Below, one piece after another: positions 1 through 64,000 of a stretch of DNA of 64,000 bases. A model generated the notes under the pieces. That model saw nothing but the letters and a program-made list of their open reading frames with translations. It was not told where the DNA came from and searched no databases. Source of the DNA: Catenulispora acidiphila DSM 44928 (GTDB lineage: Bacteria; Actinomycetota; Actinomycetes; Streptomycetales; Catenulisporaceae); the NCBI RefSeq assembly GCF_000024025.1, contig NC_013131.1, forward strand, positions 3,968,001 to 4,032,000, given 5' to 3'. The position numbers and the translations under genes were made by a program. The number at the start of each line of letters is the position of its first letter. The stretch's first letter is position 1.

Positions 1-90
1 GTGGCCGGCCGCGACCGCGTCGCCATCCGCATGGCGAACATCGACGCGACACTGGCCGCGGTGAAGAAGGCCGCGGAGTCCCGCGCCTGA
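1..90 (+). CDS. 3' end of an unidentified gene (partial)
   Basis: Frame 1 is open from the first base to a TGA at 88-90 and gives 29 residues ending in KKAAESRA, a charged, Ala-rich helical tail. The gene enters from outside the window, so its start and function cannot be seen. The codon pattern (G or C in nearly every third position) matches the coding regions of the window, which is the main reason to call it real. No family can be named. Confidence 0.6.
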   Translation: MAGRDRVAIRMANIDATLAAVKKAAESRA

Positions 91-195
91 CCGGCGACGC
101 TCGCGGCGGCGGAGGCGCTGCGCCCGAGGAGGCGCTGCGCCGGAGGTGAAATGTGGCGCAACGCATCACAACCTCAGCAGAACAAGCGGGTTGGT

Positions 196-404
196 CGGCG
201 CCGGAAGCGGTGTGCCAGAGGCGAAATATGGCTCAACGAGAGCGGAACATTCTGTGCCGTCGGCGCCGGAAGTGGTGCACCGGAAGCGAAATGTGGCTCA
301 ACGAGGGCAGAACATTCTGTGCCGTCGGTGCCGGAAGCGGTGTGCCGAGAGCGGTGTGCCGGAAGCGAAATCTGCTGCACCGCGAGCGGAACACAGTGTG
401 CTGT
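196..404. repeat. 65-bp imperfect tandem repeat, about three units
   Basis: Units begin at 196, 261 and 326, each opening with CGGCGCCGGAAG or a close variant and carrying a conserved core (GGCTCAACGAG, GAACATTCTGTGCCGTCG). The first two are 65 bp; the third is 79 bp because a 14-bp stretch around 337-364 is duplicated inside it. A degenerate earlier unit is visible around 137-195. All frames are partly open only because the repeat is GC-rich. It lies between convergent genes and has no visible coding role. Confidence 0.75.
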
Positions 405-490
405 CGGGGCGGTGAGGGGCGCGCACCGACCCGGCTGGCATCGCTGACGACGGCGGAACCTGTGCACCGGACCGAACATCTGGGGAACGG

Positions 491-541
491 GCTGTGCTGC
501 CAACAGTGCTGTACTGCCAACAGCGCTGTGCTGCCACCAGC
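491..541. repeat. 17-bp tandem repeat, three units
   Basis: Three consecutive 17-mers, GCTGTGCTGCCAACAGT, GCTGTACTGCCAACAGC and GCTGTGCTGCCACCAGC, occupy 491-507, 508-524 and 525-541. Each unit is itself partly self-complementary (CTGT..ACAG). The stretch 91-694 otherwise holds only the 65-bp repeat and no gene I can support. Confidence 0.75.
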
Positions 542-694
542 CGAGCGCGAAACCGGCAGTGTTGCCGGCGGCGCTCGTTCGGGCCCACTCCGAGCCCTGA
601 TTCTCCCGCCCTCGCGGTTCTTCTCGTGCTGGGTGGGCCTGACCAAGCGGCGGCCGGCGGACGGTAGGGCGGCCGCCGGCGGTGCCGCTGGAGG

Positions 695-1264
695 CTAGCC
701 CGCCGTGCCGTTGCGGCGTTCTTCCTTGCGGGCTTGTCGCATGGTGTTGACGTTGTGGCGCATGAGCTCGGTGGTGGTGCGCAGGAAGGCCAGGATCAGT
801 TCCTGCTGCTTTTCGTCGTAGCGGGCTTCGGCGGCGCGGAAGGTTTCGTGCAGGGGGGCGTAGAGCTCGTAGATCTGGCCGACTTTTTCCGGGACGGGGA
901 CCAGGAAGAGCTTGCGGCGGTCCTGGGTGTCGCGTTCGCGGCGCAGGAAGCCGGCCGCTTCCAGGCGGTCGATGACGCCGGTGATGGCGCCGCTGGTCAG
1001 TCCGGTGAGTTCGCCGAGCTTGCCGGAGGTCACTGGTTCGGAGGCGGCGCTCTCGGTGACGTGCCACAGACAGAACATGTCCGTGGGATGCATTCCGATC
1101 AGCGAGGCGCCCATGGATGTGAGGGCGACCGAGGACAGGGCCAGCTCGACGGTGGCCGCCATCAGGTCCCGGATCCTGGCCTCGCCTGCGGGGACGGCGC
1201 CGCCGGCGAAGTCCGGGCCCGCCGCGGTCGTGGGATCCGATCCGGCAGGGGGGTCGATTGACAC
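695..1264 (-). CDS. MarR-family transcriptional regulator
   Basis: A 189-residue protein with the MarR winged-helix layout: an N-terminal extension of about 30 residues, a dimerisation helix, a helix-turn-helix (about 83-105, SGKLGELTGLTSGAITGVI) and the wing motif RERDTQDRRKLFLV, whose D-x-R/DRR signature is typical of MarR. The start is a GTG at 1264. The gene diverges from the DHA2 efflux pump, and a perfect 10-bp inverted repeat at 1288-1316 sits between them, so it probably represses the pump and itself, released by a small, perhaps phenolic, ligand. The ligand is unknown. Confidence 0.9.
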   Translation of the reverse strand: MSIDPPAGSDPTTAAGPDFAGGAVPAGEARIRDLMAATVELALSSVALTSMGASLIGMHPTDMFCLWHVTESAASEPVTSGKLGELTGLTSGAITGVIDRLEAAGFLRRERDTQDRRKLFLVPVPEKVGQIYELYAPLHETFRAAEARYDEKQQELILAFLRTTTELMRHNVNTMRQARKEERRNGTAG

Positions 1265-1287
1265 GCGTGAATCACCTCTCTTAGAGT

Positions 1288-1316
1288 CTAAGTATCTCAG
1301 TGACCAAGATACTTAG
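1288..1316. promoter_or_regulatory. Inverted repeat, probable MarR operator
   Basis: CTAAGTATCT (1288-1297) and AGATACTTAG (1307-1316) are perfect reverse complements separated by 9 bases. The site is AT-rich in a very GC-rich region and lies exactly between the divergent MarR and MFS genes. That the neighbouring MarR protein binds it is inferred from position and symmetry. Confidence 0.85.
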
Positions 1317-1356
1317 CGGTCAAACCTCTCGGCTCCAGGATATAGGGAGACCAGCC

Positions 1357-3108
1357 GTGGTGCATGACACCCACGCTCCGCCGAACCCCTCCGACCCCGC
1401 GAAGTCCGTCCAGGGAGCGCCGCTCCAAGACTGGTCGCACCTGGACCCCAAGCGCTGGCTGGCGCTCGCGGTGATCCTGATCGCCGCGTTCATGGACCTG
1501 CTCGACGCCACCATCGTGAACGTCGCGATCCCGAGCATGCAGGACAACCTGCACGCCCGGTACTCCGACATCGAGTGGATCGTCGCGGCCTACGCCCTGT
1601 CCTTCGCCGCGATGCTGATCACCGGCGGGCGGCTCGGCGACATCTTCGGACGCAAGCTGATCTTCATGGTCGGCGTGCTCGGATTCACCGCCTCCTCGGT
1701 CCTGTGCGGACTGGCGCAGACCCCTGGCGAGCTCATCGGCGCCCGCTTCGCGCAGGGCGCGATGGCCGGCCTGATGGTGCCGCAGGTGCTCTCGATCATC
1801 CACGTCACCTTCCCGCCGAACGAGCGCGGCAAGGTCTTCGGCATGTTCGGCGGGATCGTCGGATCGGCCTCGGTGTTCGGCCCGATCCTGGGCGGCCTGC
1901 TGGTCCAGTGGAACGTGAACAACCTGCACTGGCGGCCGATCTTCCTGGTCAACCTGCCGGTCGGGCTGCTGGCGCTGATCCCGGCGTACTTCGTGATCCG
2001 GGAGTCCAAGTCCCCGACGGCGCCCCGGCTGGACCTGTTCGGCATGGTGCTGGCCATCGCCGCCGTGGTCCTGGTCGCCTACCCGCTGACCGAGGGGCGC
2101 TCGGACGGCTGGCCGCTGTCGGGCTACCTGATGATGGCCGCGGCGGCGCCGGTGCTGATCGTGTTCGTGCTCTACGAACGGTGGCGCACCGGCCGGGCCG
2201 GGTCGCCGCTGGTGGTCCTGAGCCTGTTCCGGCAGCGGTCCTTCGACGCCGGGCTGAGCGTCTGGCTGATCTTCAACGTGGCGCTGTCCGGCTTCTTCCT
2301 GGTCTGGACCCTCTACATGCAGATCGGCCTGGGCTGGACCCCGATCCACTCCGGGCTGACCGGCATCATCTTCGCCTTCGGCGCCGCGCCCGCGGCCGGC
2401 GCCTCGGTGCAGGTGCTGACCCCGAAGTTCGGCCGCAAGGTCCTGATGGCCGGCGCGCTGCTGAACGCGGCGGGCTTCGCGGTCTTCATCTACATGGCGG
2501 CGCACTTCGGCACCAAGATCACCACCTGGGAGATGATCCCGCCGCTGTTGGTCGCCGGCGTCGGGTTCGGGCTGGTGGTCGCGCCGATCACCGACCTGGT
2601 GCTCTCCGACGTCCCGACCGCGGACGCCGGCAGCGCCTCGGGCGTGTTCAGCACGGTGCAGCAGGTCGGCGCCGCGCTGGGCATCGCGCTGATCGGCGTG
2701 ATCTTCTTCTCCCAGCTGAACACCCAGTCCCACAAGGCCGTGGACGCCGTGACCCCGAAGCTTCGCAGCACCCTGAGCGCGGCCGGACTCCCGGGACCGG
2801 CGGTGGACGGTGTGGTGGCCGACTTCGGCACCTGCATCCGCGACCGCTCCGCGGCCACCGACCCGACCTCCGTCCCGCCGAGCTGCCAGAAGAATCCCGT
2901 CCAGATGGGGGTCGACCCCGCGACCGCCGGCCAGGTCACCGCCATCTTGACCACCAGCAGCCAGTCCGCCGCCGGCGAGGACTTCTGGCGCGGCTTCGGG
3001 GTCACCCTGGTCTGGATGATCGGGGACCTGCTCCTGGTGTTCCTCGGCATGTTCGCCCTGCCGAAGAAGGTCCGGGAGATCGACCCGGCGGAGAAGGCCT
3101 GGGCCTGA
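1357..3108 (+). CDS. MFS drug efflux transporter, DHA2 (EmrB/QacA) family
   Basis: A 583-residue integral membrane protein with about 14 hydrophobic segments. The first segment carries MDLLDATIVNVAIPSM, the DHA2-type motif (LDxTIVNVALP). It should export drugs or toxic metabolites by proton antiport. The start is placed at GTG 1357 because AGGGAGA (1344-1350) precedes it at good spacing; an in-frame GTG at 1300 lies inside the operator and is less likely. An extracellular loop near residues 470-540 contains two Cys. It is first in a co-directional gene run under the divergent MarR. Confidence 0.92.
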   Translation: MVHDTHAPPNPSDPAKSVQGAPLQDWSHLDPKRWLALAVILIAAFMDLLDATIVNVAIPSMQDNLHARYSDIEWIVAAYALSFAAMLITGGRLGDIFGRKLIFMVGVLGFTASSVLCGLAQTPGELIGARFAQGAMAGLMVPQVLSIIHVTFPPNERGKVFGMFGGIVGSASVFGPILGGLLVQWNVNNLHWRPIFLVNLPVGLLALIPAYFVIRESKSPTAPRLDLFGMVLAIAAVVLVAYPLTEGRSDGWPLSGYLMMAAAAPVLIVFVLYERWRTGRAGSPLVVLSLFRQRSFDAGLSVWLIFNVALSGFFLVWTLYMQIGLGWTPIHSGLTGIIFAFGAAPAAGASVQVLTPKFGRKVLMAGALLNAAGFAVFIYMAAHFGTKITTWEMIPPLLVAGVGFGLVVAPITDLVLSDVPTADAGSASGVFSTVQQVGAALGIALIGVIFFSQLNTQSHKAVDAVTPKLRSTLSAAGLPGPAVDGVVADFGTCIRDRSAATDPTSVPPSCQKNPVQMGVDPATAGQVTAILTTSSQSAAGEDFWRGFGVTLVWMIGDLLLVFLGMFALPKKVREIDPAEKAWA

Positions 3109-3143
3109 GAGCGGCCCACCGGCATCGACCACGAGGATCACCG

Positions 3144-3653
3144 ATGACTGCGATACCCGCGTTCCCGAGCCTGCCGGAGAAGGTCGTCGCTCTGGCCGAC
3201 GTCGACCCGATCCGGTGGGGCGGCGAGGAAGCCGCGCGGTTCCTGCTGACCGGGCAGGACACCGGCGGGCTGTACTCCTACTACGAAGTGAGCGTCCCAG
3301 CCGGAGAGGGCTCGATCTTCCACGTCCACGAGGACATGGACGAGACCTTCTTCGTCATCGAGGGCGAGTTCGACGTCAAGATCGACGACACGATCCACGC
3401 CGCGCCCCAGGGCGTGCTGGTCTACGGACCGCGCGGCCGCGGCCACTCCTTCTTCAACACCTGGCACCAGCCCAGCAAGATGCTCTGCGTCACCACCCCC
3501 GGCGGCATCGAGGACTTCTTCACCGACCTCAGCACCCTGATGGCCGAACCGGCGCCGCCGGACTGGGAGCGGATGAGCGGGCTGGCCGCCAAACACCGGA
3601 TCACCGCCCACCGGCCGCTGGGCGGACCGCACGGCGGCCCGCCGGCAGCCTGA
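3144..3653 (+). CDS. Cupin-domain protein
   Basis: A 169-residue protein with one cupin beta-barrel. The metal-site motif reads HVHEDMDETFFVIEGEF, matching cupin motif 1 (HxH..E), and the second motif includes GRGHSFFN, supplying a further His. Such proteins can be dioxygenases or small-molecule binding proteins; the substrate cannot be read from sequence. The gene starts at ATG 3144, 35 bases after the efflux pump, so co-transcription is likely. An enzymatic role next to the flavin reductase and hemerythrin would fit oxidative turnover of an aromatic compound, but this is inference. Confidence 0.85.
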   Translation: MTAIPAFPSLPEKVVALADVDPIRWGGEEAARFLLTGQDTGGLYSYYEVSVPAGEGSIFHVHEDMDETFFVIEGEFDVKIDDTIHAAPQGVLVYGPRGRGHSFFNTWHQPSKMLCVTTPGGIEDFFTDLSTLMAEPAPPDWERMSGLAAKHRITAHRPLGGPHGGPPAA

Positions 3654-3685
3654 CCCGATATCAGCGAACCGAAGCAGGTGTTCAC

Positions 3686-4345
3686 ATGACGAACAACGCA
3701 CTTCCGGGCACCGGGGCCGCCAAATACGGCCCCGGGGACCGCCTGATCGCCATGCAGGCCGCGCACGACGCCTTCCGCCGCGACCTGGAACGGATGGCGC
3801 GCGCGGCCAGCCCGGCCAACCTGCGCGACCCCAAGCGCCGCCAGTCCATCCTGAACGGCTGGGCGGTCTTCGAGAACCAGCTGCTCATCCACCACAAGCA
3901 CGAGGACCGCTTCCTGTGGCCGCGGCTGCGCCAGCGGCTCGCCGGGAGCAGCGCCGCCCAGTCCACCCTGGACGCGATGGACGCCGAACACGCGCTCATC
4001 GACCCGCTGCTGGAGGCGGTCAACCACTCCTTCGCGCACGGCGGCGAGGGCGCCGGCGCGGTCATCGAGGAGATGACCGACAAGCTCGGCGGCCACCTCG
4101 AGCACGAGGAGCGCGAGGCCATGCCGATGATCGGCGAGGCGCTGTCCGACGCCGAGTGGAAGGCCGTGGTCTCCGACATCCGCAAGGCCACCAAGCTGTC
4201 CTCGGCCGCGCAGTTCATGCCGTGGCTGTCCGAAGGCGTGGACGCCGAGGGGGAGAAGACGATCCTGAGCATCATGCCGCCGCCGGCGCGCGTGGTGTAC
4301 CGCCGCATCTGGAAGCCGAAATACACCAACGTCGAGCGCTGGTGA
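3686..4345 (+). CDS. Hemerythrin (HHE-type) domain protein
   Basis: A 219-residue cytosolic protein with a four-helix hemerythrin-like fold. Candidate di-iron ligands are in HDAFRRDLE, LIHHKHEDRFLWP, MDAEHALID and HLEHEEREAMP, spaced as in bacterial HHE proteins. It would bind O2, NO or peroxide, or sense iron. The start is ATG 3686 after an AGCAGG ribosome site. It sits 32 bases after the cupin gene. A C-terminal segment of about 40 residues (PPPARVVYRRIWKPKY) extends past the domain and resembles tails seen in actinobacterial hemerythrin proteins. Confidence 0.88.
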   Translation: MTNNALPGTGAAKYGPGDRLIAMQAAHDAFRRDLERMARAASPANLRDPKRRQSILNGWAVFENQLLIHHKHEDRFLWPRLRQRLAGSSAAQSTLDAMDAEHALIDPLLEAVNHSFAHGGEGAGAVIEEMTDKLGGHLEHEEREAMPMIGEALSDAEWKAVVSDIRKATKLSSAAQFMPWLSEGVDAEGEKTILSIMPPPARVVYRRIWKPKYTNVERW

Positions 4346-4404
4346 TCGCGCCGGGCCCACCGCGGGCCTGATCATCCGGCTCCGTCCGACCCGAAAGGGA
4401 AGCC

Positions 4405-4953
4405 GTGACCGCAGCACTGCCCGCTACGCACCTGCACTCGGTCCAACCGATAGACGGCACGATGCTCCGCCAGGTGTGCGGCCACTTCGTCACCGGCGTC
4501 ACCGTGATCACCAGCGGTGAGGCCGGCGGCGAGAGCGGCGGCACCACCGTGAACTCCTTCACCTCGGTGTCGCTGGACCCGCCGCTGGTCCTGTTCTGTC
4601 TGCACAACGACTCCCGGCTGCGCGCGATGGTCGAGGACCGCCGCGCCTTCGCCGTCAACTTCCTGGCCGGCCGCCAGGAGAAGGTCGCCTGGAAGTTCGC
4701 CGGGAAGCAGACCGCGAACCTGTCCGACGTGCCGCACAAGCGCTCCATCGCCGGGACCCCGGTCCTGTCCGACGCGCTGGCGTTCCTGGCCTGCACCCTG
4801 GTCAGCCAGTTCGCCGGCGGCGACCACACCATCTACCTCGGCGAGGTGGTCGAGCTCGGCGCGGCGCGCGGCCGCGACCCGCTCATCTTCTTCAAGGGCA
4901 CGCTCGGCGCCCTCGCCGACGAACCGCACCAGACGCACTACTGGGACGGCTGA
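4405..4953 (+). CDS. Flavin reductase (HpaC-type split-barrel FMN-binding protein)
   Basis: A 182-residue protein with the flavin reductase-like domain. Typical signatures are FVTGVTVITS near residue 30, TVNSFTSVSLDPPLVLFCL in the first barrel half, and FAVNFLAGRQ. These enzymes reduce FMN or FAD with NAD(P)H and supply it to a partner monooxygenase. No flavin monooxygenase is adjacent, so the partner lies elsewhere or the enzyme acts alone. The start is GTG 4405 behind GAAAGGGAAG. It is co-directional with the hemerythrin gene, 59 bases away. Confidence 0.9.
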   Translation: MTAALPATHLHSVQPIDGTMLRQVCGHFVTGVTVITSGEAGGESGGTTVNSFTSVSLDPPLVLFCLHNDSRLRAMVEDRRAFAVNFLAGRQEKVAWKFAGKQTANLSDVPHKRSIAGTPVLSDALAFLACTLVSQFAGGDHTIYLGEVVELGAARGRDPLIFFKGTLGALADEPHQTHYWDG

Positions 4954-5094
4954 GGCGCTTCAGCGTCTTCGCGCCCCGCGCACCTTCCGCACCTCGGCGA
5001 ACCCGCAGCACAGAACCATCCGGCGTCATGCCCCACGGGGACGGCGCCGGTACTTCGTCCATCCCGAAAACCTCTCAAGAAACGGAAGACTCCT

Positions 5095-5946
5095 TTGATA
5101 CTCGTCACCGGTGCCACCGGAAACGTCGGCCGCCCGCTGGTGGAGATGCTCCTGTCCGAGGGCCAGGCGGTCCGCGCCGTCACCCGCGACCCCGCCAAGG
5201 CCGCTCTGCCGGCCGGCGCCGAGGCGGTCCAGGCCGACCCCTCGGACCCGGACACCCTCGCCGAGGCCCTGAACGGCGTCAGCGCCGTCTTCCTGAACCC
5301 GATCGCACTCGGCGAGGGTACCCACCGGCTGATGGAGCTGGCCCGCGAGGCCGGCGTGACCCGGATCGTCCTGCTGTCCTCCGGCGCGGTCCAGGACGAG
5401 GAGTCCGAGCACCACAACGCGCTGGCCGACTGGCACAAGGCCATCGAGGACGCGGTCACCGGCTCCGGGCTGCCCTGGACGATCATCCGGCCCTTCGAGT
5501 TCGCGGCCAACTGCGTCGGCGCGTGGGCTCAGCAGATCAAGTTCACCGGCATGGTGCGCGGCGCGTACGCCAAGTCGACCACCTCGGTCATCCACGAGAA
5601 GGACGTCGCCGCGGTCGCCGCGAAGGCCCTGACCTCCGACGGCCATGCCGGCTCGGTGTACCTGCTCACCGGCCCGGAGTCGCTGACCCGGGAGGAGATG
5701 GTCGCCAGCATCGGCCAGGCGCTGGGCCGCGACCTGGCCTTCGAGGAGATCCCGCGCGAGGTGGCCAAGAAGTTCACGCTGGAGGGCACCGGCTTCCCGG
5801 AGGACGTCGTGGACACGATGCTCACCCTGCAGGAGCACTCGGTCGGCCACGAGGCCTTCATCAGCCCGCAGGTCGAGGAGATCCTCGGCCGCCCCGCTTT
5901 GCCCTTCGCGCAGTGGGCGAGCGACCACGTCGCCGACTTCAGCTGA
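5095..5946 (+). CDS. NmrA-like NAD(P)-binding oxidoreductase (atypical SDR)
   Basis: A 283-residue Rossmann-fold protein beginning MILVTGATGNVGRP, whose GATGNVG is the NmrA/atypical-SDR dinucleotide motif. No YxxxK catalytic pair is obvious, which is usual for NmrA-like redox sensors and quinone-reductase relatives. The start is a TTG at 5095, preceded by GGAAGA at 5084-5089; no ATG or GTG lies before the conserved glycine motif in frame. A 141-base gap separates it from the flavin reductase, so an internal promoter is possible. Confidence 0.88.
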   Translation: MILVTGATGNVGRPLVEMLLSEGQAVRAVTRDPAKAALPAGAEAVQADPSDPDTLAEALNGVSAVFLNPIALGEGTHRLMELAREAGVTRIVLLSSGAVQDEESEHHNALADWHKAIEDAVTGSGLPWTIIRPFEFAANCVGAWAQQIKFTGMVRGAYAKSTTSVIHEKDVAAVAAKALTSDGHAGSVYLLTGPESLTREEMVASIGQALGRDLAFEEIPREVAKKFTLEGTGFPEDVVDTMLTLQEHSVGHEAFISPQVEEILGRPALPFAQWASDHVADFS

Positions 5947-6010
5947 GCCCTCGCCCCCCCCCGCGAAACAGACCCCTGATTCCCGCGAACGAAAGGCAAG
6001 GCCGGCACCC

Positions 6011-6532
6011 ATGTCCACCACCGCTAACAAGGCCCTGGTCGAGAAGGCCATCGGCATCCTGTCGGGCCAGACCCCCGAGGACTTCGCGCAGGAGGCGTTC
6101 GCCGCCGACTACCGCGACCACAACGCGCCCGGCGACGGCGGCCCGGCGCGGTTCCTGAAGGTCCGCGCCCAGTTGCAGACCGCCTTCTCGGACCTGAAGC
6201 ACGAGATCCTCGCGAGCGTCGCCGAGGACGACATCGTCTCGATCCACGTGCAGCTGACCGGCACGCACACCGGCGTGTTCCAGGCCGGTCCGCGCGCGAT
6301 CCCGGCGACCGGCAACGCGGTCGTGATCCGCTCGATGCACATGCTGCGGGTCGCCGACGGCCGCATCACCGACAACTGGGCCGTCCGGGACGACCTGACC
6401 GTGCTGCGCGCGGTCGGCGCCTTGCCGACGCCGCCGGCCGGCGGTCCGGGCGGTCCCGGCGGTCCGGGCGGAGCCGGCGGTCCCGCAGGTCCCGGCGGAC
6501 CCGGTCGCCCCGGCGCCCCGGCGGCTGCCTGA
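6011..6532 (+). CDS. SnoaL-like (NTF2-fold) protein with Gly-Pro-rich tail
   Basis: A 173-residue protein. Residues 1-140 form a SnoaL-type ester-cyclase/NTF2 domain (YRDHNAPGDGG, HVQLTGTHTG and DGRITDNWAVRDDLTVLRAVG are family hallmarks). Residues from about 141 are a collagen-like stretch rich in GGP and GPG triplets, ending PGAPAAA. The domain may bind or modify a small aromatic ligand. The tail is low-complexity, probably disordered, and unusual for this family. The gene follows the NmrA-like gene by 64 bases. Confidence 0.87.
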   Translation: MSTTANKALVEKAIGILSGQTPEDFAQEAFAADYRDHNAPGDGGPARFLKVRAQLQTAFSDLKHEILASVAEDDIVSIHVQLTGTHTGVFQAGPRAIPATGNAVVIRSMHMLRVADGRITDNWAVRDDLTVLRAVGALPTPPAGGPGGPGGPGGAGGPAGPGGPGRPGAPAAA

Positions 6533-6776
6533 GCGCCGCGATGCTCCCGGCCGTGGCGTCGTCCCCGCCGACCCGCGCCCCGGCCGGGCTTGCGAAACCG
6601 GAACTCCGGCGGGGTCCCCCTCCCCGTTCCGGACGCCCGAACGCACCCGGTGCCGGCTGAAGCCGCGCCGGCACCGGGTGCTCCCACCGGCGCCGCCGCG
6701 CCCGCCCCGACGAAAGCGGCGCGGCGGCGCCCATCCACCACCCGCGACCGACCGGTCGCCATCGCAGGAGGTTTCC

Positions 6777-7295
6777 ATGTCCCCATCCCCGTCCACCGCC
6801 GTCGACCGCCGCTCCCTGCTGCGCCGTGCGGGCGCCGCCGGCGTGGCCGGCGCGGCCGGCCTGGCCGTCGTCGGCTCCGCCGGCTCGGCCGAGGCCGCCA
6901 CCGGCTCGCCCACGGCCGCCACCGCCTGCCACACCGCCTTCGGGACCTGGCAGGTCACCGTCTACGACACCGCCGGCAACGTCCTGGACCAGGGCGTGCA
7001 GGCCGCGTTCCACCAGGACGGGCTGCTCACCGGCGCCAACGGCTCCGGCCGCACCATCATCGGCTCCTGGACGCCCACCGGCGCCGCCACCTTCACCTTC
7101 TTCGCCCACGAGCAGCTCTTCGACCCGGCCACCGGCAAGATCAGCGGCGTGGCGCACCTGTCCCACCACGCGACGCTGAGCGCCGACGGCGGCACCTTCA
7201 CCTCCCAGGGAGTCATCACCGGCTACACCCTGACCGGCCAGATGATCTTCCAGCAGGCGGCGGCCATCGCCGCGACGCGCTTCACCATGTCCTGA
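6777..7295 (+). CDS. Tat-exported protein of unknown function
   Basis: A 172-residue protein. Its start at ATG 6777 is fixed by a perfect AGGAGG at 6766-6771. The N-terminus has a twin-arginine signal (DRRSLLRRAGAAGVAG followed by an Ala/Gly-rich hydrophobic core and a cleavage site near AEAA). The mature part has repeated Thr/Gly-rich beta strands (GTWQVTVYDTAGNVL, RTIIGSWTPTGAATFTFF), suggesting a small beta-barrel. I do not recognise a named family. Tat export implies folding, perhaps with a cofactor, before secretion. Confidence 0.75.
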   Translation: MSPSPSTAVDRRSLLRRAGAAGVAGAAGLAVVGSAGSAEAATGSPTAATACHTAFGTWQVTVYDTAGNVLDQGVQAAFHQDGLLTGANGSGRTIIGSWTPTGAATFTFFAHEQLFDPATGKISGVAHLSHHATLSADGGTFTSQGVITGYTLTGQMIFQQAAAIAATRFTMS

Positions 7296-7515
7296 CCCGG
7301 CAGTCCCGAACGTCCTGACACCAGAGCTGACACCAAGCCCCGAGGCCGCGCCACACCGCGGCACCAGGGTCCCGACATCAGGTCCGCCACCGTCGGTGGA
7401 AGAACCCTGATTCGATCCGCCGGTCCGCCGCGCCACCGGCCCGGACCGGCGGGTCCGACGGCGCGCACCCGTGGTGCCGCCGCCCGGTTCGTCTCGCTAG
7501 GGAAGGGAAAACGCC

Positions 7516-8805
7516 ATGCCCCACCACACTCCCGCGATGGCCGTCGCACTGGCGCTGGCCGGCGCCGCCGTGGTCATGATCGTGGCCGCGGTGCTGTCGG
7601 TCGCCGGCCGGCGGCTGCGCCAGCCCGCGGTGATCGCCGAGATCGCCGCCGGCATCTGCCTGGGCCCGAGCCTGCTCGGCCTGTTCGGCGGCGACCTGCC
7701 GGCCCGGCTGTTCCCGACCGACGTGCGTCCCCTGCTGTCCTCGATGGCCGAGGTCGGGATCGTCGTGTTCATGTTCCTGGTGGGCTGGGAGCTGGACGTG
7801 AGCGTGATCCGCGGCCGCCGGGGGCTGATCGGCACGGTGGCCCTCTCGGCGATGGCGCTGCCCTTCGCCTGCGGGGTGGGCTTGGCGGCCTGGCTCTACG
7901 CCGGGCACATGACGGTCGGCGGCCACCACGTCGACCGCACCGCCTTCATCCTGTTCGTCGGCGTCGCGATGTCCATCACCGCCTTCCCGGTCCTGGCGCG
8001 CATCATCGTCGAGCACCGGCTCGGCGGTACCGAGGTCGGCGTCATCGCGCTGGCCAGCGCCGCCGCCGGCGACATGCTGGCGTGGGGGATGCTCGCCGTG
8101 GTCACCGCGGTCGCCGCCGCGCAGGGCCAGTCCGGCGTGACCCGCGTGCTGGTCTACTCGGCGATCTACCTGGCCGCCATGTTCCTGATCGTCAAGCCGC
8201 TCCTGCGCCGCCTGGTCGCCTGGCTGGCCGCGGACGCGCGCGAGGCGACGATGCCGATGACCGTGCTCGGCGCCGGGGTGTTCCTGTCCGCCTACGCGAC
8301 CCAGTGGGTCGGGCTGGACGCGATCTTCGGCGCGTTCGTCTTCGGCGCCGTGATGCCGCGCGGCGCGACCGGCACCCTGCGCACCCGCGTCCAGGAGCCG
8401 ATGGAGCACGTCAAGGTCCTGCTCATGCCGATCTTCTTCATCATCACCGGCCTGTCGATCGACGTCACCCAGCTCGGCGGCAGCGGCGTGGCCGAGCTCG
8501 GCGCGATCGTCGTCGTGGCCTGCGTCTGCAAGTTCCTCGGCGCGGGGCTGCCGGCCCGTGCCTTCGGCATGTCCTGGCGCGATTCGAGCACCCTGGGCCT
8601 GCTGATGAACACCCGCGGCCTGACCGAGCTGATCATCCTCAACGTCGGCCTGAACCTGGGAGTCCTGGACACCCGCATGTTCACCATGATGGTGCTGATG
8701 GCCCTGGTCACCACCGGAATGGCCGGACCGCTGGTCCCCAGGTTGCCCGATCTTCGAGCAGAGGACGCCGTCAAGCCCATGGCCGCCTCCGTCCGCGGCG
8801 TCTAG
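7516..8805 (+). CDS. Cation/proton antiporter (CPA2-type Na+/H+ exchanger domain)
   Basis: A 429-residue membrane protein with about 12-13 hydrophobic segments. Family features are RQPAVIAEIAAGICLGPSLLG, FMFLVGWELD, and AMSITAFPVLARI, the region holding the ion-binding helix crossover. It should exchange Na+ or K+ for H+. There is no C-terminal TrkA/RCK domain; the protein ends soon after the last membrane segment. The SARP-type regulator follows after only 14 bases, so the two are probably co-transcribed. Confidence 0.9.
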   Translation: MPHHTPAMAVALALAGAAVVMIVAAVLSVAGRRLRQPAVIAEIAAGICLGPSLLGLFGGDLPARLFPTDVRPLLSSMAEVGIVVFMFLVGWELDVSVIRGRRGLIGTVALSAMALPFACGVGLAAWLYAGHMTVGGHHVDRTAFILFVGVAMSITAFPVLARIIVEHRLGGTEVGVIALASAAAGDMLAWGMLAVVTAVAAAQGQSGVTRVLVYSAIYLAAMFLIVKPLLRRLVAWLAADAREATMPMTVLGAGVFLSAYATQWVGLDAIFGAFVFGAVMPRGATGTLRTRVQEPMEHVKVLLMPIFFIITGLSIDVTQLGGSGVAELGAIVVVACVCKFLGAGLPARAFGMSWRDSSTLGLLMNTRGLTELIILNVGLNLGVLDTRMFTMMVLMALVTTGMAGPLVPRLPDLRAEDAVKPMAASVRGV

Positions 8806-8819
8806 GCGGCGGTGAGCAG

Positions 8820-9605
8820 ATGCGCTTCGACATCCTGGGCCCGATGGAGGTCTGCGACGGCCGGACCCGGCTGACGCCCCGAGCCGCGAAGATCCGGACC
8901 CTGCTGGCCGCCCTGCTGGTGTCGGCGAACACCGCCGTCGGCACCGACACCCTCATCACCGAGATCTGGGGGACCAACCCGCCGCGCACCGCGCTGCACG
9001 CGCTGCGCGTCTACGCCTCCGAGATCCGCCAGATGATCGCCGCGATGAGCGACGATCCGGACCGGCCGGCGTTGGCCACCTGGGCGTCGGGCTACTGCCT
9101 GGAACTGCGCTCGGACATGCTCGACATGCTCGAATTCGACCGGCTCTGCGACGAGGGACAGCGCGCCGCCACGAATCAGTGCTATGAGCTGGCGACGGAG
9201 AACTACCGGCGCGCGCTGGGATTGTGGCGCGGTCCGGCGTTGCTCGACGTGTCCTGCGGCGTCGTGCTGCACAGCGCCGCGCGCCGTCTTGAGGAGCGCC
9301 GGATCGCGGCGGTGAAGTCCCGCATCGACATCGACTTGCGCCTGCGCCGCCACGGCCAGGTCGTCCCCGAACTGACCGAGCTGGCCGCGCGGCATCCGTT
9401 CAACGAGAGCCTGCACGTGCGGCTGATGGTGGCCCTGCACGGCTCCGGGCGCACCGGAGACGCGCTGACCGTCTACCGCGGACTGCGCGACAGCCTGGTC
9501 GCCGAACTGGGAGTGGAGCCCAACGCGCAGTTGCAGCGCGTCCACCTGGCCATGCTCACCGCCGACCAGCAGGTCTTGGACCGGCAGGATCTGTGGGCGC
9601 TGTGA
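8820..9605 (+). CDS. SARP/AfsR-type transcriptional regulator (BTAD domain)
   Basis: A 261-residue protein with an OmpR-like winged helix at residues 1-95 (FDILGPMEVCDG, followed by the recognition region TALHALRVYASEIRQ) and a bacterial transcriptional activator domain from about 100 to 250 (FDRLCDEGQRA, LYRGLRDSL-like repeats, ELGVEPNAQLQRVH). SARP proteins activate secondary-metabolite or stress genes by binding direct heptameric repeats. It lacks the NB-ARC and TPR parts of full AfsR. The start ATG is at 8820. The 3' end overlaps the next small gene. Confidence 0.92.
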   Translation: MRFDILGPMEVCDGRTRLTPRAAKIRTLLAALLVSANTAVGTDTLITEIWGTNPPRTALHALRVYASEIRQMIAAMSDDPDRPALATWASGYCLELRSDMLDMLEFDRLCDEGQRAATNQCYELATENYRRALGLWRGPALLDVSCGVVLHSAARRLEERRIAAVKSRIDIDLRLRRHGQVVPELTELAARHPFNESLHVRLMVALHGSGRTGDALTVYRGLRDSLVAELGVEPNAQLQRVHLAMLTADQQVLDRQDLWAL

Positions 9606-9892
9606 CAGGAAGATTCCGCCGCCGGCTGATCAGGATTCTGAAAGGCGCGTTCTGGGCCTTCGCCGAGGGATCCGGAGCCCGAGTGCAATTGGCGCTGTAT
9701 CAGCACCCTGTCGGGTGCGCGTGCGATGCGGACAGGAAGCCGGAGGCCGAGCCGGCTGCGACTCCCGGTCCGACTCCGGCTCCGGCTCTGGCTCCGGTGC
9801 CCGCGTGGCATCCGGAACGGATCGTCCCGCTCAGCGACCTGCCGGCCGCCGAGCAGCGTTGGTGGCGAAGCCTGGAGGAGCACCTGCGTTAG
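9602..9892 (+). CDS. Small hypothetical protein coupled to the SARP gene
   Basis: A 96-residue protein whose GTG start (9602) overlaps the TGA of the SARP gene in a GTGA arrangement, implying translational coupling. The N-terminus is basic and amphipathic (RFRRRLIRILKGAFWAF). The middle has a Cys-x-Cys and an Ala-Pro repeat, and the end reads AAEQRWWRSLEEHLR. No family is recognised. It might be a partner or modulator of the SARP. Confidence 0.6.
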   Translation: MTGRFRRRLIRILKGAFWAFAEGSGARVQLALYQHPVGCACDADRKPEAEPAATPGPTPAPALAPVPAWHPERIVPLSDLPAAEQRWWRSLEEHLR

Positions 9893-9960
9893 CCGAACCC
9901 GCCCCGCCGACCTCATTATCAATGTTCTGACATTAAACCGAAAGCGAGTTCCGGACCGCC

Positions 9961-10362
9961 ATGCTCACCGTCAACTGGGACACCGTCCGCTTGTTCCTGC
10001 ACGTCACCGCCGCCACCGTCTGGGTCGGAGGCCAGATCGTCGTCGCCGCCCTGATCCCGGCCCTGCGCACCGCCGGCGCCGGCGTTCCGCAGACCGTCGC
10101 GAAAGCCTTCAACCGGATTGCCTGGCCGGCGTTCGGCATCACGGTCCTGACCGGCATTTGGAGCGTGGCCGCCGATCACGACGAGAACCACGGCGCGTGG
10201 TCCCACACGCTCATCCTGAAGATCGTCCTGGTCGCGCTGTCAGGAGTGGCCGCCGCGCTCCACGCCCGCGCCACGTCCAAGAGCCGGACCGGCGTCTTCG
10301 GTGCCGCCGCGACCCTGACCGCGCTGGGCGCCGTGTTCGTGGGGATCATGCTGGCGGGCTGA
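9961..10362 (+). CDS. CopD-like four-helix membrane protein
   Basis: A 133-residue membrane protein with four hydrophobic helices. It opens with LFLHVTAATVWVGGQIV, resembling the first helices of CopD-domain proteins, with His and Trp in the membrane. Later it has FNRIAWPAFGITVLTGIWS and LILKIVLVALSGVAAALH. Members may bind haem or copper. It follows the SARP-linked small gene by 68 bases and may be in the same transcript. Confidence 0.8.
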   Translation: MLTVNWDTVRLFLHVTAATVWVGGQIVVAALIPALRTAGAGVPQTVAKAFNRIAWPAFGITVLTGIWSVAADHDENHGAWSHTLILKIVLVALSGVAAALHARATSKSRTGVFGAAATLTALGAVFVGIMLAG

Positions 10363-10401
10363 GCGCGGTGGGGGTGACAGCGGGGCGGCGCCGGGGAGCC
10401 T

Positions 10402-11136
10402 TCAGGCGGCGGTCCGCCCGGCGTCGGCGGCGATGACGGCGCCGGTGATGTAGGCGGCGCGGTCGCTGGCCAGGAAGGTGATGACCTCGGCGATTTCGCG
10501 GGGGGCGGCGACGCGGCCAAGGAGGGTTGTGGCGCCGATCTGGTCGGCGCCCTGCTCGCCCATGACGGACAGGACTGTGTCGGTGCGGGTCGGGCCGGGT
10601 GCGACGGCGTTCACGCGGATGCCGGCCGGGCTGAATTCGGCGGCCCAGGTGCGGGTCAGCGATTCCAGTGCGGCCTTGCTCGCGCTGTACACGGCCAGGC
10701 CCGGCATGCCGATGCGGGCTGCCATGGTGCTGACGTTGACGATGGCTCCGGTTCCCCGGGCGAGCATCGCGGGAGCCAGCGCCGCGGTCAGGAAGAAGGG
10801 GGCGCGGATGTTGGCGGAGAGCGTCGCCTCGAAGGACTCCAGGTCCTGGTCCACGGTCGGTGCGCCGGGGAAGATGGCGGCGTTGTTGACCAGGATGTCC
10901 ACCGCGCCGACCTCTTCGGCGAGGTGGCGCAGCGAGTCCAGGTCGCTCAGGTCGGCGGCGACGAACCGCGCGGCGCCGCCGTTCGCGGTGATCTCCTTGA
11001 CGGTCTGCTCGCCCCGCTCCTGATGGCGTCCGGTCACCACGACCGTGGCGCCCGACGCGGCCATGAGGGCTGCGGTCTCGCGGCCGATGCCGGCGGTCGA
11101 GCCGGTGATCAGGGCGAGCTTGCCGGTGAGTTCCAT
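10402..11136 (-). CDS. SDR-family oxidoreductase (3-oxoacyl-ACP reductase-like)
   Basis: A 244-residue classical short-chain dehydrogenase. It shows GSTAGIG for cofactor binding (residues 12-18), NNAA near 84-87, Ser136 in NVST, and the catalytic YSASK with Tyr150 and Lys154. An Arg in VTGRHQER after beta-2 favours NADP. It reduces or oxidises an unknown carbonyl or alcohol. It is divergent from a TetR gene, and the space between holds two similar 16-bp palindromes, so TetR control is likely. Confidence 0.92.
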   Translation of the reverse strand: MELTGKLALITGSTAGIGRETAALMAASGATVVVTGRHQERGEQTVKEITANGGAARFVAADLSDLDSLRHLAEEVGAVDILVNNAAIFPGAPTVDQDLESFEATLSANIRAPFFLTAALAPAMLARGTGAIVNVSTMAARIGMPGLAVYSASKAALESLTRTWAAEFSPAGIRVNAVAPGPTRTDTVLSVMGEQGADQIGATTLLGRVAAPREIAEVITFLASDRAAYITGAVIAADAGRTAA

Positions 11137-11179
11137 GTCCTGCTCCTGGGGTTCGAGCCACGCTGGCGCGCGGCAGGAA

Positions 11180-11228
11180 TGGGTTATGTGACCCAGGATT
11201 GTTCGTGAAAAATGGGTTGTCTAATCCA
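11180..11228. promoter_or_regulatory. Twin 16-bp palindromic operators between SDR and TetR genes
   Basis: TGGGTTATGTGACCCA (11180-11195) and TGGGTTGTCTAATCCA (11213-11228) share TGGGTT at the left and A-x-CCA at the right. Their centres are 33 bp apart, about three helical turns, so bound dimers would lie on one face of the DNA. The second site lies just upstream of a possible -10, TACGCT (11237-11242), of the TetR gene. Binding by the adjacent TetR protein is inferred. Confidence 0.75.
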
Positions 11229-11248
11229 AAAAGCGCTACGCTGGAGCC

Positions 11249-11926
11249 ATGGACACCGAAACAGCGCCGCCGCCCGCGCGAGCCACGGCGCCCTCGGCGC
11301 GCACGACGCGCTCGACGCCCTCAAAAGGCAAACGGCTGACCCGCAAGGGCGAGGAGACCAGGCGCCGGATCGTGGCCGCCGCGGCGCAGCTGATGTACGA
11401 GCGCGGCCTGACCGAGGCGACGCTGGAGGACGTGCGAGCGGCCGCCGGGGTGAGCGGCTCGCAGATCTACCACTACTTCGCCGACAAACAGGCACTGCTG
11501 CTCGCGGTGATCGACCATCAGACCGAGGCGGTGCTGGAGATGCAGCATCCGCTCTTCGACCGCCTGGACACCATGGACGGACTGCGCGCGTGGCGTGACG
11601 CGCTGGTCGAATTCCAGCGCCGGCTCCAATGCCGAGGCGGCTGCCCGATCGGCTCACTCGGCAGCGAGGTCGCCGAGAACAACCCCGAGGCCCGGCTCGC
11701 CGTGGCGTCGGGCTTCCTGCGCTGGGAAGCCGCGATCCAGACAGGCCTGGCGGCCATGCACGCACGCGGCGAACTCGACGCCGACCCCGATGACCTCGCC
11801 CTGGCCACCCTCACCGCACTCCAGGGCGGACTGCTGCTCACGCAGATCCAGCGCACGGTCAGACCGCTGGAGGTAGCCCTGGACACCATGCTCGACCACA
11901 TCGAATCCCGGATCCGGAAGCCCTGA
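11249..11926 (+). CDS. TetR-family regulator
   Basis: A 225-residue protein with a disordered Ala/Pro/Thr-rich N-terminal extension of about 30 residues, then a TetR helix-turn-helix (TRRRIVAAAAQLMYERGLTE region, with the recognition motif GVSGSQIYHYFADKQALL). The C-terminal half resembles the TetR_C domain of regulators of SDR or nitroreductase-type genes. The start is ATG 11249. With TACGCT ending 6 bases before it, the mRNA may be leaderless. It is divergent from the SDR gene that it probably represses. Confidence 0.9.
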   Translation: MDTETAPPPARATAPSARTTRSTPSKGKRLTRKGEETRRRIVAAAAQLMYERGLTEATLEDVRAAAGVSGSQIYHYFADKQALLLAVIDHQTEAVLEMQHPLFDRLDTMDGLRAWRDALVEFQRRLQCRGGCPIGSLGSEVAENNPEARLAVASGFLRWEAAIQTGLAAMHARGELDADPDDLALATLTALQGGLLLTQIQRTVRPLEVALDTMLDHIESRIRKP

Positions 11927-11933
11927 CCCGGCT

Positions 11934-12319
11934 CGGGCCCGGTCTTCGCGCCCCGCCGCCGCACCCTGGCCTCGCACCTCGACCTCGCGCCTGGCTCTCG
12001 CGCCCCGGCCTCGTGCTTCGACGCCCCGCCCCGTCTCGCGCCTGGACCTTGTGTCTCGCCTTCGCGCCTCGCCCTCGCGCGCCGGTCTCGCGCCTCAACC
12101 TCGCGCCTGGCTCTCGCGCCGCGCGCCCGCGCTTCGACGCCCCGCGCTTGTGTCTCGACTTCGTGTCTCGACTTCGCGCCTCGCCCTCGCGCCGCGCTTG
12201 TGTCTCGACTTCGTGCCTCGACCTCGCGCCTGGAATTCCTGCCTGGACCTCGCTCACGCCCGCCCTTCGCAACTGGACTTCGCGCCCCGCCCCCGCGCCG
12301 CGCCCTCCCGCCTCGACAT
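11934..12319. repeat. 13-bp minisatellite, about 29 imperfect units
   Basis: From 8 bases after the upstream TetR stop, the sequence can be cut almost continuously into 13-mers with consensus CGCGCCTCGACCT. Clear units start at 11973, 11986, 12063, 12149, 12162, 12175, 12212, 12225 and 12268, with occasional 11- or 12-base units. Because 13 is not a multiple of 3, every frame reads a different Arg/Pro/Ser pattern, which explains spurious open frames here. The last unit-like segment, 12307-12319, contains the -35 hexamer of the next gene. Confidence 0.85.
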
Positions 12320-12357
12320 CGACTGAACAAGCGTTTAGTATCCTGAATGTGCGTTCA
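12313..12357 (+). promoter_or_regulatory. Leaderless promoter with overlapping inverted repeat
   Basis: TCGACA (12313-12318), a 17-base spacer and TAGTAT (12336-12341) form a good sigma-70-type promoter. Transcription should begin at about the GTG start codon (12349), giving a leaderless mRNA. TGAAC (12324-12328) and GTTCA (12353-12357) form an inverted repeat spanning the -10 and the start, a plausible autorepression site for the TetR protein it drives. Confidence 0.7.
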
Positions 12358-12993
12358 ATCAAAGACGACCGGACCGCGCGCGCGGTCATCCGGGACGAGG
12401 CGCTGGCGCTGTTCGCCGCTCACGGCCCGGATGCTGTGTCGGTGCGGCAGATCGCCACGGCCGCGGGGGTGTCGGCGGCGTTGGTCGTCCATCACTTCGG
12501 TTCGAAGGAGGGGCTGCGCGACGTGGTCGATCGACATGTGCTGGAGACGTTCGACGGGATGCTGACCGAGATGACCGGCGAGGGCGCGCCGGATCTGTAC
12601 GATCCGGCGGCGACCGGTTCGCTGGTGGAGGCGGTGTTGCAGCATCTGCCGGCGGACTCGCCGATGCCGGCGTATCTGCGCCGGATGCTGCTGACCGATT
12701 CCGAGGCGGGCAAGGAGTTGTTCGCCAAGCTCTTCGCGGTCAGCCAGGGGATGCTGGCGGCGTTGTCGGAGGCCGGTATGGCCGCGCCGGGTGCTGATCC
12801 GGCGGTGCGCGCGGCGTTCCTGATGGCCAACGATCTGGCGGTGCTGCTGCTGCGGGACCGGCTGACCGAAGTGCTCGGCGTGGATCCGCTCTCGCAGGAG
12901 GGGATGGCGAGGTGGGCCTCGGAGATGCTGGCGGTGTATGCCAGCGGGCTGCAGGCTGATCCGCAGCTTCCCGAGGCTGGGGGTGCGTCGTGA
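12349..12993 (+). CDS. TetR-family regulator of the ABC exporter
   Basis: A 214-residue protein starting at GTG 12349. The open frame continues upstream through the 13-bp repeats but those residues are repeat-encoded and follow no promoter. The helix-turn-helix reads VSVRQIATAAGVSAALVVHHFGSKEGLRDVVD, typical of TetR regulators. The C-terminal part is a ligand domain ending LPEAGGAS. Its stop overlaps the start of the ABC ATPase (GTGA at 12990-12993), so regulator and exporter form one operon and the exported compound is probably the inducer. Confidence 0.92.
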   Translation: MRSIKDDRTARAVIRDEALALFAAHGPDAVSVRQIATAAGVSAALVVHHFGSKEGLRDVVDRHVLETFDGMLTEMTGEGAPDLYDPAATGSLVEAVLQHLPADSPMPAYLRRMLLTDSEAGKELFAKLFAVSQGMLAALSEAGMAAPGADPAVRAAFLMANDLAVLLLRDRLTEVLGVDPLSQEGMARWASEMLAVYASGLQADPQLPEAGGAS

Positions 12994-13634
12994 CCGCGGT
13001 GTTGCAGGCGCGCGGAGTGCGTAAATCCTATGGCCGACACCAGGTTCTGGCCGGTGCCGACCTGATGGTCGAGCCGGGGCAGTTGGTCGCGGTGGTCGGG
13101 GAGAACGGCTCGGGTAAGTCGACGCTGCTCAAGACTCTCGCCGGCACTCTCAAAGCCGACGCCGGGACCGTGGAGTTGTCCGGGAGCTTGGGCTATTGCC
13201 CCCAGGACGCGGTGGTGTCGGACAACCTCACCGTCGGCCAGCATCTGCGCTATTTCGCCGCCGCCTACCGGCTGTCGAGCCTGGATCGCGGCGAGGAGCT
13301 GATGGAGCAGCTGGGCTACGAGAAGTTCCGCCGTACTCCTGCCGGCGCGTTGTCCGGCGGGACCCGGCAGAAGCTGAATCTCACACTGGCGCTGCTGCAC
13401 GATCCTGACGTGCTGCTGCTGGACGAACCGTATCAGGGCTTTGACTGGGAGACCTACCTGCGGTTCTGGGACCTGGTCGGCGATCTGCGCTCGGCGGGCA
13501 GGGCGATCGTGGTGATCACGCACCTGGTGTTCGAGCAGGACCGGTTTGACCTCCTGGTCGACTTGGAGGACGGCACCCTGCACGCCCGATCGCACGCGGG
13601 CAGCGAGTCAGGGGTCGACGATGGCAACCACTGA
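12990..13634 (+). CDS. ABC transporter ATP-binding protein
   Basis: A 214-residue nucleotide-binding subunit. Walker A is GENGSGKST (about 37-45), the Q-loop is in GYCPQDAVV, the signature is LSGGTRQK, Walker B is DVLLLDEP, and the switch His is in ITHLVFEQD. It is short but complete and belongs to the drug- or lantibiotic-export class with a separate membrane subunit. The permease starts 14 bases before its stop. Confidence 0.94.
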   Translation: MTAVLQARGVRKSYGRHQVLAGADLMVEPGQLVAVVGENGSGKSTLLKTLAGTLKADAGTVELSGSLGYCPQDAVVSDNLTVGQHLRYFAAAYRLSSLDRGEELMEQLGYEKFRRTPAGALSGGTRQKLNLTLALLHDPDVLLLDEPYQGFDWETYLRFWDLVGDLRSAGRAIVVITHLVFEQDRFDLLVDLEDGTLHARSHAGSESGVDDGNH

Positions 13635-14433
13635 ACCGCTGGTCCGGCTGCCGTCCGGACCGGGACGCGAGGCGAGGTTCCGGCAGTTCCCCACCGCGCT
13701 GCGGTTCGCGCTGCGCAACCAGACGCGCAACCGCCTGGCCGGCGTGCTGCTGGTGGCGTTCGTGCCGGTCTGGTACGCGCTGATGATGGCGATGACCGGC
13801 CACCAGAAACTGAGCATCAAGATGTTCTCCACCGGCCGGCTGCTCACCGTCGACGGCGGACAGCTCACCTTGATCAGTGCCGGACTCAACGCCATGGCGA
13901 TGATCGTCGGCTTCGCCATCTTCGACGCCATCCGCAAGGCCCTGGCCTTCGACAAGCGTCTGGTCTTCGCCGGATACCGGCAGGCCAGCCTGATCGGCGC
14001 CAAGACCCTGTCCATCGCCGCCATCGCCACCGGCGTCGCGGTCTACGCCGCCCTGGTGCTGCTGGCCTTCTGGCGACCGAGCCTGACCGGCTGGCTGTCC
14101 ATCGCCGCCGGCTACACGGTCATCGCCCTGACCTACGGCGCCTTCGGCCTGCTGCTCGGCGTCCTGGTGAAAGGCGACCTCGAAGGCTTCTTCCTGATCA
14201 TCATGGGCGGCCTGATGGACACCTTCCTCCAGAACCCGCTCGGCAACCCGCTGGCGAACAAGCCGATCCTGGAATGGTTCCCCTCCTTCGGCCCGATGCA
14301 GTTCGCCGTAGGCGGCGCCTTCGGCCACACCGCACTGTGGGGACACCTGGCGCTCGGCCTGTGCTGGGCGGTCAGCTTCGCCGTCTGCGGGCTCATCGTC
14401 TTCCGCATCAAGACACGGTCGTCGTCACAGTAG
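13621..14433 (+). CDS. ABC transporter permease
   Basis: A 270-residue membrane protein starting at ATG 13621, within the end of the ATPase gene. About six hydrophobic segments are visible (GVLLVAFVPVWYALMMAM, AGLNAMAMIVGFAIF, KTLSIAAIATGVAVYAALVLLAF, LTYGAFGLLLGVLV, a segment with FFLIIMGGLMDTF, and a last helix near the C-terminus). It resembles ABC-2 type export permeases. With the ATPase it should form an exporter under the TetR regulator. Its end overlaps the convergent 110-residue gene by 9 bases. Confidence 0.88.
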   Translation: MATTEPLVRLPSGPGREARFRQFPTALRFALRNQTRNRLAGVLLVAFVPVWYALMMAMTGHQKLSIKMFSTGRLLTVDGGQLTLISAGLNAMAMIVGFAIFDAIRKALAFDKRLVFAGYRQASLIGAKTLSIAAIATGVAVYAALVLLAFWRPSLTGWLSIAAGYTVIALTYGAFGLLLGVLVKGDLEGFFLIIMGGLMDTFLQNPLGNPLANKPILEWFPSFGPMQFAVGGAFGHTALWGHLALGLCWAVSFAVCGLIVFRIKTRSSSQ

Positions 14434-14757
14434 ATCGGCCTCACTGCTCAGGGCGCGGCACGTCCGCTCCCACGCGAGCAACGTTTTCCGAGCCGCCTCC
14501 AAAGCCTTCTCCAGATCGCGCTGAGACACGGCGATCATCCGCGGGTCGCCGCTGCGCTGAGCCGCAGTCAGGCTGTGCTGCGCCGCGTCACAGCGGTCGG
14601 CTGCTCGACGCAGCGCCGCCTCCATCTCCCGACGCCGCTCGGTGAGCTGGTCGAGCCAGCAGCGGTGAACGACGGCCTCGGCTTCCCGGACCACGTCCTC
14701 TGGCGTGGAACGGGAGGCCGTGCGGTGTATGGGGATCAACTTCCGCAGATCGAACAT
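14425..14757 (-). CDS. Small coiled-coil hypothetical protein
   Basis: A 110-residue, Arg/Glu/Ala-rich protein with long predicted helices (VVREAEAVVHRC, LTERRREMEAALRRAADRC, SQRDLEKALEAARKTLLAWE). It has no signal peptide or membrane segment. No family is recognised. It lies about 100 bases downstream of the CopC-CopD gene on the same strand and could be read from that transcript. Coding use of GC third positions fits a real gene. Confidence 0.6.
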   Translation of the reverse strand: MFDLRKLIPIHRTASRSTPEDVVREAEAVVHRCWLDQLTERRREMEAALRRAADRCDAAQHSLTAAQRSGDPRMIAVSQRDLEKALEAARKTLLAWERTCRALSSEADLL

Positions 14758-14856
14758 CGTCGCGCTCCTGTCCTCGCCGAGGCTCTCAAAACAGATTCGA
14801 GCCTGGGCCGCGTTCGGATTGGAGCGGGCTCTTACGGCTTCGCGCGAGCGCCGTTT

Positions 14857-16560
14857 TCACCGGATGGTGATGGGGATCTGGACGGTCGTCTCGTCCACGT
14901 CGTCGGTGCGCAGGGTGACGGCTAGGCGCCAGGTGCCGGCGAGGGGGAGGGAGGCGTTGCCGATCAGGTGGCCGGCTCCGGCGGTGCGCAGCGTCATCGG
15001 CAGCGGGCCCAGGGCGTGGGAGGCGAGGGTGAAGGATGCCTGGACCTGGAGGACCTGTTGCTGCTTGCCGGTCGGGCTGAGGGTGTAGAGGTGGACCGTG
15101 TCGGAGCCGGTCTTGGCCGGGTCGACGGTGACCTGGACGGTGCCGCTGCCGCCGGGACCGCCGGTGTCGAACGCGGCGGAGGCGCTGGCCGGTCCGGCGG
15201 AGGCTGCGTGGGCGGTGCGCGCGGGTGGGGCGTTGACCAGGGCGGCGGTCAGTGCGAGGACGCAGACTCCCACGCCGACCTCGCCGGCGACGGAACGGCG
15301 CAGGCGGGAGATCGCGGCGCGGTCGGTGGTCCCGTTTCGGTCCTCGCGGTGTCGGGCGATCCAGGTGCGCGCCAGGTAGCCCAAGCCGATCAGGATGGCC
15401 ACGCCGAGCAGCTTGAGCAGCAGCAGCCTTCCGTACGCGGTGCCGGTGAGCGCGGGCACGGAGCCCACCTGCCGCCAGCTTTGGTACGTGCCGGTGCCGA
15501 CGAGCACGATCACGCACCACAGCGCCACCGGCGAGAACCGGCGCACCATCCGTGCCCGCTCATTCGGTGTTTCGCGGCCGCTGCGGCGGAGGACGATCGC
15601 GGCCAGCATCGTCAGCCCGCCGAGCCAGACGGCCATCGCGCACAGGTGCGTGACGTCGACCGGCACGGCGAGCGCCACCTGGACCCCGGTGCCGGCATGT
15701 CCGGACACGGCCCACGTCGCGGCGATGCCCACGGTCAGCAGCGCACCGGCGACCGCGACCAGAATCCGGGCTCGCCGCGAAGCGTCGGGCAGGCGGGTGA
15801 AGAGCCAGGCAAGCAAAGCAGCGGTGAGCGCCAGCAGAATCAGTCGTATCGACAGCGCTGCACCGAGGCGCGTCGACAAGGTGGTGCGCAGCACACCGGT
15901 ATCCAGCGCGCGGCTGAGGCCGAAGCCCGCACCATAAGGGCCCTGCAACACCAGCACACCGGCGGTGGCCACAGTGAGGCTGCTCCACGCCGACGCCACC
16001 AGGATCCGCACCGCTCTGGTGCGTGCGCCGTTCGGCCACCACGCGAATACGAACACTGCCGCACCGACCAGGACGGCGAACGCGGCGTAGGCGACGAAGC
16101 GTGCGACCCCGTAGAGCGCGCCGACCGTCTTACTTCCCGAGGTGTTCAGCGTTGTGGAGTTCACTGTCGATGCGGAGGCTTGGCCGACGCTGAACGTGAA
16201 CGCTCCCTGCACGGGATGGGAGTCGTCGGAGATGACGCGCCAGGACACCGTGTACGTGCCCTGCTTCAGTCCGCTCGCCAGATCGACGGCGACCTCGTCG
16301 GCGCGGCCGGTGGGGTGGGCTGGGCTGCCCTCGTCCACTCGCGCGCCGCTGGGGTCGAACACCCGCAGGGCACCGAACTGGAGGGACACCGGCTCGTCGA
16401 AGGTCACCGACGCCTGACGCGGCGCCGAGGCGACGGTCTGCCCGTCGCCGGGGGAGGTCGCGACCACCGTGGCGTGCGCGAAGGCGCCCTGCGCGGTGAG
16501 CAGGATCAGACAGATGACCAGGGCCGGAATCGCCAGCAGTCGACGGAGCACAGCGTCCAC
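14857..16560 (-). CDS. CopC-CopD-YtkA fusion, copper import/resistance protein
   Basis: A protein of 567 residues from GTG 16560. A signal peptide ends ...AQGAFA, so the mature chain begins HATVVATSPGDG, the CopC domain with an N-terminal His copper ligand and the second motif SDDSHPVQGAF. A CopD domain with about eight membrane helices follows (about 165-470), including AMAVWLGGLTMLA. The last ~90 residues are a YtkA-like beta domain. It would take copper from outside into the membrane or cytosol. GTG 16560 is one base after the stop of the truncated YcnI gene, suggesting translational coupling. An in-frame start at 16602 is possible but overlaps that gene. Confidence 0.88.
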   Translation of the reverse strand: MDAVLRRLLAIPALVICLILLTAQGAFAHATVVATSPGDGQTVASAPRQASVTFDEPVSLQFGALRVFDPSGARVDEGSPAHPTGRADEVAVDLASGLKQGTYTVSWRVISDDSHPVQGAFTFSVGQASASTVNSTTLNTSGSKTVGALYGVARFVAYAAFAVLVGAAVFVFAWWPNGARTRAVRILVASAWSSLTVATAGVLVLQGPYGAGFGLSRALDTGVLRTTLSTRLGAALSIRLILLALTAALLAWLFTRLPDASRRARILVAVAGALLTVGIAATWAVSGHAGTGVQVALAVPVDVTHLCAMAVWLGGLTMLAAIVLRRSGRETPNERARMVRRFSPVALWCVIVLVGTGTYQSWRQVGSVPALTGTAYGRLLLLKLLGVAILIGLGYLARTWIARHREDRNGTTDRAAISRLRRSVAGEVGVGVCVLALTAALVNAPPARTAHAASAGPASASAAFDTGGPGGSGTVQVTVDPAKTGSDTVHLYTLSPTGKQQQVLQVQASFTLASHALGPLPMTLRTAGAGHLIGNASLPLAGTWRLAVTLRTDDVDETTVQIPITIR

Positions 16561-16561
16561 C

Positions 16562-16681
16562 TCAGCCCGGAGGAGTGGTCGCGTCGGGCCCGATGGTGAC
16601 ATGCGCCGAAGCCGCGCCGGCGGAGCCGAGAACGAACAACGCCGTGCCGGCGAGGACCGCTGCCAGCGGTTTCCTAGACAT
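16562..16681 (-). pseudogene. Truncated YcnI/DUF1775-like gene (39 codons)
   Basis: A 39-residue open frame runs from ATG 16681, with AGGAG nine bases upstream, to TGA at 16562-16564. It encodes a complete signal peptide (MSRKPLAAVLAG to GAASA) and then only HVTIGPDATTPPG. YcnI proteins are exported copper-binding proteins whose mature chain begins AHVTV..P and which often sit beside CopC/CopD genes, so this looks like the first residues of YcnI and nothing more. It may be a remnant kept as a translational leader, or a working secreted peptide with an N-terminal His. Confidence 0.65.
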
Positions 16682-16725
16682 CAGGGTGCTCCTTTCCTTG
16701 CCGGACTGGCTCGCGGCCGCGTGTC

Positions 16726-17325
16726 CTACTTGCCGGTCCAGCAGCCCAGGATGTCGGTGGTGACCTCGTAGGCGACGTCGGCGCGGCTGAGTTTGCTCGG
16801 GCCGGATGCCGCCGCCAGTCCGGTGGCATCGACGTGCAGGGTCTTGTCGTCCTTCAGGACCACGACGTTGCCCGCGGCGTTCTGGAATCCGGGGTTGCCC
16901 AGGCCTTCGCTGCCGGTGAGCGGGGTCGTGGAGCCCAGCTGGCGCTGGAGTGTCGCGAGGTAGGTGTTCGCGGACGCGGTGTCCGGGGACTCCTTCACCG
17001 ACAGCACGAGCGTGCCGGAGGCGAGGTGGTAGGTGCAGGTGTAGAGGTGATCGGTCCAGGTGGTGGTCGTCGTCGGAGCCGGCGAGGCGGCGAGGATCGT
17101 CTCCACGGCGCCCTGGATCTCCGTCCCGCAGACCATCAGCGCGGATGCCGACGGACCGGCCGCGGACGAGCCGGCGGTGGGAGCCGTTGTGGCTCCGGCC
17201 GCTGCCGACGGGCTGGACGACGTGCTCGGAGCAGAGGCGCCTGGAGCCGTTGCCTTCGCCGACGCGCAGCCGGCCGCCATCGCCGCCGTCACGGATACGG
17301 CTGCGAGCAGTCGCAGTGCCCTCAT
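16726..17325 (-). CDS. Secreted lipoprotein of unknown function
   Basis: A 199-residue protein with a lipobox (VTAAMAAGC, Cys at about 20), followed by a long Ser/Ala/Thr-rich linker and a globular domain of about 130 residues from CGTEIQGAVETIL. That domain has a Cys pair candidate (Cys near YTCTYHLASG and the terminal GCWTGK). The exact family is not recognised; the layout is common among actinobacterial surface lipoproteins. It lies 22 bases after the sortase gene and 44 bases before the YcnI remnant, so it belongs to the same operon. Confidence 0.8.
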   Translation of the reverse strand: MRALRLLAAVSVTAAMAAGCASAKATAPGASAPSTSSSPSAAAGATTAPTAGSSAAGPSASALMVCGTEIQGAVETILAASPAPTTTTTWTDHLYTCTYHLASGTLVLSVKESPDTASANTYLATLQRQLGSTTPLTGSEGLGNPGFQNAAGNVVVLKDDKTLHVDATGLAAASGPSKLSRADVAYEVTTDILGCWTGK

Positions 17326-17347
17326 GATGTCTTCCCGCCTCTCTCGG

Positions 17348-18091
17348 CTAGGCCGGGTGGATCGCGGTCAAGCTGGCGTAGACGACGATGTCGTCCAGGT
17401 AGTGCTGGTTCTCGAACGGTCCGGCGCAGGTGATCAGCCGCAGCTGCGGGTTGGTGGTGTTGCCGTAGACGGTCGCGGTGGGGAAGGCGCTCTTGGCGTA
17501 CTTGTTGATGCCGTCGATCCGGAACACGGCCACGGTGTCGTCGCTGCGGCTGACGTCGACGGTGTCACCGGGACGCAGCGCGCCCAGGTTGTAGAAGACG
17601 CCCTTGGCGCCGGTCGTGCCGTCGATGTGTCCGACGATGACTGACGGTCCCACCTGGCCCGGCGCGGGGGAGTAGCGGTACCAGCCCGGAATCGAGGGGT
17701 CGGTCAGCGGCGGTGTCTGGATGGTGCCGTCGGAGTTCTGGCCGAGTTGGATCAGGGTGTGGTGCACGCCGATCTCCGGGATGCTGATCGCGGTGGGTGC
17801 GGCGGTTGGAGTGGCTGGAGCGGCTGGCTTCGTCGGCGTTGCGGGTGCTGCGGGCGTTGCGGCGGGCGAAGGCGAGGCCGGCGCTGGTGAAGTGCTCGGC
17901 GTCGTTCCGGCGCTCGCCGCGTTCGGCACTCCCGCAGCCGGCAGCGCGGCCGAAGCCGGAGGCTGCGGCGGGTGGTGCTGCGCCGCGAACCCGAGCGCCA
18001 GCCCTCCCGCCGAAGCCAGCAGCAGGACGGCGGCCGCCGACGCCAGCAGACGCCGGCGGCCACTTCCGAACAGCCTTGTCAGCCAGGACAT
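17348..18091 (-). CDS. Class F sortase
   Basis: A 247-residue membrane-anchored transpeptidase. It has an N-terminal basic and hydrophobic segment (RRRLLASAAAVLLLASAGG), an Ala/Pro/Thr-rich linker to about 100, and a sortase barrel. Catalytic His155 is in VIVGHIDG and Cys222 in LRLITCAGPF, the class E/F signature. The conserved Arg of the triad is not obvious in the last strand (YLDDIVVYA). It is 9 bases downstream of a CHRD protein gene that has a sortase-like C-terminal anchor, its likely substrate. Confidence 0.9.
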   Translation of the reverse strand: MSWLTRLFGSGRRRLLASAAAVLLLASAGGLALGFAAQHHPPQPPASAALPAAGVPNAASAGTTPSTSPAPASPSPAATPAAPATPTKPAAPATPTAAPTAISIPEIGVHHTLIQLGQNSDGTIQTPPLTDPSIPGWYRYSPAPGQVGPSVIVGHIDGTTGAKGVFYNLGALRPGDTVDVSRSDDTVAVFRIDGINKYAKSAFPTATVYGNTTNPQLRLITCAGPFENQHYLDDIVVYASLTAIHPA

Positions 18092-18100
18092 GACCGCTGC

Positions 18101-18901
18101 CTACTTCTGGTCGGCGTTCCGGCGCCGCAGGTACAGCGCGCCACCAGCGGTGGCCGCCAGGCCCGCGCTCGCGGCGAACATCCACGGCTGCTGCAGACCG
18201 GAGGTCCCGCCGCCGCCGGTGTTCACCCCGCCGCCGGGTACCGCAGCCATCTGCGACACCTGCAGCGGACCGCACAGCGCCGGCGAGGTCGCGGCCAGTG
18301 GCAGCGAGGGCACCAGATCACTGGGCTCGGCCTGCGCCTGGGCGCTCAGCGTGGTCGGGTCCAGACCGTGGACCACGATCACGGCCTTGCCGGACTCGAT
18401 CGAGGACACGGTCGCCGAGTCCAGGGTGATGGTGCGCGAGTAGTCGAACGAGCCGCCGGACGGAGCGATCTTGACGTCGGTGCCGGCCGCCGGACTGGTG
18501 TCGCCGCTGACGGACAGGGTGGTGCCGATGCCGCCGTAGAACGGCGCGCCCTCGGTCGTGCTGATCACGCCGTCGCCGTTCTTGTCGGCGGAGGTGCCGC
18601 TCGGGCAGGTGCCCGCCGCGCCGATGTGGATGTGCTGGACGTGCGGGTACGCCGCGCCCATGAAGGTGGTGGCCAGCCCGTGCACGTTCTCGGTGATGAC
18701 GGCCTTGTCGCCGGTCAACTGGAGCATCAGCGACCCGGAGCCGCCGGCGTGGTTCAACGGGTTCAGCGTCGCCATGTAGGTGGCGCTGCCGGACGACTGC
18801 GCGCTCGCGGTCGAGGCGGTGAAAGCCAGCGGGAACGCCAGCAGGGCCGCGGGGGCAGCGGCCAGTGCCATGATCCTGGTCGTTCTTTTGGCATGCGTCA
18901 T
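18101..18901 (-). CDS. CHRD-domain surface protein with C-terminal membrane anchor
   Basis: A 266-residue exported protein. A signal peptide ends near STASAQ. Residues about 38-170 form a CHRD-like domain (ATYMATLNPLNH, HIHIGAAGTCPSG, KAVIVVHGLD), a fold found in extracellular proteins and thought to bind or coordinate metal through its histidines. A Gly-rich linker is followed by WMFAASAGLAATAGGALYL and the charged tail RRRNADQK, the layout of a sortase substrate, but no LPxTG or LAxTG pentapeptide is visible before the helix. It is the first gene of the sortase-copper operon. Confidence 0.85.
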   Translation of the reverse strand: MTHAKRTTRIMALAAAPAALLAFPLAFTASTASAQSSGSATYMATLNPLNHAGGSGSLMLQLTGDKAVITENVHGLATTFMGAAYPHVQHIHIGAAGTCPSGTSADKNGDGVISTTEGAPFYGGIGTTLSVSGDTSPAAGTDVKIAPSGGSFDYSRTITLDSATVSSIESGKAVIVVHGLDPTTLSAQAQAEPSDLVPSLPLAATSPALCGPLQVSQMAAVPGGGVNTGGGGTSGLQQPWMFAASAGLAATAGGALYLRRRNADQK

Positions 18902-19068
18902 CGTGCTCTCCTCCAGCTAACGGTTCAGCTCGGATGACCTTCAGGAGTTGATTCGGAGGCGGTGGCACCGCGGATTGGTGGTCTGCCGACGTAGTTGCCG
19001 ACCCACTCTTTTGACCGTCTGACGGAGCTGCCGCCGCGCCGGGGACGCGGACGGGCGGCACACTGGTG

Positions 19069-19149
19069 ATGCGCTGTCCGAAATGTCGGATGGCGTACGA
19101 CTTCCGCCCTGTACGCAGACCTCTGGGCCCTGGTCCAGACCACCAGTGA
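19069..19149 (+). CDS. Possible CxxC leader peptide upstream of the cupredoxin gene
   Basis: An ATG at 19069 opens a 26-residue frame starting MRCPKCRMAYDF and ending with TGA 19147-19149. The stop overlaps the GAGG ribosome site of the cupredoxin gene, which starts 10 bases later. The CPKC motif and Met could bind copper or zinc. An inverted repeat GCGTAC-N12-GTACGC (19093-19116) lies inside it. No strong ribosome site precedes the ATG, so expression is uncertain; it may be chance. Confidence 0.35.
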   Translation: MRCPKCRMAYDFRPVRRPLGPGPDHQ

Positions 19150-19159
19150 GGATGCCGCC

Positions 19160-19630
19160 GTGCTCCGCTTCTCCGGCAAGACCGCCGCCGCGACGCTTCT
19201 GGCGGCGGCTACCGCGCTGACCCTGACGGCGTGCTCCAGTAGCAGCTCTCACCCGGCCGCCGCGCCGTCCGGCACGAGTACCAGCAGCAGCCCGAGCATG
19301 AGTACCAGCATGAGTTCCGGTACCAGCGCCAGTACGAGCCCTGGCGCCGGTACCGGTAGCACAGGCGTTCCGGTCGGCGCCCCGCAGATCGTCATCAGCA
19401 ACTTCACGTTCAGCCCGTCGACCCTGAGCGTCTCCGCCGGTCAGAAGGTCGCGGTGATCAACAACGATTCCGTCGCCCACACGGTGACCGCCTCGACCGG
19501 CAACGCGTTCGACACCGGTGACGTCAACCCCGGCCAGACGGTCACGTTCACCGCGCCGGCGACGGCGGGTACGTACGCGTACACCTGCACGATCCACCCC
19601 TTCATGCACGGCACCCTCACCGTCAAGTAG
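19160..19630 (+). CDS. Cupredoxin (plastocyanin-like) lipoprotein
   Basis: A 156-residue lipoprotein with lipobox TLTAC at about residues 21-25, a Ser/Thr-rich linker to about 75, and a type-1 copper domain. Ligands are His in SVAHTVTA, then Cys, His and Met in YTCTIHPFMHG, the classical spacing. It should carry electrons or buffer copper on the outer face of the membrane. The start is GTG 19160 behind GAGG at 19148-19151. It is divergent from the CHRD-sortase-CopC/D operon. Confidence 0.92.
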   Translation: MLRFSGKTAAATLLAAATALTLTACSSSSSHPAAAPSGTSTSSSPSMSTSMSSGTSASTSPGAGTGSTGVPVGAPQIVISNFTFSPSTLSVSAGQKVAVINNDSVAHTVTASTGNAFDTGDVNPGQTVTFTAPATAGTYAYTCTIHPFMHGTLTVK

Positions 19631-19646
19631 GTCGGTGACGCGCATC

Positions 19647-19710
19647 GGGGTTCCCTCAGGAGTAGCCGAGCTGGTAGGTTCTCCCTACTGAAGTCTCTTA
19701 AGGGAACCCC
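19647..19710 (+). promoter_or_regulatory. Nested inverted repeats ahead of the VOC gene
   Basis: GGGGTTCCCT (19647-19656) and AGGGAACCCC (19701-19710) are perfect 10-bp complements 44 bases apart. They enclose GTAGG-TTCTC-CCTAC (19674-19688). The outer arm ends 13 bases before the VOC start codon, next to its AAAGGAA ribosome site. It could be an operator pair, a terminator for the cupredoxin gene, or an RNA structure limiting access to the ribosome site. Confidence 0.6.
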
Positions 19711-19723
19711 GAAAGGAACTCCG

Positions 19724-20167
19724 ATGACCTTCGTAAGGCGCTTCGACCACGTCGGCATAACCGTCGCCGACCTCGACGCCGCGACGGCGTTCTTCGTCGC
19801 CCTGGGCCTGGAGGCCGATCAGAAGATGGCGGTCGAGGGCGAGTTCCTGGACGCGGTCATCGGCATGACCGGCGCGCGCACCGAGATCGTCATGCTGCAC
19901 GTGCCCGGCGGCGGCACGACGCTGGAACTCTCGAGCTTCACCCGCCCGGACCACCTGCCGGGTTCGGCCGCCGCACCGGCCAACGAGCTGGGCCTGCGCA
20001 ACGTCGCCTTCGAAGTACACGACCTGCAGGCTGCCGTCGACCACGCCGCGGCCGAGGGCTTCGGCCTGGTGGGCGGCATCGGCGAGTACGAGGGCGTGTG
20101 GCGGATGGCCTACGTCCGCGGACCCGAGGGCATCATCGTCTCCCTGGCCGAGCGCGTCGAGAAGTAG
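19724..20167 (+). CDS. VOC-family (glyoxalase/dioxygenase-fold) protein
   Basis: A 147-residue protein with paired beta-alpha-beta-beta-beta units. It opens FDHVGITVADLDAATAFF, has TEIVMLHVPGGGTTLELSSF, and a second unit NVAFEVHDLQAAVDHA ending YVRGPEGIIVSLAE. Metal ligands are probably His in FDHVGITV, Glu in TLELSSF, and Glu or His in the second half. The substrate is unknown. It starts at ATG 19724 and is followed by the YCII gene after 15 bases. Confidence 0.87.
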   Translation: MTFVRRFDHVGITVADLDAATAFFVALGLEADQKMAVEGEFLDAVIGMTGARTEIVMLHVPGGGTTLELSSFTRPDHLPGSAAAPANELGLRNVAFEVHDLQAAVDHAAAEGFGLVGGIGEYEGVWRMAYVRGPEGIIVSLAERVEK

Positions 20168-20182
20168 AAGGAGGCAGACATC

Positions 20183-20521
20183 ATGAGCACTGTCGTCACC
20201 GACGAGCAGATCCAGGCGCTGGCCGCGACCGCGAAGCCCTTCAGCCTCGCCATCTTGCAGTGGGGTCCGAACCGCACCATGGACGGCGCGGACGCCATCG
20301 AACTCGAACACCAGAGGCGCATGGTGAGCCTGCGCGCCGACGGCGTGATCGCGGTCCTGTGCCCGGTCGCCTCCGACACCGTTTGCGGCGTCGCGGTCAT
20401 GACCCTGCCAGCGGAGGAAGCCGCGGAACTCATGGCCGGCGACCCCTGCGTGCGAGCCGGGATGATGACCTGCGACGTCCACCCGTGCCACGGGTTCCCC
20501 GGAGACGCCTTGCCCGCGTGA
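20183..20521 (+). CDS. YCII-related protein
   Basis: A 112-residue protein of the dimeric alpha-beta-barrel type: FSLAILQWGPNRTM, EHQRRMVSLRADGVIAVLCPV and AEEAAELMAGDPCVRAGMMTCDVHPCHGF match the YciI layout, with a conserved Asp-Pro and His. Related proteins may be small dehydrohalogenase-like enzymes or ligand binders. A strong AAGGAGG lies just before the ATG at 20183. It is co-transcribed with the VOC gene. Confidence 0.8.
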   Translation: MSTVVTDEQIQALAATAKPFSLAILQWGPNRTMDGADAIELEHQRRMVSLRADGVIAVLCPVASDTVCGVAVMTLPAEEAAELMAGDPCVRAGMMTCDVHPCHGFPGDALPA

Positions 20522-20615
20522 CCGATCGGGCTCCAGCCGCGTGCCGTCCGACTAGGCAACCGGCAACCTCAGCACCCTGACTTTGTCGCCCGCCCCCGCC
20601 GGGTATACCGCCAGC

Positions 20616-21257
20616 ATGGCCGATCGTGGCGAGTCCGTGCTCGACGACCCGCGCCGGCTGCGGCCCGCCACGATCGCGACCGTGGTCGTGATCCTCGGTG
20701 TCGTGGCCGCACTGGTGATTCCGGTGCTGCTGTGTGTCCGCGGCTGGCATGAGGCGGAGACTTTTCGCGGCGTGGGGGCAGGTCGCGGCATCTTTGTGGC
20801 CGAGTCCTGTGGTGATCGGCAAGTGCATAAGAGCGCTGACGCCAACGGAGCGACCCTCACGACCGTCACTTATACCTGTGCCGGTACCTTCGACGGGCGC
20901 TCGGGCGTCCGCATCGACGCGGCGGTCGGCGACGCGAGTCATGACTACCGCGCCGGTGCGAGGACGCCCGCGTACGTCACCGGCAAAGGCGTCGTCCGCC
21001 TGGCCAGCAACCATGACGCCGCGGTCTGGATGGCGCTCTGGTTCTTCGTGGCGTGCGTGGTGGCAGCTGCCGAAGGGGCGGCTTTGTGGCTGCTGAGCCG
21101 CTGGATCCGCGGCACGGTACCGCATGGAGTCCGCGAACTCATGGATTGGCCACACCTGCTGGCCGCCAGCCTTGTGGGCCTTCTCGCGGTGATACCTGGA
21201 CTGATGATCTTGTATCTCTTGGCCTTTCTCTCCCTTTTGATCCTCTACGCGGCGTAG
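20616..21257 (+). CDS. Membrane protein of unknown function
   Basis: A 213-residue protein with a first helix (TIATVVVILGVVAALVIPVLL), an external domain of about 90 residues with three Cys, then two or more helices (AVWMALWFFVACVVAAAEGAALWLL and LLAASLVGLLAVIPGLMILYLL). The family is not recognised. ATG 20616 is chosen over an in-frame GTG at 20583; TATACC (20604-20609) lies just upstream, so the mRNA may be nearly leaderless. Confidence 0.7.
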   Translation: MADRGESVLDDPRRLRPATIATVVVILGVVAALVIPVLLCVRGWHEAETFRGVGAGRGIFVAESCGDRQVHKSADANGATLTTVTYTCAGTFDGRSGVRIDAAVGDASHDYRAGARTPAYVTGKGVVRLASNHDAAVWMALWFFVACVVAAAEGAALWLLSRWIRGTVPHGVRELMDWPHLLAASLVGLLAVIPGLMILYLLAFLSLLILYAA

Positions 21258-21261
21258 TCCT

Positions 21262-21303
21262 GCCGACTCCCTCATCGGATCGCGCGCGACGAGGGAGCCG
21301 GCC
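21262..21303. terminator. Bidirectional hairpin terminator
   Basis: CTCCCTC (21267-21273) pairs with GAGGGAG (21291-21297). Outer GCCG and CGGC extend the stem past one mismatch. It lies between the convergent membrane-protein and SGNH-hydrolase genes, where a shared terminator is expected. No T-run follows, as is common in actinobacteria. Confidence 0.65.
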
Positions 21304-21331
21304 CTGGCTGGCTGGTTATACGAGCCCTGCC

Positions 21332-22453
21332 TCAGCCGGCCGCCAGCGTCGTCCACTTCTGGTTGGCGCCGCCGTTGCAGTCCCACAGCACCAACTGCGT
21401 GCCGTCAGTGGTGGACAGGCCGGGGTCGTCGAGGCAGCGGCCGGATGCCGGGTTGCGGTATCCGCCGTTGTAGGCCTGCCAGACCTGGTTGCCGCCGCCG
21501 TTGCAGTCCCAGATCTCGACCTTCGTGCCGTTCGCGGTGGCCGCGCCGGTGGCGTCCAGGCACTTGCCCTCGGCGCGCAGCGTGCCGTCGCCGTAGGCCG
21601 ACCAGTACTGCGCGTCGGAGCTGTTGCAGGTCCAGATCTGAGCGATGGTTCCGTCGGCGTTGCTGCCGCCGTTGACGTCCATGCACTTGCCGGCGATTCC
21701 GGACTGCACCGCGCCGCCGGACGGAGCCGGTGCCTTGAGCCAGCCGGCGGCGTCGGCGGCCTGGACGCCGCTGTTGAAGGCGGTGGCCATCTTCACGTAG
21801 CCGCCGTCGTTGGGGTGCAGCGAGTCAGACAGGTCGGATGCTGTCAGGGCACTCATATCGACGTAGCGGACGTGCTTGCCCGCCGCCTGCTCGGTCTGGA
21901 CGATCCCGGGTATCTGCTGGTTGAACGCGGCCCGGTTCTGCTCCTCGACCGCACTGGTGGAGACGATCACCGAACCGACCAGGACAGTCGCGTCGGGTGC
22001 GTCGAAGGTGAGCTGGTCGATCAGGGTTTTGAGACGCGCCGGCGCCGTGGAGACCTGGTAGTTCTGGTTCAGGTCGTTGGTGCCGATCTCCAGGGTGATG
22101 ACGTTCGGCCGGTAGTGGTCGACCGTGGCGTCAGCGAGCGCGGAGATCTGGTCGATGCGGTAGCCGGAGTGGCCCTCGTTGTCGGGGTCGGACATGGTGC
22201 CGTTGCGGATGCTGCCGACGAAGTCCTCGGCGTGTCCCTCGCTGGAGAGATCGTTCCACAGGGTGTTGCGATAGCTGTTCCCGGTGCTGCTGCCGACGCC
22301 CCAGGTGATCGAGTCGCCCAGCGGCATGAGCCGCAGCGCGGTCGTGGTGGCTGCGGGGGTGGCGCCAGCCGCGGAGGCGGTGGCCGTGCCGGTCGCCGCC
22401 GTGCCGATGGCGGCGATCGCCGTGGCGGCAAGGAGTGCCGCGATTCTGTTCAT
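21332..22453 (-). CDS. Secreted SGNH/GDSL hydrolase with ricin-type CBM13
   Basis: A 373-residue exported esterase. The signal peptide ends near ATASAAG. The SGNH blocks are GDSITWG (nucleophile Ser, about 46-52), a Gly in block II, GTNDLNQ in block III, and LHPNDGGY holding the catalytic Asp and His. From about residue 250 a beta-trefoil lectin domain follows with QxW-type repeats (GKCMDVNGGSNADGT, GKCLDATGAATANGT, GRCLDDPGLSTTDGT). It may deacetylate a polysaccharide bound by the CBM13. The GH59 gene lies upstream on the same strand. Confidence 0.92.
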   Translation of the reverse strand: MNRIAALLAATAIAAIGTAATGTATASAAGATPAATTTALRLMPLGDSITWGVGSSTGNSYRNTLWNDLSSEGHAEDFVGSIRNGTMSDPDNEGHSGYRIDQISALADATVDHYRPNVITLEIGTNDLNQNYQVSTAPARLKTLIDQLTFDAPDATVLVGSVIVSTSAVEEQNRAAFNQQIPGIVQTEQAAGKHVRYVDMSALTASDLSDSLHPNDGGYVKMATAFNSGVQAADAAGWLKAPAPSGGAVQSGIAGKCMDVNGGSNADGTIAQIWTCNSSDAQYWSAYGDGTLRAEGKCLDATGAATANGTKVEIWDCNGGGNQVWQAYNGGYRNPASGRCLDDPGLSTTDGTQLVLWDCNGGANQKWTTLAAG

Positions 22454-22549
22454 GGCTGGTCCTCATTCCAGGTGGTCCGGTGCCGCGCGTCCATCCGGCA
22501 AGGGAGGCCGCGCGGTACCGTGTTCAGATGAGCCTGTGCTGCCGGCGCG

Positions 22550-24955
22550 TCACGCCGACGGCAGCGTCCATTGCTGGTTCGTGCCGCCGTTGCAGTCCCA
22601 GATCTCCAGTTGCGTGCCGTTGGTCGTGCTGAACCCGGGGTCGTCCAGGCAGCGTCCGGAAGCCGGGTTGACCAGGGTGTTGCCGTTCTGGACCCACTGC
22701 TGGTTGCCGCCTCCGTTACAGTCCCAGATCTCCGCCAGCGTGCCGTTGGCGGTGGCGGCTCCGGTGATGTCCAGGCACTTGCCGTTCACCTGCAACGCCC
22801 CGCCGTTGTACGTCCACTGCTGGGCGGCGGTGTTGTTGCAGTCCCAGATCTGGGCGGCGGTGCCGTTGACGGTCGAGCCGCCGTTGTCGTCCAGGCACTT
22901 GCCGGCGACGCCGGAGGTGATCGGGCCGGTCGGAGGCTGTGCCGTGCCGGTGCCCGGAGTGATGGTGAGGTTGTCGAACTGGTCGGTCTGGTAGCCGACC
23001 ACGCCGATGCCGACCTGTCCGGACAGGAAGGTGGAGTCGGTGACGGTCTTGACGGTGTTGCCGTCGACCATGGCGGTGATCGTCGTGCCCTGGAAGCCCA
23101 GGCTGAGGGTGTGCCAGGTGCCGGTGCCCAGGGCGGTGGTCGTGCCGCTGGCCAGAGTGGTGGACGAGCCGCTGCTGTAGTTCTTCACGATCGACCAGGC
23201 GCCGGTGTTGGAGACCCGGAACTTGTACAGGTTCTGATTCCCCTGCGGTCGGGACTGCGTGCCGGCGCGGCCCAGCAGTTCGGCGGTGCCGGCCTGCTGC
23301 AGGTTCACGTCGACCTTGACGGTGTAGTTGGACCAGGTGGGATCGCCGAGCAGGGAGAAGGCGTCGGAGTCGTTCTGCCACTCGATCGGGATGACCGGCG
23401 TGACCTGCTGCACGCACTGCCCCGAGCGGCCGTTGGCGCACGGCCGGACCTCGAAGGAGCCCTGCATGTCCGACAGGTACTTGGCCTCGGTGTTGGTGGC
23501 GTCGCTGTCGAAGGTGTCGCTGTAGGGCAGCGCCAGCGCGCCGGACGCCGGGGACGTCGCAGTGCCCTTACCCTGGCCCGTCGTCGTCGTGATCGAGTAG
23601 ACGTAGCCGGGCTGGACGGACAGCGTGTAGGAGCCGTTGGACGGGGTGACGTCCTGGGTGTGGATCAGCGACGCCCCGGTGCTGGGGTTGTTCAGGTTGG
23701 TCGCCCAGACGTGCGCGGTGCCGGTGGACAGCCCGCCGCTGACGTTGATCGTGACGTTCTGCGCGGCGCTGGCGGTGGTGGTCTCCACGATCGTGGTGTA
23801 GTCGCTGTTGTTGGTGGACTTCAGCGTGACGTAGGTTCCGTTGGACTCCGAGCCGCCGAGGTAGCCCGAGCCGCTGTCCAGGAACTTCCACCCCGGCTGC
23901 GTGAACTGTGTGACCTGCGCGGTGGCCCAGGTGTTGGCGCCGACGGAGTACGCGCCGGACCACGGCGAGCCGGCCGTCATCAGCCCGACGGTGGAGTACG
24001 GCAGGTTGGGATAGATCGCGGCGATCAGCGGCCAGTTGAAGTAGCTGGTCATCTTGGCGTCGATGTAGCCGCGGGTGATGGCGCGGATCAGTGCCGGGGC
24101 GCCGGTGTTCATGTCCTGCGACCCCTGCTCGCTGTCCCACAGCGGCTTGCCGTTGGCTTTCGCCGCGGCGTCGCTGGAGCAGGTGTCGGCGTTGCCGCCG
24201 TCACCACCGTTGCAGGAGTAGTGCGCGCCCCAGATCGACACGGCGTTGTTGAACGCGGAGTTGGAGGCGGCGGCGTCGACGGCGTCCCAGCCGGAGTCGT
24301 CGGCGACGATCTTGACGTCGCCGTAGCCGGCGTTGTTCAGGGCGGTGCGCAGGTTGATGTACCAGTCGGCGTTGAAGCCGCGCTCGTTCCAGCCGCCGAG
24401 GTAGGACACCGGGACGCCGTCGGCTTTCGCGCAGCCCAGCCAGCTGATCAGGTAGTTGATCGTGTCGGTGGACCAGAAGCCGCCGGAGATCCAGCCGGGT
24501 GCGGCCCAGGCCAGGCCGTAGAAGGCGATGTTGGGGTTGCGGGCCTTGGCTTGTTGGGCGAGCCAGAACTCATAGCCGGCGTTGCAGTTGACCACACCGC
24601 GGGTGTGCTCGATCGAGGGCTCGGAGCCGTCGGTGGAGTTGGCGTCGCCGCCGATCTCCAGCTTCAGCATCTGCAAGTCCGCGCCGTAGCCGGGCTTGAA
24701 CAGGTAGTCCAGGATCTGCGACTGCTGAGCGGCCGGATAGTCCTTCAGCAGCCGGGAGTTCCCGCCGCCGCCGCTGATCGCGCCGATGCCGTCGAAGGTC
24801 CGGCCGCCGCTGGAACCGTTCGCGGAGATCGTGGTGGAGGTCGCCGCGCTTGCCGGGGCGCCGGCGGTGGCGACGTAGAACACCGACGCCAGCAGCGCGG
24901 TGAGGGCGAGGTAGAGCAGGAGTCTGGGTGGTCTGACGACGCGGGCGGTGGGCAT
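22550..24955 (-). CDS. Secreted GH59 galactocerebrosidase-like enzyme with CBM13
   Basis: An 801-residue exported protein. The catalytic part strikingly matches galactosylceramidase: FDGIGAISGGGGNSRLL, QILDYLFKPGYGADL, LKLEIGGDANSTDGSEPS. The expected acid/base Glu191 is in GGWNERGFN and the nucleophile Glu276 in LWDSEQGS. A laminin-G-like beta-sandwich follows, as in animal GALC, and then a ricin-type trefoil (about 675-801). The start is ATG 24955 behind GGAAAGGAAC. It should release beta-galactose from glycolipids or a galactoside polymer. Confidence 0.9.
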   Translation of the reverse strand: MPTARVVRPPRLLLYLALTALLASVFYVATAGAPASAATSTTISANGSSGGRTFDGIGAISGGGGNSRLLKDYPAAQQSQILDYLFKPGYGADLQMLKLEIGGDANSTDGSEPSIEHTRGVVNCNAGYEFWLAQQAKARNPNIAFYGLAWAAPGWISGGFWSTDTINYLISWLGCAKADGVPVSYLGGWNERGFNADWYINLRTALNNAGYGDVKIVADDSGWDAVDAAASNSAFNNAVSIWGAHYSCNGGDGGNADTCSSDAAAKANGKPLWDSEQGSQDMNTGAPALIRAITRGYIDAKMTSYFNWPLIAAIYPNLPYSTVGLMTAGSPWSGAYSVGANTWATAQVTQFTQPGWKFLDSGSGYLGGSESNGTYVTLKSTNNSDYTTIVETTTASAAQNVTINVSGGLSTGTAHVWATNLNNPSTGASLIHTQDVTPSNGSYTLSVQPGYVYSITTTTGQGKGTATSPASGALALPYSDTFDSDATNTEAKYLSDMQGSFEVRPCANGRSGQCVQQVTPVIPIEWQNDSDAFSLLGDPTWSNYTVKVDVNLQQAGTAELLGRAGTQSRPQGNQNLYKFRVSNTGAWSIVKNYSSGSSTTLASGTTTALGTGTWHTLSLGFQGTTITAMVDGNTVKTVTDSTFLSGQVGIGVVGYQTDQFDNLTITPGTGTAQPPTGPITSGVAGKCLDDNGGSTVNGTAAQIWDCNNTAAQQWTYNGGALQVNGKCLDITGAATANGTLAEIWDCNGGGNQQWVQNGNTLVNPASGRCLDDPGFSTTNGTQLEIWDCNGGTNQQWTLPSA

Positions 24956-25222
24956 CGGTGTTCCTTTCCGGGCGGCCGGCTGCGGTGCGTGCCGGCCGTC
25001 GACGACGGTGGATCGCTGCGGAACGGTGTATGGGGCATGGCGGAACATGACGGAACGTGGCGGAGTGGAACGCGAGCCGCCGGGGACCGGTAGTCCGCGC
25101 GACCTGGATCAGGGCATTGCCAACCGTCCGGAACGGGTGATCGGGTGATCGGTCGATCGGCCGCGCCGGAGGCGGCGGGAACCCGTGTGCTGCCGGACGA
25201 GGGCGGTCGTCCGGCGGTCGGC

Positions 25223-25250
25223 GAGTCACCGTGTCGCATCGTGGTGACTC
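25223..25250. promoter_or_regulatory. Inverted repeat in the GH59-GH76 divergent region
   Basis: GAGTCACC (25223-25230) and GGTGACTC (25243-25250) are perfect 8-bp complements with a 12-base spacer. On the minus strand a promoter-like TTGACA (25267-25262), an 18-base spacer and CACGAT (25243-25238) overlap it, so it could be an operator for the GH59 gene, which would have a leader of roughly 275 bases. Confidence 0.55.
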
Positions 25251-25268
25251 TTGCGTGGTTCTGTCAAT

Positions 25269-25284
25269 ACTCTGGCATCAGAGT
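25269..25284. promoter_or_regulatory. ACTCTG-GCAT-CAGAGT palindrome
   Basis: A perfect 6-bp inverted repeat with a 4-base spacer sits next to the minus-strand TTGACA, midway between the divergent GH59 and GH76 genes. It is probably a regulator site. The regulator is not known and no regulator gene is adjacent. Confidence 0.5.
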
Positions 25285-25362
25285 TTGCAAAACCAACGAG
25301 ATCAACCAGACTCGGACGCGCCCATCCGTCGGGACCCGGCCGGATTCGATGGTCGGCGCGCC

Positions 25363-25394
25363 TTGACAGGGTGCTGAGTCGGATTGATACTCAG
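25363..25394 (+). promoter_or_regulatory. GH76 promoter with overlapping operator
   Basis: TTGACA (25363-25368), 17 bases, and GATACT (25386-25391) make a strong promoter about 80 bases before the GH76 start. CTGAGT (25374-25379) and ACTCAG (25389-25394) form an inverted repeat across the spacer and -10, the position of a repressor site. Confidence 0.75.
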
Positions 25395-25471
25395 CCTCGA
25401 TCTGTGAACGTTCCCATGGGCGCGGGCGGTGCGCTCGCCTCCTTCCGGAGCGAAGCATTCAGGAGCCGCAC

Positions 25472-26950
25472 ATGTTCGGCACAAGAACAAGAAGCCTGGT
25501 CACAGCCATCGTCGCGCTGGTCTCGGGCCTGGCGTTCGGTATCGGTCTGCTCGGAGGTGGTGCGGCGGCTGCCGCGCCTCGGACCGCGGTGCCCGCCGTC
25601 TCGAGCCCGGCTGCGGCATCCGGAGCCAAAGTCCTGATGGCCGGCTACAACTCCGGCAACGGCCTCATCGGTGGCGACGGCTGGTGGACCTCGGCGGTCG
25701 CGCTGAGCACGATCATGACGTATCAGCAGACCACCGGCGACACGTCCTACAGCTACGCCATCGCCGGAGCCTTCAACGCCAACAAGGGCTCGAACTTCGA
25801 GAACGACTACATGGACGACACCGGCTGGTGGGGGCTTGCGTGGGTGCAGGCTTACGACATCACCGGAAACACCGCGTACCTCCAGATGGCGCAGACCGAC
25901 GCGAACTACATCCACGGCTACTGGGATTCGGTCTGTGGTGGCGGCGTCTATTGGAGCACCGCGAAGTCCTACAAGAACGCGATCCCCAACGAGCTCTTCC
26001 TGGACCTCACCGCCGCGCTGCACAACCGCATCGCCGGCGACTCCACCTATCTCGGGTGGGCGAACGCGGAATGGAACTGGTTCAACGGCAGCGGCATGAT
26101 CAACGGCTCGCACCTGATCAACGACGGACTCACCAGCGGCTGCCAGAACAACGGCCAGACCGTCTGGACCTACAATCAGGGCGTGATCCTGGCCGGTCTT
26201 TCTGAGCTGTCCCGGGCCACCGGCAACACCGGCCTGCTCACCACCGCGGAGACTCTCGCCAACGCCTCGACGGCACACTTCAACCAGAACGGCATCGTCG
26301 TCGAGCCCTGCGAACCCAACTGCGGCGCGGACGGCCCGTCGTTCAAGGGCGTCTACGTCCGCGGGCTGCGCTCGCTGGCCACGGCAGCAGGCACGACCGC
26401 CTATAACAGCTACCTGCAAGCCCAGGCGAACTCGATCATCGCCCACGACACCAACAGCGCCGGACAGCTCGGCCTGAGCTGGGCCGGACCCATCCAGTCG
26501 ATAACCTCCGGATCCCAAGCCAGCGCCGAAGCCGCCCTCGTCGCCGCCCTCGTCGGCACAGCGCCGCCGATCGGCCCGATCACCTCCGGTATCGCCGGCA
26601 AGTGCGTGGACGACAACCACCAGGCCACGGCGAACGGCACCGCGATCCAGCTCTGGACCTGCAACGGATCCTCGGCGCAGCAGTTCACGGTGAACGCCAA
26701 CGGCAGCCTCAGCGTCCTGGGCAAGTGCATGGACATCATCAGCGGCGGCACAGCCAACGGCGTGAAGGTGCAGCTGTACGACTGCAACGGCACCGGAGCC
26801 CAGGTCTGGAACGCGCAAAGCAACGGCACGCTGCTGAACCCGCAATCCGGCCGCTGCCTCGACGACCCCGCCAGCAGCACCACCGACGGAACCCAGCTGC
26901 AGATCTGGGACTGCAACGGCGGCGCCAACCAGAAGTGGACGCTGCCGTAG
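25472..26950 (+). CDS. Secreted GH76 alpha-1,6-mannanase-like enzyme with CBM13
   Basis: A 492-residue exported protein. The signal peptide covers about residues 1-35. The GH76 (alpha/alpha)6 catalytic domain carries the paired aspartates Asp115-Asp116 in NDYMDDTGWWGLAW, and later NGQTVWTYNQGV. A ricin-type trefoil begins at about 370 (GKCVDDNHQATANGT, GKCMDIISGGTANGV, GRCLDDPASSTTDGT). It should act on alpha-mannan, for example of fungal walls. It shares its CBM13 type with the neighbouring SGNH and GH59 proteins. Confidence 0.92.
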   Translation: MFGTRTRSLVTAIVALVSGLAFGIGLLGGGAAAAAPRTAVPAVSSPAAASGAKVLMAGYNSGNGLIGGDGWWTSAVALSTIMTYQQTTGDTSYSYAIAGAFNANKGSNFENDYMDDTGWWGLAWVQAYDITGNTAYLQMAQTDANYIHGYWDSVCGGGVYWSTAKSYKNAIPNELFLDLTAALHNRIAGDSTYLGWANAEWNWFNGSGMINGSHLINDGLTSGCQNNGQTVWTYNQGVILAGLSELSRATGNTGLLTTAETLANASTAHFNQNGIVVEPCEPNCGADGPSFKGVYVRGLRSLATAAGTTAYNSYLQAQANSIIAHDTNSAGQLGLSWAGPIQSITSGSQASAEAALVAALVGTAPPIGPITSGIAGKCVDDNHQATANGTAIQLWTCNGSSAQQFTVNANGSLSVLGKCMDIISGGTANGVKVQLYDCNGTGAQVWNAQSNGTLLNPQSGRCLDDPASSTTDGTQLQIWDCNGGANQKWTLP

Positions 26951-27261
26951 CGAACAAGCGCCGGACCCGGGCGAGGTGGCCAAGCGCGTGATCGAGGGTT
27001 TCACGCAACGCGATCTTCCCGATCGCGCAGCCTGGCCGCTGGGCACCTTCGCGCACTGGGGTTACGGCACAGCAGCCGGCGTACGCGTGCACATTGCTCT
27101 GACGCTGCACCAGCTTCCGCTGGCCGCCGTGCACGGCAGCCGGCGCGGGCCATGGCCTCTCGCCGGGTCCGCGCCGGTCCTAGCCGGTCGCGCGGACCCG
27201 GTACGGCGTGCCGCTCAACGTCGCGCTGTTCGCCAACTGCTACATCGGATCAGCATCGCCT
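26951..27261. pseudogene. Probable decayed gene remnant
   Basis: A frame from GTG 26976 encodes VAKRVIEGFTQRDLPDRAAW and then AHWGYGTAAGV, which resembles part of an actinobacterial multi-pass membrane protein, but the following sequence turns into an Arg-rich frame with no helices. In another frame, near 27205-27260, TRYGVPLNVALFANCYIG appears gene-like. The stretch lies between convergent GH76 and WbsX genes. I read it as a degraded remnant; it could also be non-coding. Confidence 0.35.
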
Positions 27262-28335
27262 TCAGAGCGGCGGCCGAACGTCTAAGCCTCGCCTGAGCGC
27301 CCGCAGGAAGCTGCGCCCGAAATGCTGGTCCGGCTCCATCACCGAGCCTTCGGCCCATTCGTTCCAGGACTTGATGAACAGCATTCGCGGGTCGGGCATC
27401 GCTTGCTCCCTGCGGACCGCCTCGGTGACTGCGGCCTCGAAGATCTCGGGGTCGGGGTGGTGCAGCAGGACCCCGCGGCGTCCTGAGCGCGGGGTGTTGT
27501 CGAAGCCGGGGACGACGCAGGGGTGTCGGCGGATCGGGGCGGCGGAGCCGTTCAGGAGCCAGTCGGCGTAGATCTTGTCGTACTGGAACGCTCTGGGCTC
27601 CTCGCGGAGGGGCATGCCGGCGAACGAATCCGCCAACGAGTGGCCCAGTGGTGGCGGCGCCGGGTTCCACACTGCCGCGTCAAGGTGCTGATCCACGTCG
27701 TGGACCCAGGCGCCGTCGGCGTCGCCGACCAGATACAGCCCGGGCAGTCCGGCGTCCGCTGCCAGCTGCCGCCACAGTGTGACCAGCCGCGCCAGGTCGG
27801 GGATGTCGTCGGGGCGGAACAGGTAGAACACCGGTCGGCCGTCGACGGTCAGGTACCGCTCGTCGGTGAAGTGCGGGAGCAGGCATTTGAAGTGTTCGAC
27901 GTCGTCGGCTTCGCCGGGATACCTCTGCTGTTGCAGGACCTCGTCGCCGCGGCCGTGCCAGACCCCGGTCCAGGACTGGTTCGCCCAGCCGAGGCAGTAC
28001 CGGTGCGGCAAGTCAGGGTCCTTCAACAGGTCCTGCTCCGGCCGTTCCAGCAGTCGTGTGCCGCCGCCGAACCAGTAGTGCCAGTAGCAGAACGCTGTCA
28101 CGCCGTGGTGCGCGGCGAGTTCCCATTGCGCACGGCGGGTTTCGGGCACCCGCAGGTCGTAGAACCCCAGATCCGCCGGCAGCCGTGGCTGAAGGTGCCC
28201 TTCGAACAGCGGACGGGCCAGCGCTGTGTGAGTCCATTCGGTGAAGCCGGTTCCCCACCAGCTGTCGTTCTGCGGAATCGGGTGGAACTGCGGGAGGAAG
28301 AACGCCACGACTTCCAGCGGAGCCTCGTCAAGCAC
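27262..28335 (-). CDS. WbsX-type (GH99-like) glycan enzyme
   Basis: A 357-residue cytosolic protein matching the WbsX family: VVAFFLPQFHPIPQNDSWWG, GFTEWTHTALARPLFEGH, GVTAFCYWHYWFGG, and KSWNEWAEGSVMEPDQHFG near the end. The family is annotated as glycosyltransferase in O-antigen and rhamnan clusters, with a GH99-like fold, and its exact chemistry is uncertain. Its start overlaps the end of the condensation-domain gene by 8 bases, so the two are translated together. No polysaccharide synthesis genes are nearby. Confidence 0.85.
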   Translation of the reverse strand: MLDEAPLEVVAFFLPQFHPIPQNDSWWGTGFTEWTHTALARPLFEGHLQPRLPADLGFYDLRVPETRRAQWELAAHHGVTAFCYWHYWFGGGTRLLERPEQDLLKDPDLPHRYCLGWANQSWTGVWHGRGDEVLQQQRYPGEADDVEHFKCLLPHFTDERYLTVDGRPVFYLFRPDDIPDLARLVTLWRQLAADAGLPGLYLVGDADGAWVHDVDQHLDAAVWNPAPPPLGHSLADSFAGMPLREEPRAFQYDKIYADWLLNGSAAPIRRHPCVVPGFDNTPRSGRRGVLLHHPDPEIFEAAVTEAVRREQAMPDPRMLFIKSWNEWAEGSVMEPDQHFGRSFLRALRRGLDVRPPL

Positions 28336-29728
28336 GCGCCGCCTCCACCACGACAGCCTCCATCTCCCGGGCGAACGCCTCGATCTGCGCCACGGCGAAG
28401 GACCGGGTGTCGATCCAGATCTCCAGATGCACTGCGGGCGGCGTTACGCCCGGGATCCTGCGTTCGGGCACCAAGGGCTCGGAATCGACCTGAATGAACA
28501 GAGCTCCGTCGAAGACCGGAACCTTGCGTCCCCAGTACCACTTGCTCAGCGGCAGTACCTCGTCCACGTCCCGCGCATCGGGCACCACGCCGTCGCGCTC
28601 GCCTGCCCCGGCGTTGTCCCGACGATCGTTGAGGTGCCACTCGATACCCAGCGGCCGCCCGCGCTGCGCGGCAACCTGCGCCAGCAGCGCATCGCACTCG
28701 ACCGGGTCGTAGTACCCGGCAAAGGAAGCACCGGTCACCGCCTTCTCCGCGCGCGCCACGACCTCGTCGAAGGCGGCGTCCGCGACGTCGACCACGCAGA
28801 TCCCGTGCTGCGAGATCTGCGACGCCAACTCCGCGAAGCCAGGCCGGAAGCGATTGCCGACCACGATCTGTGCCAGGCTCGGGTCCCGCCCGAACACCCG
28901 GCTGACCGCGACGGCGTAAGCAGCCAGCAGCACATGCGTCGTGCCGACCCCGGTGCGTGCCGCCACCGCACGCATCCCCAGTTCCATCGCGGGGGAGTAG
29001 CCGACCAATTCCCAGTACCGCGGTTCCTCCCCGACAGCAGGCTCAGCGGCTTGCCAACCGGTCAGTCGATCAAGCTGAGCCGCCCAATACCGAAGCGCAC
29101 GGCTGCTCTGCCGCCGCCCCGACGGCGCGCCCTGCGCCTGCGCCACGTCCAGCGGACTGGGCACCTCCGGCGGCGGCGCGGTCGCCACCCCGGCCTCCCC
29201 GCCGGCGCGGTCGAAGTGCTCCAGATCGCCGGCCAGCGCTCGGATTCCGACCCCGTCCAGCAGGACGTGGCTGTAGCCGATCACCAGATGCACCGGGGTC
29301 CCGGACTGCCGGATGACCGCCATCCGTATCGGAAACTCGCGCTCGTAGTCGAAGAAGTCGAGCTCATACCGGGACCGCTGCTCCTCCACAGCCGCGACCA
29401 GCTCGTCGCCGTCGTCAAGATCGACGATCCGCAGCGGGACCTTCCCCGCCTCCGCGATGACCTGCTGCGGTCGCAGCCCGCCGTCCGGCGCCGCGACGAA
29501 CCGCAGCCGCGTGCGCAGCGCCGGATGGCGGCTGACCAGGAAGCGCAGCATCCCGGCCAGCTCCGCCACCGGCACGCCCGGCTCCAGCGGCATGTGCACG
29601 ACCAGGTTCATGGTCCGCCCGGTCTGCTGGGTCCGACGCCAGATCCCGAGCTGACCCCACGTCAGCTCGCCCGCGCCGCCGCCGGCTCCCTCGAAGGCCA
29701 CCGCGATCTCACTCACGACAACCGCCAC
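28328..29728 (-). CDS. Stand-alone condensation-domain protein
   Basis: A 466-residue protein with the acyltransferase fold of NRPS condensation domains. The N-terminus has ELTWGQLGIWRRTQ, and the active-site region reads IGYSHVLLDGVG, matching HHxxxDG except that Ser replaces the first His; the catalytic second His is kept. No adenylation or carrier domain is present. The start is GTG 29728, with GGAGGG nine bases upstream. It forms a two-gene operon with the WbsX-type gene. It might join an acyl or aminoacyl group to a glycan, but that is inference. Confidence 0.8.
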   Translation of the reverse strand: MAVVVSEIAVAFEGAGGGAGELTWGQLGIWRRTQQTGRTMNLVVHMPLEPGVPVAELAGMLRFLVSRHPALRTRLRFVAAPDGGLRPQQVIAEAGKVPLRIVDLDDGDELVAAVEEQRSRYELDFFDYEREFPIRMAVIRQSGTPVHLVIGYSHVLLDGVGIRALAGDLEHFDRAGGEAGVATAPPPEVPSPLDVAQAQGAPSGRRQSSRALRYWAAQLDRLTGWQAAEPAVGEEPRYWELVGYSPAMELGMRAVAARTGVGTTHVLLAAYAVAVSRVFGRDPSLAQIVVGNRFRPGFAELASQISQHGICVVDVADAAFDEVVARAEKAVTGASFAGYYDPVECDALLAQVAAQRGRPLGIEWHLNDRRDNAGAGERDGVVPDARDVDEVLPLSKWYWGRKVPVFDGALFIQVDSEPLVPERRIPGVTPPAVHLEIWIDTRSFAVAQIEAFAREMEAVVVEAARA

Positions 29729-29752
29729 ACCCGGTCTCCCTCCAGGCGGCGA

Positions 29753-29792
29753 GCACGGACGAGCACCTACAAGCACGGACGAGCACCTACGA
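29753..29792. repeat. 20-bp direct tandem repeat upstream of the condensation gene
   Basis: GCACGGACGAGCACCTACAA (29753-29772) is followed at once by a copy (29773-29792) differing at one base near its end. It starts 24 bases upstream of the condensation-domain start codon. It could be a regulator binding site or slippage-derived. Confidence 0.7.
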
Positions 29793-29878
29793 GCTCTCAC
29801 ATGAGACGGGTCCGACCTGGATCGGGCAAGCTACGCGCCGTCGCGATGCTGTGACCTTCGCCTCGAGCCCCGCCGCCG

Positions 29879-29889
29879 CGAAAGTTTCA
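29879..29889. promoter_or_regulatory. CGAAAGTTTCA element
   Basis: CGAAA-G-TTTCA is a near-perfect inverted repeat. Repeated CGAAA elements are known upstream of Streptomyces xylanase genes. Here it lies about 150 bases upstream of the condensation-domain gene and just beyond the GH3 stop. Matching elements occur at 55278, 55402 and 57141. Confidence 0.45.
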
Positions 29890-29906
29890 CCGGTCCGCGG
29901 CGTTCC

Positions 29907-32342
29907 TCAGCCCTCGACGACACTCACCTCGGGCTGGAACGCGCGGTCGAATCCGACCTCGCGGCGCGCCCCGACGACGCTCGCGGCGAGCCGTGCGCGG
30001 ATGTCCCGACTGGACGCGCCGACCCACAGCTCGACCTCGCCCGGCTCGACGATCCGCCGTCCGGCGCGTCCGGTGTAGGACGTCGTGTCGGCCGGCAGAT
30101 CGACGAGCACCGTGCGCGTCGTCCCCGGCGCCAGATCGACCCGCGGCGCGGCGATCAGCTGCTGGACCGGACGCGCCACCTCGGCTTCCGGGTCGTGCAG
30201 GTAGACCTGGACGACCTCGCTGGTCGCCGACGCGCCGTCGTTGCGCAGCGTCACCGCCAGCCGCAGCGTGCCGTCCGTCGGCCACGCCTCGCCTTCGGGC
30301 AGCGCGATGTCGGTCCACACCGCCGGGTTGTAGGAAAGACCGTGGCCGAAGGGATACAGCGGCGTCGGGTCGACCGTGCTCACATCGCTGCGCAGACCCA
30401 GCGCGGCGGTGAGATACGTCGAGGGCTGATTCGCACCCTCCGCCGGGAAGCCCACCGGCAGCCGCCCGGCCGGGTCCACCCGCCCGGAGAGCACATCCGC
30501 CAAAGCGTTCGCGCCCTCTTCGCCCGGCAGGAATCCGCAGACCACCGCCGCGAGCCGGTCGGCGTACCGCGACAGCTCGTACGGCCGACCCACCAGCAAC
30601 ACCAGCACGACAGGCGTTCCGGTACCCAGCAACGCTTCCAGCAGCTCACCCTGACGACCGGGCAGACGCAGATCGGAGGCGTCGCAGCCCTCGCCGGAGG
30701 TCCCGTTGCCGAACAAGCCCGAGACGTCGCCGAGAACCGCGACGCACACCTCTGCCTCCCGCGCCGCCGCGACCGCCTCGGCTATCTGCTGATCACCTGC
30801 CGCCCGCAACGATTCCTCGTCCACGGTGTCCGCCGCCTCGCCGCCAACCGCCCCGCCCTCGGCCGCCGCGCGCTCAGCGCGCAACCGCACCGAGCTTTCG
30901 GTGTCGGGTATCGGGCAGCCTTGGGCGTAGCTGACTACATAGCCGGCCGGATCGGCTTGCAGCGCCTCAAGAACGGTGCGCGCCTCGATCCCGAGCGCGA
31001 GATCCGGATGGTGCACCCCGATGTGCCGGGGGAAGGAGTAGCAGCCGAAAGCGGCGTCCGCGACATGCGCGCGCGGCCCGACGACCGCCACCCGCTTGCC
31101 CGGAGCCAGCGGCAGCGCGCCGTTCTCGTTGCGCAGCAGGACGATCGCGCGACGTGCCAACCGGCCGGCCAGTGCCCGGGACTCCTCATCGTCCAGACGC
31201 GGGTCCTGCTCGGAAAGAATCGGCGCCTCGGGCGACCAGTCCGCATCGAGCAGTCCCAGCTCGCACTTCTGAAGCAACACCCGCTCCAGCGCCCGATCCA
31301 CCAGCGCCACATCGACCTCGCCGGCCTCCAACGCCGCGATCAGCGGCGCTCCGAAGCAGTCCACGGTCGGCAGCTCGACGTCGATGCCCGCTTGCAGCGC
31401 CTGCACGGCAGCTGTTCCCTTGGAACCGGCGGTGCGGTGCAGACGATGCAGGAACACCACCGCGAAGTAGTCCGACACCACGGTCCCGGTGAATCCGTAC
31501 GTGCCCCGCAGCAGATCGGTCAGCATGGCGGGGTCGCCGGCCACCGGCATCCCGTCGTTGTCAGCGTAGGAGTTCATCACCGAGCGAGCCCCAGCGTGCA
31601 ACGCCATCTCGAACGGCGGCAGGATCACATCGGCCATCTCGCGCGGACCGACCGACACCGGCGCCAGATTGCGCCCTGCGCGGGAGGCGCTGTAGCCGGC
31701 GAAGTGCTTCAGCGTAGCGATGATGCCCGTCGACTCAAGGCCCTGGACGTAGGCCGCACCGAGCGTCCCGACGAGGTACGGATCCTCCGCGATGGTCTCC
31801 TCGACCCGACCCCAGCGCAGATCCCGCGCGACATCCAGCACCGGAGCCAGTCCCTGGTGCACTCCCAAGCGCCGCATCGTGGTGCCGATCCGCTCGCCGA
31901 CCTCGCGGATCAGGTCCGGATCAAAACTCGCTCCCCAGCACAGCGGCGCGGGGTAGACCGTCGCCTGCCAGGCACCGAGCCCGGTCAGGCACTCCTCGTG
32001 CACCAGCGCCGGTATCCCCAGGTTCGTCCCGGTGAGTTCGCGCTGGGTGTTGGCTATGGCGCGCGCCCCGGCCACCGGGTCCACCGGCGCGGTGCCGAAC
32101 GGCCGGGTGAGCTGCCCGACGCCGTCGCGCAGGACGTCGGACCAGTCGGCGGCAGGCAGTTCCGCGGAATGCTGGAACGGCGCGACCTGTCCCGACGTGG
32201 CGTCGGCGCCGACCCAGACCCCGTACAGCTGGGCCACCTTCTCCCGCACCGACATGCGCGGTATGAGGTCCTTGATCCGGTCGGCGGCCGGGGCGGCCGG
32301 GTCGCGCCAGAGGTCGGCGACGGCGGTGTTTTCCATGGCCAT
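29907..32342 (-). CDS. GH3 beta-glycosidase (beta-xylosidase/beta-glucosidase type)
   Basis: An 811-residue enzyme without a signal peptide, so probably cytosolic. The GH3 N-terminal barrel has HEECLTG, KHFAGYSAS (about 212-220) and the nucleophile Asp291 in VVSDYFAV. The second domain begins near 400 and the C-terminal Fn3-like domain near 690 (PFGHGLSYN precedes it). The start is ATG 32342 with AAGGAAAG upstream. It follows the LacI gene by 62 bases on the same strand. It should cleave imported xylo- or gluco-oligosaccharides. Confidence 0.92.
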   Translation of the reverse strand: MAMENTAVADLWRDPAAPAADRIKDLIPRMSVREKVAQLYGVWVGADATSGQVAPFQHSAELPAADWSDVLRDGVGQLTRPFGTAPVDPVAGARAIANTQRELTGTNLGIPALVHEECLTGLGAWQATVYPAPLCWGASFDPDLIREVGERIGTTMRRLGVHQGLAPVLDVARDLRWGRVEETIAEDPYLVGTLGAAYVQGLESTGIIATLKHFAGYSASRAGRNLAPVSVGPREMADVILPPFEMALHAGARSVMNSYADNDGMPVAGDPAMLTDLLRGTYGFTGTVVSDYFAVVFLHRLHRTAGSKGTAAVQALQAGIDVELPTVDCFGAPLIAALEAGEVDVALVDRALERVLLQKCELGLLDADWSPEAPILSEQDPRLDDEESRALAGRLARRAIVLLRNENGALPLAPGKRVAVVGPRAHVADAAFGCYSFPRHIGVHHPDLALGIEARTVLEALQADPAGYVVSYAQGCPIPDTESSVRLRAERAAAEGGAVGGEAADTVDEESLRAAGDQQIAEAVAAAREAEVCVAVLGDVSGLFGNGTSGEGCDASDLRLPGRQGELLEALLGTGTPVVLVLLVGRPYELSRYADRLAAVVCGFLPGEEGANALADVLSGRVDPAGRLPVGFPAEGANQPSTYLTAALGLRSDVSTVDPTPLYPFGHGLSYNPAVWTDIALPEGEAWPTDGTLRLAVTLRNDGASATSEVVQVYLHDPEAEVARPVQQLIAAPRVDLAPGTTRTVLVDLPADTTSYTGRAGRRIVEPGEVELWVGASSRDIRARLAASVVGARREVGFDRAFQPEVSVVEG

Positions 32343-32404
32343 GTGCGGCTTTCCTTACTCGGGGAGCGCTATCGAGGAGCACTGGTGGTGCGGTGGGGAA
32401 TCCA

Positions 32405-33406
32405 TCACGCCGGGGCGGTCGAATTGCGGACGACCAACTCCGTGACCAGCGTGAGATGCGTGCGGTCCACGGGCTCCCCGCGGATCAGCCGGATCAGCAT
32501 CTCCACCGCGCGCTCGCCCATCGTGCGGATGGGCTGGTTCACGGTGGTCAGCTGCGGGCTGCACAGCGCGGACTCGGGGATGTTGTCGAAGCCGACGACC
32601 GACAGGTCCGCGGGGACCCGCAGCCCGAGGTCGCGCGCGACCTCGATGGTGGCGATCGCCGTGACGTCGTTGGCGGCGAACACCGCGGTCGGGCGGTGGG
32701 CGAGGGTCAGCAACTCGTGTGCGGCGAGCGCTGACAGGTCCGCGTCGTACCCGCCGACGCGGACCAGCGAGTCGTCGAAGGGCAGACCCGCGCCGGCCAG
32801 CGCCTCGCGGTAGCCCTGCTCGCGCAGCTTCGCAGACTCCAGATCCGCGCGGCCGGCGAGCATCGCGATGCGCCGGTGCCCGAGGCTCACCAGGTGCTCG
32901 GTCGCCAGGCGCGCGCCGCGCAGGCTGTCCGCGTCGACCGTCGGGAAGCCCGAGGAGCCGGTGTGCGGATCGACGGCGACGACCGGCGCGCCGTAGTGCA
33001 CGTCCACGACCGTGGGCGTGACCAGCACCGCGCCGTCCACCAGCGTGCCGGACAGGCGCGAGAGGTAGCGCCGCTCCCAGCCCACCGTGTCGCCGGTGCG
33101 GCCGCCGGCGCTGTAGACGACCAGCTCGAAGCCGCTGCCGCGGATCGCGTCCGCGGCGCCCTTGAGCAGCTCGGTGCTGAACGGCTCCAGGTCCGCGACC
33201 AGGATGCCGATCACGTTCGTGCGGTGGTTGCGCAGGCTCTGCGCGACCAGGCTCGCCTCGTAGCCGAGTTCGCTGATCACGGCTTGGACACGGGCCGAGG
33301 TGTCCGCGGCCACGCCGTAGCGCTGGTTGATGACCTTGGACACCGTGGCGACCGATACCCCGGCCTGCTCGGCGACATCGCGAATGGTGACTCTGGGTTG
33401 GTGCAC
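32405..33406 (-). CDS. LacI-family regulator of the GH3/GH51 arabinoxylan genes
   Basis: A 333-residue repressor. The helix-turn-helix is VTIRDVAEQAGVSVATVSKVIN with the hinge region SELGYEASLVAQSLR, followed by a periplasmic-binding-like sugar domain (NVIGILVADLEPFSTELLKG, DGAVLVTPT, SVVGFDNIPES). It starts at GTG 33406 and diverges from a CUT1 transporter operon, with a 20-bp palindrome on the transporter promoter. GH3 follows on its own strand. Its inducer is probably an arabino- or xylo-oligosaccharide. Confidence 0.93.
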   Translation of the reverse strand: MHQPRVTIRDVAEQAGVSVATVSKVINQRYGVAADTSARVQAVISELGYEASLVAQSLRNHRTNVIGILVADLEPFSTELLKGAADAIRGSGFELVVYSAGGRTGDTVGWERRYLSRLSGTLVDGAVLVTPTVVDVHYGAPVVAVDPHTGSSGFPTVDADSLRGARLATEHLVSLGHRRIAMLAGRADLESAKLREQGYREALAGAGLPFDDSLVRVGGYDADLSALAAHELLTLAHRPTAVFAANDVTAIATIEVARDLGLRVPADLSVVGFDNIPESALCSPQLTTVNQPIRTMGERAVEMLIRLIRGEPVDRTHLTLVTELVVRNSTAPA

Positions 33407-33419
33407 GCGGCCAACTTAG

Positions 33420-33473
33420 CGATAGAAATCGTTATCGACAACGATTGACACGACGGAAACGTGCGCGCAAACT
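33420..33473 (+). promoter_or_regulatory. LacI operators and promoter of the arabinoside transporter
   Basis: AATCGTT-ATCGAC-AACGATT (33427-33446) is a perfect 7-bp inverted repeat and overlaps a second one, CGATA (33420-33424)/TATCG (33433-33437). TTGACA (33445-33450) begins inside the operator; CAAACT (33468-33473) lies 17 bases on as a -10. A repressor here would block RNA polymerase directly. Confidence 0.75.
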
Positions 33474-33583
33474 CATCGCCATCCCCTGGGGCCCGGCGCT
33501 CCCGGCGTTCTCACAAACCCATTCGCCCCCACTGCCCCCCAGGATCCAGGTGCGACCATGACGACGGACAGGGAGTTCCTACA

Positions 33584-34909
33584 GTGACGAGGAATACGCG
33601 CAACGTGATAGCCGTCGTGCTCGGTTTGAGCGCGGCACTGGCCGCCGCCGGCTGTGCCGGCGGCAGCAGCAACGGCGGAGGCGGCGGCAGCGGCAGCAGC
33701 GGCGGCGGCGGTTCGCAAGGCGGCGGGCAGGTCAAGCTGACCGTCTGGCAGAACTCGACCACCGGTCCCGGTCAGCAGTTCTTCCTGACCGCCGCGAAGG
33801 ACTACCACGCGCAGCACCCGAACGTCACGATCAACGTCCAGACGATCCAGAACGAGGATCTCGACGGCAAGCTGCAGACCGCGCTCAACGCGAACGCCGC
33901 GCCGGACATCTTCCTGCAGCGCGGCGGCGGCAAGATGCAGGCGATGGTCACCGCCGGCCAGATCCAGGAGCTGGATCTCTCGGCCACCGACAAGGCGAAC
34001 GTCGGCACGGCGGCGCTGGCCGCCGAATCGCTCGACGGCAAGGTCTACGCGATGCCGATGGACACCCAGCCGGAGGGCTTCTACTACAGCAAAGACCTGT
34101 TCCAGCAGGCCGGCATCACCGCGACGCCGACGACGATCGACGAGCTCGAGGCCGACGTGGCCAAGCTCAAGGCGATCAACGTCTCGCCGATCGCGGTCGG
34201 CGCCAAGGACGCCTGGCCGGCGGCGCACTGGTACTACAACTTCGCCCTGCGCGAGTGCAGCCAGGCCACGATGACCAGCACCGCCAAGTCGCTGAAGTTC
34301 AGCGATCCCTGTTGGACCAAGGCCGGCGACGACGTGGCCGCGTTCCTGAAGTCCGATCCCTTCCAGAAGGGCTTCCTGACCACCTCGGCGCAGCAGGGCG
34401 CGGGGTCCTCGGCGGGCCTGCTCGCGAACCACAAGGCGGGCATGGAACTCATGGGCAACTGGGACCCCGGGGTGATCGCGAGCCTGACCCCGGACCAGAA
34501 GCCGCTGCCGGACCTGGGCTGGTTCCCCTTCCCCGCCGTCGCCGGCGGCCAGGGCGACCCGACCGCCATCATGGGCGGCGCCGACGGCTACTCGGTGTCG
34601 AAGAAGGCGCCCAAGGAAGCCTTCCAGTTCCTGGAATTCCTGGCGACCAAGGAAGAGCAGGAGGCCTACGCCAAGGCCTTCGACGCGATCCCGGTCAACC
34701 CGGCGGCTCAGGACGCCGTGACCGACCCGTACAACGTCTCGACGCTGCAGGCGTTCAGCAAGGCCGCCTATGCGATGCAATACCTTGACACCCAGTTCGG
34801 CCAGAACGTCGGCAACGCGATGAACACGGCCGTGGTGAGCCTGATGGCCGGCAAGGGCAGCGCGGCGAACATCGTCTCGGCGACCAACAGCGCCGCCGCG
34901 AGAGGCTGA
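33584..34909 (+). CDS. CUT1 sugar ABC transporter substrate-binding lipoprotein
   Basis: A 441-residue lipoprotein starting at GTG 33584 behind AGGGAG. The lipobox is LAAAGC, followed by a Gly/Ser-rich spacer of about 30 residues and a type 1 extracellular solute-binding domain (VKLTVWQNSTTGPGQQFFLT, DGKVYAMPMDTQPEGFYYSKDLF). It captures oligosaccharides for the two permeases that follow. No ATPase gene is present in the operon, as usual for actinobacteria, where a shared MsiK-type ATPase serves many transporters. Confidence 0.93.
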   Translation: MTRNTRNVIAVVLGLSAALAAAGCAGGSSNGGGGGSGSSGGGGSQGGGQVKLTVWQNSTTGPGQQFFLTAAKDYHAQHPNVTINVQTIQNEDLDGKLQTALNANAAPDIFLQRGGGKMQAMVTAGQIQELDLSATDKANVGTAALAAESLDGKVYAMPMDTQPEGFYYSKDLFQQAGITATPTTIDELEADVAKLKAINVSPIAVGAKDAWPAAHWYYNFALRECSQATMTSTAKSLKFSDPCWTKAGDDVAAFLKSDPFQKGFLTTSAQQGAGSSAGLLANHKAGMELMGNWDPGVIASLTPDQKPLPDLGWFPFPAVAGGQGDPTAIMGGADGYSVSKKAPKEAFQFLEFLATKEEQEAYAKAFDAIPVNPAAQDAVTDPYNVSTLQAFSKAAYAMQYLDTQFGQNVGNAMNTAVVSLMAGKGSAANIVSATNSAAARG

Positions 34910-34920
34910 GTGCGCCCACA

Positions 34921-35937
34921 ATGAGCGACACCCTGGGTACTGACACGGCCGCCGACCGCCAGTCGCAGGGCACGGCTGGAGCCGGGGACGCGGCCGCGTC
35001 GGCCTCCCCGGCTCCGGCCGTGCGCCGCCGCAGCGGCCGCGGCCGGATGCGACTGGAGATAGCGGTCCTGTCCGGACCGCCGATCATCGTCTTCGTGGCG
35101 TTCGTGATCTTTCCGGTCGTGCTCGCCGCGTACTACGGCTTCTACAAATGGCAGGGCTACGGAGCCGCGACGGACTGGGTCGGCCTGAACAACTACCGGC
35201 TGATCCTCACCGACCCCGCGTTCCAACAGGTCCTGTGGCACAGCCTGATGATCCTGGTGCTCTCGCTGGTGATCCAGGGTCCGCTGGCGATCATCCTGGC
35301 GATCCTGCTCAACCAGAGAATCCGCGGCCGGGCGATCATCCGGGTCCTGATCTTCGTGCCCTACGTCATCTCCGAAGTCATCGTCGGCACCGGCTGGTCC
35401 TTGATGCTTCAGAGCACCGGCGCCGCCAACGACCTGTTGAAACACATCGGCTTGGGGTCGCTGCAGAAGGACTGGATCGCCGACCCGAAGCTCGCCATCT
35501 GGACCCTGATGGCGATCATCTCCTGGAAGTACATCGGCTTCGCGGTGATCCTGATGCTCGCCGGTCTGCAGTCGATTCCCGACGAGCTCTTCGAGGCCGC
35601 GCAGATCGACGGCGCCTCCTACTGGCAGATGCAGCGCCGGATCACGCTGCCGCTGCTCGGGCCGACGATCCGCATCTGGGCGTTCTTGTCCATCATCGGC
35701 TCCTTGCAGCTGTTCGACCTCGTGTACATCATCTGGGGCCAGTACGTCTCGGGCACCGCGGGCACCTCGACCATGGCGATCTACATGGTCGCCCAGGGCC
35801 GGTCGGCGGGCAATTACGGGTACGGCAGCGCCGTCGCCGTGGTGATGTTCCTGATCACTCTCATCGTCGCGCTGATCTACCAGCGCTTCGTCCTGCGCCG
35901 GGACCTCCGGGGCGCCATCACCGAAGGAGTCAGCTGA
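34921..35937 (+). CDS. CUT1 sugar ABC transporter permease (first)
   Basis: A 338-residue membrane protein with a charged N-terminal tail of about 45 residues and six helices. The coupling motif lies in QIDGASYWQMQRRITLPLLGP, matching EAAx3Gx9IxLP. It has LFDLVYIIWG near the end. Its stop overlaps the start of the second permease by one base (TGATG), so the genes are translationally coupled. It works with the binding protein upstream. Confidence 0.93.
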   Translation: MSDTLGTDTAADRQSQGTAGAGDAAASASPAPAVRRRSGRGRMRLEIAVLSGPPIIVFVAFVIFPVVLAAYYGFYKWQGYGAATDWVGLNNYRLILTDPAFQQVLWHSLMILVLSLVIQGPLAIILAILLNQRIRGRAIIRVLIFVPYVISEVIVGTGWSLMLQSTGAANDLLKHIGLGSLQKDWIADPKLAIWTLMAIISWKYIGFAVILMLAGLQSIPDELFEAAQIDGASYWQMQRRITLPLLGPTIRIWAFLSIIGSLQLFDLVYIIWGQYVSGTAGTSTMAIYMVAQGRSAGNYGYGSAVAVVMFLITLIVALIYQRFVLRRDLRGAITEGVS

Positions 35938-36833
35938 TGAGCGCGCGGACCGCCGACTGGTTCCCGTCGCCCGCCAGGCCCAGGTCCGGCAAACGGCGCG
36001 GTGGTCAGGAGAAGCCGGCGAAGTGGGGCAGCCCGGCTGTCTACTTCATCGCGCTGGTGTTCATCTCGGTCTGCATCGCGCCGGTGCTCTACATCGTGCT
36101 CGGCGGATTCCGGACGAACTCGCAGATCACCACGAGCCCGGCCGGCCTGCCGCATCCCTGGGTGTTCAGCAACTACGCCAACGTGCTGAAGTCGAACACC
36201 TTCTGGGGGGAGTTCGCCAACTCCGCCGTCGTCGCCCTGGCCAGCACCTTCGGCATCGTGATCCTCGGCTTGATGGTGAGCTTCGTGCTCGCGCGCTACG
36301 ACTTCAAGCTCAAAGGCGCGATGTACTCCCTGTTCGCCGCCGGACTGATGTTCCCGCTGGTCATCGCGATCACCCCGCTGTACATCGTGATCAAGGACCT
36401 CGGCCTGGTCGACAACCTGGCCGGGGTGATCATCCCGGAGATCGCCTTCGGGCTGCCGACGACCGTCATCATCCTGGTGCCGTTCCTGCGGGCCATCCCC
36501 AAGGAGATCGAGGAGGCCGCGACGATCGACGGCGCGAGCCGCCTCGGGTTCTTCTTCCGCATGGTGATGCCGCTGTCGCTGCCAGGAGTGGTGACCGTCG
36601 GGATCCTGGCGTTCATCGGCAGCTGGAACAACTACGTCCTGCCGCTGTACATCCTGAACACGCAGGCGAACTTCACGCTGCCGCTCGGCGTCCAGGCGTT
36701 CTCCTCGCAGTACTCGCAGGACACCGCGAAGGTGCTCGCGTTCACCTCGCTGGCGATGCTGCCCGCACTGGTCTTCTTCTCCATCTTCCAGAAGCGGATC
36801 GTCGGCGGGCTCACCGGCGCGGTGAAGGGCTGA
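35937..36833 (+). CDS. CUT1 sugar ABC transporter permease (second)
   Basis: A 298-residue membrane protein starting at ATG 35937 inside the preceding stop. Six helices are visible. The EAA motif reads EEAATIDGASRLGFFFRMVMPLSLPG with the usual PLSLPG ending, and it ends FQKRIVGGLTGAVKG, typical of the MalG-like subunit. It pairs with the first permease to form the channel. GH51 follows after nine bases. Confidence 0.94.
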   Translation: MSARTADWFPSPARPRSGKRRGGQEKPAKWGSPAVYFIALVFISVCIAPVLYIVLGGFRTNSQITTSPAGLPHPWVFSNYANVLKSNTFWGEFANSAVVALASTFGIVILGLMVSFVLARYDFKLKGAMYSLFAAGLMFPLVIAITPLYIVIKDLGLVDNLAGVIIPEIAFGLPTTVIILVPFLRAIPKEIEEAATIDGASRLGFFFRMVMPLSLPGVVTVGILAFIGSWNNYVLPLYILNTQANFTLPLGVQAFSSQYSQDTAKVLAFTSLAMLPALVFFSIFQKRIVGGLTGAVKG

Positions 36834-36842
36834 GGGGCGGCC

Positions 36843-38366
36843 ATGCCCCGCGCGCACATCGTGCTCGACAAGCAGGCGGTCGTCGCCCCGGTCCGGCGGC
36901 GCACCTTCGGCTCGTTCGTCGAGCACCTCGGACGCTGTGTCTACACCGGGATCTACGAGCCGGACCATCCGAGCGCGAACGACGACGGGTTCCGGATGGA
37001 CGTCGTGGACCTCGTCCGGGAGCTCGGCAGCACGACGATCCGCTATCCCGGCGGCAACTTCGTCTCCGGCTTCCGCTGGGAGGACTCGGTCGGTCCGCGC
37101 GGGAAGCGCCCGGTACGGCGCGACCTCGCGTGGCATTCGCTGGAGTCCAACCAGGTCGGTCTCGACGAGTTCGCCGCGTGGCTCAAGCTCACCGGCTCGG
37201 AGCTGATGCTCGCGGTGAACGTCGCCACGCGGGGGATCCTGCCCGCCCTGGACCTGCTGGAGTACGCCAACCATCCCAGCGGCACGGCGCTGTCGGATCT
37301 GCGGATCGCCAACGGCGCGCCGGATCCGCACAACGTGCGCATGTGGTGCCTCGGCAACGAGATGGACGGACCCTGGCAGACCGGCTTCATGTCCGCGGAG
37401 GACTACGGCAAGATCGCCGCCCGCACCGCCGCGGCGATGAAGATGGCTGACAAGGATCTCGAACTCGTCGTCTGCGGCTCCTCCGGATCGGGGATGCCGA
37501 CGTTCGGCGACTGGGAGCGCACGGTCCTGGAGCACAGCTATGACCATGTCGACTACGTGTCCTGCCATGCCTACTACCAGGAGCTCGACGGTGATCTCGG
37601 CTCCTTCCTGGCTTCGGCGCTGGACATGGAGTACTTCATCGACACGGTGATCGCGACCGCCGACCATGTCGGCTACAAGAAGCGTTCCAGCAAGAAGATC
37701 GACATCTCCTTCGACGAATGGAACGTCTGGTACCTCAAGGAGCACCAGGAGTCCGAGAAGTCCAAAGAGGCCGACAACGAGTGGCGTCACGCGCCCCGGC
37801 AGCTTGAGGACGTCTACACGGTGGCGGACGCCGTCGTGGTCGGCAACCTGCTGATGACGCTCCTCAAGCGCGGCGACCGTGTCACGTCGGCGTCGCTCGC
37901 GCAGCTCGTCAACGTGATCGCACCGATCATGACCGAGCCCGGCGGACCGGCTTGGCGGCAGACGACCTTCCATCCCTTCTCCATCACCAGCCGGCTCGCC
38001 GCCGGGGAGGTGATCCGGCCGGTGATCGACGCGCCGACGTATACGACGGCACGATATGGCGAGGCGTCCGTCGTCGACGCGGTGGCGACCGTGGATGGGG
38101 ATCGGGCCGCGGTCTTCCTCGTCAACCGCGATCTGACGCAGAGCGCGCAGGTCACGGTCGACGTGCGCAGCCTTGGTCTGTCCCGTGTCCTCGAGGCGCT
38201 CACGCTTGCCGACTCCGACGTCTACGCGAAGAACACGCTCGCCGAGCCTCTGCGTGTGGTTCCGCGGGCGAACACCGGCGCGACGCTGTCCGACGGTGTG
38301 CTCACCGTCGAACTGCCGCCGGTTTCGTGGTCGGCGATCGCACTCGGTCAGAGTGCGGGCGACTGA
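36843..38366 (+). CDS. GH51 alpha-L-arabinofuranosidase
   Basis: A 507-residue cytosolic enzyme. It opens RRTFGSFVEHLGRCVYTGIYEP, has RYPGGNFVSGFRWED, the acid/base Glu173 in LGNEMDGPWQ, and the nucleophile Glu292 in SFDEWNVWY, all GH51 hallmarks. The C-terminal beta-sandwich begins near 390. It removes arabinofuranose from imported arabinoxylan fragments. It is the last gene of the transporter operon, so uptake and hydrolysis share one LacI-controlled promoter. Confidence 0.95.
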   Translation: MPRAHIVLDKQAVVAPVRRRTFGSFVEHLGRCVYTGIYEPDHPSANDDGFRMDVVDLVRELGSTTIRYPGGNFVSGFRWEDSVGPRGKRPVRRDLAWHSLESNQVGLDEFAAWLKLTGSELMLAVNVATRGILPALDLLEYANHPSGTALSDLRIANGAPDPHNVRMWCLGNEMDGPWQTGFMSAEDYGKIAARTAAAMKMADKDLELVVCGSSGSGMPTFGDWERTVLEHSYDHVDYVSCHAYYQELDGDLGSFLASALDMEYFIDTVIATADHVGYKKRSSKKIDISFDEWNVWYLKEHQESEKSKEADNEWRHAPRQLEDVYTVADAVVVGNLLMTLLKRGDRVTSASLAQLVNVIAPIMTEPGGPAWRQTTFHPFSITSRLAAGEVIRPVIDAPTYTTARYGEASVVDAVATVDGDRAAVFLVNRDLTQSAQVTVDVRSLGLSRVLEALTLADSDVYAKNTLAEPLRVVPRANTGATLSDGVLTVELPPVSWSAIALGQSAGD

Positions 38367-38439
38367 GGGGTCTGCCGGTGAAACTTCCGAGTGCTGTGGC
38401 GCTGCGGCCCAGCTCCGACACATGCACGCCGAACCAGCG

Positions 38440-38481
38440 TTGACGAATCATCCGATACCGGGGCTAACTGACTGATGTCAG
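38440..38481 (+). promoter_or_regulatory. Probable CE1 esterase promoter with inverted repeat
   Basis: TTGACG (38440-38445) is followed after 18 bases by CTAACT (38464-38469). CTGAC-TGAT-GTCAG (38468-38481) overlaps the -10 and start region. It lies 30-70 bases before the esterase start codon. Confidence 0.5.
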
Positions 38482-38510
38482 CATCATTCGCCCACGGACT
38501 ATGAGGTCCC

Positions 38511-40067
38511 ATGCTGCGATCCCGTTCTGTGAAAACCCGCCTGCTCGGTCTGTTCGCGGCAGTGGCGGCTGCTGTCGCTGTGAGTTTGCCTGCCGCGCCG
38601 CAGGCTGCTGCCGCGTCGTTGACGCAGGTGACGAACTTCGGGACCAACCCGAGCAACCTGGCGATGTATGTGTATGTGCCGAACAACGTCAAGCCCAACC
38701 CGTCGATCCTGTTGGCGATGCACGGCTGTCAGGGCACTGCGTCGTACATGTACTCCAGTACTGATTTCGGGAAGCTGGCCGATCAGTACGGGTTCATCGT
38801 CATCTACCCGCAGACCAACCCCAGCGGCAGTTGCTGGGATGTGTCCTCCGATCAGGCGCTGAAACGCAACGGCGGCAGCGATCCGGTGGGTCTGATGTCG
38901 ATGATCACCTACACCGAGCAGCACTACGGCGGGAATGCCAACTCGGTGTTCGTCACCGGGGAGTCCTCCGGCGGGATGATGACCAACGTCATGCTCGCCG
39001 ACTACCCGGATGTGTTCAAGGCTGGTGCGGCGTTCATGGGCGTGCCCTACCACTGCTTCTACACCGGCAGCGTGCGCGGCTGGAACTCGCCCTGCGCCAA
39101 CGGCCAGGTCTCCATGACCGCCCAGCAGTGGGGCGACCTCGTGCGCAATGACGGGGATCCCGGTTACACCGGTCCGCGTCCGCGGATGCAGTTGTGGCAT
39201 GGCACTGCCGACACCACGTTGAACTACAACAATCTGGGTGAGGAGATCAAGCAGTGGACGAACGTGGACGGGGTGAGTCAGACCCCGTCGTCCAGTGACA
39301 CCCCGGTCGCCAACTGGAACCGCACCCGCTACAACAACGCCTCCGGCACCACCCAGGTCGAGGCGTACAGCATCGTCGGCGCCGGACACCAGCTGCCGAT
39401 CCAGGGCACACAGATGGCCGCCTACGCCATCCACTTCATGGGCCTGGACGGCAGCGGCACCACCACCGGCAACACGGTCACCGTGACCAGCCCCGGCAAC
39501 CAGAGCGCCACCGTCGGCACCGCGATCAGCGCCGTGCAGGTCCACGCCACCGACTCGGCCACCGGACAGTCCCTGACCTACAGCGCGACCGGTCTTCCGG
39601 CGGGGCTGTCGATCTCCTCCAGCGGGCTGATCTCCGGCACTCCGACCGCAGCCGGCACCTCCACCTCGACGGTGACCGCGACCGACGGGACCGGCGCGTC
39701 CGGCTCGGCGACGTTCACCTGGACCGTCTCCGGCGGCGGCGGTACCACGCCGGGCACCTGCCATGTCGCCTACACCAGGACCAACGAATGGCCAGGAGGC
39801 TTCACCGCCAACGTCACGATCACCAACACCGGTACGGCGGCGATCAACGGCTGGACCGTCGGCTGGAGCTTCCCCGGCGACCAGAAGATCACCAACGCCT
39901 GGAGCGCCACCGCCACCCAGAGCGGCGCCGCCGTCAGTGCCGCCAACGTCGCCTACGACGCCACCATCGCCCCCGGAGCCAACACCTCGTTCGGCTTCCA
40001 GGGCACGTTCACCGCGAACGACACCTCACCCTCGAGCTTCACCGTCAACGGAGCCGCGTGCTCATAG
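38511..40067 (+). CDS. Secreted CE1-type esterase with Ig-like and CBM2 domains
   Basis: A 518-residue exported protein. The signal peptide ends near AAAAS (about 36). The alpha/beta-hydrolase domain of the PHB-depolymerase/feruloyl-esterase type has the nucleophile Ser152 in VTGESSGGMM, and LWHGTADTT with the acidic residue; the His is in VGAGHQLP. A putative Ig domain (about 325-405, VTVTSPGNQSATVGTAIS) and a CBM2 (from CHVAYTRTNEWPGGF to FTVNGAACS) follow. It probably removes acetyl or feruloyl groups from xylan while bound to cellulose. Confidence 0.9.
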   Translation: MLRSRSVKTRLLGLFAAVAAAVAVSLPAAPQAAAASLTQVTNFGTNPSNLAMYVYVPNNVKPNPSILLAMHGCQGTASYMYSSTDFGKLADQYGFIVIYPQTNPSGSCWDVSSDQALKRNGGSDPVGLMSMITYTEQHYGGNANSVFVTGESSGGMMTNVMLADYPDVFKAGAAFMGVPYHCFYTGSVRGWNSPCANGQVSMTAQQWGDLVRNDGDPGYTGPRPRMQLWHGTADTTLNYNNLGEEIKQWTNVDGVSQTPSSSDTPVANWNRTRYNNASGTTQVEAYSIVGAGHQLPIQGTQMAAYAIHFMGLDGSGTTTGNTVTVTSPGNQSATVGTAISAVQVHATDSATGQSLTYSATGLPAGLSISSSGLISGTPTAAGTSTSTVTATDGTGASGSATFTWTVSGGGGTTPGTCHVAYTRTNEWPGGFTANVTITNTGTAAINGWTVGWSFPGDQKITNAWSATATQSGAAVSAANVAYDATIAPGANTSFGFQGTFTANDTSPSSFTVNGAACS

Positions 40068-40084
40068 ACCAGTGAAGCCGAGAG

Positions 40085-40118
40085 GCTTCCCGGGCGCTTG
40101 AGGGAGCGCCCGGGAAGC
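40085..40118 (+). terminator. Strong hairpin terminator after the CE1 gene
   Basis: GCTTCCCGGGCGCT (40085-40098) and AGCGCCCGGGAAGC (40105-40118) form a perfect 14-bp stem with the 6-base loop TGAGGG, followed by TTTCG. It lies 17 bases past the esterase stop. Confidence 0.88.
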
Positions 40119-40176
40119 TTTCGCGTGATCTTGACTCGCGCCGTCCCGAGCCCGATCACAGAAGGATGCTGACACG

Positions 40177-41220
40177 ATGACCTCCCTGGCAGTGCGCTAC
40201 ACCGCCGCCCGTACCCTGACCACCCGCCCGGCCGACACCGAGCCTCCGGGTCCCGGACAGGTGGAGCTGGCTCCGGCCTACGTCGCCATATGCGGCACCG
40301 ACCTGCGCATCTTCCACGGCGACATGGACGCGCGCGTCAAGGCGCCCGCCGTGATCGGCCACGAGATGTCCGGACGCGTGGTCCGCGTAGGACCGGGCGT
40401 CGAGGGCTATGCTCCCGGCGACCCGGTCACCGTGATGCCGCTGAGCTGGGACGGCACCTGCCTCGCCTGCCGCCGTGGATACCGGCACATCTGCCAGAAC
40501 CTGGCGTTCATCGGCATCGACTCGCCCGGCGCGATGCAGCAACGGTGGACCGTGCTCGCCTCGACACTCGTCCGCCTTCCTGACTCCCTCGCCCTGGACC
40601 GTGCCGCGCTGGTCGAACCCACAGCGGTGGCGGTGCACGACGTCGCCCGCGCCGGCGTGAGCCACGGCGATCGGGTCCTCGTGGTCGGCGCCGGACCGGT
40701 GGGGCTGCTGATCGCCCTGGTCGCGCGGGCATCCGGTGGCGAGGTGCGGGTGGTGGAAAGCAATCCCCAGCGCCGCCGCCTGGCCGAGCAGCTGGGCCTG
40801 AACGCGTGGGACCCCACCACCGACGTCGTCCCCGAGCGCCTGCGCGACTGGACGCAGCACACCGGCGCGGACATCGCCTTCGAAACCTCGGGCACCGAGC
40901 CCGGCGTGCAGACGGCAGTGGACGCGCTGGCGGTCCGAGGCCGCCTGTGCCTCGTGGCCATGCACCCCGGCCTCCGGCCAGTGGACCTCCACCGCTTCGT
41001 ATGGCAGGAACAAACCCTGATCGGCGCCCGTCTCTACGAGCGTGCCGACTTCGAAACCGCTGCCCGACTCATCGACGCGGGCACCATCCCCGCCGATCAA
41101 CTGATCAGCAGAATCGTGCCTCTCATCGACGCCCTAGGCGCCTTCGAATCCCTGGAGGTAGGCGGCGACGTGAAGGTACTCGTCGACTGCGGCGCATCGG
41201 TCTTGGAACGCGCGGCGTAA
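40177..41220 (+). CDS. Zinc-dependent medium-chain dehydrogenase (polyol/threonine type)
   Basis: A 347-residue cytosolic enzyme. Catalytic zinc ligands are Cys in AICGTDLR and His-Glu in IGHEMSGRV. The structural-zinc lobe DGTCLACRRGYRHIC has three Cys of the usual four; the first is replaced by Asp. The cofactor site is VVGAGPVGLLIALVA with a Glu after beta-2 (VVESN), which favours NAD. It may oxidise a sugar or polyol released by the surrounding enzymes. It starts at ATG 40177. Confidence 0.9.
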   Translation: MTSLAVRYTAARTLTTRPADTEPPGPGQVELAPAYVAICGTDLRIFHGDMDARVKAPAVIGHEMSGRVVRVGPGVEGYAPGDPVTVMPLSWDGTCLACRRGYRHICQNLAFIGIDSPGAMQQRWTVLASTLVRLPDSLALDRAALVEPTAVAVHDVARAGVSHGDRVLVVGAGPVGLLIALVARASGGEVRVVESNPQRRRLAEQLGLNAWDPTTDVVPERLRDWTQHTGADIAFETSGTEPGVQTAVDALAVRGRLCLVAMHPGLRPVDLHRFVWQEQTLIGARLYERADFETAARLIDAGTIPADQLISRIVPLIDALGAFESLEVGGDVKVLVDCGASVLERAA

Positions 41221-41223
41221 GCA

Positions 41224-41235
41224 CGAACCGGTTCG
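41224..41235. promoter_or_regulatory. CGAACCGGTTCG palindrome (downstream LacI-type site)
   Basis: A perfect 12-bp palindrome three bases after the dehydrogenase stop and beyond the 3' end of the convergent glycosidase gene. Identical copies lie at 43651 and 43816, upstream of that glycosidase and its LacI neighbour. Confidence 0.7.
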
Positions 41236-41270
41236 ACCTGACCGGACGCCGGATCTCCGCGCGCCACCGA

Positions 41271-41346
41271 TCCGGGCCGCGCCGTGAAGGCAAGGCCCGG
41301 ACCGGATCCGATCGGACCGGATCGCCGAGCTGAGAGGTCTCTCAGC
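41271..41346. terminator. Two hairpins between convergent genes
   Basis: TCCGGGCC (41271-41278) pairs with GGCCCGGA (41294-41301), and GCTGAGAG (41329-41336) pairs with CTCTCAGC (41339-41346). They lie between the dehydrogenase and the convergent glycosidase gene and probably end both transcripts. Confidence 0.55.
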
Positions 41347-41354
41347 GCGAGGTG

Positions 41355-43526
41355 TCAGAACGCTGTTGCCGAGTCCAACGCGATGATGTCGTTCGTGCTC
41401 GCGGCGTTCTTGCTGCCGGTGACGGTGATGGTGATCGTGTGGTTGCCGGAGGAGAGCCCGGAGACGGCGAACAGGCTCGCGCCCGGAGTTCGGGTGGCGC
41501 TGTAGTGGTCGACGCTGCGGGCGGTGCCGCCGTCCACCGAGTAGGTAGCGATGCCTTGGTCCACGTCCTTCACACCGTAGACGGTCGCGCCGGTGCCGGT
41601 GAAGGCCAGCGTGGTGGTGGAGCCGATGGTGTTGCTCCAGTGGACGGTTCCGCCGGAGAGGTCGCCGAAGCCTGAAGCCGCGCCCCACGTGCCGTTGTAG
41701 GCGAAGTGGTTCGTTCCGCTGGTGGTGGCGTCGTCGATGGTCGCGACGTTCGGGCTGACCGTGGCGTCGTCCAGGGCGATGATGTCGTTGCTGCTGGCAG
41801 AGTTCTTGGTTCCGGTGACGCTGACCGTGACCGTGTGCGTGCCGGCGCCCAAGCCGCTGCTGGACCACAGCGGCGCCTGAGCGGCGCGGGTGGTGGCGTA
41901 GTCGTCGGCGTAGGTGACCGGTCCGCCGTCGACGGAGAAGCCTGCGATGCCCTGGTCGTGATCCTTGACGCCCCAGATGGTGACATCCCCGCCGGTGAAC
42001 GTGTACGTCGCCGTCCCACCCGCGGTGCTGCTCCAGTGAGCCGTCCCATTGTGCAGATCCGCCACGCCGGAAGCGGTGCCCCATCCCGCGCTGTAGCCGA
42101 AGTGGTCAGTGCCAGAAGTGACCGCGTCGTCAGTCGTGACATCGGCGGCAGAAGACCCGGGCGGAGTCAGGAACATGACATAGGCGCCATTGCGGTCGCC
42201 CATTGTGATCGGCACGGTCACCGAACCGTTGGCGACGGTCACATTCCCGCTGAAGACGGTCTGCGGACTGTTCAGCGAAGCCACATCCGGAATGCGGTCG
42301 ACCTCGACATGCGTAGCGCCACCAGAAGTCAGCCACGGCACCGACCCGAACCCGCCGACAGACACAGTGGCCTGCCCGACGAATCCGCCGGAGTCCCCGA
42401 TCAGCGCCGCGACCTGCTTCTTCCCACTGTCGATCGCAGCGGTGACAGCGGTGTTCCCGCTACCGGTAGTGGACACCCGCGTCCCAGTCAGGTCGGCGTA
42501 GGCGCGGTACGTCCAGTACTGCCCAGACGGAACCAAAGCCCCGCCGGTGTGCGTGAGTATGACCCCGAGATCGCCGGAAGCGCAGCAGTTCGTCCATTCC
42601 CCTCGCGCCGCGGTCGCCATACCGGACTGCGCGAAACGGTCCAGTGACCAAGCGGTGTACGCGGAATTCTGCACGCCTTCAGGGATGTACTCGTTGGCCG
42701 ACTGCGTGATTCCGCTGATGCCGTCCGCCGCCAGGTACCCGTTCACTTGCGCGACCGCAGCCACCGGATCCTCGGTGCCGCCGCCCTCCAAGTGGTAGCT
42801 GATGACGTCGGGCAGCGTCCCGGCCGCCTTCGCCGTCTGGATCCACGTCTGGAAGTCCGTCGTCGGACCGCCGGCGTAAGCGGGCCCGTCGATCCGCGCA
42901 CCAGGCGCCAGACGCCGGATCTCCTTCACGCCGCTGTTCCACATCTGCCAGTACTGCGTGCCGATTCCGGGCGGGAAGAAGCCACCGCCGTTGGGCTCGT
43001 TGTAGGGCTCGTAGGTGACCGTGATGCCCGCCGACTTCATGGCGGCCACGGTGTCGTCGATGAACGTGATCCAGTTCGAGCAATCACCGTTGGCGCACGG
43101 GTAGACGGCATTGCCCGGCTGGGTGAGGTCGGCGCCCCACAGATCGCTGAGCATCAGTACGTACTCGGAGTGGTACGGAGCCCGCGTGACGCGCTTGGCC
43201 TGAGCGACGACCGAGGCGATCCGCGCCTGGTAGCCGCTGCCGGAACGGTAGCCGTCCCCGATCCAGCCGTCGCCGGCGACCCGCGCGCCGCCGCCGCGCA
43301 TCAGCGTGGGGTTCAGCGGCTGGAGGTAGGTGTCGCCCGGAGCGCTGCCGTCCTGGCTCAAGCCGTACAGGAAGCCTTCGCCGACGCCGGTCATCGCTCC
43401 GGCCGGCGCGGCCAGATTCACGCTGAGCGTCTCGGTCGCGGCGCCGGCGGTGGAGGGAACGGCCAGCAGTGCGAGTGCGGCCGTCGCGGTGGTCGCCAGC
43501 CATTTCTTGATCGTGATGTGTGCCAT
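41355..43526 (-). CDS. Secreted clan GH-A-like glycosidase with two C-terminal repeat domains
   Basis: A 723-residue exported protein (signal peptide to about 29). The barrel has a probable acid/base in ITVTYEPYNEPNGGG (Asn-Glu-Pro) and a possible nucleophile in QSANEYIPEG, the pattern of clan GH-A. I cannot fix the family; it does not clearly match GH5, GH39 or GH79. Residues about 462-593 and 594-723 are two copies of one beta-sandwich domain (WGVKDHDQGIAGFSVDGG and YGVKDVDQGIATYSVDGG). It is divergent from a LacI gene with shared CGAACCGGTTCG sites. Confidence 0.75.
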   Translation of the reverse strand: MAHITIKKWLATTATAALALLAVPSTAGAATETLSVNLAAPAGAMTGVGEGFLYGLSQDGSAPGDTYLQPLNPTLMRGGGARVAGDGWIGDGYRSGSGYQARIASVVAQAKRVTRAPYHSEYVLMLSDLWGADLTQPGNAVYPCANGDCSNWITFIDDTVAAMKSAGITVTYEPYNEPNGGGFFPPGIGTQYWQMWNSGVKEIRRLAPGARIDGPAYAGGPTTDFQTWIQTAKAAGTLPDVISYHLEGGGTEDPVAAVAQVNGYLAADGISGITQSANEYIPEGVQNSAYTAWSLDRFAQSGMATAARGEWTNCCASGDLGVILTHTGGALVPSGQYWTYRAYADLTGTRVSTTGSGNTAVTAAIDSGKKQVAALIGDSGGFVGQATVSVGGFGSVPWLTSGGATHVEVDRIPDVASLNSPQTVFSGNVTVANGSVTVPITMGDRNGAYVMFLTPPGSSAADVTTDDAVTSGTDHFGYSAGWGTASGVADLHNGTAHWSSTAGGTATYTFTGGDVTIWGVKDHDQGIAGFSVDGGPVTYADDYATTRAAQAPLWSSSGLGAGTHTVTVSVTGTKNSASSNDIIALDDATVSPNVATIDDATTSGTNHFAYNGTWGAASGFGDLSGGTVHWSNTIGSTTTLAFTGTGATVYGVKDVDQGIATYSVDGGTARSVDHYSATRTPGASLFAVSGLSSGNHTITITVTGSKNAASTNDIIALDSATAF

Positions 43527-43650
43527 GGTGCCTGTCCTTCGTCAGTGACGGAACACGGTGGTGCACAGGGAATGAGGGGAGGCCTCGTCAGGCCGTGGAA
43601 GGTCGCGAAAGGTCGGACCGGAGCCGGCACCGAGCAGGGTGCCGCGACGT

Positions 43651-43662
43651 CGAACCGGTTCG
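43651..43662. promoter_or_regulatory. CGAACCGGTTCG operator near the clan-A glycosidase
   Basis: A perfect 12-bp palindrome 125 bases upstream of the minus-strand glycosidase start, in the 378-base divergent region with the LacI gene. LacI proteins of this subfamily bind such CG-centred palindromes; binding by the adjacent gene product is inferred. Confidence 0.82.
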
Positions 43663-43815
43663 TCAGAAAGTAGGGTGCCGCTTCGCAGCTGTCAACGGCT
43701 GCGAAGTCGGCTGCTCGCCGGCTTATGGCCCTGAAGTGCTGGCGATGTTGGTTGCCACTCGTTCACATGGTTGACACAGAACCCGCGGCGGCCTAGCCTC
43801 GCTTCCACTCGGGGT

Positions 43816-43827
43816 CGAACCGGTTCG
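43816..43827. promoter_or_regulatory. CGAACCGGTTCG operator near the LacI gene
   Basis: The third identical palindrome, 78 bases before the LacI start and 165 bases from the other upstream copy. The position suits autoregulation. The rest of 43527-43904 shows no gene. Confidence 0.82.
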
Positions 43828-43904
43828 ATATTCGGACCGCGGTCGGGTATCCCTCATCAGCACTCTGTCCGCCTCGGCGGCGCCATCGGCATCGGAGAGT
43901 CCGC

Positions 43905-44924
43905 GTGAACATCGGTGAGATCGCACGGCGGGCGGGAGTGTCCCGCAGCACGGTGTCGTACGCGCTGTCCGGGAAGCGGTCGATCTCGCCCGAGACCCGG
44001 GCCCGGATCCAGGCGGTGATGGACGAGCTCGACTACCAGCCCAGCGCCACCGCGCGGGCGCTGTCCTCCGGTCAGACCCACACCCTGGGACTGGTGTTCC
44101 CGCCGGCCAGCAGCCACTACACCGACATGCAGTTGGACTTCATCGGCTCGCTGGTCGAGGCGGCGGCGGGCTTCGGCTACGACGTGCTGCTGGCCGGCTC
44201 GGTCGGCGACGGCGTCCAAGGGCTGCGCAGACTGGTGGCCGAGCGGCGGGTGGACGGCGCGATCCTGATGGAGATCCGGCTGGACGACGCGCGGGTCGAC
44301 TACCTGACCGACGCCGGGTTCCCGTTCGTCACGATCGGGCGCACCGGCACGCCGGATCGCACCCGCTGGGTCGACATGGACTACACGGCGCTGGTCGGAT
44401 CCTGCGTGCGCCACCTGGCGCAGCTCGGCCACCGGCGGATCGCGTTCGTCAACCGCTCCGAGCGGCTGTTCCGCGCGGGGTATGAGTCGGCGCACCGCAG
44501 CCTGACCGGGTTCGAGAACGCCTGCGCGGACCAGGGCGTGATCGGGACGCCCCACCTGTGCGGCGACGACGCGGCGTCGGGGGAGCAGGTGGTCGCCCGG
44601 ATCCTGGCCGCCGACCCGGAGACCACCGCCGTGGTGACCGTGAACGAGGCGGCGCTCGGCGGGCTGTACCGGGGACTGGCCGCGCACGGCCGCAAGGTCC
44701 CGCTGGACTTCTCGGTGACCGGCATCGCCGCCAGCCGCTGGGCCACGGCCGTGACCCCGCAGCTGACCTCGGCCGACGTCTCGGCCGCCGAGATGGGCCG
44801 GGTCGCGGTGGAACTGCTGCTGGAACTGCTCGCCGCCCCCGGCGCCGCGCCCCGGCACGTCCTGCTCGCCCCGCCGGTGTCCCTGCGGGCGAGCGCCGGT
44901 CCGGCGCCGGAATCAGGCAACTGA
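43905..44924 (+). CDS. LacI-family regulator (CCGG-type paralogue)
   Basis: A 339-residue repressor. The helix-turn-helix is NIGEIARRAGVSRSTVSYAL, with the hinge ELDYQPSATARALSSG and a sugar-binding domain (HTLGLVFPPASSHYTDMQLDF, VDGAILMEIRLDD). It starts at GTG 43905. It is closely related to the LacI at 52795; the recognition helices differ by Ser versus Ala before Arg. It is followed by a CUT1 transporter operon and probably controls that operon and the divergent glycosidase. Confidence 0.93.
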   Translation: MNIGEIARRAGVSRSTVSYALSGKRSISPETRARIQAVMDELDYQPSATARALSSGQTHTLGLVFPPASSHYTDMQLDFIGSLVEAAAGFGYDVLLAGSVGDGVQGLRRLVAERRVDGAILMEIRLDDARVDYLTDAGFPFVTIGRTGTPDRTRWVDMDYTALVGSCVRHLAQLGHRRIAFVNRSERLFRAGYESAHRSLTGFENACADQGVIGTPHLCGDDAASGEQVVARILAADPETTAVVTVNEAALGGLYRGLAAHGRKVPLDFSVTGIAASRWATAVTPQLTSADVSAAEMGRVAVELLLELLAAPGAAPRHVLLAPPVSLRASAGPAPESGN

Positions 44925-44969
44925 GTCGCTTCACCGAGCCGGGTCGCTGAACCCATCTGAGAACAACCA

Positions 44970-45060
44970 GCTGAGTCCAGCGGCTGCATTGAGCAGCTGA
45001 ACCAAAGAGCTGAACCAAAGAGCTGAATCACACAGCCGAAACGCGCAGCCGAATCAAGCA
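44970..45060. repeat. 13-bp tandem repeat, seven units
   Basis: Seven consecutive 13-mers with consensus GCTGAAyCAAGCA start at 44970, 44983, 44996, 45009, 45022, 45035 and 45048; those at 44996 and 45009 are identical (GCTGAACCAAAGA). Looser units extend back to about 44946. The array fills much of the gap between the LacI gene and the binding-protein gene. No promoter is obvious elsewhere in the gap. Confidence 0.85.
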
Positions 45061-45178
45061 CCAGAAGCAAGTCGTGTTCCGCCGCCACCCTCTCGCGCGG
45101 ACCCAGATATCCCATCCTCCGCGCCCTGACGCGGAGACCATCAGCTGCCTGGCGGCAGCGGATCGAAAGGGAACGACT

Positions 45179-46465
45179 ATGAAAGCCCAGTCCATAGCCC
45201 GGCGTGTCGCAGCGGCCGGTCTGGCTTTGGCGGTCACCGGAGCAGCCGGCGCCTGTTCGGCGTCCAAGAGCTCGACGGGATCGGCCGCCTCCGGTGGCGG
45301 AACCTCCGCAGCGGCCGGCGGCGGCGGCGGAACCTTCACCGTCTGGGACCCCTACCCGCAGTTCGACAACGGCTCGGCCTGGTCCCAGCTGCTGACCAAG
45401 TGCGGCAGCCAGGCCGGGGTGACGGTCAAGCGCACCGGCTTCGACACCACCGACCTGACCACCAAGGTGCTGCTGGCCGCGCAGCAGGGCAACTCCCCGG
45501 ACGTGCTGATCGTCGACAACCCGGTGGTCTCCACGCTCGCCGACGCCGGCGTGATCACCGACACCGGCACCACGCATCTGGACACCACGGCGATCGCCCC
45601 GAACCTGCTGGCCGCGGGGCAGCTCGCCGGGAAGACCTACGGCGTGCCGATCGGCGCCAACACCCTGGCGCTGTACTACAACAAGGCGGTGCTGTCGGCG
45701 GCCGGCGTGGACATCTCGACCGTGAAGGACTGGTCCACCCTGACCGCCGCGCTGGCGAAGGTCACCGCGGCCGGCAAGAAGGGCATCACGTTCTCGGCGA
45801 TCGGCACCGAGGAGGGCAGCTTCCAGTTCCTGCCGTGGTTCTGGGGGTCGGGGGCGGACCTGAAGAAGCTGGACTCCCCGCAGGGGGTCTCGGCGCTGGC
45901 GCTGTGGACGGACTGGCTGAAGAAGGGCTACGCCCCGAACTCGGTCATCAACAACACCCAGACGACCAGCTGGCAGGAGTTCGCCACCGGGCAGTACGCC
46001 TTCAGCGAGAACGGCACCTGGCAGCTGGCCAACGCCAAGAAGGCCGGGTTCGACTACGGCATCATCCCGATCCCGGCGCTGAACGGCGGAACCGCCGCGG
46101 CGCCGACGGGAGGGGAGTTCGTCACCGTCCCGGTCCAGGACAAGACCGACCGCTACGCGACCTCGCAGAAGCTCGTGAGCTGCCTGACCAGCGCCGACAA
46201 CGCGCAGGCGACCGACACCACGCTGTCCTACGTCGCGGCCACGCCGCAGGTGCAGGCCAAGCAGGTCGCCGCCGACCCCGCCCTGCAGCCGTGGGTCGCC
46301 GCGGTCGCCGCGGCCAAGGGACGCACCAGCGACGACCTGGGGACGAAGTACCCGAAGATCTCCCAGCCGATGTGGACCGCGGTCCAGGCCGCGCTCAGCG
46401 GCTCGGCCTCGCCGCAGTCGGCGCTGACGACCGCGCAGAACGCCGCCGCCGCGGCGACCAAGTGA
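45179..46465 (+). CDS. CUT1 sugar ABC transporter substrate-binding lipoprotein
   Basis: A 428-residue lipoprotein starting at ATG 45179 behind GAAAGGGAA. The signal peptide ends at a lipobox GAAGAC, followed by a Ser/Gly-rich linker. The solute-binding domain has GTFTVWDPYPQFDNGSAW, GKTYGVPIGANTLALYYNKAVL and EFATGQYAFSENGTWQL. It feeds the two permeases downstream. As in the first operon, no ATPase gene is present. Confidence 0.93.
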   Translation: MKAQSIARRVAAAGLALAVTGAAGACSASKSSTGSAASGGGTSAAAGGGGGTFTVWDPYPQFDNGSAWSQLLTKCGSQAGVTVKRTGFDTTDLTTKVLLAAQQGNSPDVLIVDNPVVSTLADAGVITDTGTTHLDTTAIAPNLLAAGQLAGKTYGVPIGANTLALYYNKAVLSAAGVDISTVKDWSTLTAALAKVTAAGKKGITFSAIGTEEGSFQFLPWFWGSGADLKKLDSPQGVSALALWTDWLKKGYAPNSVINNTQTTSWQEFATGQYAFSENGTWQLANAKKAGFDYGIIPIPALNGGTAAAPTGGEFVTVPVQDKTDRYATSQKLVSCLTSADNAQATDTTLSYVAATPQVQAKQVAADPALQPWVAAVAAAKGRTSDDLGTKYPKISQPMWTAVQAALSGSASPQSALTTAQNAAAAATK

Positions 46466-46490
46466 TGCCGGACCACGAAGGCACCCCTTC

Positions 46491-47468
46491 ATGAACCCGA
46501 CCACACAGAACCGGACGCGGCCCGTCCGGGGCGCGCGCGGGGCAGCCGCCCTGGCCGCGCGCCCCGGACGGGGGTCCCGTCCGCGCCCCGGCACGGCGAA
46601 CTGGGCAGGCTGGGCGTTCCTCGCCCCCGTCACGATCTACCTGCTGGCCTTCTACGCCTACCCGATGTACCGCAACATCGAGCTGAGCCTGCACCACTAC
46701 ACGGTGCGCTCGTTCGTCCACGGCGGCGCCCCGTTCACCGGCCTGGACAACTATCGCAAGGTCCTGAGCGACCCCGCCTTCCGCCCGGCGCTGATCCACA
46801 CGCTGGTGTTCACCGGCGCGTCGATCCTGTTCCAGTTCTGGATCGGCATGGGCCTGGCGGTGTTCTTCAGCCGGCACTTCCGGCTCTCGGCGACGCTGCG
46901 CGCGCTGTTCCTCGTGCCCTGGCTGCTGCCGCTGATCGTGTCGGCCTCGACGTGGTCGTGGATGCTCAACAGCGACTCCGGCGTCGTGAACCACATGCTG
47001 CACGGCCTCGGGATCGCCCCGGTGGACTGGCTCACCTCGCCGAAGTGGTCGCTGGTGTCGGTGATCGTGGCGAACGTGTGGATCGGCATCCCGTTCAACC
47101 TGGTCATGCTCTACAGCGGGATGCAGGCGGTCTCCCCGGAGCTGTACGAGGCGGCCGAGCTGGACGGCGCGACCGCGTGGCAGCGCTTCTGGAAGGTCAC
47201 CTTCCCGCTGCTGCGCCCGGTCGCCGCGATCACGCTGCTGCTCGGGCTGGTCTACACGCTGAAGGTCTTCGACATCATCTGGATCATGACCAAGGGGGGT
47301 CCGGCGGGCTCCTCGGCGACCTTCGCGACCTGGTCCTACCAGCTGGGCTTCGGCAATCTGCTGCCGGAGTTCGGACCCGGCGCGGCGGTCGGCAACCTGC
47401 TGGTCGTGATGGCACTGGCCTTCGGGCTGATCTACATCCGGGCCCAGCGCAAGCAGCGGGAGGCGTGA
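46491..47468 (+). CDS. CUT1 sugar ABC transporter permease (first)
   Basis: A 325-residue membrane protein with a long Arg/Pro-rich cytosolic N-terminus and six helices. The coupling motif is in EAAELDGATAWQRFWKVTFPLLRP. Its stop (47466-47468) overlaps the next start by one base. It works with the binding protein at 45179. Confidence 0.93.
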   Translation: MNPTTQNRTRPVRGARGAAALAARPGRGSRPRPGTANWAGWAFLAPVTIYLLAFYAYPMYRNIELSLHHYTVRSFVHGGAPFTGLDNYRKVLSDPAFRPALIHTLVFTGASILFQFWIGMGLAVFFSRHFRLSATLRALFLVPWLLPLIVSASTWSWMLNSDSGVVNHMLHGLGIAPVDWLTSPKWSLVSVIVANVWIGIPFNLVMLYSGMQAVSPELYEAAELDGATAWQRFWKVTFPLLRPVAAITLLLGLVYTLKVFDIIWIMTKGGPAGSSATFATWSYQLGFGNLLPEFGPGAAVGNLLVVMALAFGLIYIRAQRKQREA

Positions 47469-48298
47469 TGACCGCGTTCCGACGTCCGCGGACGACGTGG
47501 TGGAAGACCGCCGTCGGCCTGGTGCTGACCGCGCTGATGCTGTTCCCCGTCTACTGGATGGTCAACGAGTCCCTGACCCGCGACCAGGACATGCGCAAGA
47601 CGCCGCCGAACTGGTTCCCGGTCCACGGAACCCTGGACGGCTACCGCGCTGTGCTCCACCAGCAGATGCCGTATCTGGGCACGAGCTTGTTCATCGGCCT
47701 GGGGACGGTGGTGCTGACGGTGGCGGTCGCCGCGCCGGCCGGCTACTCGCTGGCCAAACTCCGCCCGCGCGGCGGCGGGATCCTCAGCTTCGCGCTGCTG
47801 ATCGCGCAGATGATCCCGGGCATCATCATGGCGATGGGCTTCTACGCCATCTACCTGAACCTGGGGATGCTCGACAGCGTGGCGGGCCTGATCGTCGCCG
47901 ACTCCACGATCGCGGTCCCGTTCGCGACGCTGGTGTTCGCGGCGTTCATGACGGGGATCCCGGCGGAGCTGCTGCAGGCGGCGAAGACCGACGGCGCCGG
48001 GCAGCTGCGCACGTTCTGGTCGATCGTCATGCCGGTCAGCCGCAACGCCGTGGTGACCGTGTCGCTGTTCGCGTTCCTGTGGGCGTGGTCGGACTTCATC
48101 TTCGCCAACACCCTGGACGGCCAGGGCGGCGCGCAGCCGATCACCCTGGGCATCTACCACTACATCGGCAACAACAACCAGCAGTGGAACGCCATCATGG
48201 CCACCGCGGTCGTGGCGTCGGTCCCGGCCACCGTCCTGCTCGTCGTCGCCCAGCGCTACGTCGCCGCCGGCGTGACCGCGGGGGCGGTCAAGGACTAG
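47468..48298 (+). CDS. CUT1 sugar ABC transporter permease (second)
   Basis: A 276-residue membrane protein beginning at ATG 47468 within the previous stop. Six helices are present. The motif LQAAKTDGAGQLRTFWSIVMPVSRN fits the EAA consensus, and the end RYVAAGVTAGAVKD is typical of this subunit. It completes the second oligosaccharide importer. The MGH1-type glycosidase follows after 47 bases. Confidence 0.93.
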   Translation: MTAFRRPRTTWWKTAVGLVLTALMLFPVYWMVNESLTRDQDMRKTPPNWFPVHGTLDGYRAVLHQQMPYLGTSLFIGLGTVVLTVAVAAPAGYSLAKLRPRGGGILSFALLIAQMIPGIIMAMGFYAIYLNLGMLDSVAGLIVADSTIAVPFATLVFAAFMTGIPAELLQAAKTDGAGQLRTFWSIVMPVSRNAVVTVSLFAFLWAWSDFIFANTLDGQGGAQPITLGIYHYIGNNNQQWNAIMATAVVASVPATVLLVVAQRYVAAGVTAGAVKD

Positions 48299-48345
48299 TC
48301 CGCCGCCGACGCAGCCCGTCCGCGCCCGTACACAGAAAGACCACT

Positions 48346-50073
48346 ATGACCATCGCCGGTGCCCTTCCGACCTTCGACATCCGCGACATCCCGTTCAGCC
48401 ACCACGGATCATGGTTCGGCATCTCGCCGGTGATCGCCGAGGCCACCTATGCCGACGACCTCCACTTCGTCTCCCACCAGAACGGACTGCACGCGGTCCT
48501 GCGCTTCACGCCGACCGATTCCTCCGGCTCCCGCATCGAGGCGTCCGTCGCGGCCACGCCGGCCCGGCTCGCCTGGGCGTGGCAGGACTCTGTGATCGAG
48601 CTGGTCTACGAGACCGACGACACGGTGCGCGTCCGAGGCGACGGCAAGGGTTTGGGCCTTCGCGTGAACGCCGCCGATCCTCGCCTCACGCCGTTCAGCG
48701 GGCCCTACTTCTACCGGGATCCGGTCGACGGGTCGTACATCTACACGCTGTATCAGACGGGACGGCGCTACCGGATCACGGTGTTGTCGGGGGAGCCGCG
48801 CGAGGTCTTCGGGCTGCAAGCTCTCGGCACCGCTGAACGCGGTCTGGATCTGGCTGCCGCTCAAGCGTGGGAGATCGCTATCGAGGAGTTCGACAGCGCC
48901 CGGCCTCGCTATCGCAGAGGTGCGGCGTTCGACGACGTCTTGAAGAACGTCGCGGGTCGATTCTCAGAGTTCGTGGACGAGATTGCTCCTTGGCGTACTG
49001 TCGACACTCCGGCCGCCGAGCTGGCTGTCTACGTCCTGTGGTCGGCGACGGTCCGCCCGGCGGGATTCCTGGCGCGGCCCGGCGTCCTGATGTCGAAGCA
49101 CTGGATGGACAAGGTCTGGAGCTGGGACCACTGCTTCAACGCGATCGCCCTGGCCGCCGGCGCGCCGGAGCTGGCGTGGAGTCAGTTCCAGATACCGTTC
49201 GACCACCAGGACGACAGCGGTGCGCTGCCGGATTCGGTGACGCATTCGGAGATCCTCTACAACTACGTCAAGCCGCCGATCCACGGCTGGGCTCTGGGAC
49301 ATCTGCGCGGGAGGCTGCCGCGTGAGCTGAGCCGGGCCGAGGTGGCGGACGTCTACGGGAAACTGTCGGCGTGGACACGCTTTTGGCTGTCCGCACGCCG
49401 CGTTCCGGGCCAGGCGCTGCCGCACTATCAGCACGGCAACGACAGCGGCTGGGACAATGCGACCACCTTCGACGCCGATCGCGTTGTCCAGACATCGGAT
49501 CTGGCTGCCTTCCTGATCTTGCAGCTGGACCGGCTCGCAGAGCTTGCTGACGAGCTTGAGCTTGGCGAGGACGCCGAGACGTGGAGGCACGAAGCTGAGG
49601 GAGTGCGCGCCGCGATGCTGAAGGAGCTGTGGCGCGACGGACGGTTCGTGGCGCGCGCCGCCGCGACGGGACAGGCGACGGCGAGCACGAGCTTGCTGGA
49701 CCTGATGGCGATCGTGCTCGGCGACAGCCTGCCTGAGGACGTCCGGGACACGCTGGCGCGCGACATCGAGGCGCACCTGACGCAGCACGGTCCGGCGACC
49801 GAGCGACCGTCGTCGGAGCACTACGAGGCCGACGGCTACTGGCGTGGTCCGATCTGGGCGCCGTCGACCGTCCTGATCGAGGACGGGCTTCGACGGGCCG
49901 GCTTCACCGGGCTCGCCGACGAGGTCAGCAGCCGGTTCCGGGCGCTGTGCGAGAAGTCCGGCTTCGCAGAGAACTTCGATGCCCTGTCCGGCGCGGGTCT
50001 GCGCGATCGGGCTTACACGTGGACCGCCAGCGCCTATTTGATACTCGCCGCTGCGCACGCGGGTCGGCTGTAG
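48346..50073 (+). CDS. Cytosolic MGH1/GH63-like (alpha/alpha)6 glycosidase
   Basis: A 575-residue enzyme without a signal peptide. An N-terminal beta-sandwich (about 1-190) precedes an (alpha/alpha)6 barrel with KHWMDKVWSWDHCFNAIAL, DHQDDSGALPDSV, HGNDSGWDNATTFD and the C-terminal EADGYWRGPIWAPSTVLIEDGL, motifs shared by GH63, GH37 and MGH1-type glycosidases. It should hydrolyse an oligosaccharide imported by the transporter just upstream. The precise bond cleaved cannot be told. Confidence 0.85.
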   Translation: MTIAGALPTFDIRDIPFSHHGSWFGISPVIAEATYADDLHFVSHQNGLHAVLRFTPTDSSGSRIEASVAATPARLAWAWQDSVIELVYETDDTVRVRGDGKGLGLRVNAADPRLTPFSGPYFYRDPVDGSYIYTLYQTGRRYRITVLSGEPREVFGLQALGTAERGLDLAAAQAWEIAIEEFDSARPRYRRGAAFDDVLKNVAGRFSEFVDEIAPWRTVDTPAAELAVYVLWSATVRPAGFLARPGVLMSKHWMDKVWSWDHCFNAIALAAGAPELAWSQFQIPFDHQDDSGALPDSVTHSEILYNYVKPPIHGWALGHLRGRLPRELSRAEVADVYGKLSAWTRFWLSARRVPGQALPHYQHGNDSGWDNATTFDADRVVQTSDLAAFLILQLDRLAELADELELGEDAETWRHEAEGVRAAMLKELWRDGRFVARAAATGQATASTSLLDLMAIVLGDSLPEDVRDTLARDIEAHLTQHGPATERPSSEHYEADGYWRGPIWAPSTVLIEDGLRRAGFTGLADEVSSRFRALCEKSGFAENFDALSGAGLRDRAYTWTASAYLILAAAHAGRL

Positions 50074-50090
50074 CCTATCCGGGAACCTAT

Positions 50091-50102
50091 CGAAGCGCTT
50101 CG
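50091..50102. promoter_or_regulatory. CGAAGCGCTTCG operator ahead of GH43
   Basis: A perfect 12-bp palindrome ending 21 bases before the GH43 start. It is identical to the core of the 16-bp palindrome at 55351 between the GH6 and GH12 genes, so the LacI at 52795 probably links GH43 with the cellulases. Confidence 0.8.
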
Positions 50103-50123
50103 ACGAGAAAGACTGATGCGACC

Positions 50124-51617
50124 ATGGGCGACACTGCTGCGCATCCTGTTCTGCCCGGGTTCCATCCCGATCCGAGTGTGTGTCGGGTGGGGGAGGACTA
50201 CTTCCTGGCGTGCTCCAGTTTTGAGTACTTCCCGGGGGTTCCGGTCTTTCACAGCCGTGATCTGGTGCGGTGGCGGCAGGTCGGCAACGCGTTGGACCGG
50301 CCGAGTCAGTTGCGGTTGTCGCGGGCGTCGTCCTCTGGTGGCATCTATGCTCCGACGCTGCGTCATCATGACGGCCGGTTCTGGCTGATCACGACGAATG
50401 CCAGTGCTGAGGGCGGCAACCTGGTGGTCACCGCGACCGATCCGGCTGGTCCGTGGTCGGAACCGGTGATGCTGCCTGGTGTGCCGGGTATCGATCCGGA
50501 TTTGGCGTGGGATGAGGACGGCAGCTGTTGGTGCACTGTTGCGGGAGTTTCGCAGGTACGTCTGGACCCGGAGACGGGCAAGATTCTCGGGGAGCCGTAC
50601 CGGATTTGGTCGGGTACGCCAGGGGCGAAGGCTCCGGAGGCGCCGCACCTGTTCCGCATCGGTGAGTTTTGGTACCTGCTGATCGCTGAAGGCGGTACCG
50701 AGCGTGGGCATGCGGTGTCGATCGCGCGTGGACCGGCGCCGTCTGGGCCGTTTGAGGCGTGTCCGGCGAATCCGATCTTGACGCATCGCGGTATGGAGCA
50801 TCCGGTGCAGAACACCGGGCACGCGGACCTGGTTCAGGGCCCTGATGGCTCGTGGTGGATGGTCTTCCTGGGCGTGCGTCCCGGCGGCGTGACGCCGGGG
50901 TGGCACGTCCTGGGGCGGGAGACGTTTCTCGCGCCGGTGGAGTGGGTCGACGGCTGGCCGGTGGTGGGTGAAGTGGTCTCGGACTTCTCGGCGCTGCCGT
51001 GGCCGGTGGAGGAGCCGGAGGTCGAGCCGGTCCGCGACGACTTCGACGCCGATGTGTTGCGGCCGCTGTGGATTTCGCTGCGGGACCGTCCCGAGAACCT
51101 GTGCTCCACGACCGATCGGCCCGGCTGGCTGACGCTGCGCGCGCGGGGCGATTCGCTGGACGTTGCGGACGTCGTCTTCGTCGGGCGCCGCCAACAGCAC
51201 CCCGCATGCCGCGCCGAGGTCCTGATCAACGCCTCCGCCGGCCGCGGCGGCCTGGCCGTCCGCCTCGACGAGCACCATCACTACGAGATCGAGGCAGGCG
51301 GAGACGGTGAGGTCCACGTCATAGCCCGCATCGGCCCACTGCGCACGACCGTGGCATCCCACGCAGTCGCACCCGGTCCCCTCACCCTCAGTGTCCTGAT
51401 CACCGAGAACCACGCCGAGGACGCCCGTACCGGACCCGACACCGTCTCCTTCGCCGTCACCGACCCCTACGGCGAGTCCACGGTCCTGGCGGCCCTCGAC
51501 GGCCGCTACCTCTCCACCGAAGTCGCCGGCGGCTTCACCGGCCGCGTCATCGGCATGTACGCCACGGCAGGCACAGTCCGCTTCGACTGGTTCGACTACG
51601 TCTCCGGAGGCTTCTGA
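50124..51617 (+). CDS. GH43 beta-xylosidase/arabinosidase
   Basis: A 497-residue cytosolic enzyme starting at ATG 50124. The five-bladed propeller opens HPVLPGFHPDPSVCRVGEDYFLACSSFEYFPG, with the catalytic base Asp in FHPDPS, the pKa Asp in GIDPDLAWDEDG, and the acid Glu in KAPEAPHLFRIGEFWYLL. The C-terminal beta-sandwich (about 330-497) is the GH43-linked domain that closes the active site. It cleaves xylo- or arabino-oligosaccharides. An operator sits just upstream, so it has its own control inside the transporter gene run. Confidence 0.94.
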   Translation: MGDTAAHPVLPGFHPDPSVCRVGEDYFLACSSFEYFPGVPVFHSRDLVRWRQVGNALDRPSQLRLSRASSSGGIYAPTLRHHDGRFWLITTNASAEGGNLVVTATDPAGPWSEPVMLPGVPGIDPDLAWDEDGSCWCTVAGVSQVRLDPETGKILGEPYRIWSGTPGAKAPEAPHLFRIGEFWYLLIAEGGTERGHAVSIARGPAPSGPFEACPANPILTHRGMEHPVQNTGHADLVQGPDGSWWMVFLGVRPGGVTPGWHVLGRETFLAPVEWVDGWPVVGEVVSDFSALPWPVEEPEVEPVRDDFDADVLRPLWISLRDRPENLCSTTDRPGWLTLRARGDSLDVADVVFVGRRQQHPACRAEVLINASAGRGGLAVRLDEHHHYEIEAGGDGEVHVIARIGPLRTTVASHAVAPGPLTLSVLITENHAEDARTGPDTVSFAVTDPYGESTVLAALDGRYLSTEVAGGFTGRVIGMYATAGTVRFDWFDYVSGGF

Positions 51618-51748
51618 AAAGCGGCGCCTCTCAACGCGCAACAGCCCCAGTCACTGGGCATGGTGGTGTCCTCGGCACGGTCTCGGCGATCTCCCTGTTG
51701 TCTGCGCAGAGTAGTGATCGCAGGGACCGTGCCGGTGTGATCGGAGCC

Positions 51749-52485
51749 TCAGTTGGTGACCAGAGTGCGGGCGAGAAGGGGGAGCAGGCGGTCCCAATGG
51801 TGTTGCAGCGCGGCGGGGTTGAAGGCATCGGTGTCAGACATGGTGAAGCCGTGGACGGTGCCGGGGTAGATCTCGGAGGTGTGGTCGACACCTGCGGCGT
51901 CCAGGGTCTGGTTGAGCTCGTCGAGGGCCTCGGGCGTCATGTCGCCTTCGGCGTGGCCGAGGTGGACCTGGGCGGTCAGCTTGGCGAGGCTGCCGGGTCC
52001 GTCGGCGCCCACCGGGCCGTGGAATCCGGCGACGGCGGCCACCTGGCCGGGGTGGGCCGCGGCGGTGCGTACCGCCAGGAGGCCGCCGATGCAGTACCCG
52101 GTCACGGGGCGACCGGTCCCGCGCCGACCTCGGGCTGTGAGGTGAGGAACCTGAGGTAGGCCTCGGCGTCGACCAGGGAACGTTCGGCGGTGTGCTCCCG
52201 GATCATGGGCATCAGCCGGGCGAAGACCGCGGGCCGGGCCTCTTCTCCGATGTGCTCGGGAAGGTCGATCACCGGTGCCGGGCCGTGCCGGTAGAAGAAG
52301 TTGGGGACCAGCACGTAGTACCCGTGGCCGGCCAGTTCGCGGGCCATCTCCCGCAGTACGGGCCGGATGCCGAAGCCGTCGGCGTACATCAGCACTCCCG
52401 GGTGCTGCCGGCCACCGTCGGGGAAGGCGGCGAAAGCGTCGCACTGGCCGTCTGCGGTGGGAATCTGCAATGTTTTGGCGGGCAT
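51749..52485 (-). pseudogene. Dienelactone hydrolase-family gene broken by a frameshift
   Basis: From ATG 52485 (ribosome site AGGAGA) the protein reads MPAKTLQIPTADGQCDAFA through YLRFLTSQPEVGAGPVAP and stops at about 52102. The family sequence continues in another frame immediately after: VTGYCIGGLLAVRTAAAHPG, with the catalytic Cys, to HGFTMSDTDAFNPAALQHHW at 51749. The change lies around 52100-52115, within GTCGCCCCGTGACC, consistent with a single-base loss. It is either a real null allele or a sequencing error in a GC run; both halves are otherwise intact. Confidence 0.85.
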
Positions 52486-52495
52486 GATTTCTCCT

Positions 52496-52532
52496 GTCGT
52501 GGTTGATGTCTGGAAACTGTGATCAACACGAC
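52496..52532. promoter_or_regulatory. Inverted repeat at the dienelactone hydrolase start
   Basis: GTCGTGGTTGAT (52496-52507) and ATCAACACGAC (52522-52532) pair over 11 bases with one bulge. The repeat begins one base from the ribosome site of the frameshifted gene. It could be an operator. The rest of 52533-52794 shows no gene I can support, only another small repeat, TCTACG-CAGC-CGTAGA, at 52735-52750 ahead of the LacI gene. Confidence 0.5.
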
Positions 52533-52794
52533 GGAGGCGGAGCCCGCGCGGCAGTGCGGGATCCTCGATCGGACAGCGAGCCCGCACCGGCCCGCACGGC
52601 GCTCAGAAGAGCACCGGGTCACCCATCCGTGTGTGGCGCAATGCCATCCCGGTAGTCATGACGCCAAGCCTAGTCCCACCTACGGCCAATAGGTGTCGGC
52701 ATGCCGAGCGCGCGAGTTCGCTGATAAGGGAGCTTCTACGCAGCCGTAGACTTCCGATCAGCGTACTGATTCGACCTGCCGAGCGCGGAGGGCC

Positions 52795-53871
52795 ATGGAC
52801 ATCGGAGAGATCGCGCGTCGTGCGGGGGTGGCGCGCAGCACCGTGTCGTATGCGCTCAGTGGGAAACGGCCGGTCTCGGTGGAGACGCGGCGGCGGATTC
52901 AGCAGGTCATTGACGAGCTGGACTATCGCCCCAATGCTTCGGCGCGCGCGTTGAAGGAGGGGCGGACTCGCACGGTCGGGCTGGTGATCCCGCCGGCCGG
53001 GCCGCGGTTGACGTCCATGCAGTTGGATTTCGTCGGCAGCGTCGTGGAGGCTGCGGCGCGGGTCGATCTTGATGTGCTGCTCTCGCCGTCCGGTGGCGAC
53101 CGTGACCGCTCGCTCGAGCGTCTGATCAGCGGTCGGCGGGTGGATGGCGTGATTTTGATGGAGATCCTCATGGAGGATTCCCGGGTGGCCAGGGTCGCGC
53201 AGAGCGGGGTGCCGTTCGTGACGATCGGACGCGTCCGCGACCCTGACGCGACGTGGTGGGTGGACATGGATTACGCGGCGCTGGTCGGCCGCTGCGTCGA
53301 TCATCTCGCCGACCTCGGTCACCGGCATGTCGCGCTCGTCAACCGCTCGCCCGCGCTGATGGCCGCCGGCTACAGTCCCGGCCATCGCGCCCGCGACGGG
53401 TTCGCCGAGGCGGTCGCTCGGCGCGGAGTCAGCGGATCAGAGTTCTGCTGTGAGGACGACGTCGCCGGTGGCGAGCGCTGCGTGGCGGAGATACTGGCGA
53501 CGCGCCCCAGCACGACCGCGATCGTCACTGTGAATGAGGCGGCGCTGCCGGGTGTGCAGCGCGCGCTGGAGCGCGCGGGCCATGAGATCCCGAGGACGTT
53601 CTCCGTCGCCGGGATCGCCGCACATCAGTGGGCTGAGGAGTTCCATCCGCCGCTCACGGCTGCCGACGTCCCGTCGCTGGCGATGGGTACCGTCGCGGTG
53701 GAACTGCTCGCCGAGCACATCGCCGATCCGGACGCGCCCGCCGGGCATCGCCTGTTCATGCCGCCGATCTCGTTGCGGGACAGCACCGGATCGGTGCCGC
53801 GGCCTTCGGCGCGGCCGGCGTTTTTCAGTCCGGCCGCGCCGAGGCGGTTCAGGGAAGCAGACGCGGATTGA
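52795..53871 (+). CDS. LacI-family regulator (GCGC-type paralogue, cellulase control)
   Basis: A 358-residue repressor. The helix-turn-helix is DIGEIARRAGVARSTVSYAL with hinge ELDYRPNASARALKEG; the sugar domain has TVGLVIPPAGPRLTSMQLDF. It is a paralogue of the LacI at 43905. It starts at ATG 52795 and its 3' end overlaps the convergent GH6 gene by 23 bases. The palindromes at 50091 and 55351 are its likely targets, giving control of GH43, GH6 and GH12. Confidence 0.92.
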   Translation: MDIGEIARRAGVARSTVSYALSGKRPVSVETRRRIQQVIDELDYRPNASARALKEGRTRTVGLVIPPAGPRLTSMQLDFVGSVVEAAARVDLDVLLSPSGGDRDRSLERLISGRRVDGVILMEILMEDSRVARVAQSGVPFVTIGRVRDPDATWWVDMDYAALVGRCVDHLADLGHRHVALVNRSPALMAAGYSPGHRARDGFAEAVARRGVSGSEFCCEDDVAGGERCVAEILATRPSTTAIVTVNEAALPGVQRALERAGHEIPRTFSVAGIAAHQWAEEFHPPLTAADVPSLAMGTVAVELLAEHIADPDAPAGHRLFMPPISLRDSTGSVPRPSARPAFFSPAAPRRFREADAD

Positions 53872-55153
53872 AGGTCAGCGTCGGGACGGCGTCCTGGACG
53901 AGGCCGAGTGCCTGGGCCGGCCACCACGCGCCGGCCGCCGGGTCCACCGTGCCGCCGTATTCGGGGTCGCCGGGACCCGCGGTGCTGCGCGTGCAGCTGC
54001 CGTCGGACTCGCCGATCGTCTTGATGAACAGGTCGGCGTCGACGAGCGGGACGCCGGTGGCGGCGGTCGGCGTGGCGCCGATGCCGCGACCCGGAGGGTT
54101 GCACCAGGTCTGGGGGTCGCCGGTGTACTTGCCGGGCGCCGGGGTCCATGCGCCCTTACCGTTGCGGCTGGTGTCCACGACGAAGTGGGTCAGCTGCGCG
54201 GGCGGGGGAGTGCCGACGTTCTGGTCGAACCAGGCGTCCGTCCAGTGCCAGGTGCTCGCATCGGTCGGGGACACCGCGTCGCCGGGCGCTCCGTCGTTCG
54301 GCGCCGCCGAGGAGTAGTACTGGCTGGCGCAGTAGTCGGTGTGTCCGGCTGCCCATGCCGGACCGTCGGTGGCGAACCACAGGCACTTGGAGATCCAGGT
54401 GCCGTACTGGTCGGTCTGGTCGGTCGGCTGGTAGTTGGACACGTTGAGGAAGAAGCCCTGGGACTGAGCGACGCCTGCCTGGATCAGGCGCTGCGCCATA
54501 TCGCCGACAGAGTGCCACTGGCTGTTTCCGGCGTCGAGGTAGACGACCGTCTGCGGCTGGGCTTCGAGGGCGGACACCGCGTACTTGATGTCGGCGATGC
54601 GCCCGGCGGTCAGCGTCCCGGTCGGGTCGGTGGTGGCATTGCAATCCGAGGGCAGGTTCGCCAGCGCGTCCGGCTCGACGATCACCACGGCCCGGCTCGA
54701 GCCGACCCCTTGTGCGAACGCTGATATCCACTGCTGGTAGGCGGCATCGGACGCCGCGCCGCCGGCGGAGTACTGACTGCAGTCCCGCAGCGGGATGTCG
54801 TAGGCGACCAGCACCGGAACGGCACGCTCGGCCGCGGCGGTCCGCACGGTCGCGCGGACCTGGTCGCGCACCTGAGCCGGCGTGCCGCTGGTGAACCAGG
54901 TCGCCTCGGGCCAGCTGGCCAGCTTCGCCATGGCCGCGGCGCCGGCGAGGTCGTGGTGCTGCAGATCGGTCAGTGCTTGGCGCTGGGCCTCGTTGTCGGG
55001 CGTGACGGCGAAGCGCGTGTCGGCCGGCAGCGTGTGCCCGGCGCTCGGGGCGTGCGCCGTGGTCGCGGTGGCCGCCGTGGCGACCGGACCCAAGGCGATG
55101 GCCGATGCGGAAAGACCTGCGGCGAGCAGGAGTCTCGCGGTTCTGGACAGCAT
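53849..55153 (-). CDS. Secreted GH6 cellulase
   Basis: A 434-residue exported protein starting at ATG 55153. A signal peptide of about 28-35 residues precedes the GH6 barrel. The catalytic region has YDIPLRDCSQYSAGG (Asp124), VIVEPDALANL with the acid Asp162, and HFVVDTSRNGKG. There is no CBM or linker: the chain ends soon after the last barrel strand, unlike the GH12 and GH48 neighbours. Whether it is an endoglucanase or cellobiohydrolase depends on active-site loops that cannot be judged here. Confidence 0.93.
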   Translation of the reverse strand: MLSRTARLLLAAGLSASAIALGPVATAATATTAHAPSAGHTLPADTRFAVTPDNEAQRQALTDLQHHDLAGAAAMAKLASWPEATWFTSGTPAQVRDQVRATVRTAAAERAVPVLVAYDIPLRDCSQYSAGGAASDAAYQQWISAFAQGVGSSRAVVIVEPDALANLPSDCNATTDPTGTLTAGRIADIKYAVSALEAQPQTVVYLDAGNSQWHSVGDMAQRLIQAGVAQSQGFFLNVSNYQPTDQTDQYGTWISKCLWFATDGPAWAAGHTDYCASQYYSSAAPNDGAPGDAVSPTDASTWHWTDAWFDQNVGTPPPAQLTHFVVDTSRNGKGAWTPAPGKYTGDPQTWCNPPGRGIGATPTAATGVPLVDADLFIKTIGESDGSCTRSTAGPGDPEYGGTVDPAAGAWWPAQALGLVQDAVPTLTFNPRLLP

Positions 55154-55277
55154 GATCCCCCACAGTGGTAGACGTCGGTGGCAGCACTGTCCGCGTGCTG
55201 GTGAAATCATGTCAACGTAGCGCGCCGACGTATCGCGCTGCGCGCTTCTCAAGGGGCGTTCGCCGCAGTGTGGCCGC

Positions 55278-55288
55278 TGAAAGTTTCA
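55278..55288. promoter_or_regulatory. TGAAAGTTTCA element
   Basis: A perfect inverted repeat (TGAAA-G-TTTCA) about 125 bases upstream of the GH6 start. A near copy, TGAAAGTTCCA, lies at 55402-55412, and TGTAACTTTCA at 57141-57151. Similar CGAAA-type elements precede Streptomyces xylanase genes. Confidence 0.5.
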
Positions 55289-55350
55289 TGGATGCGGCCA
55301 GATCGGATCCGCCGTCGGCATTCAGGATTGCCGAACTGGTGAGCGCTGTG

Positions 55351-55366
55351 TTCGAAGCGCTTCGAA
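55351..55366. promoter_or_regulatory. TTCGAAGCGCTTCGAA operator between GH6 and GH12
   Basis: A perfect 16-bp palindrome in the 456-base region between divergent GH6 and GH12 genes. Its 12-bp core equals the site at 50091. It is the best candidate for the LacI at 52795. The rest of 55154-55609 shows no gene. Confidence 0.85.
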
Positions 55367-55609
55367 GGGCTTTCGCCGACCGGTGAGCGGCGGTTCGACC
55401 GTGAAAGTTCCACGTCGCCGCCCGGGGGTCGCGCCGGCGCGTCTGGCGGCGGGACGACCCGTGGACCTGCGGCGTCCGGCGCGCCGCTGACTCGCGCGCC
55501 GCCGGGTCGCCATGGCGCTCCCCTTGCGGTCCGGGCGCCTTCTTGCCACGTTCACCAGCGATGCGGGGCGACCCATGCTCCGGCCGACGCTCGAAAGGAT
55601 GACATCCGG

Positions 55610-56992
55610 ATGGCTCGTCTACTCAGAGCACGTGCCCTTGCGGCCGCCCTCGCGATCGCTTTCACGGGGGCGCTCTCCGCGATCGCCCTGCCGGCTGCGC
55701 AGGCCGCCACGACCACGTGCTCCGGTACCGGCACGATCCCGGCCGGGGACTACACGATCCAGGCCAACGAGTGGAACTCCAGCGCACAGCAGTGCCTGAC
55801 CTACAACGGCGCGACCGCGTGGACGGTGAGCACTGCGAACTTCAACCTCGGCGGCAGCGGCGCGCCGGCCACCTATCCGTCGATCTTCAAGGGCTGTCAC
55901 TGGGGTCTGTGCACCAGCAACAACCCCTTCCCGATCCAGATGAGCAAGCTGGGCAGCGCTGTCAGTTCCTGGGACACCACGCAGCCGTCGTCGGGTGCTT
56001 ATGACGTCGCCTACGACATCTGGTTCAACTCCTCGCCCACCGCCACCGGCCAGCCGGACGGCACCGAGGTGATGATCTGGATGAACAGCCGCGGCGGGGT
56101 GCAGCCGTTCGGCTCGCAGACCGGCAACACCACGGTCGCCGGCCACAACTGGAACGTGTGGACCGGGCAGCAGTCCTCGTGGAAGATCATCTCCTACGTC
56201 CTGAACCCCGGCGCCACCTCGCTGTCCAACCTCGACCTCAAGGCGATGTTCCAGGACGCCGTGTCCCGCGGCTCCATCAACCCCTCGAACTACCTGCTCG
56301 ACGTCGAAGCCGGCTTCGAGATCTGGCAGGGCGGACAGGGCCTGGGCACCAACAGCTTCTCGGTCTCGGCCACCGCTGCCGGGTCCGGCGGCGGCGACAC
56401 CACGGCGCCGTCCGTTCCGGCGAACCTCGCGGTCACCGGGACGACCGCGTCCTCGGCCTCGCTGTCGTGGTCGCCGTCCACGGACAACGTCGGCGTCACC
56501 GGATACCGCGTGTACCGCAACGGCGCCCAGGTCGGCACGTCCAGCGGGACCACGTTCACCGACACCGGTCTGAGCGCCGCGACGCACTACACGTACACCG
56601 TCGCCGCCGTCGACGCGGCCGGCAACGTCTCGGCGCCGTCGACCGGCGCGACCGCGACGACGACCTCGAACGGGGGAGGAGGAGGTGGCAGCGGATGCAC
56701 AGCGGCCTACTCGGTGACCAACCAGTGGAACTCGGGCTTCACCGCCAACGTGACCGTGACGAACTCCGGGACGGCGCCCATCAACGGCTGGAAGGTGAAC
56801 TGGACCTGGGGCGGCGGCCAGCAGATCACCAGCCTGTGGAACGGCACGCTGAGCAGCAGCGGATCGGCGGTGACCGTCACGAACATGGGCTACAACGGCT
56901 CGGTGGCGCCGGGAGCGAACACATCGTTCGGCTTCCAGGGCGCCTATTCGGGTACTAACGGGACCCCGACGCTGACCTGTACGGCGAGCTGA
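55610..56992 (+). CDS. Secreted GH12 endoglucanase with Fn3 and CBM2
   Basis: A 460-residue exported protein with a Sec signal peptide ending near AAQAA (about 33). The GH12 domain has the nucleophile Glu153 in GTEVMIWMNSRGG and the acid/base Glu237 in EAGFEIWQGG. A single Fn3 domain (about 264-352, TAPSVPANLAVTGTTASS) links to a CBM2 (CTAAYSVTNQWNSGFTANV to the end). It cuts internal bonds in cellulose or related beta-glucans. It starts at ATG 55610 with GAAAGGATG upstream. Confidence 0.95.
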   Translation: MARLLRARALAAALAIAFTGALSAIALPAAQAATTTCSGTGTIPAGDYTIQANEWNSSAQQCLTYNGATAWTVSTANFNLGGSGAPATYPSIFKGCHWGLCTSNNPFPIQMSKLGSAVSSWDTTQPSSGAYDVAYDIWFNSSPTATGQPDGTEVMIWMNSRGGVQPFGSQTGNTTVAGHNWNVWTGQQSSWKIISYVLNPGATSLSNLDLKAMFQDAVSRGSINPSNYLLDVEAGFEIWQGGQGLGTNSFSVSATAAGSGGGDTTAPSVPANLAVTGTTASSASLSWSPSTDNVGVTGYRVYRNGAQVGTSSGTTFTDTGLSAATHYTYTVAAVDAAGNVSAPSTGATATTTSNGGGGGGSGCTAAYSVTNQWNSGFTANVTVTNSGTAPINGWKVNWTWGGGQQITSLWNGTLSSSGSAVTVTNMGYNGSVAPGANTSFGFQGAYSGTNGTPTLTCTAS

Positions 56993-57249
56993 CAGGAGCC
57001 TGGCGGGGATCTGAATGCCGGTTGTGCTCGTCGCAGTACATTGCGACGGGCGCAATCGGCATGCTCTATGTGAATGCGCAGTTGTGCGGGCGATTCCTTG
57101 TTTCGTCTGGCTACACATTCCAGGCCTGGCGTCACGCACCTGTAACTTTCACCTCCGACGAGGCGCCGATCATCGCGACTGAATTCTCGATCACGGCCAT
57201 GACCTGCGGTTTCCGGCCCTGAGGTGGAGATCATGAAGTCGTGAATCAG

Positions 57250-57278
57250 TTGACAGCATGTAACACCGCGCTGAACAT
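57250..57278 (+). promoter_or_regulatory. Probable GH48 promoter
   Basis: TTGACA (57250-57255) and, 17 bases later, GAACAT (57273-57278) lie 65-90 bases before the GH48 ATG. Their position shows that the open frame beginning at 57241 is not the true start. The rest of the 350-base gap from 56993 holds the TGTAACTTTCA element and no gene I can support. Confidence 0.6.
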
Positions 57279-57342
57279 CACGGGTGATCGAGCCGCTTCT
57301 GCCGGGCTATATCTCGGCAGTCCCCCGAAGCAGAGGTATTCC

Positions 57343-60264
57343 ATGACCAAAAAGTTGTCGCGCAGACAATTCGCGACCGCGGCCGGCGGAGCCGTCCTGG
57401 CGTCGGCCGTCGCACCGTCCATGTCGCGGGCGGCGAGTGTCGCCCCGGCCGCGGCCTCGGCCGCCACGGATGCCTACACCCAGCAGTTCCTGACCCAGTA
57501 CAAGAAGATCAAGGACCCGGCGAACGGCTACTTCAGCGCGCAGGGGATCCCGTACCACAGTGTGGAGACGCTGATCGTCGAGGCGCCGGACTACGGGCAC
57601 CAGACGACCTCGGAGGCGTTCAGCTTCTGGATGTGGCTGGAGGCGACGTACGGCCGGGTGACCGGTGACTGGACGGCGTTCAACAACGCCTGGACGACGG
57701 CCGAGCACTACATCATCCCGCAGCACGTCGATCAGCCGAGCAACAGCTCCTACAACCCCAACTCGCCGGCGACCTACGCCCCGGAGTGGCCGGACCCCAG
57801 CAGCTACCCCAGCCCGCTCAACACCTCGGTGTCGGTCGGCCAGGACCCGCTGGCCAACGAGCTGACCTCGACGTACGGCACGTCGGACATCTACGGCATG
57901 CACTGGCTGATGGACGTCGACAACAAGTACGGCTACGGGAACACGCCCGGTACCGGCGGGGAGGCCGGTCCCAGCGCGACCGGGCCGTCGTACATCAACA
58001 GCTACCAGCGCGGCGCGGCGGAGTCGGTGTGGAAGACGATTCCGCAGCCGACCACGGACCTGTTCAACTACGGCGGTCCGAACGGATACCTCGACCTGTT
58101 CGTGGCGCAGTCCGGCTCCTACTCCAAGCAGTGGAAGTACACGACTGCCCCCGACGCCGACGCCCGCGCCATCCAGGCCGCGTACTGGGCCTACCGCTGG
58201 GCCTCGGCGCAGGGCGCGCAGGGCCAGATCGCCGCCTCGGTCGCGAAGGCCGCGAAGATGGGCGACTTCCTGCGCTACTCGCTGTTCGACAAGTACTTCA
58301 AGCAGATCGGGAACTGCACGAACGCCAGCTCCTGCGCGGCCGGCACCGGCCGTGGCTCCGAGCACTACCTGCTGGCCTGGTACTACGCCTGGGGCGGGGC
58401 GGAGCCCGGCGGCGGCTGGGCCTGGCGGATCGGCGACGGCGCCGCGCACCAGGGGTATCAGAACCCGCTGGCGGTGTGGGCCATGACGAACATCGCCGCG
58501 CTGACCCCCATGTCTCCGACCGCCAAGAGCGACTGGACCGCCAGCCTGACCCGGCAGATGGAGTTCTACCAGTGGCTGCAGTCCGCCGAGGGCGCCATCG
58601 CCGGCGGCTGTACGAACAGCTGGAACGGCTCGTACAGCGTGCCGCCGTCGGGTGACTCGACGTTCTACGGCATGGCCTACGACTGGGAGCCGGTCTACCA
58701 CGACCCGCCGAGCAACAACTGGTTCGGCATGCAGGCCTGGTCGATGGAGCGGCTCGCGGAGTTCTACTACGTCACCGGCAACGCCACCGCCAAGACGATC
58801 CTGGGCAAGTGGATCACCTGGGCTTCCTCGAAGACCACGGTCACCGCCACCAACTTCCAGATCCCCTCCACGCTCGGCTGGACCGGACAGCCGGACACCT
58901 GGAACCCGACGAGTCCGGGCGGCAACTCCGGGCTGCACGTGACGGTCGCCGACTACGGCAACGACGTCGGCGTCGCGGCGGCGTACGTCAAGACCCTGAC
59001 GTACTACTCCGCCAAGTCCGGCGACACCGCCTCCGGCGCCCTCGCCAAGAGCCTGCTCGACGCGATGGCGACCTTCGCCGACACCGCCGGCATCGCCACG
59101 CCCGAGACGCGCACCGACTACAGCCAGTTCAACGACACGGTGTACGTGCCCTCCGGCTGGTCCGGCAAGATGCCCAACGGCGACCCGATCGCCCCCGGCG
59201 CCACCTTCTTGTCGATCCGCTCGTGGTACAAGAACGACCCGGCCTGGCCGAAGGTGCAGGCCTACCTCAACGGCGGATCCGCCCCGACGTTCACCTACCA
59301 CCGCTTCTGGGCCCAGGCGGACATCGCCATGGCCTACGCGGTGTACGGCGAGCTGATCGCCGGCGGCGGCGGTACCGGCGGCGACACGACGCCGCCGAGC
59401 GTGCCGACCGGTCTGACCGTCACGGGGACCACCAGCAGCACCGCCTCGCTGTCGTGGACGGCTTCGACCGACAACATCGGGGTGGCCGGCTACACCGTGT
59501 ACCGGGGCACCACCGTGGCCGGTTCCGCGACCACGCCGACGTTCACCGACTCCGGACTGGCCGCCTCGACGCAGTACAGCTACACGGTCACGGCCCACGA
59601 CGCCGCCGGCAACGTCTCCGCCGCCTCCGCCGCCGTCAAGGCCACCACCACCGCCGGGACCGGCGGCGGCGACACGACGCCGCCGAGCGTGCCGACCAAC
59701 CTGGCGGTCACCGCCACGACCAGCAGCAGCGTCTCGCTGTCGTGGACGGCCTCGACCGACAACGTCGCGGTGACCGGCTACACCGTGTACCGCGGCACCA
59801 CGGTGGCGGGCACCACGACCTCGCCGACCTTCACCGACTCCGGACTGACCGCCTCGACGCAGTACAGCTACACGGTCACGGCCCACGACGCCGCCGGCAA
59901 CGTCTCGGCAGCCTCCGCCGCCGTCAAGGGCACCACCTCCGGAACCGGCGGGGGCACCGGCCCGACCTGCACCGCTACCTACAGCGTCACCAGCGACTGG
60001 GGCAACGGCTTCAACGGCAACGTCACCATCACCAACACCGGGACGACCGCGACCAAGTCCTGGAAGGTCACCTGGACCTGGGGAGGCAACCAGACCATCA
60101 CCAACACCTGGAACGCCACCGAAACCCAGTCCGGCAAGGCCGTGACCGCGACCAACGCCCCCTACAACAACGTCATCGCCCCCGGCGCCAGCACCAGCTT
60201 CGGCTTCAACGCCAGCTACTCCGGCACCAACGGCGCGCCGACGGTCACCGTCACCGCTACGTGA
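57343..60264 (+). CDS. Tat-exported GH48 cellobiohydrolase with two Fn3 domains and CBM2
   Basis: A 973-residue protein starting at ATG 57343 behind AGAGG. The signal has a clear twin-arginine motif (KLSRRQFATAAGG). The GH48 domain (about 45-670) begins YTQQFLTQYKKIKDPANGYFS and has VETLIVEAPDYGHQTTSEAFSFW, the region with the acid Glu, and NKYGYGNTPGTGG. Two nearly identical Fn3 domains and a CBM2 end the chain. It is the processive reducing-end exocellulase that complements GH6 and GH12. Confidence 0.95.
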   Translation: MTKKLSRRQFATAAGGAVLASAVAPSMSRAASVAPAAASAATDAYTQQFLTQYKKIKDPANGYFSAQGIPYHSVETLIVEAPDYGHQTTSEAFSFWMWLEATYGRVTGDWTAFNNAWTTAEHYIIPQHVDQPSNSSYNPNSPATYAPEWPDPSSYPSPLNTSVSVGQDPLANELTSTYGTSDIYGMHWLMDVDNKYGYGNTPGTGGEAGPSATGPSYINSYQRGAAESVWKTIPQPTTDLFNYGGPNGYLDLFVAQSGSYSKQWKYTTAPDADARAIQAAYWAYRWASAQGAQGQIAASVAKAAKMGDFLRYSLFDKYFKQIGNCTNASSCAAGTGRGSEHYLLAWYYAWGGAEPGGGWAWRIGDGAAHQGYQNPLAVWAMTNIAALTPMSPTAKSDWTASLTRQMEFYQWLQSAEGAIAGGCTNSWNGSYSVPPSGDSTFYGMAYDWEPVYHDPPSNNWFGMQAWSMERLAEFYYVTGNATAKTILGKWITWASSKTTVTATNFQIPSTLGWTGQPDTWNPTSPGGNSGLHVTVADYGNDVGVAAAYVKTLTYYSAKSGDTASGALAKSLLDAMATFADTAGIATPETRTDYSQFNDTVYVPSGWSGKMPNGDPIAPGATFLSIRSWYKNDPAWPKVQAYLNGGSAPTFTYHRFWAQADIAMAYAVYGELIAGGGGTGGDTTPPSVPTGLTVTGTTSSTASLSWTASTDNIGVAGYTVYRGTTVAGSATTPTFTDSGLAASTQYSYTVTAHDAAGNVSAASAAVKATTTAGTGGGDTTPPSVPTNLAVTATTSSSVSLSWTASTDNVAVTGYTVYRGTTVAGTTTSPTFTDSGLTASTQYSYTVTAHDAAGNVSAASAAVKGTTSGTGGGTGPTCTATYSVTSDWGNGFNGNVTITNTGTTATKSWKVTWTWGGNQTITNTWNATETQSGKAVTATNAPYNNVIAPGASTSFGFNASYSGTNGAPTVTVTAT

Positions 60265-60281
60265 GCGACTAGGACCGCGTT

Positions 60282-60320
60282 CAGCGGGGCGGTACGGCGG
60301 TTCGCCGTACCGCCCCGCTG
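60282..60320 (+). terminator. Perfect 18-bp stem terminator after GH48
   Basis: CAGCGGGGCGGTACGGCG (60282-60299) and CGCCGTACCGCCCCGCTG (60303-60320) are exact complements around a 3-base loop. It starts 17 bases after the GH48 stop and ends the polysaccharide-degradation region. No T-run follows. Confidence 0.88.
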
Positions 60321-60382
60321 CGTTCCGACCGCTCTCGGCGGGGTGGCTCATGATGGTTCCAGCCTGACAAGGAAGGAACCTC

Positions 60383-60769
60383 ATGAACCAGCTCCACACC
60401 TACATCGATGCCTGGCGGCGCCACGACGTCGCCGGAGTGCTGGCCACCTTGACCGAGGATTGCGTGGTCGTCGAGTGCTACGGCCCGGTCTACCGCGGCC
60501 GGAGCCGGGTCGAACAGTGGATGCACGCCTGGTTCGATGCCGGTGGTTCCGTCGATGACTGGAAGATCGTCTCGCAGGAGGCTGCCGGAGACGTCCTGAT
60601 GGCCGAGTGGGTCTTCTCCTGCACCTCGCATGGCGAGGCTGCCACGTTCGAGGGCGCGACGATCGCCAGACTCGACGGGGACAAGATCGCCTACCTCCGG
60701 GAGTACGCCACTTCGGCGCCGCTCTACGACTGGACAGGTACCTGGCGAGAGCCGGAATCCCCGCTATAG
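60383..60769 (+). CDS. SnoaL-like (NTF2-fold) protein
   Basis: A 128-residue protein. HTYIDAWRRHDVAGVLATLTEDCVVVECYGPVYRG, VEQWMHAWFDAGG and RLDGDKIAYLREYATSAPLYDW match the SnoaL/NTF2 cone fold with a ligand pocket. The function is unknown. It starts at ATG 60383 behind AAGGAAGGAAC, the next gene after the GH48 terminator, and is probably transcribed alone. Confidence 0.85.
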   Translation: MNQLHTYIDAWRRHDVAGVLATLTEDCVVVECYGPVYRGRSRVEQWMHAWFDAGGSVDDWKIVSQEAAGDVLMAEWVFSCTSHGEAATFEGATIARLDGDKIAYLREYATSAPLYDWTGTWREPESPL

Positions 60770-60940
60770 CAATCCTCTGATTAGCCCTGCTGTCCGCACT
60801 TCGGAATCCGCTTCCCGGCATTGAACCAAGGCCCGTATTTCAACGTTCTGCGACAGTCGGCCATACCCGGCCGAATCGGGGGACACCACCACGGTCCGAC
60901 GGCGCCGGCCGGCGGACGCCACACGGAAGCGGAGTATTAG

Positions 60941-61372
60941 ATGTCCACCCTCAAGCCTCTGCCCGAGCACGGCACATCACTGTTCCGCATCGTGGTCGGC
61001 TTTCTCATCGCCTGCCACGGCGCCTCCACCCTGTTCGGCTTCCCCACCTCCGGTCACACGGTCTCGCCCCTGGTGTGGCCCGGCGGGGTCGCCGCGGCCC
61101 TGCAGTTCGGGTTCGGGGTACTGGTGATGATCGGGCTCGGTACCCGCACGTCGGCGGTGATCCTGTCGGGGACGATGGCCTACGCCTACTTCTCGGTGCA
61201 CCAGGAGAAAGCCCTACTGCCGATGCAGAACGGCGGCGAGCCCGCCGCGCTGTTCGCGTGGGCGTTCCTCATGGTCGCGATCGTCGGGCCCGGACCGCTG
61301 GCCGTCGACACCTTGAGGACGAAGGCGAAGGTCGGCGTGGGCATCGGTAACGAGCCCGCGGCGGCGGTGTAA
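60941..61372 (+). CDS. DoxX-family membrane protein
   Basis: A 143-residue protein with four hydrophobic helices. FRIVVGFLIACHGASTLFGF, GGVAAALQFGFGVLVMIGLGTRTSAVIL, AYAYFSVHQ and FAWAFLMVAIVGPGPLAVD match the DoxX family, whose members take part in quinone or thiol redox homeostasis. The start is an ATG at 60941. It stands alone, with about 170 and 195 bases of gene-free sequence on either side. Confidence 0.88.
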   Translation: MSTLKPLPEHGTSLFRIVVGFLIACHGASTLFGFPTSGHTVSPLVWPGGVAAALQFGFGVLVMIGLGTRTSAVILSGTMAYAYFSVHQEKALLPMQNGGEPAALFAWAFLMVAIVGPGPLAVDTLRTKAKVGVGIGNEPAAAV

Positions 61373-61567
61373 GGAGGCTGAATACCGGCCGGATCCGCAA
61401 GAGGCGCTGCCGCGGGTCCGGCCGGACCCTTTGGGCGCAGCGGTCCGGTCCGGTCTGGTTCGGTACCTCGGCGCCGGATGAGGCGAAACGCCCTCCTCGG
61501 CCAGGGCCCTGCTGTTAGCCTGAGAGTGAATCAGTGGTCGCACACAGTCAAGGGGAGGCTGTGGGAC

Positions 61568-63439
61568 GTGGGGGCGACAAGAACGCGAGGCCCTTTCGGG
61601 CGCGAGCCGGTCTTCGAGTACGTCGACAGCGCGTTGAAACGCAAGGGCACCCCTCGGGTCCCGGTGCCCGCGATGCTGCTGATCGGACCTCGGGGCAGCG
61701 GCGGGACCGCCGTGCTGAACCGGTTGTGGGCCGACCATGTGAACTGCCCCGGCGCCAAGGTCGCAGCGGTCTGCGACGAGAGCGTGGGCAGTGTCCTCGG
61801 ACGGGCCATGCTGGCCTTCAGGGACAAGCGCGGGCTCGGGGTGCGGCCGGTCGAGGGCTTCCCGCACATGATGATGGCCGCCAAGGCGCTGCGGTATCCG
61901 GGCGACCCCGATGACCTGCAGGCTTTCATCGAGTACCTGCAGCTGCCGATCGACGCCGACGAGATCGCCGCCCTGGTGCGGCTTCTGCTGCCCGGTTTCG
62001 CGGCGCTGTCGGATCCCGACGCCCTGGCCGAGCTGATCAAGCGGCTGTTCGCGGCCTTCAAACGGTCGGAGTCCGACCGCCTCGCCGCCGACATCGGCGG
62101 GTACCCGGTCCTGCTCGACGCCGCCGGGCGGTACCAGCAGGCGCAACAGGCGAAGGCGGTCCGCGCGCCGCAGAAGTGCGACCGGCTGCTCGTCGAGGCG
62201 TTCCTCAGCGATCTGCGGGACGACTCCAACCGCAAGCGTGCCGTGCAGCGGCACGCCAACCTGCTGTTGCTGCTCGACGACTGCGACGGCGAAACCGGAG
62301 ACCGGCTCCTGGACCTGATCGCCGACTGCCGGCGCACCGCGCACCACGACGGTCCCCAGCCCGACCCGCTCGTCATCGTCGCGGTCCGGCACCGGGTGCG
62401 ACCCGGGATGAGCCCCGTGGCGGTCGCGGCGAACGACGGCAAAGCGCTGCGCTTCGTCCCGCTCGAACGCGGCGCCGCGCTGCCCCAGCACGCCGAACTG
62501 TGGCGCCCGGTCCTGCTGACGCCGCTGGATTCCGACGACGCGCTGGCGATGATCCGGACCATGGAGACCGGCAGCGACCACCAGGACGCCGATTTCGTCC
62601 TGGCCCTGGCCGGCGGTCATCCCGCAGCGGTCCGGGAGCTGACCGACCTGCTGGTCGATCTGCAGGAGGCGGCCGTCGGACCGCCGGGACTGTTCGCCGG
62701 GCCCTGGCCGTCCGACGGCGGGTCCGGGCCGGTCGGCCAGGCCTCGGACACCGTCCTGGACCACCTGCTCGAACGCTTCCTGGACACCGGTCCCGCGCGG
62801 CTGGACCGGCTCGCCGTGATCGCCTCGTCGGCGGCCGGGCTCGACCTCTCCGCCTGCAATTCCGTCTACCACTACCTGGGGTGGGACGACGAGGTCACCG
62901 ACGACGAGACGTGGCTGCGCACCCGGCTGTGGATCGAGGACCACGCGGACTCCGGCCCGCAGCTGCACCCCTTCGCCGCCCGGCTGTTGCGGCAGCGGCT
63001 GGCCCGGGACCCGGCGCTGTGGGACAAGGTGCACGGCCAGTTCGAGCGCCACTACGACCGGGTGGGCGGCGCACACAGCCGCAACGCCCGGTTGTGGCAC
63101 ATGATGGCGACGGTGACCGGTCCGGACGACGCCGCTCTGAACGCCGTCGTCGAAGTCCTCATGGCCGAGATCGCAAAGCGGCCGATCGAGGAGTTCCGGC
63201 TGCTGGTGGACACGATCGCGACCGCGCCCAGCCGGCTGGCGCCCGCCGCCAACGCCGTCCTGGAGCTGAACCGCATCGCCGGGCGGCGGGACCGCGGCGA
63301 CGCTCGCCGGACGGTGACCCGCCGGCTCGTGGCGCCGTGGCTGCACGACACCGTCTATCTCGACCCCCGCGGAGACCTCGCCGACTACGTCGTGGCCGAG
63401 AACGGCTATCTGCTTTCCTTCGGAAGGGACAGCAAGTGA
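61568..63439 (+). CDS. Large ATPase-like protein with a lysine-less P-loop
   Basis: A 623-residue cytosolic protein from GTG 61568, chosen because GGGGAGG lies 9 bases upstream; an in-frame ATG at 61478 is less likely. The N-terminal module has MLLIGPRGSGGTAVLNRLW, a P-loop in which Gly replaces the catalytic Lys (residues 40-47), and a Walker-B-like LLLLLDDCDG near 232-241. The C-terminal half is helical, as in STAND proteins. The stop overlaps the next GTG start (GTGA), so the two genes are coupled. The function is unknown. Confidence 0.7.
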   Translation: MGATRTRGPFGREPVFEYVDSALKRKGTPRVPVPAMLLIGPRGSGGTAVLNRLWADHVNCPGAKVAAVCDESVGSVLGRAMLAFRDKRGLGVRPVEGFPHMMMAAKALRYPGDPDDLQAFIEYLQLPIDADEIAALVRLLLPGFAALSDPDALAELIKRLFAAFKRSESDRLAADIGGYPVLLDAAGRYQQAQQAKAVRAPQKCDRLLVEAFLSDLRDDSNRKRAVQRHANLLLLLDDCDGETGDRLLDLIADCRRTAHHDGPQPDPLVIVAVRHRVRPGMSPVAVAANDGKALRFVPLERGAALPQHAELWRPVLLTPLDSDDALAMIRTMETGSDHQDADFVLALAGGHPAAVRELTDLLVDLQEAAVGPPGLFAGPWPSDGGSGPVGQASDTVLDHLLERFLDTGPARLDRLAVIASSAAGLDLSACNSVYHYLGWDDEVTDDETWLRTRLWIEDHADSGPQLHPFAARLLRQRLARDPALWDKVHGQFERHYDRVGGAHSRNARLWHMMATVTGPDDAALNAVVEVLMAEIAKRPIEEFRLLVDTIATAPSRLAPAANAVLELNRIAGRRDRGDARRTVTRRLVAPWLHDTVYLDPRGDLADYVVAENGYLLSFGRDSK

Positions 63440-64000
63440 GAGACAACGGTGCCGTGGCGCAGCTGTGGGCCGGCTACCGCGCACTGGCCAGCCTGTGGCA
63501 GGCCGTCATCGCCCTCGTGCTCGCGATCGCGCTGGGCCTGGTCGGGTATGTCGGCATCGGCGCGCTCGTCAGGGGGATCACCGGTCCCGACTACTGCTCG
63601 CACCACGGCGCGACGATCGTGGAGAAGGCAGGAACCGAGTGCGTGGGCGTGTCCGACGGGTCCTACGATTTCGACCCGACACTGGCCGCCGTGGACAAGA
63701 AGATCTTCACCGAGAACCAGACTGTCACGAGCCAGCACCCGGACGACTACGCGACGATCGTCTATCTCCTGCCCATCTCCTCGGCCGACGGCAGCGTGCT
63801 GAACATCCAGAACACCGTCGAGCAACTCCGCGGCGCCTACGCCGCCCAGCACCACGCGAACACGTCCGACGTCGATGGTAAGAGCCCGTATATCCAGATA
63901 CTGATCGCCAGCGACGGCCGCCAAGCCGAGCAGTGGTCCAAGACCGTGCAGCTGATCGCCAAGACGGCCGACGCGCACCGCGTGGCCGCCGTCGCAGGCC
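63436..64000 (+). CDS. Membrane-anchored protein resembling a type 1 periplasmic binding protein (partial)
   Basis: The gene begins at GTG 63436, overlapping the ATPase stop, and runs off the window after 188 codons. One membrane helix (about 18-45, WQAVIALVLAIALGLVGYVGIG) is followed by an external part with CSHHGATIVEKAGTECVGVSDG, DPTLAAVDKKIFTEN, YATIVYLLPIS and YIQILIASDGRQAEQW, which resemble the first lobe of receptor-type (Leu/Ile/Val-like) ligand-binding proteins. Its coupling to the ATPase suggests a sensor or transport module. Confidence 0.65.
   Translation, partial: MRDNGAVAQLWAGYRALASLWQAVIALVLAIALGLVGYVGIGALVRGITGPDYCSHHGATIVEKAGTECVGVSDGSYDFDPTLAAVDKKIFTENQTVTSQHPDDYATIVYLLPISSADGSVLNIQNTVEQLRGAYAAQHHANTSDVDGKSPYIQILIASDGRQAEQWSKTVQLIAKTADAHRVAAVAG

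Follow-up and report, generated by a model that had tools for sequence, protein, structure and literature searches.

A conserved gene pair in Catenulispora acidiphila and its relatives: a predicted membrane-anchored receptor-type binding protein and a STAND-fold protein with a degenerate Walker A motif

What might an ATPase-like protein that lacks the P-loop lysine do beside a ligand-binding protein anchored in the membrane? The question arises at the right-hand end of a 64,000-nucleotide stretch of the Catenulispora acidiphila DSM 44928 genome (NC_013131.1, positions 3,968,001 to 4,032,000; the whole stretch is referred to as the window), where two forward-strand genes overlap. Gene 1 (61568..63439, + strand) is an open reading frame of 623 aa running from a GTG at 61568 to a TGA at 63437-63439. 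An alternative in-frame ATG at 61478 would give a protein of 653 aa, and AAGGGGAGG is seen by eye 9 nt before the start at 61568. The stop of gene 1 and the start of gene 2 share a GTGA (63436..63439, + strand), and both frames, as well as the start at 63436, could be read directly, in line with the overlap proposed in a preliminary description of this locus. Gene 2 (63436..64000, + strand) is indeed cut by the window, as was also stated there; its first 188 codons lie inside, and extending the same contig, which is 10,467,782 bp long, past the window completes a protein of 532 aa (L005:2436-4034).

The assignment of gene 1 as a STAND-fold NTPase-like protein draws on the reading frame, a structure model and a sub-threshold AAA_16 match. 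The degenerate Walker A motif GPRGSGGT (61685..61708, + strand; residues 40-47) carries Gly46 at the position of the lysine, and it is accompanied by a Walker B-like LLLLLDD (62261..62281, + strand; residues 232-238), both as previously described. Of the features expected of a STAND NTPase, the GK[ST] ending of Walker A is absent, and a Walker B of the form hhhhD with a second acidic residue is present. A GxP motif and a winged helix after the nucleotide-binding domain are also found. The former is GGHP (62612..62623, + strand; residues 349-352), which stands in the place of the STAND GxP motif and which we take to be that motif. In the winged-helix region lies LHP (62963..62971, + strand; residues 466-468), whose position presumably corresponds, by analogy, to the MHD motif of NLRs, and which is replaced by DP or other letters in many homologues. 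The helix that follows Walker B contains Arg255 (62330..62332, + strand), a residue kept without exception in 90/90 homologues, whatever their Walker A state. The model of gene 1 matched the fold of the STAND NBD-helical-winged-helix core; Foldseek ranked Avs3, an anti-phage STAND protein, first for it (E 3e-5), with immune and death switches as the remaining leading matches. A Pfam scan of the whole chain returned weak AAA-type matches and chance-level ones with no further domain, and no effector or repeat sensor domain was recognised in it. Searches of NCBIfam, and of the PDB with single sequences, found little for either protein, while the best 60 of 86 PDB matches to the gene 1 profile were other P-loop proteins, and none was named as a STAND protein. 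Judging from the model and the motifs, gene 1 is a STAND-fold, inactive-looking homologue, and we do not class it as an active STAND ATPase.

Gene 2 is assigned as a membrane-anchored type I PBP on the basis of its reading frame and a predicted model. It has one hydrophobic helix, a predicted transmembrane segment at 63499..63567 (+ strand; approximately residues 22-44, helix 19-48 in the model), with the N-terminal tail predicted inside and the C-terminus outside. The model shows the two-lobed LivJ/LivK fold that characterizes type I PBPs, in agreement with the receptor-type ligand-binding domain on one membrane helix that had been suspected from the window. This is the fold of ABC solute-binding proteins, and AmiC (1qnl, 1pea, 1qo0) is among the fold matches; with a profile, the best sequence match was mGluR5. 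The conserved residues S192, T216, Y263 and D360 provide the Ser, Thr, Tyr and acidic residue of an amino-acid pocket and are presumably the ones that bind the ligand, D360 and R332 being matched to residues of LivJ by eye. The protein differs from LivJ/LivK in its membrane anchor, its N-terminal segment and its four conserved Cys, and no lipobox was seen in it by eye.

The pairing of the two genes is conserved, as the preliminary description had supposed. The fairest estimate comes from the 60 loci fetched because of gene 1 (L123-L182), of which 58 hold gene 2; they were hand-picked down ranked search lists rather than drawn at random and include L123, the same place as L047, and L181, which has a stop inside the gene 1 match; 29 of the 31 rows of the gene 1 profile come from loci also holding gene 2. 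At the two loci without gene 2 (L161 and L164), gene 1 has a K[ST] Walker A and runs convergently into neighbouring genes, which by eye we take to encode cytochrome c biogenesis membrane proteins. Profile searches over 106 loci yielded 92 gene 1 matches, 87 of them followed by gene 2 on the same strand, three sharing the frame of gene 2 (L064, L082, L179) and two without it. The evolutionary distances of the two proteins are correlated (r 0.92 over 86 loci), and none of 999 permutations gave a value as high. A protein search with gene 1 alone found only three homologues because the family is divergent, and an alignment search recovered more. Among 60 relatives, the window's own genome counted, gene 2 homologues occur in 34 and gene 1 was found by single-sequence search in 6. 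By alignment or profile search gene 1 is present in at least 190 of 391 genomes sampled from the order and in at least 6 of 396 from a phylum sample (five of the same order, the window's genome included), these counts being lower bounds since three candidates were scored per genome. The sole match outside the order in the phylum sample is L181, with its TGA inside the matched stretch.

A related arrangement occurs within single polypeptides. Sixteen further receptor frames had no gene 1 match in their own locus by profile search, and 15 of them are at least 851 aa long, with an extended region on the N-terminal side of the predicted membrane helix. When 12 of the 16 frames were combined with L064 into a profile (L068, L074, L081 and L085 were left out), it aligned with the NTPase region of gene 1 at an hhalign probability of 99.3, and no P-loop was seen in these 12 frames or L064. 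The order along the chain is a P-loop-less gene 1-like domain, the membrane helix and the receptor domain. The single-chain class comprises L064, L070, L072, L074-L081, L083, L084 and L086, with frames of about 890-1320 aa. The pocket is less strict in single-chain or other forms, Asp replacing Ser192 in 7/18. Another candidate fusion, L179, was rejected: its long frame holds gene 1 model positions 3-476 before the receptor, positions from 479 on sit in a second overlapping frame, and it therefore looks like a frame break.

The Walker A motif was compared across 90 distinct sequences of gene 1. These comprise its matches at E values no higher than 1e-100, without L064, L082, the second frame of L179 and the duplicate L123; P0004 and P0005 were added, and P0003, a partial copy with 97% identity, was omitted. 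The P-loop ends in KT (28), KS (19), KG (11), KA (1), GT (7), GS (4), AS (11), TS (1), RS (4) or RT (4), so that 47/90 are canonical K[ST], 12/90 have Lys without Ser/Thr and 31/90 lack Lys. The 11 Gly sequences form one supported clade, in which the residue is fixed and kept across genera, and the sister of this clade is P0005, with GPRGSGKT. The missing lysine does not define the family, because 47/90 homologues end in K[ST] and Gly is limited to one derived clade. Homologues with a normal Walker A and no fixed neighbour had been named as the observation that would speak against the earlier reading. A normal Walker A was found, but these homologues keep the fixed neighbour, and the reading is therefore not refuted. 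In a tree built without the motif columns the Lys state needs at least four changes (Thr counted with Ala), and it also needs four in the tree of the gene 2 partner; both were quick trees with long-branch warnings, P0005 among them, and some joins are therefore unsure. The Lys-to-Gly change is real, conserved in its own clade and one of several Lys losses. Simple NG86 estimates of dN/dS on these GC-rich genes were 0.21, 0.32, 0.41 and 0.57 in four Gly-clade pairs, and 0.17 in an Ala-clade pair; by comparison, a canonical pair gave 0.33 and a KG pair 0.42, and the Walker A-deviant genes do not look decaying. We also asked whether a different basic residue makes up for the lost Lys and rejected this idea: 10 columns carry a basic residue in at least 90% of the Gly-clade sequences and in fewer than 60% of the others, but none lies in the P-loop and none could be tied to the nucleotide site. 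P-loop Arg42 was likewise discarded, since GPRGSGK[ST] occurs too. In Walker B, Asn follows the Asp in 66/90 homologues, and His or Arg follows the Walker B acid in the main KG clade. Lys is kept with Gly in place of Ser/Thr in L065-L067, L135, L137, L141, L152, L156, L159 and L182, and also in L143, of another clade.

The further partners that had been anticipated to the right did not appear: no conserved one was seen, and flanks differ between clades in the set scanned, no third gene recurring across clades among 20 selected flanking genes. In this genome, the pair is preceded by a DoxX gene and followed by genes for a methyltransferase and a LuxR/AAA_16 regulator; the regulator, two genes downstream in the same direction (L005:5002-7863), is of LuxR type with an intact P-loop AAA_16 domain. 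Also upstream, at window positions 53849-60264, are genes that by eye appear secreted and carbohydrate-active and presumably encode relatives of cellulases with cellulose-binding domains. Actinacidiphila-type loci are flanked by SBP_bac_1 and DUF4139 genes, an SBP_bac_1 gene standing beside the pair in L044, L046 and L048 and, where scanned, a DUF4139/DUF4140 gene in L046 and L048; the places concerned are 4173-5480 and 9488-11653 in L046, with like ones in L044 and L048. SBP_bac_5 flanks the pair in L043, tRNA dihydrouridine synthase and P450 in Longispora (L049), and a 2OG oxygenase in L052; other flanks scanned include MFS, polyprenyl synthase and AraC, among others. Four of the 20 flanking genes encode ABC solute-binding proteins of other families.

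In our opinion the pair is best read, with a probability of about 0.6, as a transmembrane sensory module in which an outer amino-acid-type clamshell is coupled by one helix to a cytosolic STAND-fold switch, the Lys-less form found here being a ligand-gated scaffold. Gene 2 would use a single signal-anchor helix to hold a clamshell of the leucine-binding-protein/mGluR type on the outside of the membrane, where it would sense a small ligand, an amino acid or a close analogue being the likeliest. Clamshell closure or a change of dimer state would be relayed through the helix and an inner tail of about 20 residues to gene 1, a cytosolic protein that would be in contact with gene 2 and whose predicted core, made of nucleotide-binding, helical and winged-helix parts, is the one seen in NLRs and CED-4. 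In the Gly clade, the switch without the P-loop Lys probably has weak or no nucleotide turnover; in clades with an intact Walker A it may still use NTP exchange, and the Asn in Walker B should make hydrolysis slow. It may be that only the outside ligand triggers the switch in the Gly, Ala and fused clades. The output may be, at a guess, oligomerisation that recruits another protein. A signalling switch suits the pair better than a transporter or a kinase, as had been argued from the window; the earlier observation is confirmed and its interpretation partly supported.

The main alternative is that the pair forms a defence or cell-death system tethered to the membrane, in which gene 1 would sense an invader inside the cell and the clamshell would serve as an adaptor and not as the trigger. 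The Avs3 match, with immune and death switches behind it, speaks for this rival, and inactive STAND modules are described from conflict systems of multicellular bacteria (PMC7159879; PMC8195603). However, PADLOC gave no match for gene 1 and one weak match for gene 2 (SspE, E 0.016), no effector domain was recognised, no vWA or MoxR partner is found among the 20 flanking genes scanned, and the conserved ligand pocket suggests a small-molecule trigger; we thus regard a defence role as unlikely. It is somewhat less probable still that gene 2 is the solute-binding protein of an ABC importer for amino acids whose genes lie elsewhere, with gene 1 as a regulator that is co-transcribed by chance. The shared fold, the name 'ABC transporter substrate-binding protein' given to some homologues in the sources, and the SBP_bac_1 and SBP_bac_5 flanks are consistent with an importer, but the 20 flanking genes, a selected set that leaves the many-helix neighbours of L050 outside, include no ABC permease or ABC ATPase domain, which also separates the pair from LivJ/LivK. 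Moreover, the membrane helix of gene 2 is kept, no lipobox was seen by eye, and the single-chain forms join the receptor to an NTPase-like domain on the other side of that helix. Finally, that gene 1 of the Gly clade is a decaying relic, its broken Walker A marking loss of function, would fit its identity of 35-36% to the Catenulispora orthologues L042 and L051, but is already contradicted by frames open in 11/11 members compared, dN/dS below 1 in all four pairs, a partner kept in 10/10 members whose locus was read, the retained Walker B and Arg255, and the persistence of Gly across genera.

The proposed sensory module can be compared with several known systems. A typical STAND switch has sensor repeats of its own and works by ATP/ADP exchange. 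Compared with STAND NTPases (NLR/NB-ARC, CED-4, Apaf-1/Dark, Avs3, the archaeal 2qen, MalT), gene 1 lacks the Walker A Lys and any recognised repeat sensor or effector domain, and the sensor would be a separate transmembrane protein. AmiC of Pseudomonas is a cytosolic protein of PBP fold that directly controls the antiterminator AmiR. The pair resembles AmiC-AmiR in that a PBP-fold sensor would control its partner directly, but gene 2 is membrane-anchored and gene 1 has a STAND fold. Class C GPCR ectodomains (mGluR, calcium-sensing, taste) likewise use an amino-acid-type clamshell as receptor, with a seven-helix domain in place of the single helix and STAND-fold partner seen here. iSTAND and iSTAND2 are reported to make up the third component in vWA-MoxR systems that have effector and EAD domains, and a role in sensing nucleic acids is proposed for them (PMC7159879; PMC8195603). 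One passage speaks of absence from actinobacteria (PMC7159879), while iSTAND2 systems are reported in actinobacteria too (PMC8195603). These inactive modules share with gene 1, itself inactive-looking, the STAND fold and a place in a multi-gene system found in multicellular bacteria, but the partner here is a transmembrane PBP. No description of such a pair was recognised in the titles and abstract openings of the open-licence literature searched.

Tentatively, and with more doubt than the reading of the pair itself, these genes may represent a class of bacterial transmembrane receptors whose extracellular amino-acid clamshell acts directly on an NLR-like switch close to the membrane; in several lineages, this one among them, the outside ligand would independently have taken over from NTP binding as the trigger. 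The pair points to an unassigned receptor family, whose gene 1 is found in at least 190 of the 391 order genomes. In this family of soil bacteria, the conserved sensor would lie outside the cell on another protein, and the ATP grip appears to have decayed several times with the ligand pocket kept. The natural series of Lys, Arg, Ala, Gly and no P-loop may therefore inform on the role of nucleotide binding in an NLR-type switch.
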